Shown: piece after piece, positions 1 through 33,620 of the stretch
Numbering within the stretch: the stretch's first letter is position 1
How the letters are laid out: each line of letters starts with the position of its first letter
The notes under the pieces: generated by a model
The model's database searches: none
Seen by the model: the letters and a program-made list of their open reading frames with translations, nothing else
Told to the model about the DNA's origin: nothing
Translations under genes and position numbers: made by a program
Assembly: GCA_027488865.1 (NCBI GenBank)
Contig: JAIYAU010000055.1
Location: 1 to 33,620, forward strand
Origin: Cytophagaceae bacterium
GTDB lineage: Bacteria > Bacteroidota > Bacteroidia > Cytophagales > UBA9547
Direction of reading: 5' to 3'
DNA: 33,620 nt

Positions 1-1032
1 ATAGAGATAAAAAGCATTTTGAAACGTTACACGAAATTTTTCGTGTAATAAAAACTCATAACCAATCAAAGTCGCAAATCTCCAAATCGTATACTTTCTA
101 GCAATATATTCGGGAGTTTCTCTCAAGTTATAACGTAGCGATTGATCATAACAAGCGTCCAAACCAACTAATAATGCACTTTTTCTGGAAATCCGTTGTC
201 CAAGGGCCAAGCTTTGGGTGGATGCAAAATAGTTTACATCGTTTAAAGGCTCTGCTGCGGACTGTCTTGAAGAAAAGGATATACTAAAAAAAAGATTAGT
301 GCTTTTTTTATAGTCTGGCAACACACTTCTTTTAAACTGAATTCGTTCTGGATGAAACGTATAATGTATGCCAGCTGCTAAAGAAGGAATATTGATACCC
401 AGATTGGGCTGTCGTAAAGAGCCATTCGACCCATGATTAAAATTGAGTGTAGTTATACTTGACCAATTGGGCGTAAATTGAAATCTATAATTAAGGCTAA
501 ATACACCAGTCATACATAGGGTTTGCCCCATAAATTTATTCTCTGGATTGTTGTTGTTATCGTAGTGCTTTGAATAAAACCCAAGTCCTGTGCCTATTTT
601 TATATATAGATCGTGCCTTTTACTTTTTAATAAAAATAAATCCATATACGGAGTGAAATGTATAGCATATCCAAATTCTTTAGGACGCTGTAAATCATAT
701 AATAGCACTTGTAAACCAACCCTAGGAAAATTATGTAACTGATGCCAATACCTATTGCCATTAGTTTGATACCCAATATTAAATTCTAAACCTTTGGGAT
801 ACACATTGCCAATACCTTGTACTGCTTTTCTATGTTTTATGATGTACCCATAGTTGGCGGTGGCTGAAAGATAATAGACTGGTTGGCTGTATTTTTTGAA
901 ATTATTACCGCAAATATAACTTGCCAACCCGCAGAAGGGAGGAATTTCATTAGCCGTTGAATCTTGGCAAATTGATGGCGAAGAGATGAAAATGGCCAAA
1001 ACCAAAAGGCATAATATTAAACGCAAGGGCAT
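1..1032 (-). CDS. Acyloxyacyl hydrolase / PagL-like lipid A deacylase family outer-membrane protein (3' end outside the window)
   Basis: Reading the minus strand from an ATG at 1032 gives 344 codons still open at the window edge, so the C-terminus is missing. An in-frame TAG two codons upstream of the ATG fixes the start. A signal peptide (residues 1-22, hydrophobic core LRLILCLLVLAIFI, cut near SICQ) is followed by alternating aromatic/polar strands typical of an outer-membrane barrel. Residues 199-213 read HGSNGSLRQPNLGIN, which matches the His-x-Ser-Asn signature of PagL-type lipid A deacylases; in PagL this His and Ser are catalytic. At the spacing where PagL has its catalytic Glu, this protein has Asn213, so activity is not assured. 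Family knowledge: these enzymes remove acyl chains from lipid A in the outer membrane. It lies 58 bp beyond the TPR gene in the same direction and may be co-transcribed with it. It could also be a non-enzymatic barrel of the same family. Confidence 0.72.
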   Translation of the reverse strand, partial: MPLRLILCLLVLAIFISSPSICQDSTANEIPPFCGLASYICGNNFKKYSQPVYYLSATANYGYIIKHRKAVQGIGNVYPKGLEFNIGYQTNGNRYWHQLHNFPRVGLQVLLYDLQRPKEFGYAIHFTPYMDLFLLKSKRHDLYIKIGTGLGFYSKHYDNNNNPENKFMGQTLCMTGVFSLNYRFQFTPNWSSITTLNFNHGSNGSLRQPNLGINIPSLAAGIHYTFHPERIQFKRSVLPDYKKSTNLFFSISFSSRQSAAEPLNDVNYFASTQSLALGQRISRKSALLVGLDACYDQSLRYNLRETPEYIARKYTIWRFATLIGYEFLLHEKFRVTFQNAFYLY

Positions 1033-1090
1033 AAACTATTTTCTGAGAAGTAAGACACTTCTACTTATTTACAATACAAACAACCTCAAT

Positions 1091-1813
1091 CTACTTTGCG
1101 CCAGGTTTCTGTGTTTTAACTGGTGCTGACTTTTGCTCTAGTAATTTCATATTATTTTTAGCAAGTTCAAAATCAGGGTTCAGTTTGATAGCTTCATTAA
1201 AATTGGTTTTGGCAATGTCTGTCTTACCTGTTTCTAAGGCCAGTACACCACGCATATTATAAATTGCGGCTTTTAAAGATACTTTTTGAGATTTTTTTTC
1301 ACCCGCTGCTATAGATATTTCTTTATTCTCTATTTCTTTGTCCGCCAATAATTGAGCAATGGATGCGTCACATTCTCCAAAACGCTTAAGTTCATACTGT
1401 AAAGCTGCGATTTGATAAAGGTGGTAAACGTTTTTATTGCTGGCATATAGTTTTTCATAATCGGCCAATGATTCTTTTATTAGTCCAACACTTTGTTCTG
1501 AAATGGCCTTAATCTCTAAAATGGTAGGATTATTGGGTGTTTTTTCAAGAATTTCCTTACTTAACAAGATACATTCTGGATAAGCACCAATGTTAAAATA
1601 AAGAATTGAAAGTGAATCTTTTAAGGTGGTAAGTTCTGGTTTAAGCACAATCATGTCATATAATGCTGTTCTTGCTACCATAAAGTCGTTGTACCGAAGT
1701 GCCAATCTAAAAACTTTTTCTTTTTGTGTATAAGCATCAGTAACTTGTGAAAATAAACTTGTTGTATTTATTAACAGTATGGCTAGGACGATTACTAAAA
1801 ATGCGTTTTTCAT
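1091..1813 (-). CDS. Exported tetratricopeptide-repeat protein
   Basis: A 240-residue protein with an N-terminal signal peptide (MKNAFLVIVLAILLINTTS, cut near FSQ). The rest is helical repeats with TPR-like spacing. The clearest TPR is near residues 182-216, with AIYNMRGVLALETGKTDIAK followed by an Asn-Pro-Asp turn. The tail is Lys/Gln-rich and low in complexity. It is probably periplasmic and acts as a protein-protein scaffold; no enzymatic motif is visible. It lies upstream of the acyloxyacyl hydrolase-like gene on the same strand and is divergent from folC, with 99 bp between the two starts. The specific partner is unknown. Confidence 0.75.
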   Translation of the reverse strand: MKNAFLVIVLAILLINTTSLFSQVTDAYTQKEKVFRLALRYNDFMVARTALYDMIVLKPELTTLKDSLSILYFNIGAYPECILLSKEILEKTPNNPTILEIKAISEQSVGLIKESLADYEKLYASNKNVYHLYQIAALQYELKRFGECDASIAQLLADKEIENKEISIAAGEKKSQKVSLKAAIYNMRGVLALETGKTDIAKTNFNEAIKLNPDFELAKNNMKLLEQKSAPVKTQKPGAK

Positions 1814-1912
1814 AATAATTCAAATTTTGGTAAAACTATAAGTAAATTTCGGAACTTGCAAACTGAAGCTTAAACTCTTCTGCACTTGGTTTAATTAATA
1901 GTACATTTATAA

Positions 1913-3190
1913 ATGACGTATCAAGAAGCCGTAGATTATTTGATAAATAGTCTCCCTGATTTTCAAAAATATGGCCAATCGGCGCTTAATTATGAGTTGG
2001 GTAAAATAAAAGAGTTGCTTCGGCACATGGGCAATCCGCATTTACAACTAAAATGTGTTCATATTGCTGGTACCAACGGCAAAGGCAGCAGTTCACACAT
2101 GATTGCCTCGGTACTTCAAGCAGCAGGTTATAAAACTGGTTTATATACTTCACCCCATTTAAAAAATTTTACTGAACGTATTCGAATTAACGGGATTGAA
2201 ATACCTGAAAAAGAGGTGGTTGAGTTTGTGGGTAATTACCATGATCTGATGGAAACCCTTAAACCATCATTTTTTGAAATGACTACAGCATTGGCTTTTT
2301 ATCATTTTGCCTCAGAGGCTGTGGACTATGCTGTGATAGAGGTAGGTCTTGGGGGGCGGTTAGATTGCACTAATGTGATTACACCTTTGGTATCCCTTAT
2401 TACCAACATTAGTTTTGATCATATGGCAATTTTAGGTAATACCTTGCCATTGATAGCACAAGAAAAGGCTGGAATTATTAAATCCAAAATACCAGTAGTA
2501 ATAAGCGAACGTCAACCTGAGATAGAGGATGTTTTTAAGGAAAAAAGTGCTTCCATAGCAGCACCAATATTTTTTGCCACGGATTATTATAGTTGTACTA
2601 TACCTAATTTTGGTGTTTTTGAAATATACAAGAATAATCAACCGTATTTGACGCTACAGCCAGAGTTAAAAAGTTATTACCAAGCTAAGAATTTGCCTGG
2701 TGTACTTAGGACCCTTGATCAATTGGAGCAGTTGGGATTAAATATTACTAGTGCGCATCGAAAAATGGGCCTCGAAAATACTGTAAGATTAACTGGGTTA
2801 AAGGGTAGATGGCAACAAATTCATCAAGATCCTTCTATTATTTGTGATACCGCCCATAATGAGGCTGGTATACAAGAGGCCTTATTACAGGCCAAAGATT
2901 TAGTTAAAAATAGGCTTTTTATCATTACAGCCATTGTTAAAGACAAGGAAGTACAAAAAATTTTAGCACTTTTTCCCAAAGAGGCTCAATATCTATTCTG
3001 CGCTGCAAATAATCCCAGAATGTTGGCAGCAGAAGATTTATTTGTTAAAGCTAAAAATATAGGTTTAACAGGTGTTATTTGTAAAGATGTGAATGAAGGT
3101 ATAAAAATCGCACGCTCCAAGGCAAAATTGGATGATTTAATTTTGGTACTAGGAAGTAATTTTTTAATTGCCGAGGTTGAGGAATTATAA
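1913..3190 (+). CDS. folC: Bifunctional folylpolyglutamate synthase / dihydrofolate synthase
   Basis: A 425-residue Mur-ligase-family enzyme of usual FolC length. It adds glutamate to dihydropteroate or to folates with ATP, in the cytoplasm. Visible motifs: the P-loop GTNGKGS (53-59), YTSPHL (79-83), EVGLGGRLDCTN (143-154), the metal/ATP segment DHMAILG (169-175) and EKAGIIK (184-190, whose Lys is carbamylated in the family), and the C-domain DTAHNEAG near 312. The ATG at 1913 gives a normal N-terminus (TYQEAVDYL). The gene stands alone and is divergent from the TPR gene. A weak -7-like TACATTTA lies just upstream (about 1900). Confidence 0.95.
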   Translation: MTYQEAVDYLINSLPDFQKYGQSALNYELGKIKELLRHMGNPHLQLKCVHIAGTNGKGSSSHMIASVLQAAGYKTGLYTSPHLKNFTERIRINGIEIPEKEVVEFVGNYHDLMETLKPSFFEMTTALAFYHFASEAVDYAVIEVGLGGRLDCTNVITPLVSLITNISFDHMAILGNTLPLIAQEKAGIIKSKIPVVISERQPEIEDVFKEKSASIAAPIFFATDYYSCTIPNFGVFEIYKNNQPYLTLQPELKSYYQAKNLPGVLRTLDQLEQLGLNITSAHRKMGLENTVRLTGLKGRWQQIHQDPSIICDTAHNEAGIQEALLQAKDLVKNRLFIITAIVKDKEVQKILALFPKEAQYLFCAANNPRMLAAEDLFVKAKNIGLTGVICKDVNEGIKIARSKAKLDDLILVLGSNFLIAEVEEL

Positions 3191-3658
3191 TTCTATAACC
3201 TAACTATCATTCTATATATTCCTTTTTTGGTTTATTCAATTATTGCTTAAAATGCTCATTAAAATTGACATGTTTTTAATTTAAAAGTATATTTATTTAA
3301 AAACATACCATTAAAATAAACCTAAAATCAGCAACTTGTGAATATTTTTTAAATAAATAGTCATTTTTTTAAGTAGACTGCTTGTATTTTATAAATTCAC
3401 CTATTATCTTTGAGATATTAAAAAAATCATATTGATTGATTAATATACTTAAATGTTTTATTTGACCTATTATTAAAAGATTACTTATTATTATTACCAT
3501 ATTGCCTGAAAATATATTTGGTTTTGTAATAATTGTTCTACATTTTAAAAATCAGGGTACAAAATGAATACATCTTAATAATTAATTAATTGGTTCGATT
3601 AGTCAATATTATTTAAAAATTACTATTTTAATCTTTAACATTCTTAAACTTAAAAACT
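3191..3658. other. 468-bp AT-rich intergenic region upstream of the porin gene
   Basis: No credible gene is visible on either strand. The region is extremely AT-rich and ends at the porin ATG. It contains one exact TAnnTTTG motif (3513-3520) and near-misses such as TTTATTTG at 3457-3464. A long untranslated leader or several promoters is possible, as is common for abundant porins, but I cannot identify a specific regulator site. Confidence 0.5.
3513..3520 (+). promoter_or_regulatory. Candidate Bacteroidota -7 element (TATATTTG) for the porin gene
   Basis: It matches the TAnnTTTG consensus exactly but has no obvious -33 TTG at 19-21 bp. If used, the leader would be about 130 nt. The AT-rich context raises the chance of a random match. 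Confidence 0.3.
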
Positions 3659-4891
3659 ATGCAACGATCAATCTACTTCGTTTCGGCGCTTATCTTGGCA
3701 TTTAGTACGTCTTTGTTGGCAAAAAAAGACCAGAAATCTGACACAACAGATACTGGCAAGTTCACGGTATCAGGGTATATCGATTCTTATTATTTTAAAA
3801 ACCTTAATGACCCCCTTAGTGGTGGTAATGCTACCAATTCTGGATTCGAAAGAATTTTTGATCAAAGAGAAGGTCAATTCCAATTAGGATTGGTACAAAC
3901 CAAATTTGGGTATTCAACCTCGAAGTCTGAAGTTGTAATGGATTTAACATTTGGTCCTAATGCGGATTTAGGAAATTATGGTAATTACAATAGCTTAAAC
4001 GTTCTTAAAACTGCTAATGGAAGTGATATTACTTCTACAGCTTTAATAATCAAACAAGCATATTGGACTTATAAAGCTACAGATAAGTTAAGTTTTACTG
4101 CTGGTCAATTTGGTACACATATTGGATATGAAGTAATTGATGCACCAATCAATTACAACTATTCTTTATCAAATTTATTTGGTAATGGACCTTTCTACCA
4201 TTTGGGTGCTAAGGCAAATTATGCGGTTTCCGATAAACTTGCTTTGATGGCTGGTGTGGTTAATAACTGGGATAACAATTTTGACAATAACAAATATAAA
4301 TCGGTTATTGCCCAAGTCTTCGTTTCTCCAATAAAAGGTTTTAATATTTATGTTAACTGGATAGGTGGTAATGAAGATTCACCAACAGGTGGCTTCAATA
4401 AAAACATCGATAAAAAAGTTAATGCTTTTAAACAGATGTTTGATTTAACCACTGGTTATCAAGCAACAGAGAAACTTTATGTTGGATTTAATGGAGCTAT
4501 AGGCTATATTTCGAAGCAAGAAAATCCTGAAAATGGAGAATTTGATAAAACTAAATCATGGGGTGGTGCTGCCTTATATAGTAATTACAAAGTTTCTGAT
4601 TTGTTTGGATTCGGTATTCGTGCAGAACATTTTGATAACACTCAAGGTGTGCAATATCTTAAAAATTTAAAGTATACTGGTCTTTTAAGTCAAGGAACTG
4701 ATGTTACTTCTATCACTCTTACCCCAACTTTTACCTTAGATGGCGGACACTTATTATTAAAGCCTGAATTAAGAATTGATTCATTTAAGAAATTTGGTGT
4801 TGATGGAGAAGAGCAATTAGAAGATAAAGATGGTAATTTCACCAAGTCTTCACAAACTACTGTGGGTGTAGCTGCTATTTATAAATTTTAG
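3659..4891 (+). CDS. Outer-membrane porin, OmpL-like beta-barrel porin-2 family
   Basis: A 410-residue exported barrel. The signal peptide is MQRSIYFVSALILAFSTSLLA. It is followed by the porin-2 opening FTVSGYIDSYYFKNLNDP (about 35-52), many amphipathic strands with Tyr/Phe girdles, and a C-terminal aromatic residue (IYKF), the usual barrel end. The blocks around GQFGTHIGYEVIDAPINYNY (about 150-169) fit PF07642 (bbp2). It probably lets small solutes across the outer membrane; the substrate is not deducible. It has its own upstream region and a strong terminator just downstream, so it looks monocistronic and highly expressed. Confidence 0.85.
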   Translation: MQRSIYFVSALILAFSTSLLAKKDQKSDTTDTGKFTVSGYIDSYYFKNLNDPLSGGNATNSGFERIFDQREGQFQLGLVQTKFGYSTSKSEVVMDLTFGPNADLGNYGNYNSLNVLKTANGSDITSTALIIKQAYWTYKATDKLSFTAGQFGTHIGYEVIDAPINYNYSLSNLFGNGPFYHLGAKANYAVSDKLALMAGVVNNWDNNFDNNKYKSVIAQVFVSPIKGFNIYVNWIGGNEDSPTGGFNKNIDKKVNAFKQMFDLTTGYQATEKLYVGFNGAIGYISKQENPENGEFDKTKSWGGAALYSNYKVSDLFGFGIRAEHFDNTQGVQYLKNLKYTGLLSQGTDVTSITLTPTFTLDGGHLLLKPELRIDSFKKFGVDGEEQLEDKDGNFTKSSQTTVGVAAIYKF

Positions 4892-4910
4892 TTAGTTAAA
4901 TTATTAAGAA

Positions 4911-4942
4911 AAAAATAGCCCACTAATTGGTGGGCTATTTTT
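4911..4942 (+). terminator. Strong intrinsic terminator after the porin gene
   Basis: A perfect 13-bp stem (arm containing ATAGCCCAC, 4911-4923, pairing with 4930-4942), a 6-nt loop (TAATTG), a T-run on the 3' side and an A-run on the 5' side. It starts 19 bp after the porin stop codon. Confidence 0.9.
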
Positions 4943-4949
4943 ATATTTG
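4942..4949 (+). promoter_or_regulatory. Candidate -7 element (TATATTTG) for the DUF4468 gene
   Basis: An exact TAnnTTTG match immediately after the porin terminator, 16 bp before the ATG at 4966. That would give a leader of about 10 nt, as is common in this phylum. No good -33 element is visible because the terminator hairpin occupies that region. Confidence 0.5.
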
Positions 4950-4965
4950 GGCAAATTTGTATCTT

Positions 4966-5544
4966 ATGAAGTATTTAGTGTTGTTATTTTCTCTTGTTGC
5001 GATTTCAATATTTGCACAACCGCAGTTGCCGCTTGACGAAAATAAAAAAGTAACCTACCAAGACATTATAAAAACCGACTCTTCTATAACATCCTATCAG
5101 CTACTCAATAATGCTGAAAAGTGGGTGGAAAAAAATATGGATCTTACCGCCATCGATGCGGACAAGAAAACTATTACAGGTACCAACGAATTCTGGACTT
5201 ATTCTCAAAAAGGGGTTTTGCAACGTACCACGGGTAAAATCACCCATGATGTTTCCATAGAATTAAAAGAAGGGAAATATCGCTATACCTTCAATAACTT
5301 TGTATATCATTATTATATCACCGATCGATATAATAAATTTGGGCCAACAGGACAAAAAAAACCCTTAGAGGATTTAAAAGCACCTGGTTGGACTAAGCTG
5401 TGGAACAAACACAAGTATGCGATGGATAATAACATGAAAGCATACATAGAAGATCTTAAAAAGAGCATGATTGTAGTGCCAAAGTCGGTAGAGGAAGTAA
5501 AAAAGGAGGAGCAACAAAAAGTAAAATTGAAGGAGGAATGGTAA
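4966..5544 (+). CDS. Exported DUF4468 domain-containing protein
   Basis: A 192-residue protein starting at the ATG at 4966 (MKYLVLLFSLVAISIFAQ, a clean signal peptide). The longer open frame reaches back into the porin terminator and is not the real start. The core (about 35-150) has the DUF4468 pattern: an early helix with NNAEKWVEKNMD, a strand around ITGTNEFWTYSQKG, and then a beta-rich segment with many Tyr residues (YRYTFNNFVYHYYITDRY). The C-terminal tail is a charged Lys/Glu coiled segment. The biochemical function is unknown. It is followed by the TIGR02757 gene after 33 bp. Confidence 0.8.
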   Translation: MKYLVLLFSLVAISIFAQPQLPLDENKKVTYQDIIKTDSSITSYQLLNNAEKWVEKNMDLTAIDADKKTITGTNEFWTYSQKGVLQRTTGKITHDVSIELKEGKYRYTFNNFVYHYYITDRYNKFGPTGQKKPLEDLKAPGWTKLWNKHKYAMDNNMKAYIEDLKKSMIVVPKSVEEVKKEEQQKVKLKEEW

Positions 5545-5577
5545 ATAATTTTTATTTTCGCCTTTTTAACTAGTATT

Positions 5578-6357
5578 TTGAACGCTCAGGCACTTAAAGC
5601 ATTTTTAGACGACAAAGTTTCTCGATACAATCATCCCTCGTTTATTGAGAATGATCCAGTTTGTATTCCACACCTTTTTACCAAAAAACAGGATATAGAA
5701 ATAATGGGTTTTTGGGCAGCTGTATTAGCTTGGGGTCAGCGTGTTACCATCATCAATAAAAGTAAAGAACTAATTAGTTTTATGGATGGTGCGCCACACG
5801 ATTTTATAGTGAATCACCAAGAGAACGATTTAAAACGATTTGAAAAATTTGTCCATCGCACCTTTAATGCTACGGATGCTTTATATTTCATTTCATTTTT
5901 TAAAAATCATTATGCAGTCAACGAAAGCTTAGAATCGGCGTTTACAACCAACACTTCTGAATCTACTATAGAGCAGGCATTAAACAGATTTTCTACCTAT
6001 TTTTTTTCATTACCGTATGCTCCGTTACGAACCTATAAACATATTCCCGCTCCCAATAAAAAATCTGCTTGCAAAAGACTAAATATGTTTTTGCGGTGGA
6101 TGGTGCGTACAGACGATAATGGGGTAGATTTTGGACTGTGGAATAAAATCAACCCATCACAATTGATTTGTCCCTGCGACCTCCATGTGGAAAGAGTGGC
6201 ACGAAAATTGAAATTGATTACAAGAAAACAGGTCGATTGGCAAACTGCCGTAGAACTAACAGAAAATTTAAAAAAATTTGACCCTTTAGACCCAGTAAAA
6301 TACGATTATGCGCTTTTCGGGCTAGGAGTGGAGGAGAAATTTTGGCAAATGTTATAA
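5578..6357 (+). CDS. TIGR02757 (DUF2400) family protein
   Basis: A 259-residue cytoplasmic protein of the usual family length. Conserved blocks: FIENDPVCIPHLF (22-34), IMGFWAAVLAWGQRVTIINK (42-61), a central DALYFISFF, RLNMFLRWMVRTDDNGVDFGLW (about 168-189) and DLHVERVARKL (about 201-211). The start is a TTG at 5578; no ATG or GTG occurs in frame between the upstream stop (5542) and it, and the N-terminus then fits the family. The function is unknown; DUF2400 proteins are weakly reminiscent of HhH-type DNA glycosylase folds, which is inference only. The following DUF4197 gene starts 45 bp downstream. Confidence 0.85.
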   Translation: MNAQALKAFLDDKVSRYNHPSFIENDPVCIPHLFTKKQDIEIMGFWAAVLAWGQRVTIINKSKELISFMDGAPHDFIVNHQENDLKRFEKFVHRTFNATDALYFISFFKNHYAVNESLESAFTTNTSESTIEQALNRFSTYFFSLPYAPLRTYKHIPAPNKKSACKRLNMFLRWMVRTDDNGVDFGLWNKINPSQLICPCDLHVERVARKLKLITRKQVDWQTAVELTENLKKFDPLDPVKYDYALFGLGVEEKFWQML

Positions 6358-6375
6358 CTATCCTGTATAAATTAT

Positions 6376-6383
6376 TAAATTTG
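6376..6383 (+). promoter_or_regulatory. Candidate -7 element (TAAATTTG) for the DUF4197 gene
   Basis: An exact TAnnTTTG motif 18 bp before the ATG at 6402, giving a leader of about 12 nt. No clear -33 TTG at 19-21 bp. Confidence 0.5.
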
Positions 6384-6401
6384 ATTGTAAATTATTTTAA
6401 A

Positions 6402-7127
6402 ATGAAAAAACTAGTTTTAGGTATCATTTTTATTTCATTAGCCGCCCAAGCACAGTTTAAAATTCCGGATGGCTTAAAAGATAAGGCCAATCAAGTTATA
6501 AAAAATACAACAGGAGGAGCAGGATTAAGTGAATCTGAAATAGCTAATGGACTAAAAGAGGCATTAAAAATTGGTTCTCAAAATGCTTCTTCTCAGCTAA
6601 ATAAGTTAGATGGATTTAATAAAAATTTAAAAGTAAGAATACCTTTTCCACCAGATGCGCAACGTGTAGCCACAGAACTTAGAAAATTGGGTTTTGGAAA
6701 AAAAGTGGATGAGTTTGAGACCACCCTCAATCGTTCTGCAGAGCAGGCTTCAAAAGAGGCAGCCAATATATTTGTAGGTGCAGTAAGTCAAATGACTATC
6801 ACCGACGCTAAAAATATACTACAAGGTAAAAATGACGCAGCAACTTCATTTTTAAAACAAAAAACAAGCACTCAATTAACAGCGGCATTTAAACCACATA
6901 TTGAAAAGGCGTTGCAAGGAACCTTAGCTACTAAAAAATGGAAAGAACTTGCTAGTTTATACAATAGAATTCCGTTGGTAAAGCCCGTAAACACCGACTT
7001 GGTGGCCTACACAAACGAAAAAGCATTGTTGGGCATGTTCACCATCGTAGCAGATGAGGAGCTTAAAATACGCCAAGATCCCGCCGCACGAGTTACAGAC
7101 TTGTTAAAAAAGGTTTTTGCGAAATAG
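6402..7127 (+). CDS. Exported DUF4197 domain-containing protein
   Basis: A 241-residue protein starting at the ATG at 6402 (MKKLVLGIIFISLAAQAQ, signal peptide). The longer frame from 6342 overlaps the upstream gene and adds no plausible N-terminus. The body matches DUF4197: EIANGLKEALKIGSQNASS, KVRIPFPPDAQRVATELRKL, EQASKEAANIFVGAVSQMTI and DAKNILQGKNDAATSFLK, ending in a helical C-terminus. It is predicted all-helical and periplasmic. The function is unknown. It is the last core-type gene before the accessory region. Confidence 0.88.
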   Translation: MKKLVLGIIFISLAAQAQFKIPDGLKDKANQVIKNTTGGAGLSESEIANGLKEALKIGSQNASSQLNKLDGFNKNLKVRIPFPPDAQRVATELRKLGFGKKVDEFETTLNRSAEQASKEAANIFVGAVSQMTITDAKNILQGKNDAATSFLKQKTSTQLTAAFKPHIEKALQGTLATKKWKELASLYNRIPLVKPVNTDLVAYTNEKALLGMFTIVADEELKIRQDPAARVTDLLKKVFAK

Positions 7128-7286
7128 GTTTTTTACTAATACATTTTATACCTAGCCTTGACCTGTTGGCTACTTTTTGGTGTTTGTACAGAAAGTAAGA
7201 AAACTTGCAGAGGAATCGCGATTTCTAACAATGTAATTTTCAGGTTATAAATAATATATGGTTCTCTATATGTATTAAATGGGTTT

Positions 7287-7306
7287 GTTTATACACGTTT
7301 ATACAC
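7287..7306 (+). repeat. Two adjacent copies of a 10-bp word (GTTTATACAC)
   Basis: GTTTATACAC occurs at 7287-7296 and again at 7297-7306, about 50 bp before the start of the exported protein gene at 7354. The one-helical-turn spacing would suit a dimeric regulator, but no cognate regulator is visible. Confidence 0.45.
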
Positions 7307-7353
7307 AGCCCTGTTGATGTTACAACTATTAGTACCTTGCTAAAGTGGTAAAA

Positions 7354-7986
7354 ATGAAAATTAATAAACTTTTAATAGTGTTGTTTATTTTGCTTTCATT
7401 AGTTTCTGTATCTGCTCAAGAAAGTAAGTATAATATTGTTGTTAAAAAATTGAATGAAAATAGATTTCAATTAAATAATATAGACACCTTGAACGAGGGA
7501 ATACCACTAAACCAACTTCCTATGAAAAGAGAAAAAGATACTTCTCTTATTAGTGCAGAATTTGAAATAATTGATTTCACCTATTCAGGATGGTTAGATA
7601 CCGGAGCTTATTTTGTGTACCCTCAGATTATTCAAATTAAAGACAGAAAATATAATATTGACTCAATAATGTACAAAAGAAGTAAATATAAAATTGAATA
7701 TGACTTTTGGGCTGCTGATTATTATCATATAAAATCAACAAAAAAAGAATTATTGTTTATTAAAGCAGGTATGAGATATTTAGGACATTGCGTAAATTGT
7801 TCCAATCAAATAATATTGATGATTGATTTGAATTCTGACAAATATCCAATGAAAGTATTTATGTATAATTGCATTGAAAAAAAATGTGGTATTTTAAATC
7901 TAGAATCAATTATTAGAGATAGAAGTGTGAAGATACTTTCTAAGAATGTAATGGGTCAATATGAACTAGAAATAATTAAACTTTAA
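7354..7986 (+). CDS. Exported protein of unknown function with two Cys pairs
   Basis: A 210-residue protein from the ATG at 7354 (MKINKLLIVLFILLSLVSVSAQ, signal peptide); a GTG three codons earlier is less likely. I do not recognise the family. The mature part is rich in Tyr, Ile and Lys. It has two Cys pairs, C146-x2-C149 (GHCVNCS) and C173-x4-C178 (NCIEKKC), which could form disulfides in the periplasm or bind a metal. It starts 226 bp after the DUF4197 stop and converges on the ATPase/nuclease pair across a hairpin. Its AT-rich codon use and lack of recognisable relatives fit an accessory gene. Confidence 0.6.
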   Translation: MKINKLLIVLFILLSLVSVSAQESKYNIVVKKLNENRFQLNNIDTLNEGIPLNQLPMKREKDTSLISAEFEIIDFTYSGWLDTGAYFVYPQIIQIKDRKYNIDSIMYKRSKYKIEYDFWAADYYHIKSTKKELLFIKAGMRYLGHCVNCSNQIILMIDLNSDKYPMKVFMYNCIEKKCGILNLESIIRDRSVKILSKNVMGQYELEIIKL

Positions 7987-8002
7987 TGTTGTAAAGTACA
8001 CC

Positions 8003-8031
8003 GACTAGCCCTCGTTCAAAGAGGACTAGTC
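8003..8031. terminator. Hairpin between convergent genes, possible bidirectional terminator
   Basis: Arms GACTAGCCCTC (8003-8013) and GAGGACTAGTC (8021-8031) pair with one C/A mismatch around a 7-nt loop. The hairpin lies between the stops of the exported protein gene (7986) and the nuclease gene (8056). There is no clear T-run on either side, so termination is inferred from position. Confidence 0.45.
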
Positions 8032-8055
8032 TGAGGGTATTGTTATATAGTCACA

Positions 8056-8559
8056 TTATTCAATTTTAATTTCAGCTTCGAATTGTATTCTCATTTTATA
8101 TTTTGAGTTAAAAATTTGTCGCTGTTGCACATTTGACTCTTGAAAGCAAGGAAACTGATGTTTGCGATTGGCCACAACTGCTTTTCGCTTATTGAAGCTG
8201 AAATAATATTCACGGTTTACCGCTATCATTCGTTTAACTGTAGATTCAATTTGGCTCAAACCTTCTGTTTGCCACGAGTCTCTTTTGTCTTTTAGCTCAA
8301 CTAAGAGCAAGTTATTTTCATAATTCAACATTACATCACAGCGATTATCCATTTCACCGTTCTCTCTTAGTATTTCAATACAATTATCAATTGCGGTAAA
8401 AAGTATTTGTTTCCTTTCTTTATTTAACACCGTGGCATTCCAACTGTCTTCATCAGTTATTTTAATTTGTGCAGGAGCGGCATCTCCTGCATCATACAAC
8501 CCGAATTTTCTTTCGTTAGTTGTCTTTTGGCATTCGACTCGAAAAAAATCTATACTCAT
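8056..8559 (-). CDS. Small PD-(D/E)XK nuclease-like protein coupled to an ABC-type ATPase
   Basis: A 167-residue protein of no family I can name. The central region has a PD-(D/E)XK-type core: helix residue E62, D75 in RCDVML, then a hydrophobic strand ending in VELK (E88-x-K90), and Q103 in LSQIES on the following helix. This is the spacing expected for a restriction-endonuclease-like metal site. There is no signal peptide, so it should act in the cytoplasm. Its ATG overlaps the stop of the ATPase gene by 4 bp (8556-8559, ATGA), so the two are translationally coupled and probably form one complex. I infer it is the nucleic-acid-cutting effector of the pair. An inactive structural partner is the main alternative. 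Confidence 0.6.
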   Translation of the reverse strand: MSIDFFRVECQKTTNERKFGLYDAGDAAPAQIKITDEDSWNATVLNKERKQILFTAIDNCIEILRENGEMDNRCDVMLNYENNLLLVELKDKRDSWQTEGLSQIESTVKRMIAVNREYYFSFNKRKAVVANRKHQFPCFQESNVQQRQIFNSKYKMRIQFEAEIKIE

Positions 8560-9779
8560 AACCCTTCCTCAATTTCTAAAAGTGAGTCAAATAATTGATT
8601 TACCTTTCCAAGAGACATATTGAGGTAGTTATTATCAGAGGGTATCCCTTCGAAATTTCCAAGTTTATTGATTGTTCCGTCCTTCTCATCCAATTCATAG
8701 ATCACCAAATCATTAGGTGCAACAGTAGAATTTAAAGGTACGATGGCATTTAGTTTTTCTTTTGTCCTTTCCTTTTCTAATATTCTTCCTTTTAATGAGT
8801 CTGCCTTTATAGCCAACGTCAAATAATTGATTAAATAAGGACTATGTGTAGTCATAATCAGTTTATTGCCCTCATTCATATTGTTAAACTTCAATAAGTC
8901 ATTCAACAGTTGTTGTTGGGAGATGGGGAATAGGTTTTGCTCGGGTTCTTCTACAATATTGATAAAAGCTTTATTCTGAAACCTAGCTTTAATTTCTCTA
9001 ACTTTCATTAGCTTATCTTCATCAGTTAGGCTAAGGTTCAGCATGATGTCGGCAATTTCCTTGTTCATTCTAATACTTTGATCTACATTAATATTAGCTG
9101 CATTAATTTCAGAGCCACTTTTAATAATTTCTGCTAAATTTTTAGATACTAAAAACAACGGAACTAGAGATTGGAAACCACTAGATGCGACCAACAAAGG
9201 GATATTAAAATCGTCTCCAATTATAAAAGAAGAGTCGGATTTAGATTCGTATTTATATCTAACTCCATTAATTGGCAAAGCAATTTCCTCCTCCTTTGTA
9301 TATGATTGGCCTATTTTCAATTCTTCAGCAAATTCAAAAAGAGGCTCTGGCAATCCTTTAACCCCTGTTGCATTCTTAATCACACTTAGAAAGTTCCGTT
9401 CAGCGGGAACATACATGATTTTAGGAACTACATAATCGCGTTTTTCAATTGGTTTAATAATGGGCCACGGATTCTCTATCTTATTGTATAAAATAGAATA
9501 TCGGTCCCCTACATAATCAATTATTGTATTCTCTTGGAAATAAACACTTAAATTTTGATACGCAAATTGCCTGAAAAAATCAATAAAAGACATGTTTGCG
9601 GAGAGATCACCTCTATTAATGGCTTTCTCCATCCACATTAGCGTCGATATCACCTTCGCCACTGTACTCTTGCCACTCCCTTGGTTTCCAATAAAAACCG
9701 TCACCTTTTTTATGTAGATCCATTTATCACCAAAACCTTTTTTGATGGGGCCGAAATTCTTTATTCTTATTTTGCTCAT
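8556..9779 (-). CDS. ABC/SMC-type AAA family ATPase, probable sensor of a two-gene defence-like system
   Basis: A 407-residue cytoplasmic ATPase of the AAA_15/AAA_21 (OLD/RecF-like) class. The N-terminus IRIKNFGPI is typical of the class, followed by Walker A GNQGSGKST (31-39), a signature-like SSGFQS (199-204), Walker B with catalytic Glu in INIVEEPEQNLFP (273-285) and an H-loop THSPYL (311-316). Between Walker A and the signature lies an about 150-residue variable insert, and Walker B is followed by a short C-terminal domain. There is no TOPRIM domain, unlike OLD or GajA. The partner nuclease gene overlaps its 3' end by 4 bp. Known pairs of this style (PARIS AriA/AriB, Septu PtuA/PtuB, RloA/RloB) are anti-phage systems; a similar role here is inference. 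Confidence 0.8.
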   Translation of the reverse strand: MSKIRIKNFGPIKKGFGDKWIYIKKVTVFIGNQGSGKSTVAKVISTLMWMEKAINRGDLSANMSFIDFFRQFAYQNLSVYFQENTIIDYVGDRYSILYNKIENPWPIIKPIEKRDYVVPKIMYVPAERNFLSVIKNATGVKGLPEPLFEFAEELKIGQSYTKEEEIALPINGVRYKYESKSDSSFIIGDDFNIPLLVASSGFQSLVPLFLVSKNLAEIIKSGSEINAANINVDQSIRMNKEIADIMLNLSLTDEDKLMKVREIKARFQNKAFINIVEEPEQNLFPISQQQLLNDLLKFNNMNEGNKLIMTTHSPYLINYLTLAIKADSLKGRILEKERTKEKLNAIVPLNSTVAPNDLVIYELDEKDGTINKLGNFEGIPSDNNYLNMSLGKVNQLFDSLLEIEEGL

Positions 9780-9797
9780 TTAATTCTTTCTAGCGTT

Positions 9798-9805
9798 CAA
9801 ATTTA
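9798..9805 (-). promoter_or_regulatory. Candidate -7 element (TAAATTTG on the minus strand) for the ATPase/nuclease operon
   Basis: An exact TAnnTTTG match reading toward the ATPase ATG at 9779, leaving a leader of about 14 nt. A short inverted repeat (ATGATC at 9873-9878, GATCAT at 9887-9892) lies about 70 bp further upstream and could be an operator, but this is weak. Confidence 0.5.
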
Positions 9806-10009
9806 CAAATATCTCAGCTATGATTTTTTAGACTCATTCTTTTTCATGAAGTAAGGTAGAAAATTTTTTCTGATGATCTTTGCATGGATCATTAAAACTT
9901 ACGCATAGAAATGGTCGTGTGGATAACTTAGAAATAAAAACCATACATAGAAAATTTGCTCAATAACCTCTTAGCTTGACGGCTATGGTGTGCCACAGAC
10001 CGAGGAAAC

Positions 10010-10104
10010 AGCAAGTGCTAATGTTACACCTTGCCATGATTATTTTATACAGTTCATACCTTTTATAGGCTAGATTCAGTAGGTGCTATTAAGGAACAAA
10101 TAGC
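10010..10104 (+). repeat. 95-bp direct repeat, copy A
   Basis: About 95% identical to copy B at 13876-13971, in the same orientation, with homology stopping abruptly at both ends. Its plus-strand reading ASANVTPCHDYFIQFIPF is interrupted by a 1-bp difference relative to copy B, after which RLDSVGAIKEQIA resumes in another frame. It is probably the decayed 3' end of a gene. The two copies bracket the segment carrying the GxxExxY, lipoprotein and Fic genes. Confidence 0.85.
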
Positions 10105-10140
10105 GGATAAATGATCACCCCTTCCATAACAAGAAGAGGC

Positions 10141-10295
10141 ATGATTGGTGATAGACAGAATTGGAAGTTGAGAGGCACCTTCATTTACGACAACATCACG
10201 TAATGGACAACTGGCAAGCTAAAGCACAAAATAAAAGGGATAAAGTGGTTGGAATTGCGGATGAGGTTGGGTATTATGGTGCGAAGTTAATGTAG
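10141..10295 (+). pseudogene. Possible decayed gene fragment
   Basis: Two short frames in this stretch read like protein rather than random sequence. From 10141 one reads MIGDRQNWKLRGTFIYDNIT and then a stop. In a second frame from 10203 another reads MDNWQAKAQNKRDK, continues through VVGIADEVGYYGAKLM, and stops at 10293-10295. The last 12 codons overlap the 120-bp repeat, whose other copy keeps the reading (DEIGYYGAKLM, stop) with only a Val to Ile change. I do not recognise the parent protein. It may equally be a chance reading. Confidence 0.3.
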
Positions 10296-10378
10296 CCATG
10301 CAAACACGGACTGGCGGGAGTGAAAAGCGTGATGCTTAACGAATAAAAGGTACAAGCGCGACGCTTGCACCATAAGGA
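10259..10378 (+). repeat. 120-bp direct repeat, copy 1 (MITE-like)
   Basis: By my alignment it matches copy 2 (12087-12206) at 114 of 120 positions. Within it, TTATGGTGC (10274-10282) and its reverse complement GCACCATAA (10367-10375) form terminal inverted repeats of a 102-bp core. After one unpaired base the match extends by AAG/CTT. The right end contains a 10-bp-arm palindrome (10349-10371). The architecture resembles a small non-autonomous element or REP-like repeat. No transposase is present in the window. Confidence 0.8.
10349..10371 (+). repeat. Palindrome in repeat copy 1
   Basis: GGTACAAGCG (10349-10358) and CGCTTGCACC (10362-10371) pair over 10 positions with a single A/C mismatch around a 3-nt loop. 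The same outer arms and the same A/C mismatch recur in the palindrome at 12055-12078, with a different inner stem. Confidence 0.75.
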
Positions 10379-10393
10379 TTGGTTATTATTGGA

Positions 10394-10974
10394 TGTCAGA
10401 ACTATGATTTTTCTGATTTAGGTGATTGCCATGAATGTCTAAACTGTGACTTTTTGTAATTAAGGTGATGGCTATAGAGAGTAAAATATGATTAAAGAAC
10501 AATACAAACATTCCGAGCTAACGTCTAATATTATCAGATGCGCTATGACAGTTCATAGTACTTTGGGTAACGGATTTCAGGAGGTGATATATCAAAGGGC
10601 TTTAGAAATTGAAATGTCCGAAAGTGGCTTAACGTTTAGTCGGGAATTTGAAATGCCTATTTTTTACAAAAATCTACAAATTGGTACTAGGCGAGTTGAT
10701 TTTTTAGTAGAAGGTGTTATATCGGTTGAGTTAAAAGCCATAACAAAATTAGAAGATGTCCATTTGGCACAAGCAATTAACTATTTGGAAGCTTACAACC
10801 TTGAAATTGGTTTACTTATTAACTTTGGTGAAATAAGTTTGAATTTTAAACGACTTACAAATAAAAAAATCAAATTATGAATTGTATTGATGTAATTATA
10901 ATTGAAATGTGATTTATTGTATGATTAGAGAAATCAAAAAAATCATAACAATCAAATAAATCATAGTTCAGACA
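10394..10974. mobile_element. Putative GxxExxY unit: gene enclosed by a 17-bp inverted repeat and 9-bp-spaced TGATT words
   Basis: The left end TGTCAGAACTATGATTT (10394-10410) and the right end AAATCATAGTTCAGACA (10958-10974) are inverted copies matching at 16 of 17 positions. Going inward from the left end, TGATT or TGAAT words start at 10405, 10414, 10423 and 10432, exactly 9 bp apart. From the right end AATCA starts at 10959, 10950, 10941 and 10932, again exactly 9 bp apart. A second, degenerate left copy (TGTCTAAACTGTGAC, from 10436) follows. The unit is 581 bp and holds only the GxxExxY gene. A mobile or amplifying element is inferred; I see no convincing target-site duplication. Confidence 0.5.
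10488..10880 (+). CDS. GxxExxY family protein (PD-(D/E)XK nuclease fold)
   Basis: A 130-residue cytoplasmic protein. The family signature G29-F-Q-E32-V-I-Y35 lies in the first helix region, preceded by VHSTLGNG. The nuclease-type core follows: D71 in RRVDFLVEG, E81-L-K83 in ISVELKA, and Q95 with a downstream Tyr in AQAINYLEAY, the layout of PF13366/TIGR04256. The length is typical and all expected acidic residues are present, so it looks intact. Its role is unknown; these small proteins are common in Bacteroidota and often occur in several copies per genome. It is enclosed by inverted repeats (10394-10410, 10958-10974), so it may belong to a mobile unit rather than to a cellular pathway. The start at 10488 lies right after the second TGATT-type series. 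Confidence 0.9.
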   Translation: MIKEQYKHSELTSNIIRCAMTVHSTLGNGFQEVIYQRALEIEMSESGLTFSREFEMPIFYKNLQIGTRRVDFLVEGVISVELKAITKLEDVHLAQAINYLEAYNLEIGLLINFGEISLNFKRLTNKKIKL

Positions 10975-11110
10975 GGTTGGATTTGAGGATAGGGTTGGGT
11001 AATATTGTAGTAGTTGTTTACGATCTAAAAAAGAGGGACTCTTTTAGGTTAGAAGCCACATTGCGGCATATAGACCAAAGATTATAAAATACAACTGTAC
11101 ATTAGTAATT

Positions 11111-11899
11111 ATGAAAAGTTTAACTTTAATTCTACTGATAGTTATTTGTTGTGGTTGCGATAAACACAATACCAGTATTATTGATAAAATTGACTCAAGA
11201 GAGCTTACCGTAAGCAAGTCGGATTCTATAAATGAGTTTATATTAAGATATCCAGACAATAGGAAATTAATTGTTTATTACACTTCTAATGGTCTAAAGT
11301 CCTGTCGTGAATTACAAGGTAAGAATGTAGCTAGATCTTTATATAGAAAAGAGGGGAAAATTAATGAGATTAGTAGTTACAGTTATAATTATTTATCGGG
11401 AAGATGGTTTTGTGACTATACTAAATTTTATAAAGAGGGCGTGACTGACACAAGTAGGTCTCAGATGATTTCTTTTGAAGATTGGAAAGTGTTTAAAAAA
11501 GGTGAACGAGCAGAAATCAAAATTAATAACATTTTTTTGAGAAATGGGGTAGAAGTATACATGATTTATGGTTGCTTTGATAGCCAATTTAATTATACTA
11601 ACACTCAGGCGGTGGTGAAAAATATTGGTTTTAGTGCTGAAATAACTTTATGCTTAAATACCGATAATCTGGGGCATCAAAAGCTTCCAGTAGTTTTTGC
11701 CAATGTCAAGGATTTAAAAAATGGAGGTCACCAAGTCAGAGCAGTTCCTATAATGATTAATTACTATGTGAATGATTCCGAGCTTTTAACTTTTAATTCA
11801 GTTGAGTACCATAATAAATTGGAAGAACTCATTGAGAATGGAGGCATTGATACCTTACCACTCCCGCTAACGCAAGTTACTGTTCGTAAAGTTAAGTAA
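11111..11899 (+). CDS. Putative lipoprotein of unknown function
   Basis: A 262-residue protein with a lipoprotein signal: MKSLTLILLIVICCGC followed by DKHN, where Cys16 is the likely lipidated residue (lipobox ICCGC, somewhat atypical). The Asp at +2 is of uncertain meaning in this phylum. The mature part is beta-rich. A segment near 60-110 (KLIVYYTSNGLKSCRELQ, then KEGKINEISSYSYNYLSGRW) faintly recalls MORN-like or toxin-antitoxin immunity repeats (Y/F-x-x-G-x), but I would not assign that. The neighbours are the GxxExxY unit and the 120-bp repeat copy 2, so the gene sits inside the accessory island. A cargo or immunity-type role is speculation. Confidence 0.6.
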   Translation: MKSLTLILLIVICCGCDKHNTSIIDKIDSRELTVSKSDSINEFILRYPDNRKLIVYYTSNGLKSCRELQGKNVARSLYRKEGKINEISSYSYNYLSGRWFCDYTKFYKEGVTDTSRSQMISFEDWKVFKKGERAEIKINNIFLRNGVEVYMIYGCFDSQFNYTNTQAVVKNIGFSAEITLCLNTDNLGHQKLPVVFANVKDLKNGGHQVRAVPIMINYYVNDSELLTFNSVEYHNKLEELIENGGIDTLPLPLTQVTVRKVK

Positions 11900-12054
11900 G
11901 TTAGTTCCGAAAGTTGTGCCAATACAGTCACCACTTGCAGCATTTTTTATAATTTATCTCATGAGCGAAAAATACAGAATCTGGGAGGTGTTTATTGGAC
12001 AGATCTCATTGTATGGTTATACGGCTCCTGGAACTAAGTTCCTAATTTGTTTTG

Positions 12055-12078
12055 GGTACGGAAGTAAACTTCCGCACC
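12055..12078 (+). repeat. Palindrome with variable inner stem
   Basis: GGTACGGAAG (12055-12064) and CTTCCGCACC (12069-12078) pair around the loop TAAA with one A/C mismatch. The mismatch is at the same position as in the palindrome at 10349-10371, while the inner stem differs with paired changes on both arms. Confidence 0.7.
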
Positions 12079-12086
12079 AGAGTGGA

Positions 12087-12206
12087 GGATGAGATTGGGT
12101 ATTATGGTGCGAAGTTAATGTAGCCATGCAAACACGGACTAGCAGGAGTGAAAAGCGTGAGGCTTAACGAATAAAAGGTACAATCGCGACGTTTGCACCA
12201 TAAGGA
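12087..12206 (+). repeat. 120-bp direct repeat, copy 2 (MITE-like)
   Basis: Second copy of the element at 10259-10378, same orientation, six substitutions by my alignment. The inverted termini are intact (TTATGGTGC at 12102-12110, GCACCATAA at 12195-12203). Its internal palindrome (12177-12199) has one more mismatch than copy 1, so copy 1 may be the less decayed. It ends 14 bp from the Fic stop codon. Copies 1 and 2 bracket the GxxExxY unit and the lipoprotein gene. Confidence 0.8.
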
Positions 12207-12220
12207 GGGCCTCGCCATGG

Positions 12221-13621
12221 TTACCTCAACCCATTTTTCTTGGTGTGGAAGTCTATATGTTTATAAATTGTATCGCTGAGCTTGTCCACCACCAGTTTAA
12301 TATCTGAAGGACTAAGGGGTTGGTGCAAAAGCTTTTCGAATAGTTTTGTTTTTTTTCGCTCATTTTCATTACTAAATTCGTCCACAAATAAGGAGTATTT
12401 TATGTGTTCAAATTTTATTTCAATACAATAATTACAACCAAAGGTTTTTAGTCCTCCTTTAATAAGTGTTCCATAACTTGTGTTAATCCTTGTTATTGAT
12501 TCATGTTCTTGAAAAGGATTTTTTTCAGTTATTTGCAACTCAATCTTATCCAAGATTTCATTTGCGCTATCATTATTAAACATAACGGAGGCAAAGCCAT
12601 TGGCTAAATAAATATGGTGATTTGTTCCAGTAAACAAGCGGTTAAACTTTTGAATAGCAGGCACAACCTCTTTGATAAGATCACTTAACCAAGTATGGTA
12701 AATACTGATATAAACGTCTCGGTTAAAACTTAATTTTACGTCATTGTTAGGGTTGAGACTGTCTAACTCCCTTTCTAAGATAGCAATACGTTTGTCCAAG
12801 TCCTCTGGCTCATCGATGTTTTCCCCTTTGGCCGCTTTCACCGCTATGTTCAGGCTCCAAACTAGTTGTTCAGCTATATACTTTGTAAAGGCGTCGATGT
12901 TCCCCACATCGGCTTGATTTAATGCATTTAGATAGTACTTTTTGTCCGCCGATTTGATAATGATTGGAGGTAAGTTATTTTTTAACAATACATAGTTCAT
13001 CAGCAATCGGGAAATACGCCCATTACCGTCATCAAAGGGATGGATACAAACAAATTTATAGTGCAACAGCGCAGCCAATTCTACGGGATTCAACTCTTTC
13101 TTTTCGGTTTCTGATAAATACCATCGAACTAGTTCCCCCATTTGGATGGGTGTATCCATGGGAGAGGTATAGTGAAACATTTCACCATTTTGAAGTTGAA
13201 CAGAATTGGGGTGTTCCTTGTATTGCCCTACTTTGATAAGCCGTCTGGTCGGTTGTCCGTCATAGGTACGGGCCTCTTTCCAAAAGGGCTTTACCAATAT
13301 GATTTCATTTAATTGTTTGATGAAAGCTTCGGTAAGTGGGTATTCCGGGTTTATAGCACATTCTTGGATCAGTTTATACGCTACATCATGCGCTTTCATT
13401 TCTTCATACTCGCGCATTTCGTGTACTCCATCCGTCTTGTCGAATAATAACAACAGTTTTGTTTCACCATAAGTAAGTGTGTTCCCTTCAATATGGTTAC
13501 TGTTATAGTTGAATTCCATCCTGAATTTTTCATCTAACTTAACCTGAAACTCACGCTTCATAGGCTGCAAAGCATTCAGACTTTGTACTAATTTGTTAAT
13601 CTTACCGATGACGTTTTGCAT
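12221..13621 (-). CDS. Fic family protein (class II-like AMPylase)
   Basis: A 466-residue cytoplasmic protein. An N-terminal inhibitory-helix motif is visible (S41-N-H-I-E45-G46-N, fitting [S/T]xxxE[G/N]), so autoinhibition as in class II Fic enzymes is likely. The Fic core runs to about residue 260 and has the full catalytic loop HPFDDGNGRISR (194-205), with His194 as base and the Asn-Gly-Arg anion hole. Family role: transfer of AMP or another nucleotide moiety from a nucleotide substrate to hydroxyl side chains of a target protein. The C-terminal about 200 residues are not a winged helix I recognise and are unusually long, so they may choose the target. It is single and not paired with an obvious antitoxin, which fits intramolecular inhibition. 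It lies between the 120-bp repeat copy 2 and the 95-bp repeat copy B, inside the putative island. Confidence 0.9.
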   Translation of the reverse strand: MQNVIGKINKLVQSLNALQPMKREFQVKLDEKFRMEFNYNSNHIEGNTLTYGETKLLLLFDKTDGVHEMREYEEMKAHDVAYKLIQECAINPEYPLTEAFIKQLNEIILVKPFWKEARTYDGQPTRRLIKVGQYKEHPNSVQLQNGEMFHYTSPMDTPIQMGELVRWYLSETEKKELNPVELAALLHYKFVCIHPFDDGNGRISRLLMNYVLLKNNLPPIIIKSADKKYYLNALNQADVGNIDAFTKYIAEQLVWSLNIAVKAAKGENIDEPEDLDKRIAILERELDSLNPNNDVKLSFNRDVYISIYHTWLSDLIKEVVPAIQKFNRLFTGTNHHIYLANGFASVMFNNDSANEILDKIELQITEKNPFQEHESITRINTSYGTLIKGGLKTFGCNYCIEIKFEHIKYSLFVDEFSNENERKKTKLFEKLLHQPLSPSDIKLVVDKLSDTIYKHIDFHTKKNGLR

Positions 13622-13875
13622 ATTTTCAACTGATCCAACCAGCAGTTTTTCTTTTTATTACAAATGTGCAATTGGTTTTATCTATTTACCCCTTGTACAT
13701 CTTCTTGTTACGTACTTGTAAATATCTAAAAAATCCACTTATGTAAAAAATCGCGATCACCTTTTCTACAAGGTGTGTGGATAGGGGATAGGATTTGTTA
13801 GCTTCATTGTATTGGGGCTTAAATTGAAAAAAGATATAGAATGACATTGCCAAGATCTACAAATATTCTAAAATT

Positions 13876-13971
13876 AGCAAGTGCTAATGTTACACCTTGC
13901 CATGATTATTTTATACAGTTCATACCTTTTGGGAGGCTAGATTCAGTTGGTGCTATTAAGGAACAAATAGC
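13876..13971 (+). repeat. 95-bp direct repeat, copy B
   Basis: The partner of copy A (10010-10104). Here the plus-strand frame is open across the repeat and continues from ASANVTPCHDYFIQFIPF directly into GRLDSVGAIKEQIA, ending at a TAA at 13988-13990. So copy B is the undisrupted version and copy A carries a frameshift. Confidence 0.85.
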
Positions 13972-14093
13972 TACTTCTTACTTATCATAAACTCCAATGG
14001 CTTTAAAATAACGATATTACTATCCTTTATTTCGCTTGAATTTAACAGGAAAATTATGTCCCCTGTTTTAAATATAAATCAAATTATACTAGT

Positions 14094-14101
14094 TAAATTT
14101 G
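14094..14101 (+). promoter_or_regulatory. Candidate -7 element (TAAATTTG) for the T9SS-protein operon
   Basis: An exact TAnnTTTG motif 24 bp before the ATG at 14126, giving a leader of about 18 nt. No clear -33 TTG. Confidence 0.5.
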
Positions 14102-14125
14102 TCGTTGATCCTTAAATTAATCTAA

Positions 14126-14659
14126 ATGAAAAAGAACATTATCGCCTTAGTTGGCTTGTTGTGCTTGCACTTCATGGTTTATGCACAACCCAAGCTTATG
14201 ATAAATTTAAAAGAAAATCAGCAAACTGGTTTTTTTCTAAATGAAATCAAAAATATATCATTCACCCCCACAAACTTGGTACTCAATTTTGAAGATAACA
14301 ATCCTCAAAACATCTTGATAAACTCTATAAATAACTTCAGGGTGGAGGTAGTTTCCATCGTAACTGATATTGAAGACAATGAAATTGTCAATAAACAAAA
14401 CTCACTTAGTGCTGTGGCTTTGTTTCCAAATCCAGCAAGCGAAACAGTAACTGTGAAATATGAACTTCAAAAAAACGAAAAGGTAGAAATAGAAGTATTT
14501 AACCTCGCTGGCACTTCTTTATTATCCATTCAAGATGAAGGAGTTAGTGGTCAAAATTCCATCAGCTTACCACTAAACCAGTTGAACACTTCAGGAATTT
14601 ACTTGGTGAAGTTAAAGACCAACGATAAATTAGAAACCCTTAAACTTATAAAATACTAA
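14126..14659 (+). CDS. T9SS type A sorting domain-containing small exported protein
   Basis: A 177-residue protein with signal peptide MKKNIIALVGLLCLHFMVYA. A short region (about 21-80, with KNISFTPTNLVLNF) is followed by a complete type A T9SS C-terminal sorting domain (about 95-177): ALFPNPASETVTVKYEL, a central EVFNLAGTSLLS, then SGIYLVKLKTNDK and a final KLIKY. It should cross the outer membrane by T9SS and stay on the surface or be released. Its stop overlaps the next start (TAATG at 14657-14661), so it is translationally coupled to the 1306-residue protein. The cargo part is only about 70 residues, unusually small for a T9SS substrate, so it may serve as a surface anchor or partner for the large protein. 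Confidence 0.88.
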   Translation: MKKNIIALVGLLCLHFMVYAQPKLMINLKENQQTGFFLNEIKNISFTPTNLVLNFEDNNPQNILINSINNFRVEVVSIVTDIEDNEIVNKQNSLSAVALFPNPASETVTVKYELQKNEKVEIEVFNLAGTSLLSIQDEGVSGQNSISLPLNQLNTSGIYLVKLKTNDKLETLKLIKY

Positions 14660-17600
14660 TGAAACCACTTTACATAATCTTCTTATTGTTTTTTGCCAAC
14701 GCTTTGTTTGCGCAAGACACCATTTATGTTTTTTCTAAATCTTCACCAATACAAAAATTTAGACATAGAGATTTTGATAGCATTTCTGTAAAAAAGCCTA
14801 CTAAACTAAATGCTGATACTTTGATCTTTTATTCTAAAATTGGTAAAGATGTTAAATTTGGTATGGCAAGTGTTGACAGCATTAGATTCAAGCCAAGTTA
14901 TGTTAAACCAAGTTTGGCAAGTCTTACAACCAGTCCTGCTATCGTAAGTTCTGCTACAACGGTAATTCTTGGTGGAAATTTATTAAGCACTGGCGGTGGT
15001 GTTATTAAAGAGTCAGGGGTTTTCTTTGGCAGCACACCCGGTGTTACTGCCACTTCGAGTAAAATTGTTATTTCTGCGGGAATCGGTAATTTTAAAACAG
15101 TGGCAATCAATAAATTTGATCCTGCCACAACTTATTATTTCCGTGCTTATGCCATCAACGATGCGGGCATAACGCTAGGGGATGAATTGAGTTTTACCCT
15201 ACCGTTCGGTTTACCAACTGTTGAAACAGGTGTTGCAGGTGCAATAGGCCAATTAAGCGTCACGCTCAATGGAAAAGTTTCAACTACAGGCGGAAGTGCC
15301 TTAACGAGCAAAGGCTTTATGATTAGTACTTCAAATACCTTAGAATCGCCCGTTGTTGAAACTGTCACTGAGGCTTCAAACGATTTAGTAGCAAACCTTA
15401 CTGGCTTACTTTCTAATACTACCTACTATTACGCAACATTTGCCACCAATGCCCAAGGAACAAGTATAGGAAAGATAGAAACTTTTAAGACACAATTAAT
15501 TGTGACTCTTCCAAAGGTGATCACAGGAGAAGCAATAAACATATCTGCACGTAGTTTTGATTTGTTAGGTGAAATTACAGATGATGGTGGCGCCCCTATT
15601 TCGGAAATTGGACTGACATATGGTTTCTTGGATACATTATCGTTAGGCTACGTTATCAAATCTAGCCAAGATTTAAAAACTGTAGGAAAGTTCATTGTAA
15701 TTGGAACGATCGGAAAATTGACTCCTGAAGTAACTTATTGGGTAAGAGCCTATGCCAAAAACAAAGTAGGAATAGCCTATGGCAAAATCATTACTGTAAA
15801 AACTGTATTAGGTTCGCCAATTTTAGAAGATGCTGTTATTGACAGAACGGATCCTTTAACCCGAACGCTTCCTTTAAGGCTTGTAATAGCTGACTTAGGC
15901 AAAATTATTTCTGTCCCTTTTACCCCAGCCAAACTTTCTGCAGGTTATGTGATTAGCACCACCAACAAGACACCTACACTCCAAGCCAAAGACACCATTG
16001 TCTCCGCTGATGTTACCTTAATCGGACCGTTTAGTGATAATGGAGAGTTTTTTAAGTACAAAGACGGCAACACTATTTTTTACGCAAGAGGTGGTACAAA
16101 ATATTATATAAGAAGTTTTGCCACTACTAATATTGGCACTGGTTATTCTAAAACTGACAGTGTGACCACTGACCCTACAGCACCAGACATCAAGCAACTT
16201 TATAGCTATCGTATCTTAGATACTTGTTATTTTGGATTTAGGGTAGAAAATAATGGTGGGCTCCTAGGCAACCCAACCGAAGTTGGATATAGGACCCAAA
16301 AATCTTTTTTTGATCCTGCAGGACCGTTTGTTTCCTTAGGATCACCTAGAATAGGAGATTATAATGGCAAAGTTTATTCTCCTGAGAACGAGTATTTGAA
16401 TGTTATTCCAACTACCAGAAACACGGTAGGTGAGTTAATTGGTTATTTCCAGTTTTCACCTGTACCACCAGGTGTTCCATCTTTTGGCCGTTTGAAAGCT
16501 GCAGAAGCAATAGGTGTTACTTCAGCAACCATTCGATACAGCGTGGTTAAAACGGGCGGAAGTTCTGTTAGTACTACTGGTATTCTCATAAGCACAAATC
16601 CAGATGCCACAGGAGGTATTCAAAGACCTATCGCTGGCGGCATTGGTGACTTCTTCGAGAACTTTACAGAACTCAAAGGTGGTACTACGTATTACTACAA
16701 GGCGTTTGCCATCAATAGCTCAGGAACTGGATACGGAGAAATTGGTAGTTTCACGACTTTACCATTAAGTGTAGGGACCACGACCGTAACAGCTTTAAAT
16801 AGCAATAACGTTACCTTGAGTGCTACTGTAACAAATGCTGGCGAATCTGGCATTCAGGAGTCAGGTTTTGTTTATAGCACAAGTCCTAACCCGACTGTTA
16901 ACAATACAAAAGTTAATAATCAATTGTCTTCAACCAATATCGTTGCAAAAATTGAGAACTTGCTACCGTTTACTAAGTATTATGCAAAAGCGTATGCTAG
17001 GAATGATCAAGGTTTTGCTTATGGCTCAGAAATGTCATTTACAACACTAATGGGAACTCCGGTGCTTGAAGTTTTATCATTCAGCAATATTACACAAAAC
17101 GCTGTGGAGGTTAATTGCAATGTAATTACTAAGGGTGGTCAACCACTTACGAATTACGGGATAGACATTTCAACAGATCGAAACAATATGACCCAAAGAA
17201 GAATAGCCTATCAGGCAAATGTACAAAACACTTACAGTGTATATGCTTTTAGTTTGATACCAGGCAAAACATACTTCGTTCAAGCGTATGTATTTGATAA
17301 AGATGGTAAACTTGTAGTTTCGCCTATTCTATCTTTCTCTACCTTGCCGCCAAATCCTGTTTTTGGCATCATCAAATCTCAGCCCAATACAGAATCTACC
17401 ATGATTTTGACTTCGGAACTGTTGAATAACACAGAAAACGGCAATAAAGATATTTTGGAATATGGTTTTTGCTATAATTTAAAAGGAAGTTTTGTTGATA
17501 CCAACGCCTTTAGAGCATCTTTCAAAAATGGACTTTTAGGGACCTTGATTTATATACAGTTGAATAACTTAAATGTCAAAAACACCTATGTTGCACGTCC

Positions 17601-18579
17601 ATTTATTTTGAGCAGATCGGGTCTTTTCTATGGTAATCTGATAGAATTTACACCCTTGTCTGTGCGACCAACTGTATCGACGCTTTCACCTGAAGCCATT
17701 GGGGCCAAAACGATTGTCATGAAAACCAGCCTAGACTCTAAGGGGCAAGGGAAGATGATCAGGACTGGCCTTGTTTACAGTGCGAACAATCCACTTCCTG
17801 CCGTTGGCCTCTCAGGCACAGCGTTGATTGAGTCCACTTCCGACACTACAACTGGTACTAAAACTTTAACACTCTCAAATTTGATTGCGGGCAATACATA
17901 CCGTTTTAGAGCATTTGCTGAGAACAGCAAAGGTATTTCGTATGGTTCTACCATCACTTTGTACACCACCATGTTGTCGGGTGACCTTGACGGAAACGTT
18001 TATGACACTGTTGTAATTGGCGGCCAAACATGGATGACGCAAAACCTGAAAACAAGGAAATACAACGATGGTACGCCAATTTTCAATGCTGTTAATAGAA
18101 ATATCTGGATTGGGGCAACTCCCGAAAATATTCCTGAAGAAATGTATGGCAATTATAAATTTAGCACCGGATTTAGCAATGATATTTTGGGGCTATATTA
18201 TAATTATGCCGTAGTAGAAACTCAAAAAGTTTGCCCTTATGGCTGGCATGTACCTTCTGAAAAGGAATACCAAACACTGGTAAACTTTAACTTTGGTATA
18301 GACACCGCTGGATTCTTTTTGAAAAAACAACAAGGATATCCAGCATGGGCCAATCCAGAAAATATTTCTCCAAATCCTTCTAAATGGGCCGCTACACCTG
18401 GTGCCTTTATTAGCAACAATGGAACTTTCGATGTGGCTCTAGGCTACTTGGCCTATTGGTGGACCAGCACAAAAGCTTCAGACCCAAGAGCCTTTAAGCT
18501 TTACAATGAGGAATCGGCGGCGAGCTTCAGGTCCGTTTCCAGATTCAATGGATTAAATATTCGTTGTATCAAAGACTAG
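14659..18579 (+). CDS. Large exported protein with about nine Fn3-like repeats and a FISUMP C-terminal domain
   Basis: A 1306-residue protein with signal peptide MKPLYIIFLLFFANALFAQ. After an N-terminal segment that includes SVDSIRFKP, it repeats an about 100-residue beta-sandwich unit. Each unit ends in a T-Y-Y-x-R-A-Y/F-A-x-N-x-x-G-x-x-Y-G block, seen near residues 157, 254, 358, 480, 676, 772, 870, 975 and 1079. The C-terminus (about 1109-1306) matches the Fibrobacter succinogenes major paralogous domain: GNVYDTVVIGGQTWMTQNLK, CPYGWHVPSEKEY, WWTSTKASDPRAFKL and a terminal GLNIRCIKD. There is no T9SS sorting domain of its own, although the gene directly follows a T9SS protein in the same operon. 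It is probably a surface adhesin-like protein; the ligand is unknown. Spacing between repeats five and four is larger, so one degenerate repeat may lie there. Confidence 0.88.
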   Translation: MKPLYIIFLLFFANALFAQDTIYVFSKSSPIQKFRHRDFDSISVKKPTKLNADTLIFYSKIGKDVKFGMASVDSIRFKPSYVKPSLASLTTSPAIVSSATTVILGGNLLSTGGGVIKESGVFFGSTPGVTATSSKIVISAGIGNFKTVAINKFDPATTYYFRAYAINDAGITLGDELSFTLPFGLPTVETGVAGAIGQLSVTLNGKVSTTGGSALTSKGFMISTSNTLESPVVETVTEASNDLVANLTGLLSNTTYYYATFATNAQGTSIGKIETFKTQLIVTLPKVITGEAINISARSFDLLGEITDDGGAPISEIGLTYGFLDTLSLGYVIKSSQDLKTVGKFIVIGTIGKLTPEVTYWVRAYAKNKVGIAYGKIITVKTVLGSPILEDAVIDRTDPLTRTLPLRLVIADLGKIISVPFTPAKLSAGYVISTTNKTPTLQAKDTIVSADVTLIGPFSDNGEFFKYKDGNTIFYARGGTKYYIRSFATTNIGTGYSKTDSVTTDPTAPDIKQLYSYRILDTCYFGFRVENNGGLLGNPTEVGYRTQKSFFDPAGPFVSLGSPRIGDYNGKVYSPENEYLNVIPTTRNTVGELIGYFQFSPVPPGVPSFGRLKAAEAIGVTSATIRYSVVKTGGSSVSTTGILISTNPDATGGIQRPIAGGIGDFFENFTELKGGTTYYYKAFAINSSGTGYGEIGSFTTLPLSVGTTTVTALNSNNVTLSATVTNAGESGIQESGFVYSTSPNPTVNNTKVNNQLSSTNIVAKIENLLPFTKYYAKAYARNDQGFAYGSEMSFTTLMGTPVLEVLSFSNITQNAVEVNCNVITKGGQPLTNYGIDISTDRNNMTQRRIAYQANVQNTYSVYAFSLIPGKTYFVQAYVFDKDGKLVVSPILSFSTLPPNPVFGIIKSQPNTESTMILTSELLNNTENGNKDILEYGFCYNLKGSFVDTNAFRASFKNGLLGTLIYIQLNNLNVKNTYVARPFILSRSGLFYGNLIEFTPLSVRPTVSTLSPEAIGAKTIVMKTSLDSKGQGKMIRTGLVYSANNPLPAVGLSGTALIESTSDTTTGTKTLTLSNLIAGNTYRFRAFAENSKGISYGSTITLYTTMLSGDLDGNVYDTVVIGGQTWMTQNLKTRKYNDGTPIFNAVNRNIWIGATPENIPEEMYGNYKFSTGFSNDILGLYYNYAVVETQKVCPYGWHVPSEKEYQTLVNFNFGIDTAGFFLKKQQGYPAWANPENISPNPSKWAATPGAFISNNGTFDVALGYLAYWWTSTKASDPRAFKLYNEESAASFRSVSRFNGLNIRCIKD

Positions 18580-18650
18580 GGTATATTAGCTAAGTGGCCT
18601 TCCAAGTGTTTGATACGGAGGCTTCATATTGATTATTATTTTATTTTATA

Positions 18651-18687
18651 AAAAATCCCCGATACTATAACAGGATCGGGGATTTTT
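18651..18687 (+). terminator. Strong intrinsic terminator after the FISUMP protein gene
   Basis: A perfect 13-bp stem (AAAAATCCCCGAT at 18651-18663 with ATCGGGGATTTTT at 18675-18687), an 11-nt loop, an A-run before and a T-run after. It could also stop transcription from the minus strand. Only short non-coding sequence follows up to the PdeM stop codon at 18855. Confidence 0.9.
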
Positions 18688-18854
18688 GTTATATTTTATG
18701 CAATGAATATGCGTTAATACTTTCATGAAGTGGAGGGGGTGACTCGTTCTAAAAAAAGTTTATATAAACCGTAAACTAAGAAATAGGCAAAAGAAAGAAA
18801 CAGGTCAGAACAGCCAAAGCTGGTTATAAAACTTACCTAGACTATAAAACAAAA

Positions 18855-19586
18855 TTAAATTTCCATCAACCCTTCTTGCAATACAGCATAAATACGCGCG
18901 TTTTTTTTAGATTTAATAACAGAAACGCCAGCCAAATGGCTAAAGGCGGGAAGGACAGCCACCTGAGGGCCAAAATAGAAACATGGAAGAGTTACTCCTT
19001 CTTTGGAGCGACCCTTTAGATGTACTCCCGGATGTAAATGCCCAGTAAAAAAATAGGTGTTTGTGTCATGAAGGAAATTATTAGAAAATATTTTTTTAGA
19101 ACTACTTTTCAAGCCAAAAATTGCGCTTTCCTCTTTCGTAAAATTGTTGTTTTGTTCTAAACCCAAATCATGTATGAAAGTATAATCTCCTATTTGCCAT
19201 AAATCTTCTTTTAGTTCTATGCCATTTTGTTGATACCATTTTTGTGGCAAGACGTCATGGTTACCTTTAATCAACACGATCTCCAACAACGGGTATTTTT
19301 TCCTCCACACCGAAAATTGTTGTATTTCTTGGTTTAGTTTGCTGTGAAACATATCCCCAATGATCAACAATGAATTGGGCTTAAACATGAATATCGCCTG
19401 ATCTAAAACTGCCAAATCTCGACTTTCTCCTTGTGGCAAGGCAAATCCATTTTTTCTAAAGTGGCCTAACTTCCCCAAATGCAAATCAGCCATGATCAGC
19501 ATTTTTTGTTGTTCCCAATACATACAACGAAAATGTGAGAGCCAAAAATGCTGATCGTTATGCACTTGTAAAATGGTTTCCTGCAT
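18855..19586 (-). CDS. pdeM: Ligase-associated DNA damage response endonuclease PdeM
   Basis: A 243-residue calcineurin-type metallophosphoesterase of the ligase-associated family (TIGR04123). The metal-binding motifs are complete: DLHLG (34-38), GD (77-78), GNHD (108-111), His139 in FIHDL and GHLHP (182-186). The long linker with YPLLEIVLIKGNHD is family-typical. The start ATG (19586) follows directly on the helicase stop codon (19587-19589) with no spacer, so the two are coupled. Family knowledge: it sits in a cassette of ATP-dependent DNA ligase, exonuclease, DEXH helicase and phosphoesterase that is thought to act in DNA repair. Only helicase and phosphoesterase are present here. Confidence 0.9.
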   Translation of the reverse strand: MQETILQVHNDQHFWLSHFRCMYWEQQKMLIMADLHLGKLGHFRKNGFALPQGESRDLAVLDQAIFMFKPNSLLIIGDMFHSKLNQEIQQFSVWRKKYPLLEIVLIKGNHDVLPQKWYQQNGIELKEDLWQIGDYTFIHDLGLEQNNNFTKEESAIFGLKSSSKKIFSNNFLHDTNTYFFTGHLHPGVHLKGRSKEGVTLPCFYFGPQVAVLPAFSHLAGVSVIKSKKNARIYAVLQEGLMEI

Positions 19587-22061
19587 TTATTGTTTAAGGC
19601 TTTTTTGAAGTCTAAGAATCTTTTCTTCCAATTTTTCCGAGCTCAAATTATTTCTATTGAGTCCATCTACAATAATTGGAAAAGATAAGGGGGTAAATTG
19701 CAAAGGTCGTTTAAAGACAATGGGGTTATCTTGAATCCGTTTTAATGCTTGGCGCAATCGCACTTCTTCCATTTGTTGTTCTAACACCTCTTTATATGCT
19801 TGCAAAAGTAAAATATTATTGGGTTCGTACTCCATAAAAACCTGAAAAAGTAAGCCAGTATTGCTTTGAAGGTGTCTAGCTTTTATTTGTTCGCCCGGTT
19901 TTCCTTGAAACACCAGCCCTCCAATTACGGCAATATCTCTAAACCTCCTTTTGGTCATTTCTGTGTTATTAACACTTTTTTGAATATCTAAAATTAAACC
20001 ATCTGAAGTAAGCAAGCTTCTAATATTTGCTTCGTTTACTGGGATGGGCACATCGCTAAGGAGCTCAAAACCATAGTCATTCATAGATATGGAAAAAGTA
20101 ATTTTAACCATTTGGCTTATTCTGTAGGCCAAAATGGCACTCAACGCCTCGTGAATTTGCCGCCCTTCAAATGGATATATTACCAAATGATAGCCATCTT
20201 TTGCTTCAATCATCTCAACTAAAAGCTCATTTTCTCTGGGCACATGTGACAGCCATTGTTGAAGTAAAAAAAGAGGTTGTAAGCTTAAAATTTCTTTGCT
20301 AGTGGTATTTGTAAAAATTTGATTGAAGGTGGTGCGAAGTATGGCACCCAAGTTAGCTGACAAACTCATTCGGCTCCCCATCCAAGAAGGCACCAGTGAT
20401 TTTTTACTGTTAGATTTACGCACCAAGACAGTCATGTCTTTGAAGGTAACAAGTTCTAAGTTTTTACCAGCTAAAGTAAAAACATCCCCTATTTCAAGTC
20501 TACTTATAAACCATTCTTCTATCACCCCTATGTAACCACCACTTATAAATTTCACCTTTAGCATGGCGTCGCTTACAATGGTGCCAATTTGCATCCTGTG
20601 GCGCATGGCCAGCCTACGGTTTTTAATTTTGTAAATCCCGTTTTCTACTTCAATTTTATGGTAATCGTCGTAAGAGTTGAGGGAAGTGCCACCTTGGGTA
20701 ATTTGCAATAATACCTGTTGCCATTCTTTTGGAGAAATTTCTGAATAACAATAGGTTTTTTTAATTTCTCCATAAAGTTGATCAGGTACAAAGCCGTCAC
20801 CTGTAGCTAAAGTGCATAAATACTGTACTAAAACATCAAAACACAACAATAGAGGTTCTTTAGATTCAATACTTTTAAGTAAAATAGCTTCCTTAAGTGC
20901 GGCTGCTTCAAGTAACTCAAGCGCATGGGTTGGTACAAAATATATTTTACTTATAGCTCCTGGACGATGGCCACTTCTGCCTGCTCTTTGTAAAAAACGC
21001 GCAATCCCTTTGGGGGAACCCACCTGAACTACAGCATCAACAGGTCTAAAATCTACACCCAAGTCAAGACTAGAAGTACATACTACGGCTTTTAATTTTT
21101 GGGTATGTAGTGCGTCTTCTACCCAAAGTCTTAGTTCCTGCTCTATGCTGCCATGGTGCAAAGCAATGGCACCAGCGAGTTGAGGCGCAATATCTATTAA
21201 ATGTTGATACCATCGTTCACTCATACCTCGAGTATTGATAAATATCAGTGTGGTGGTATTGTTTTCAATAATCGAAACAACATTTTCGGCCAATTTTAGA
21301 CCTAAATGTCCCGCCCAAGGATATTTCTCCACTTCGTCCGGGATCACTGATTCTACGATGATATCTTTCTCTATATTGGCCTTAATTAAATGGCAATCCT
21401 GAACATCTTTTATGGAATGTATCAACACATTCATGGCCTCCTCAAGATTACCAATAGTAGCACTTATGCCCCATATCGAGATCAAATTCTGTGGATTGTA
21501 CATTTTATTATAATGGACTAACCTCGCCACAGCCAGTTCTATTTGTACACCTCTTTTACTCCCTAGCAGTTCATGCCATTCGTCAATAGCAATTAGCTGC
21601 AACTTTTCAAAATATTGCCAATTTCCTTTTTGGGCCAACAATAAATGTAAACTCTCCGGTGTAATTAATAGAATCTCTGGAATTTTTCGCTTTTGTTTTT
21701 GACGATCCGCCACTGAAGTATCACCGTTTCTGATTGCTACTACCCAAGGTATACCCAATTCAGCTAAGGCCTCGTCCATGGCACGTGCAATATCTTTGGC
21801 TAAAGATCGCAGCGGTGTAATCCATATGAGTTGTAGCCCATTATTAACACGACTTTTATAGTTTTGGGGATATTGATTGATGTATCTTATGAGCAATCCT
21901 ACAAAAACGGCATAAGTCTTTCCGCAACCTGTAGGGGCATTTACTAATCCACTTTGACCTAAATTAATTTTTTCCCAAGTATCAAGTTGAAAGCCAAATG
22001 GCTTAAAATCTTTGTGAATTAACCAAGCATTTATAATTTCAAATCCTATATTTTCACTCAA
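19587..22061 (-). CDS. Ligase-associated DNA damage response DEXH box helicase
   Basis: An 824-residue SF2 helicase of the Lhr-like family (TIGR04121). Visible motifs: Walker A APTGCGKT (42-49), TPLRSLAKD (82-90), motif II DEWH (160-163), SAT (200-202), TSSLDLGVDF (329-338) and motif VI QRAGRSGHRPG (358-368). The long C-terminal half (winged-helix and Lhr core region) is complete. The start appears to be a TTG at 22061; in-frame codons upstream give a stop without any ATG. It acts with PdeM (next gene, contiguous) in DNA repair. The ligase and exonuclease partners of the usual cassette are not next to it; the upstream neighbour is rho. Confidence 0.92.
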   Translation of the reverse strand: MSENIGFEIINAWLIHKDFKPFGFQLDTWEKINLGQSGLVNAPTGCGKTYAVFVGLLIRYINQYPQNYKSRVNNGLQLIWITPLRSLAKDIARAMDEALAELGIPWVVAIRNGDTSVADRQKQKRKIPEILLITPESLHLLLAQKGNWQYFEKLQLIAIDEWHELLGSKRGVQIELAVARLVHYNKMYNPQNLISIWGISATIGNLEEAMNVLIHSIKDVQDCHLIKANIEKDIIVESVIPDEVEKYPWAGHLGLKLAENVVSIIENNTTTLIFINTRGMSERWYQHLIDIAPQLAGAIALHHGSIEQELRLWVEDALHTQKLKAVVCTSSLDLGVDFRPVDAVVQVGSPKGIARFLQRAGRSGHRPGAISKIYFVPTHALELLEAAALKEAILLKSIESKEPLLLCFDVLVQYLCTLATGDGFVPDQLYGEIKKTYCYSEISPKEWQQVLLQITQGGTSLNSYDDYHKIEVENGIYKIKNRRLAMRHRMQIGTIVSDAMLKVKFISGGYIGVIEEWFISRLEIGDVFTLAGKNLELVTFKDMTVLVRKSNSKKSLVPSWMGSRMSLSANLGAILRTTFNQIFTNTTSKEILSLQPLFLLQQWLSHVPRENELLVEMIEAKDGYHLVIYPFEGRQIHEALSAILAYRISQMVKITFSISMNDYGFELLSDVPIPVNEANIRSLLTSDGLILDIQKSVNNTEMTKRRFRDIAVIGGLVFQGKPGEQIKARHLQSNTGLLFQVFMEYEPNNILLLQAYKEVLEQQMEEVRLRQALKRIQDNPIVFKRPLQFTPLSFPIIVDGLNRNNLSSEKLEEKILRLQKSLKQ

Positions 22062-22183
22062 TCTCTTAGTATTTGAATATCAACAAATTAATTTATTAGA
22101 AAAAACTGAACTAAAGTGGATTTGTTCTATTATCAGGATTATTGCATCAAAAATTATTAACAATTTATAAAAAAAATGAATAA

Positions 22184-22218
22184 AAAAGCCCTATCACGTA
22201 TTATGCGACAGGGCTTTT
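22184..22218 (-). terminator. Intrinsic terminator after rho
   Basis: Arms AAAAGCCCT (22184-22192) and AGGGCTTTT (22210-22218) pair over 9 bp, with further partial pairing inside. Read on the minus strand it ends in a run of T. It lies 20 bp past the rho stop codon. Confidence 0.8.
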
Positions 22219-22238
22219 ATTATTATACTAAGAATATC

Positions 22239-23888
22239 CTAGCCGTTCATTGAAACTAAAAATTCTTCATTTGATTTGGTTCCTTTCATTTTATCTAATA
22301 AGAATTCCATTGCCTCGATGGAGGTCATGTCATTCATATATTTACGTAAGATCCAAATACGAGAAAGTTCGTCTTTGTCCATCAAAAGATCCTCTTTTCT
22401 AGTACCAGAAGCAGGTACATCTATAGCAGGGTAAACTCGTTTGTTAGATAATTTACGATCAAGCTGTAGCTCCATGTTACCAGTACCTTTAAATTCTTCA
22501 AAGATCACTTCATCCATTTTAGAACCTGTTTCTATCAATGCAGTTGCGATGATGGTAAGTGAACCACCGTTTTCTACATTTCTAGCTGCACCAAAAAATC
22601 TTTTTGGTTTGTGTAAAGCGTTAGCATCTACACCACCTGAGAGAATTTTACCAGACGATGGCACCACTGTGTTATAGGCTCTTGCCAAACGAGTGATAGA
22701 ATCTAGTAGAATAACCACATCATGACCACATTCTACCATTCTTTTTGCTTTTTCAAGCACAATGCTTGCAATTTTTACATGTCTTTCAGCCTGTTCGTCA
22801 AAAGTAGATGAAATTACTTCTGCCTTTACGCTTCTTGCCATATCGGTAACCTCTTCTGGGCGTTCATCTACCAACAGTATGATTAGATATACCTCAGGAT
22901 GATTTTCAGCTATTGCGTTTGCAATATCTTTTAACAGGGTTGTTTTACCAGTTTTTGGTTGCGCCACTATCATACCGCGTTGTCCTTTTCCTATTGGAGA
23001 AAACAAATCTAAAATTCTGGTAGAGTAGTTGCTTGCACTAGTGCTTAAGTTTAAGCGTTCTTCTGGGAACAGTGGTGTAAGGTATTCAAAAGGAATTCTA
23101 TCACGAATTTCTTCTGTAGTTTTACCGTTGATTGTTTCAACTCGTAACAAAGCAAAATATTTTTCGCCTTCTTTTGGAGGGCGAATATGTCCTTTTACGG
23201 TATCACCAGTTTTAAGACCAAAAAGTTTTATTTGAGAAGGCGAAACATAGATATCGTCAGGACTGGCGAGGTAGTTATAGTCGGCAGATCTCAAAAATCC
23301 GTAACCATCTTGCATAATTTCCAGTACACCTTCATTTACAATCACTCCTTCAAAATCCTTTACACTGGGCTGAGAATCACGTGGTTCTCTATTAGGTTTT
23401 TGATAAGGAGTGGTGGTGGTATTTTGAACTACATTTTCAACTATTTCTTTCTTTTTAATTGGCTTAGCAAACTGTTTGGTTTCGCTGCTTACCAAACTTT
23501 CATAAAACGCAAGCGGGTCTTCGTCTACAACTACGGGACTTGTGCTTTCAACACTGTAGGTCTCCACGTTTTTTTCTTCGGTGTTGGCTAGGGAAGAGCT
23601 TTCAAAAAGTTGTTCAACTTCCTTAACATTCTCTCTCTTAAAGCGCTTTTTGGGTTCAGTAGACGGTACTTGGGTATCTTCTACTTGAAAACTCTCAAAC
23701 GAAAAATCACTAGCTTCTTTCTTCACTAGCTTAGACCCATCTGATATGGGAGAAAGAGCTTGTTGATCGAGAATTTTGTAAATGAGCTCTTCTTTTGTTA
23801 GTTTTTTAAAATTAACGATGCTTAGATTTTCGGCGATTTCCCTTAGCTCGGAAATCAGCTTCATGTTTAAATCTTCGATGTTGTACAT
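22239..23888 (-). CDS. rho: Transcription termination factor Rho with Bacteroidota-type N-terminal insert
   Basis: A 549-residue RNA-dependent helicase/ATPase that terminates transcription; E. coli Rho has 419 residues. The N-terminal SAP-like helices (about 1-45) are followed by an about 135-residue disordered, charged insert (46-180, runs of Lys/Glu and TTTTP), then the RNA-binding cold-shock-like domain (about 182-255, YGFLRS and [10 protein letters not shown]). In the ATPase core are Walker A PKTGKTT (311-317), Walker B VVILLDS (391-397), the Q-loop region [15 protein letters not shown] (411-425) and the R-loop segment with [20 protein letters not shown]. All catalytic motifs are intact. 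It is probably monocistronic, with its own terminator. The insert is a known trait of this phylum and may affect RNA binding. Confidence 0.97.
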
Positions 23889-24222
23889 GTGTAACGGAGA
23901 AATTATTTAGATTATTATTGGCACGCTTTGAAATTGTGCTGTAAGGGATTATTAAAAATAAAAGAATTAGATTTTGATTATTTGGCTTATGGAGCTATCT
24001 CCTAAGGAGGACATTGCAAGTCTAAACCGCTGAATGACGATACAATATTACTGTAACAAATAGAGATTGTCAAGCGAATGTTCAATTTATATTAAAGATT
24101 TTAATAAAAATTTTCTATTGATTAAAAAATACGGACGAAATGGTAATTTGCTTTAAATTAAATACAGCTAAATCTTGCGTGAACATGATAATTGTACTAA
24201 TATTAACCAATAATAAGAAAAG
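23889..24222. other. 334-bp divergent region between rho and the MscS-type channel
   Basis: No gene is visible. It should carry both promoters. A perfect 11-bp palindrome CTCCTAAGGAG-like sequence lies near 23999-24009, about 110 bp upstream of the rho start codon. A role in rho leader control is conceivable but unsupported. I see no exact TAnnTTTG for either gene. Confidence 0.45.
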
Positions 24223-25341
24223 ATGAATTTAGCAATTGATTTTTTTGTACAGCTAGGGACCTACTCTTTTTTAGATAATAAAGTCCTGTCAATTATCCTT
24301 TTTGTATTTTTAAATCTGGTTATTATAGTTTTTAGAAAATACGTTTCTAGTTTTTTATGTTGGTTTCTATATATGGTTATCCGAAAAACCAGCAAAGTAC
24401 TCAACAGAAGAATCTTAAAAGTACATCTTCAAAAGCCTTTGCAGTTTGTTTACACTATAGTTTGTATTTTTTGGAGCACACGGTTAATCAGGTTTCCACT
24501 TGATTGGCACATGTTGCCTAGTAATGTTTTTGGGGTCAAGTTTATCATTGTCAAGTTATTTTATCAACTAATCATAATAGCCCTCACTTGGTTAATTTTA
24601 AAAAGTATAGAATTATGGGCCAATATTGCTGTTTTGGATACTCATATCACGAGTAAGGCATTTGACAGACAATTATTGCCCTTTGTAAAGCAGTCTCTTA
24701 AAATATTGGCAGTTGTATTTGCATTCTTTTTCTCGCTAGGGTTTATATTTGGTCTTAATGTAACTTCCATTATTGCAGGTCTCGGCATTGGTGGTATTGC
24801 TGTGGCCTTGGCAGGTAAAGAAACACTTGAGAATTTGATTAGCTCTTTTGTAATTTTTTTAGATCGTCCATTTGCTGTAGGGGATATTGTTACCGTGGAA
24901 GGTAGAACAGGAACTGTTGAAGAAATAGGTTTTAGAAGTACTCGGGTTCGTAATTTTGACAAAACACTTACTGTAATTCCCAACAGACTAATGGTAGATA
25001 AATCATTGGATAACCTAACTAGTCGCGATGTTTCACGGGTGATGTATAAAGTTAATTTTCCACTTCAGACCCCATTAGCCACCATGCAAAAGCTGGTAGA
25101 TTCGTATAAAACTTATCTAGACTTACATGAAAAGCTAGACGGAAGTTCCATTGTATCCTTTTCGGATATCGATAGCGGAAGTTATGGGATAACAATCATT
25201 TTTTTTGTAAAGACAAACGACCTTTTAGAAATTATCCTTACCAAACATGATACCAACCTAGGAATTGTGGGAATAACTGAAAATAATGGAATTCATTTTA
25301 CCCCACCATTACAATTGGTTGAAGTCCAGACCTCAAAATAA
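24223..25341 (+). CDS. MscS family small-conductance mechanosensitive channel
   Basis: A 372-residue inner-membrane protein. Hydrophobic segments lie near 21-37, 73-90, 107-127 and 160-178, followed by the MscS pore helix (about 181-199, IIAGLGIGGIAVALAG) and its continuation ETLENLISSFVIFLDRPFAVGDIV. The cytoplasmic beta domain has VEGRTGTVEEIGFRSTRVR and VIPNRLMV. Family role: pressure release on osmotic downshock. Four segments before the pore helix instead of two in E. coli MscS point to a longer subfamily. It is monocistronic and converges with the RNase R gene. Confidence 0.93.
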   Translation: MNLAIDFFVQLGTYSFLDNKVLSIILFVFLNLVIIVFRKYVSSFLCWFLYMVIRKTSKVLNRRILKVHLQKPLQFVYTIVCIFWSTRLIRFPLDWHMLPSNVFGVKFIIVKLFYQLIIIALTWLILKSIELWANIAVLDTHITSKAFDRQLLPFVKQSLKILAVVFAFFFSLGFIFGLNVTSIIAGLGIGGIAVALAGKETLENLISSFVIFLDRPFAVGDIVTVEGRTGTVEEIGFRSTRVRNFDKTLTVIPNRLMVDKSLDNLTSRDVSRVMYKVNFPLQTPLATMQKLVDSYKTYLDLHEKLDGSSIVSFSDIDSGSYGITIIFFVKTNDLLEIILTKHDTNLGIVGITENNGIHFTPPLQLVEVQTSK

Positions 25342-25402
25342 TATTTAGCTTATTTAGTCTCTGGAGGATTGAGTTTTTCCCTTTTTAGGGATGTGATATT
25401 AA

Positions 25403-27580
25403 TTATACCTCTAGCCAATTTACAAGTGAAAGATCAATAGTTCTCTTGTCAAGATCAGTAGATTTTACTTTTACGCGTAATCCGTCCCCTAAGGTGTAAA
25501 TCCTGCCCCTACGTCTGCCTACAATACGATAATTGGCTTGGTCCAGGTCGTAATAGTCGTCGTTAAGGTCGGCCATACGAATAAGTCCTTCACATTTGGT
25601 GTCAGAAATTTCAATAAATAAACCCCATTCGGCCACTCCTGAAATAATACCATCAAATATTTTGCCCTCCATGGTTTGCATATATTCTACTTGTTTGTAT
25701 TTGATAGAAGCGCGCTCTGCATCAGCTGCTACCTTTTCTCTTTCTGAAGAGTGTTTGCATTTTTCTTCATATTCTCTTGCATTTGCTGTTAAGGGTTTTT
25801 CCAAGTATTGAAACAAAAGGCGATGTACCATCATATCGGGATATCGTCTAATGGGAGATGTAAAGTGGGTATAATGATCAAAGGCCAAACCAAAATGCCC
25901 ACTTGCTGATGTGGTATATTTAGCCTTGGCCATGGCACGTATCGCCAAGTTTTGCAATACATTTTGTTCTGGTTTGCCTTCTGCTGCTATTGCTAGTTTA
26001 TTGAGCTCGTTAGGTAGGTTTTTGCTTTCAGCTTGTACGGTGTGACCAAATTTTTTGGCAAATTCTGCTAAAGCTGATATTTTGTCAGGATCTGGATCAT
26101 CATGGGTTCTATACACCATGGTGAGCTTTTGGTCCTCATTTTTTATCATGAAGTAAACATATTCGGCTACTTTTTTATTAGCCAACAACATAAAATCCTC
26201 TATGAGTTTGTGTGCGTCTACTCTTACTTTTTGGTACACAGAAAGTGGCTTGCCTTTCTCATCTAGGTTAAACTTAACTTCAACAGTTTCAAATGCAATT
26301 GAGCCATTTCTAAATCGCTGTTCCCTTAGCTTGTGTGCTAGTGTATTTAGAGTTTTTATCTCTTGTGCAAAATCCCCATTTTCAGTTTCTATTATTTCTT
26401 GCACCTCCTCATAAGCAAATCTTCGATCAGAATGTATGACTGTTTTCCCAAACCATTGTTTGTGAATTTTGGCATTTTCATCCATTTCAAAAACTGCTGA
26501 AAATGTAAGTTTATCTTCATTTGGCCTTAATGAACATAGTCCGTTGGATAATTTTTCAGGCAACATTGGCACAACACGATCTACCAAATAGACAGATGTT
26601 GCTCTTTTATAAGCCTCTTGTTCAAGCTCGGTAAGTGGTTCCACATAATGAGTAACGTCAGCAATATGAACGCCAATCTCATAATGACCGTTATCAAGTT
26701 TTTGAATGGATAGCGCGTCATCAAAATCTTTGGCATCCACTGGATCAATTGTAAATGTGGTTATATTTCTAAAATCACGTCTCTTTTTAATTTCTTCTGC
26801 TGGTATTTCTACGGCGATATCCTCAGCTTCTTGTGTTACTCGTTGTGGAAATTCATAAGGCAAACCATATTCTAACATGATTGAGTGCATCTCTACTTCA
26901 TTTTCTCCGGCAGACCCCAATACCTCAACCACTTTACCAGCTGGATTTTTCGTGGCTGTAGGCCATTCTGTTATTTGCACCAACACCTTATCTTTGTGTT
27001 TTGCGTTTAGCGTATCGCCGCCTTTAATAAAAATATCGAAATACATTTTTCGTGCATCTGGAACTACAAAAGCGTATCGATCTGAAATTTCAATTTTGCC
27101 TACAAATTCTGTTCTTTTTCTTTCAAGGACTTCAATAACCTCACCCTCAGGGTGTTTTTCTTTTTTCTTTTTACGGGCATAAATTACAATACTTACCTTA
27201 TCCCCGTCCATGGCGCCCTTAAGGTCATTGGATGTTACTATTACGTCTTCATCCATGCCTTCACAGATTATATAGGCGTAACGTGGGTTTACCAAATCGA
27301 CCACTCCTACAATTGTTTCAGTAGCTTTTCTTTCTGATTTATAACTTCCATCTGGCATTCTTTTTACATCTCCATCCGATTCTAGAAATTCTAGGGCTTC
27401 ACTTAATTCATTTCGTTTGGCAATGGTTACCAAGCGAAGTGTTTTTATAATTTGTTTAATGGAAAAGGTTTTGTTTTCTACGCTGTTGAGGAGTTCAAGC
27501 ACATTGTCTTTTATATTTCCTGTAGTTTTTTTTCTCTTGGTGTTAACGACTCTTTTTTCGTTTCTAGTATTTCCCTTCAT
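25403..27580 (-). CDS. rnr: Ribonuclease R (RNase II/R family exoribonuclease)
   Basis: A 725-residue 3'-5' exoribonuclease. After a basic N-terminus and a winged-helix/OB region (about 20-110, with VVDLVNPRYAYIICEG) comes a second OB segment, then the RNB catalytic domain starting near TIDPVDAKDFDDALSI, which holds the metal-binding Asp cluster. The middle of the domain has YLVDRVVPMLPEKLSNGLCSL and the C-terminal part has HFTSPIRRYPDMMVHR. An S1 domain (about 640-722, DGIISGVAEWGLFIEI) ends the protein. The start ATG gives a typical basic N-terminus. It is the last gene of a long minus-strand series, 119 bp after scpB. Confidence 0.96.
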   Translation of the reverse strand: MKGNTRNEKRVVNTKRKKTTGNIKDNVLELLNSVENKTFSIKQIIKTLRLVTIAKRNELSEALEFLESDGDVKRMPDGSYKSERKATETIVGVVDLVNPRYAYIICEGMDEDVIVTSNDLKGAMDGDKVSIVIYARKKKKEKHPEGEVIEVLERKRTEFVGKIEISDRYAFVVPDARKMYFDIFIKGGDTLNAKHKDKVLVQITEWPTATKNPAGKVVEVLGSAGENEVEMHSIMLEYGLPYEFPQRVTQEAEDIAVEIPAEEIKKRRDFRNITTFTIDPVDAKDFDDALSIQKLDNGHYEIGVHIADVTHYVEPLTELEQEAYKRATSVYLVDRVVPMLPEKLSNGLCSLRPNEDKLTFSAVFEMDENAKIHKQWFGKTVIHSDRRFAYEEVQEIIETENGDFAQEIKTLNTLAHKLREQRFRNGSIAFETVEVKFNLDEKGKPLSVYQKVRVDAHKLIEDFMLLANKKVAEYVYFMIKNEDQKLTMVYRTHDDPDPDKISALAEFAKKFGHTVQAESKNLPNELNKLAIAAEGKPEQNVLQNLAIRAMAKAKYTTSASGHFGLAFDHYTHFTSPIRRYPDMMVHRLLFQYLEKPLTANAREYEEKCKHSSEREKVAADAERASIKYKQVEYMQTMEGKIFDGIISGVAEWGLFIEISDTKCEGLIRMADLNDDYYDLDQANYRIVGRRRGRIYTLGDGLRVKVKSTDLDKRTIDLSLVNWLEV

Positions 27581-27699
27581 TTGGCTAAAAATATTCTTTT
27601 GCTTGTATACGTAACAAGTTATAAAGCATACAAGATAAACAATGTTTTCAAAAGAAATAATAAATGATTGATTGTTTTATCCAATCAGCCTGAGGATGC

Positions 27700-28260
27700 C
27701 TATTCGCTAATACCTCCTATTTCATTATCTAGTGAGGCGAAATCTTTGGGTTGTGGCAATTCACTAAGGCTGTTAAGACCAAAATAGTCAAGAAATTTGG
27801 TGTTAGTTCCGTACAAAATGGGTCTACCTGGAGCATCAGACTTGCCTTTGATTTCAATAATTTCTTTCTCCAGCAATTTTTGAATGGAATAATCGCAATT
27901 AACACCCCTTATCTGTTCTAGTTGTGTTTTAGCAATGGGTTGTTTATAAGCTACAATGGCTAAAGTTTCTAACGCTGAGGCTGATAATCGTTTTTTGGAT
28001 GCTTGTTTTAAAAAAATACTTAAACTTGCCTGATAAGCAGGTTTTGTTAGAAAAATATAACCACCTGAAAGGCGATTTAGACCAAACGAAAAACCGTCAT
28101 CGTTATATTTTGTGGTTAATTGGTCTATAGCTTCTTGGATATGTTCTTCTGGTACCTCTGCTTCAAACATTTCTGTCAAGCAATTTTTAATTTCAAGTGT
28201 ACCAATAGGCTTTTCTGCACAAAAAATTATTGCTTCTATGTGGTTACTTAAAAGACTCAA
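27700..28260 (-). CDS. scpB: SMC-Scp complex subunit ScpB
   Basis: A 186-residue winged-helix protein that links ScpA and SMC in chromosome condensation and segregation. Visible: NHIEAIIFCAEKPI (6-19), RLSGGYIFLTKP, ALETLAIVAYKQPIAKTQLE (about 95-114), IRGVNCDYSIQKLLEKEIIE and the C-terminal GRPILYGTNTKFLDYFGL. The length is usual. The start is a TTG at 28260; no in-frame ATG occurs between the upstream stop and it. It lies 30 bp downstream of the DUF3822 gene, probably in one transcript. scpA is not in this window. Confidence 0.95.
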   Translation of the reverse strand: MSLLSNHIEAIIFCAEKPIGTLEIKNCLTEMFEAEVPEEHIQEAIDQLTTKYNDDGFSFGLNRLSGGYIFLTKPAYQASLSIFLKQASKKRLSASALETLAIVAYKQPIAKTQLEQIRGVNCDYSIQKLLEKEIIEIKGKSDAPGRPILYGTNTKFLDYFGLNSLSELPQPKDFASLDNEIGGISE

Positions 28261-28290
28261 AGTGAAATTATAGCTTAATTGGTTAGAATA

Positions 28291-29178
28291 TTATTCACAA
28301 AGGTGCATACAATACAAATCGAAATATTTATGATCAAATACTTCGTCAAACACATATCCAAAAAACATTGAATTTGGCTTCTCACCAAACTTTACATTTT
28401 TTACAAATTCATTTAGTTTTAAATAAATTTCTGAATTGTGCTCAATATCTCCAACAAAATAAACAATATGCTCATCTGCGTTCATCTTTAGCGCATCTAA
28501 CACAGCCATGATATAGTAGATAGCGTCTTCAGTAGCCTGATATTGAAAGATATTGCAGAATTCAAGTTTGCGATCTTTTTTGCAAAGAATTGTAAGTTGT
28601 GATCCTTCTACATTTATGTACAAGACTTTTGTAGACTCTTCTTTAATATTTTTAAGTACACCCTCTATGCAAGAGCTCGTGTGATGTATTACGTCTATCT
28701 TTTTTGATTGGTAAATTCCTTTAAACCAATCAATTATTTTACGATCAATACTAAAAATATTGACTATTTCGTTTCCAACATGTTTATAATAAGCAACTTG
28801 ATCAAAAATGCTATGCACTTCACAATTTAACCTCAGATATTCTTTGGCATTGTCTTCAATAAACAATGAGTTAGGGACAAGTGTAAATTTGTCGTTTTTA
28901 TATGTAATTCTTATTGATTTCCAATATCCTGCTTTTAAGAAATGATGGCCATCATAAACCCCATTTAATTGTGCTAAAAGTTGGTCGGAAGTAATTGCAA
29001 ATGCAAAGGTAAATTCTTCTAATGCTAAGCATCGGTTATCTAAAGAATCGGTAACGCACAGTCTGAAAGTCTTTTGCGTGAGCTGAATAAGCAAATGATA
29101 TTGCGAGAGATATTCAACATTAAACCTTTCATCTTTGATTTTTCTTACCAAAACTGGCAAATCCACCACTGCTTCCAA
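28291..29178 (-). CDS. DUF3822 family protein
   Basis: A 295-residue cytoplasmic protein matching the Bacteroidota-specific DUF3822 family. It has an N-terminal beta-rich half (YHLLIQLTQKTFRLCVTD), a middle NSLFIEDNAKEYLRLN, and a C-terminal half with YINVEGSQLTILCKKDRKLEFCN and YYIMAVLDAL. The function is unknown. The start is TTG at 29178, with an in-frame stop seven codons upstream and no ATG between. The last residues (YCMHLCE) are unremarkable. It lies between the NUDIX gene and scpB. Confidence 0.82.
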   Translation of the reverse strand: MEAVVDLPVLVRKIKDERFNVEYLSQYHLLIQLTQKTFRLCVTDSLDNRCLALEEFTFAFAITSDQLLAQLNGVYDGHHFLKAGYWKSIRITYKNDKFTLVPNSLFIEDNAKEYLRLNCEVHSIFDQVAYYKHVGNEIVNIFSIDRKIIDWFKGIYQSKKIDVIHHTSSCIEGVLKNIKEESTKVLYINVEGSQLTILCKKDRKLEFCNIFQYQATEDAIYYIMAVLDALKMNADEHIVYFVGDIEHNSEIYLKLNEFVKNVKFGEKPNSMFFGYVFDEVFDHKYFDLYCMHLCE

Positions 29179-29256
29179 GACGTATTTATTTATAAATCAA
29201 CCATGTACCTTAAGCCTGCAAGGTATGCATAAAATCAAAATAATCCAACTATAACG

Positions 29257-29742
29257 CTATAATTTGAAATAACCTTCAAGAGAAAGTATTTCTTTGGCAT
29301 TTTGAGCAATAGAAAATAGCTGGTGCAATGATTTCAGCTCCATAGATTGAATGCTGGTGAATGATAGAAAAGCAACTTGTTCGATAATTTGATGGTGTTC
29401 ATGCATTTCGGGGTCGTGCCCGTTTATGAGCTCTCCACCTATTAATTTCACTTCAAAAAAAAGTTCTATGGCATGTAATGGGTCATGCAGAAATTCATGT
29501 ACGAATAAGAACCTGACAGGCTCTACCTGAAGGCCTGTTTCTTCATAAAATTCCCGTTTTAGAGTAGTTTCTGCACTTTCACCAAATTCCATACCTCCAC
29601 CAGGTGGCGTCCAAAAAAAGGGATTCTCCTTGTTAAAATGATGTTTAACCAACAAGATGGACTCATCTACAATAAGAATGCCTGACACTCTTACCCTTAA
29701 CTTGTTACCGAATAGTTGGGTAATAATTTCAGAATCAGCCAT
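29257..29742 (-). CDS. NUDIX hydrolase
   Basis: A 161-residue protein with a complete Nudix box at residues 49-71 (GG at the start, then E55, R63-E64, E67-E68 and G70), which binds metal and the diphosphate of a nucleoside-diphosphate-linked substrate. FFWTPPGGG precedes the box. The substrate cannot be read from the sequence. Its start overlaps the end of the mobA gene by 8 bp, so the two are translationally coupled. Confidence 0.93.
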   Translation of the reverse strand: MADSEIITQLFGNKLRVRVSGILIVDESILLVKHHFNKENPFFWTPPGGGMEFGESAETTLKREFYEETGLQVEPVRFLFVHEFLHDPLHAIELFFEVKLIGGELINGHDPEMHEHHQIIEQVAFLSFTSIQSMELKSLHQLFSIAQNAKEILSLEGYFKL

Positions 29743-30313
29743 GGAGATCTGAGGCTAGATTATAGTTTTTAAAATAGGGCTTAAATGCCTCTGGTAAAGG
29801 GATATGTGCAGTGTTTCCTGTTGCTAATAATGCTTGAAGGCTGTAATTAGGAAGGGCATCAGCCATCAAAAGGTTATTAATTTTATGTAAACCTTGGGAA
29901 GTGAAAATTGACACCATTGGCTCAAAGTAGTTTTGCGTATGGTAACAAAAAAAGTCGTTTTCGCCAGAATGCTCTAAAAATATGTTTAATAAATTATAAA
30001 GTACATCCACATGCATGTCAGGCAAATCACAGCCTAAAACCACAAGGTCATGAGAAGGATAAAGGTAGTGAGCTGATAAGATTCCGGCCAAAGGTCCTGG
30101 TACCAATACTTGATCTACAATAAGCTCTTCTTCTGAAAAGACCATTTGGTATTGGTGTAATTGTTCATTATTAATGGAAATTTTGGAAGATATGTGGAGT
30201 TCGTGGAGTTTTTCCTGTGCCAATTTTGCCCAAGATGCTCCATCGGATTTCAATAACCCTTTGTCTGTACCCATTCTGGTGCTTTTGCCACCACTAAGTA
30301 CCAGTCCAAGCAT
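29735..30313 (-). CDS. mobA: Molybdenum cofactor guanylyltransferase
   Basis: A 192-residue nucleotidyltransferase that joins GMP to molybdopterin. The N-terminus carries the signature LSGGKSTRMGTDKG (6-19), followed by QVLVPGPLAGIL and VVLGCDLPDM with the metal-binding Asp. I chose the ATG at 30313 because the family starts directly before this loop; an upstream TTG at 30349 is less likely. The related cofactor genes (moaA, moeA and others) are not in the window. It could be an NTP transferase with another substrate, but the pattern fits MobA. Confidence 0.88.
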   Translation of the reverse strand: MLGLVLSGGKSTRMGTDKGLLKSDGASWAKLAQEKLHELHISSKISINNEQLHQYQMVFSEEELIVDQVLVPGPLAGILSAHYLYPSHDLVVLGCDLPDMHVDVLYNLLNIFLEHSGENDFFCYHTQNYFEPMVSIFTSQGLHKINNLLMADALPNYSLQALLATGNTAHIPLPEAFKPYFKNYNLASDLHG

Positions 30314-30365
30314 TTCTGTATCAAAGGAAAGAATGGGAAAACAGCTCAATATTAAAGAGATAGGA

Positions 30366-30390
30366 GGGACTAACTTGGTTAATTAGTCCC
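30366..30390. terminator. Hairpin between the YbjN-like gene and mobA
   Basis: GGGACTAA (30366-30373) pairs perfectly with TTAGTCCC (30383-30390) around a 9-nt loop. There is no T-run on the minus strand, so it may be an mRNA stability element or a weak terminator. Confidence 0.35.
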
Positions 30391-30408
30391 TAAGTAATTG
30401 ATGTTATA

Positions 30409-30837
30409 TTAACGCGGTGCTATTGCACCGTGATATTTTGTTCGCAGAATATCATCATACTCGTCGGCGTAGTTACCTACTCTGTTAAACATGGCCATTG
30501 CTTCTTTTTCATTTAGGCCATCTAGCTCTCTGATGGTTTTCATGTAGATCCAATTTTCATATTTAGTCATGCCAACACCATAGAGTTTGTGGTTAATTTC
30601 AAGAATTTCAGCATAGAAAATATCGCGATTATTAGGTGGTAACTCTACTACGGGAGCCATTATTTGAATGTAACCATAATTATCACCTTCCACTTGCCAT
30701 ACGTCTATCCATACGCTTGCAGAACCTTTTTTAAGGTCATATTGACCTGATTTAGCACCTTTGCATAACTCAGGATCTACCCCTAGATCGCGAATAATGT
30801 TTTCTACCATTTGGTAATATACTTCTAGATTTTCCAT
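30409..30837 (-). CDS. YbjN domain-containing protein
   Basis: A 142-residue cytoplasmic protein of the YbjN / type III secretion chaperone-like fold (PF10722). Visible blocks: VENIIRDLGVDPEL, a strand ASVWIDVWQVEG, IQIMAPVVELPPNN with FYAEILEINHKLYGVGMTKY, and IYMKTIRELDGLNEKEAM. The role is unknown; related proteins bind other proteins. It is next to the acyl-CoA-binding protein gene (22 bp apart), a pairing that suggests co-expression. A small inverted repeat (CGGTGC/GCACCG, 30415-30430) lies in its last codons. Confidence 0.85.
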   Translation of the reverse strand: MENLEVYYQMVENIIRDLGVDPELCKGAKSGQYDLKKGSASVWIDVWQVEGDNYGYIQIMAPVVELPPNNRDIFYAEILEINHKLYGVGMTKYENWIYMKTIRELDGLNEKEAMAMFNRVGNYADEYDDILRTKYHGAIAPR

Positions 30838-30859
30838 ATTTACAGGGTTGTTATAAAGT

Positions 30860-31111
30860 TTATTTTAGTGAGTTTACAAGTTCAACGTATTTGTTCATAG
30901 CATCTTCCGAGTTCATACCTTTTAATGCATTCCAAGCCTGATATTTAGCTTTGCCTACAAAATCAAAAGGATTGGAGGGTTCATCAGTGTTAACATCTCC
31001 TTCGCTGGCTTGTTTAAATAAGCCATAAAGTGCCAATAAGGTATCATTTGATTGGTTAGGTAGCGACTTCACCCTCAATGAAGCTTCTTCAAAAAGTTGT
31101 TTAGTTTCCAT
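30860..31111 (-). CDS. Acyl-CoA-binding protein
   Basis: An 83-residue protein with the ACBP fold. Helix 1 FEEASLRVKSL is followed by LLALYGLFKQASEGDVN (about 24-40), with the Tyr and Lys that contact the CoA moiety, then PFDFVGKAKYQAWNALKGM with the Lys/Tyr/Trp cluster, and a last helix EDAMNKYVELVNSL. It binds long-chain acyl-CoA in the cytoplasm. The ATG at 31111 is chosen because it gives the usual 83-90 residue length; the frame opens further upstream only with a TTG (31159). Confidence 0.93.
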   Translation of the reverse strand: METKQLFEEASLRVKSLPNQSNDTLLALYGLFKQASEGDVNTDEPSNPFDFVGKAKYQAWNALKGMNSEDAMNKYVELVNSLK

Positions 31112-31330
31112 ATCTATAAAAGTTACATCCAAATTAATATTTTTTGAAACAAATACCAACCGTTGAAGTCAATTATTGAAAATAAAATTAATTTTTGGGT
31201 GTTAACATTAGATCATTAAGAATTTTTATTCCAAACCTAACTTTAGCTAACTTCCTTCGTACAAGGAGGTAATAAAATTTTATTTTATCTTTTTTATATT
31301 TTTCTATTAAATCTTTAAAACTAAATCATA

Positions 31331-31687
31331 ATGAAAAAAATTGCTGTAGTATCTGGAACCCTCATCTTAGGTATTCTAATGGTGTTAAACTTAATGTCGT
31401 TTACTCAAGCCAAACCAGAAAATGTTCAAAATGTAAGACCATATATTTTGGTAGAAATATATGAAGTGCCAGACTATGCCAATAAAGGTATCTACATTCA
31501 TAGAGGGAATGGCAAAACTGATTATATCCCTTTTAACGTATTCAAGGCCGATAACCACGATGAGAATGGGGAACTTATTCTTTCTACAGTGAATAAACTT
31601 GTAAATGAAGGTTATGAACTTGAGCAGACCACAAGTGGCTTAGCAGAAAATGGAATGATTACTAAAATATTCTTGAGAAAAATTTAA
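31331..31687 (+). CDS. Small exported protein of unknown function
   Basis: A 118-residue protein with a hydrophobic N-terminus (KKIAVVSGTLILGILMVLNLMSF, signal peptide or single membrane anchor). The mature part reads ILVEIYEVPDYANKGIYIH, then RGNGKTDYIPFN, and ends with MITKIFLRKI. It is predicted as a small alpha/beta domain. I do not recognise a named family, though such short exported proteins are frequent in this phylum. It is divergent from the ACBP gene (219 bp between starts) and has its own terminator. Confidence 0.75.
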   Translation: MKKIAVVSGTLILGILMVLNLMSFTQAKPENVQNVRPYILVEIYEVPDYANKGIYIHRGNGKTDYIPFNVFKADNHDENGELILSTVNKLVNEGYELEQTTSGLAENGMITKIFLRKI

Positions 31688-31712
31688 TAGATTCATTGTA
31701 GAAAAGACTTTG

Positions 31713-31748
31713 AGCGGCTGTCCAAAAAGAAGGGCAACCGCTTTTTTT
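31713..31748 (+). terminator. Intrinsic terminator after the small exported protein gene
   Basis: AGCGGCTGTCC (31713-31723) pairs with GGGCAACCGCT (31732-31742), with one C/A mismatch and one G/T pair, an 8-nt loop and then a run of seven T. Confidence 0.8.
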
Positions 31749-31952
31749 GTGTAGAATTGATATAAACAAATATTTGTTTTAATAAATTTACATTCAATTG
31801 GTACTTCCTCAGATTGCTTATTTCAATTATTAAATAATTGTTCAATCTTTAACTAGCATAAGGATGGTAGGAGCGAAAGGTTTGATTTCTAGTCTTGATA
31901 CTATAAGAACAGTTGCTAAATATTTAGTAAATTTTAACAAAATAAAAATTAT

Positions 31953-32573
31953 ATGTTGGTTATAATCTCTTCTAACAAAGTTCTTGAAAATGAGGCAAGT
32001 ATAGTAGGGGCGTTGTTTGAGGAAGGTTTATCGGTTTTTCATTTAAGAAAGCCGGTAATTTCTAAACCTGAGCTGGAGGCAGAATTACGAAAAATTGCTC
32101 CCAAATATTATAATAAAATTGTAATCCATAGTCATTATGAGCTTATTACTAAGTATAATCTTAGGGGGATTCATTTTACCAACAAGTTTTTGGCCAAATC
32201 CAAGAAACATAATGTAGAGGCTATGTATAATGCTGTTAAATCTAAAGGGTTGACAGTGAGCACGTCTATTCACAGTTTGGAGGAGCTAAAGGAGTTAAAC
32301 CTAAATTATAATTATGTATTGTTGAGCCCTGTTTTTGATAGTATTTCTAAACCTGACTATGTTTCACAAGCTCATAATTTTGAGCAACTGGCAGCTTATA
32401 AAACAAATAAAACCAAGGTATTAGCCCTTGGCGGTATAACTGCTCAAAATATCAACATTGCAAAAGGAATGGGTTTTGATGGTGTAGCGTTGTTGGGGAG
32501 TATTTGGACTAGTGAAGATCCTTTGCAAGAGTTTATCAAAATTAAAAATACCTACTTAGTAAATTTTATTTAA
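31953..32573 (+). CDS. Thiamine phosphate synthase family protein
   Basis: A 206-residue TIM-barrel protein of the ThiE/TenI family. Visible: the first strand LVIISS, HLRKP (where the family has a conserved R), LRGIHFTN (about 69-76, matching the G-V-H-L segment), SIHSLEEL, YVLLSPVFDSISKPDY (about 121-136, matching the S-P-x-F-x-T-x-S-K segment) and ALGGITAQNI (about 157-166). ThiE condenses the thiazole and pyrimidine phosphates. TenI is the related thiazole tautomerase, and the two are hard to separate here. No other thiamine genes are in the window, so a stand-alone TenI-like role is possible. A -7-like TAAATTTT lies near 31929. Confidence 0.85.
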   Translation: MLVIISSNKVLENEASIVGALFEEGLSVFHLRKPVISKPELEAELRKIAPKYYNKIVIHSHYELITKYNLRGIHFTNKFLAKSKKHNVEAMYNAVKSKGLTVSTSIHSLEELKELNLNYNYVLLSPVFDSISKPDYVSQAHNFEQLAAYKTNKTKVLALGGITAQNINIAKGMGFDGVALLGSIWTSEDPLQEFIKIKNTYLVNFI

Positions 32574-32723
32574 ATGTTCGGTTGTTACCCACCAATGAGA
32601 TAATCTTTAGTTTAAAGTAAATTAATGACCAATTTTTGCCAAATTGCATGGTAAAGTTTAAGCACAGTTGAAAGAGCCCTTTTACGTTAGAATGAAAGGA
32701 GCATAAAAGATGTCTATCTACTT

Positions 32724-33620
32724 ATGGTTATATACTATCAAAAGCTACTAGAACTATTACATAAACGGCTTTCAGAACGACAGTATATTATTTTTTTAAG
32801 TATTGTTATTGGTTTTGTGGCAGGTTTTGCGGCTGTAACGTTAAAAACCTTCGTGCACTACATTAGAATTTTGGTATTATATGCCCATGATTTTTCTGTT
32901 TTACCTTATTTGTTCCTATTTCTACCCTTAGTGGGTATTTTACTTACCGTTGCCTACATTAAGTATTTTAGAAAAGGTAAAATAGGTAAAGGTGTTGGTA
33001 ATATTTTATACATTATTGCCAAGAAATCAAGTCTCGTACCTAAAGACATGACTTATTCACATGTGATTACTAGCGCTTTAACTGTTGGGTTTGGAGGCTC
33101 GGCAGGTTTGGAGGCACCCATTGTGGTGACAGGTGCTGCAATAGGTTCACAACAAGGTGTGTTGGGCCAAGTAACATATAAAGAAAGAACTTTGTTGTTG
33201 GCCTGTGGGGCTTCAGCGGGTATTGCTGCGGCTTTTAACGCACCTATTGCTGGGCTGATATTTTCAATGGAAATATTAATCACTGAAGTAACCATCGCAT
33301 CCTTTGTGCCATTAATTATCGCAAGTGTGTGTGGGACCCTTTGTTCCAAAATTATATTAAACGAGCAAATTCTTTTTCACTTTAAGCTTCAACAACCATT
33401 TGATTACCACAACATCCATTTTTACATCTTATTAGGGTTATTGTGTGGATTAATTGCGGTGTATTATACACGAACGACCCATTGGGTTGAAAAAATTTTT
33501 AAACCGAAGCACAAGAAACGTCAATTTCTAAAAGCTATAATTGGAGGATTTCTATTGGCGGGGCTTATTTGGGTTTTCCCTTCTTTGTTTGGGGAAGGTT
33601 ATGACAGTATTAAAAAACTA
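32724..33620 (+). CDS. Chloride channel/transporter of the ClC family (3' end outside the window)
   Basis: 299 codons are visible from the ATG at 32724; an ATG at 32710 is in another frame and stops at once. Membrane helices start near residues 21, 61 and 110. The anion-gate segment GFGGSAGLEAP (121-131) holds the gating Glu129, and GASAGIAAAFNAPIAGLIF (161-179) matches the next ClC core helix. The first anion motif is not GSGIP; the corresponding stretch is KIGKGVGNIL. After GLIFSME182, the residue aligned with the proton glutamate of E. coli ClC (Glu203) is Ile183. The C-terminus, which may carry CBS domains, is missing. Family role: chloride transport across the inner membrane. Confidence 0.9.
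   Translation, partial: MVIYYQKLLELLHKRLSERQYIIFLSIVIGFVAGFAAVTLKTFVHYIRILVLYAHDFSVLPYLFLFLPLVGILLTVAYIKYFRKGKIGKGVGNILYIIAKKSSLVPKDMTYSHVITSALTVGFGGSAGLEAPIVVTGAAIGSQQGVLGQVTYKERTLLLACGASAGIAAAFNAPIAGLIFSMEILITEVTIASFVPLIIASVCGTLCSKIILNEQILFHFKLQQPFDYHNIHFYILLGLLCGLIAVYYTRTTHWVEKIFKPKHKKRQFLKAIIGGFLLAGLIWVFPSLFGEGYDSIKKL

Follow-up and report, generated by a model that had tools for sequence, protein, structure and literature searches.

Introduction

RAYT enzymes, whose chemistry is of the HuH type, and the REP, REPIN and BIME repeats that belong to them provide, by analogy, the closest working model for the arrays that surround GxxExxY genes. In the literature on these systems, the RAYT gene lies between two inverted short palindromes while gene-less palindromes occur elsewhere, the repeats are situated between genes, palindrome abundance follows the gene and gene and repeat vary together (PMC2817692, PMC3733652). 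The RAYT itself is described there as a tyrosine enzyme related to the IS200/IS605 transposases, with REPs that carry GTAG or CGTC tags (PMC2817692, PMC3733652), and as the product of a fast-evolving gene (PMC2817692).

Another precedent is found in Geobacter metallireducens, where paired tandem words on opposite strands were listed as 'global regulator binding sites' of classes 1-3, class 2 with three words TCTCCGTS[Y] and class 3 with five heptamers, and were read in 2009 as presumed IHF/HU sites (PMC2700814). For the GxxExxY family (TIGR04256/PF13366), the passages found in the literature searched are an annotation remark and a gene table, with nothing on flanks. No publication that connects such arrays with GxxExxY genes turned up in the open-licence literature searched, which does not prove that none has been printed.

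The locus analyzed here is like the RAYT/REP system in that its gene is flanked by inverted repeats, gene-less copies exist and their abundance tracks the gene, and it differs in that GxxExxY is a PD-(D/E)XK protein and the arms consist of words repeated every 9 (to 12) bp.

The 581-bp unit and its terminal arrays

The unit spans positions 10394-10974 of the window, i.e. of the whole 33,620-base stretch of DNA that was analyzed. Direct reading bore out the 17-bp inverted ends described in the earlier note, since the left end at 10394 (TGTCAGAACTATGATTT) and the right end, taken as the reverse complement of 10958-10974 (TGTCTGAACTATGATTT), are paired at 16 of 17 terminal positions, and the pairing continues to 34 nt at 79% identity. 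The left terminal array in its outer copy (10394-10435, plus strand) begins with TGTCAGAAC and proceeds in exact 9-bp steps through TGATT at 10405, 10414 and 10423 to TGAAT at 10432, while the inverted right terminal array (10932-10974, minus strand) holds AATCA at 10959, 10950, 10941 and 10932, all four exact and again in 9-bp steps, and ends in GTTCAGACA. The same note had counted four TGATT-type words per end at exact 9-bp spacing; the spacing and the right-hand words stand as described, and the fourth left word is the exception. TGATT-N4-TGATT-N4-TGATT occurs three times in the window, always within the two ends of the unit, and in none of 100 dinucleotide shuffles.

Beyond what the earlier note describes, the left end has a further, degenerate copy 42 bp inward (10436-10477, plus strand), with 10435-10454 matching the reference at 75% and with three mismatches at 10437, and the repeat search indicated a possible though uncertain solitary degenerate left-end copy with three mismatches at 9809-9828 (plus strand). 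A 34-nt direct repeat is located to the left of the unit at 10247-10280 and directly to its right at 10975-11008 (both plus strand, 82% identical). A word similar to the left one abuts several gene-less copies in the own genome, where copies are similar to the window up to about position 11007. From its divergence and length, this repeat seems too inexact for a target duplication.

The unit has terminal inverted repeats as in a conventional insertion sequence or MITE, its gene-less copies being MITE-like, and within it there is no recognised transposase gene, GxxExxY being the sole gene of at least 80 aa. A structured RNA of known family was rejected, as Rfam returned nothing above the gathering score for 9780-11150 and a single sub-threshold match (18.6 bits vs 41.8).

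With regard to the neighbourhood, two overlapping minus-strand genes at 8056-9779, which adjoin the unit, match the PADLOC candidate defence pair PDC-M29A/PDC-M29B (E 5.5e-155 and 1.1e-51), and a Fic-domain protein (Pfam Fic) encoded on the minus strand at 12221-13621 matches the PADLOC candidate PDC-S04 (E 6.4e-36), so that the pair and the Fic/PDC-S04 gene may form a defence-rich stretch. Two other repeats were observed in the window: a dispersed one at about 11989-12089, which recurs at more than 20 other places of the own genome among 30 scored candidates and has no noticed 9-bp array, and a short one at about 10325-10372, which has several copies in genomes G004 and G007 and a middle that is palindromic by eye.

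The encoded protein

The gene at 10488-10880 (plus strand) encodes a protein of 130 aa, and the PD-(D/E)XK membership claimed for it earlier was confirmed by scores above the curated cut-offs of TIGR04256 (E 2.4e-39, 134.3 bits; cut-off 35) and PF13366, PDDEXK_3 (E 1.5e-38, 132.1 bits; cut-off 22). Residues E32, D71, E81, K83, Q95 and Y99 are invariant in an alignment of 48 sequences; we take them to be the active-site residues of the PD-(D/E)XK fold, and Q95..Y99 resembles the QxxxY motif of the RecB family.

The AlphaFold model of the protein has a pLDDT of 90.7. Foldseek gave no match at or below 0.001 with it (best 4ic1, 2.2e-3), and VIA-align placed 4ic1_G first with a Z of 9.7 and an rmsd of 3.1 over 98 residues, a score rated by the tool as middling; the other listed entries reached a Z of at most 7.8, among them 4r5q (Z 6.6, rmsd 3.8 over 108 residues). 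Identity to 4ic1 and to 4r5q is 17% alike. As 4r5q is titled Cas4 and 4ic1 (SSO0001) is a Cas4 protein as well, these best, middling fold matches suggest a RecB/Cas4-like fold and a likeness to nucleases of the Cas4/RecB type. The protein differs from Cas4 in having just 130 residues and a single cysteine, and therefore no four-cysteine iron-sulphur site.

The ratio dN/dS was 0.03-0.11 in 10 of 13 pairs, the other three being saturated; the protein is under strong purifying selection, unlike the RAYT genes, which are described as fast-evolving (PMC2817692). A true RAYT was rejected, given that there is no HuH enzyme and the protein matches PD-(D/E)XK families only. By eye, no GTAG or CGTC tag stood out in the copies read, and the window unit itself ends in TGTCAGAAC and TGTCTGAAC.

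Searches with the protein sequence found no relatives on viral contigs or in the phage collection (E 1e-5), no PHROG match at 0.001 and nothing below 0.001 among PDB sequences (best 0.061), and PADLOC gave no match for the gene. The Rpn/YhgA-like proteins also have a PD-(D/E)XK fold; they belong to a different Pfam family (PF04754) and are not known to have periodic inverted ends. These multi-copy nuclease proteins are reported to be linked to DNA mobilisation (PMC5350276).

Inverted arrays at other GxxExxY genes

Of the 59 genomes that represent the order, 31 had a match to TIGR04256, which exceeded the cut-off in 29. The locus sample combined 72 loci from genomes of the order with the best 80 of 583 confirmed loci from a sister clade, the latter mostly from Bacteroidota and also from Planctomycetota, Treponema, Opitutae, Melioribacter, Chloroherpeton, Methylobacter and Rhizobium records; the Rhizobium record is probably mis-binned, judging from surroundings that it has in common with Flavobacterium loci. 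Removal of 2 duplicates (L114, L150), 16 loci that were not full length and 9 with less than 150 nt of flank reduced the 152 loci to 125.

The earlier note had asked for the same flanks at other GxxExxY genes, and inverted repeats scoring at least 14 within 200 nt of the gene were indeed found at 69 of 125 loci. The controls gave 16 such cases among 625 swapped partners and none among 375 shuffles or among 114 windows displaced 500 nt outwards. At a score of at least 12 the counts were 86 of 125 loci against 49/625, 5/375 and 0/114 respectively, and 39 loci had no arm pair at this score. Outside Bacteroidota, arm scores of 12.5 in Planctomycetota, 17.5 in Treponema and 24.0 and 29.5 in Opitutae were obtained, with weaker or similar arms (11.0 and 14.0) in Melioribacter-type records and no arms (8.0) at the Methylobacter locus; the downstream sequence of the Chloroherpeton locus is too short for judging arms. 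Direct repeats on both sides of the gene were seen at 34 of 125 loci, some of them being whole small palindromes.

The array words vary by lineage (TGATT, AGGATT, CACAGAG, CGCAAAG, CACGAAT). Autocorrelation over 250 flanks peaked at lag 9 (z 7.0), which was the best lag of 4-20 in 53 of 250 flanks compared with 25 of 239 displaced ones. Lags 10, 11 and 12 are also in excess, though lag 12 has a similar frequency in the displaced DNA, most of which is coding (34/250 vs 30/239), and the signal at lag 2 is as strong (z 8.4) and was taken for a simple-sequence effect. Since spacings of 10-12 occur too, we abandoned the idea that strict 9-bp spacing holds throughout the family. Protein distance and flank-word distance are correlated with a rho of 0.25 (maximum of 300 permutations 0.16; displaced flanks 0.05), a real but weak correlation in which flank distance is accounted for by protein distance to a small extent only.

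Arrays and gene across genomes

Across the 59 genomes of the order there were 102 matches to the pattern GTCTGAAY-N3-GATT-N5-GATT, vs 1 to its reversed control. Arrays of this type were present in 20 genomes, 18 of which have the gene over the cut-off, vs 11 of the 39 array-free genomes; as exceptions, G050 lacks any gene match despite its 13 arrays, and G005 combines 5 arrays with a gene fragment.

A wider comparison covered 247 genomes of the phylum and the CACAGAG/CGCAAAG-type pattern ACCRCRRAG-N2-CRCRRAG, which gave 766 matches against 28 in the control, two genomes with gene matches below the cut-off being counted as gene-free. The 120 gene-bearing genomes held 731 of these arrays (reversed control 5), and the 127 others held 35, near the control level of 23; the abundance of gene-less repeat copies follows the gene here (731 vs 35 arrays), as in RAYT/REP systems. 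At least one array was present in 80/120 vs 23/127 genomes, and at least two in 65/120 vs 6/127. Omission of the largest mostly gene-free family (f36) left 65/117 vs 5/76 for at least two arrays, which reduces the scope for a purely phylogenetic origin of the association. The possibility that such flanks are equally common without the gene, raised beforehand as a refutation, is contradicted at the level of genomes by the 65/120 vs 6/127 count; inside gene-bearing genomes, however, arrays outnumber genes, and G050 and G005 keep arrays without a full gene. In array-rich genomes this excess is severalfold (e.g. 34 arrays and 6 genes in G281), therefore many arrays must be gene-less.

Gene-less palindromes

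Genomes that carry the gene also contain palindromes of roughly 80-190 bp that have ends of this kind but lack the gene. In the own genome (4.33 Mb, 64 contigs), three GxxExxY genes were counted, including one fragment, and the triple-word pattern with at most one mismatch matched 33 times, vs 3 in the reversed control. Reading of most of these places revealed gene-less elements of about 120-190 bp with both ends, two of them in tandem; single ends are also present, all elements start with TGTCTGAA-type ends, several are bordered by the 34-nt word of the window, and three one-mismatch places (L042, L043, L045) look like chance. A four helix bundle gene was also observed in this genome (C37:13642-13905).

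Reading of 20 stretches around array matches in four further genomes (G024, G010, G003, G023) revealed two-ended TGTCTGAA...TTCAGACA elements in 7, with lengths of 91-192 bp when a simple search counted the innermost pair, and one recognisable end in the other 13. G050 and G005 carry gene-less copies of about 80-150 bp at different places. No target-site duplication was seen by eye in the gene-less copies read. Three gene-less copies fold with z-scores of -6.9 to -9.0 against mononucleotide shuffles under RNA parameters. Two gene copies in genome G011, each with an internal stop codon, share about 92% identity over a 425-bp stretch that takes in the gene.

Sites compared between species

The search for an empty site, called for earlier, found no base-exact one. 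For the window copy, both sides of the unit were matched in none of the nine other genomes of the family; G002 has a relative of the left neighbour gene. In genus g18, unit L095 of G038 (812-1456) is enclosed by two conserved genes, its flank matches being 653 bp apart, and the same site measures 140-168 bp in G101, G108, G075, G065, G053 and G111; some other relatives have long gaps of different content (e.g. 916 bp in G059), and several hold a palindrome of another word type in the gap. L095 directly borders coding sequence to its left and right. The upstream gene takes its last codons and its TGA stop from the left end of the unit, and the right end offers the downstream gene a possible GTG start, both as read by eye.

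A second site, in genus g50, was followed through 101 genomes, with 47 stretches read (46 intergenic ones and L211; the gene-bearing L279, L287 and L296 were left out). It presents gaps without a visible array (e.g. L306, L307, L314, L315, L317, L318), palindromes, nested palindromes and ten gene units, five per orientation. In L280 and L285, a CACAGATT-type palindrome is nested inside a CGCAAAG-type one, which looks like the insertion of one element into another. The two arms of a unit are concerted: own pairs of arms match with a mean of 38.05, vs 21.9 with the right arms of other units (0 of 10,000 permutations), and the own partner gave the highest value of its row for 7 of the ten units and of its column for 5. 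Since own arms match best on average, the two arms change together, whether by conversion, re-insertion or selection for pairing.

The gene units of g50 keep one site across species with flanks about 75-90% identical, therefore movement of the gene itself seems rare. The earlier suggestion that the 581-bp unit is mobile is accordingly upheld in part. It agrees with the recurrence of gene and inverted word ends as one unit in much of the family and with the dispersal of gene-less two-ended copies in the same genomes; on the other hand, the gene is often at one orthologous site in several species, which makes it unlike a fast-spreading insertion sequence.

Four helix bundle genes with 7-bp arrays

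Genes for four helix bundle proteins (TIGR02436) from the same 59 genomes served as the comparison family, with 30 loci (L346-L375) of which 2 cut-short ones were omitted. They lie between inverted arrays at 16 of 28 loci, vs 3 of 140 swapped partners, and their flanks have an exact 7-bp period, with an excess of 9.5% at lag 7 (z 7.6) and signals at lags 14 and 21 too. Lag 7 was the best of lags 4-15 in 27 of 56 such flanks, whereas the GxxExxY flanks of the same genomes had lag 9 as best in 26 of 108 and lag 7 in 6. Neither strict 9-bp pattern was found within 500 nt of the 28 four helix bundle genes, and one or the other was found at 14 of 71 GxxExxY loci. As these genes stand in inverted arrays and encode no nuclease, the layout does not depend on one. 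Array-ended small genes are thus a wider phenomenon than GxxExxY, with the 7-bp arrays as a sister phenomenon.

Discussion

The reading that we prefer, with a probability of roughly 0.6, is that the unit of the window is one copy of a very small mobile palindrome family of REP/RAYT-like habit, in which a Cas4/RecB-like PD-(D/E)XK nuclease replaces the HuH transposase. The encoded nuclease would recognise the arrays, probably when the two arms fold, either as a hairpin on single-stranded DNA at the replication fork or as a cruciform, and would cut at or near the TGTC..GACA ends. Repair or replication might then copy, move, invert or internally delete the unit, and gene-less copies would be acted on in trans. 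Such a working mode would be like that of RAYT with REP/REPIN palindromes, but with a different nuclease and periodic ends. What is observed directly is that gene and arrays go together in much of the family, that gene-less copies exist and that the two arms of a unit are concerted; recognition, cutting and movement by the GxxExxY system are what we infer from sequence comparison.

Unlikely, though the strongest competitor, is that the palindromes move or multiply by themselves, with replication slippage, fold-back synthesis or the action of a host recombinase as possible routes; GxxExxY would then be either a passenger or a housekeeping nuclease for the trimming of such hairpins. The many gene-less palindromes that G050 and G005 keep without a full gene would suit this, as would the four helix bundle genes, which have the same layout at another period without a nuclease. 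It fits poorly, however, with arrays near the control level in gene-free genomes (35 vs 23 in 127 genomes) and with a protein that keeps its putative active-site residues invariant under purifying selection.

The strong folding of the three gene-less copies (z -6.9 to -9.0) and the position of palindromes between genes and at gene ends lead to a further explanation, which we hold to be more doubtful still: that the inverted arrays are regulatory or terminator hairpins selected at gene ends and binding a nucleoid protein, with GxxExxY autoregulated by such sites. At L095 the unit gives its neighbours a stop codon and a possible GTG start, as read by eye, and selection for a terminator-like hairpin could by itself keep the arms paired. 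The Geobacter reading as IHF/HU sites comes close to this explanation. TCTCCGTS[Y] of class 2 is the reverse complement of a CACGGAG-type word and the heptamer period of class 3 is that found here around four helix bundle genes, yet the passages on these arrays describe them as presumed IHF/HU sites without a link to a GxxExxY or four helix bundle gene. Regulatory hairpins give no account of a gene inside the array pair, of arrays that follow the gene between genomes or of nested and inverted copies.

Composition and chance in A+T-rich intergenic DNA with low-complexity repeats, to which loci without arms, the similarity of lag 12 near and far and the raised lag 2 might point, is a highly improbable source of the association and was rejected, because the data far exceed every one of the controls, whether shuffles, swapped partners, displaced windows or reversed patterns.

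Tentatively, and with rather less confidence than in the nuclease-driven palindrome family, we suggest an unnamed minimal class of mobile DNA made of inverted word arrays with a gene-specific period (about 9 bp for GxxExxY, exactly 7 bp for four helix bundle genes), each protein perhaps reading its own array by the spacing. Both kinds may leave gene-less palindromes in many bacterial genomes, where these could become terminators and even gene starts or stops.

Overall, if the preferred reading of the unit as a palindrome family served by a PD-(D/E)XK nuclease is true, a common protein family of unknown function would gain a job and its many copies an explanation. The reading would likewise account for the CACAGAG/CGCAAAG/TGATT palindromes scattered through genomes of Bacteroidota and of some other phyla, and the REP/RAYT way of life would have been invented a second time, independently and with another nuclease.
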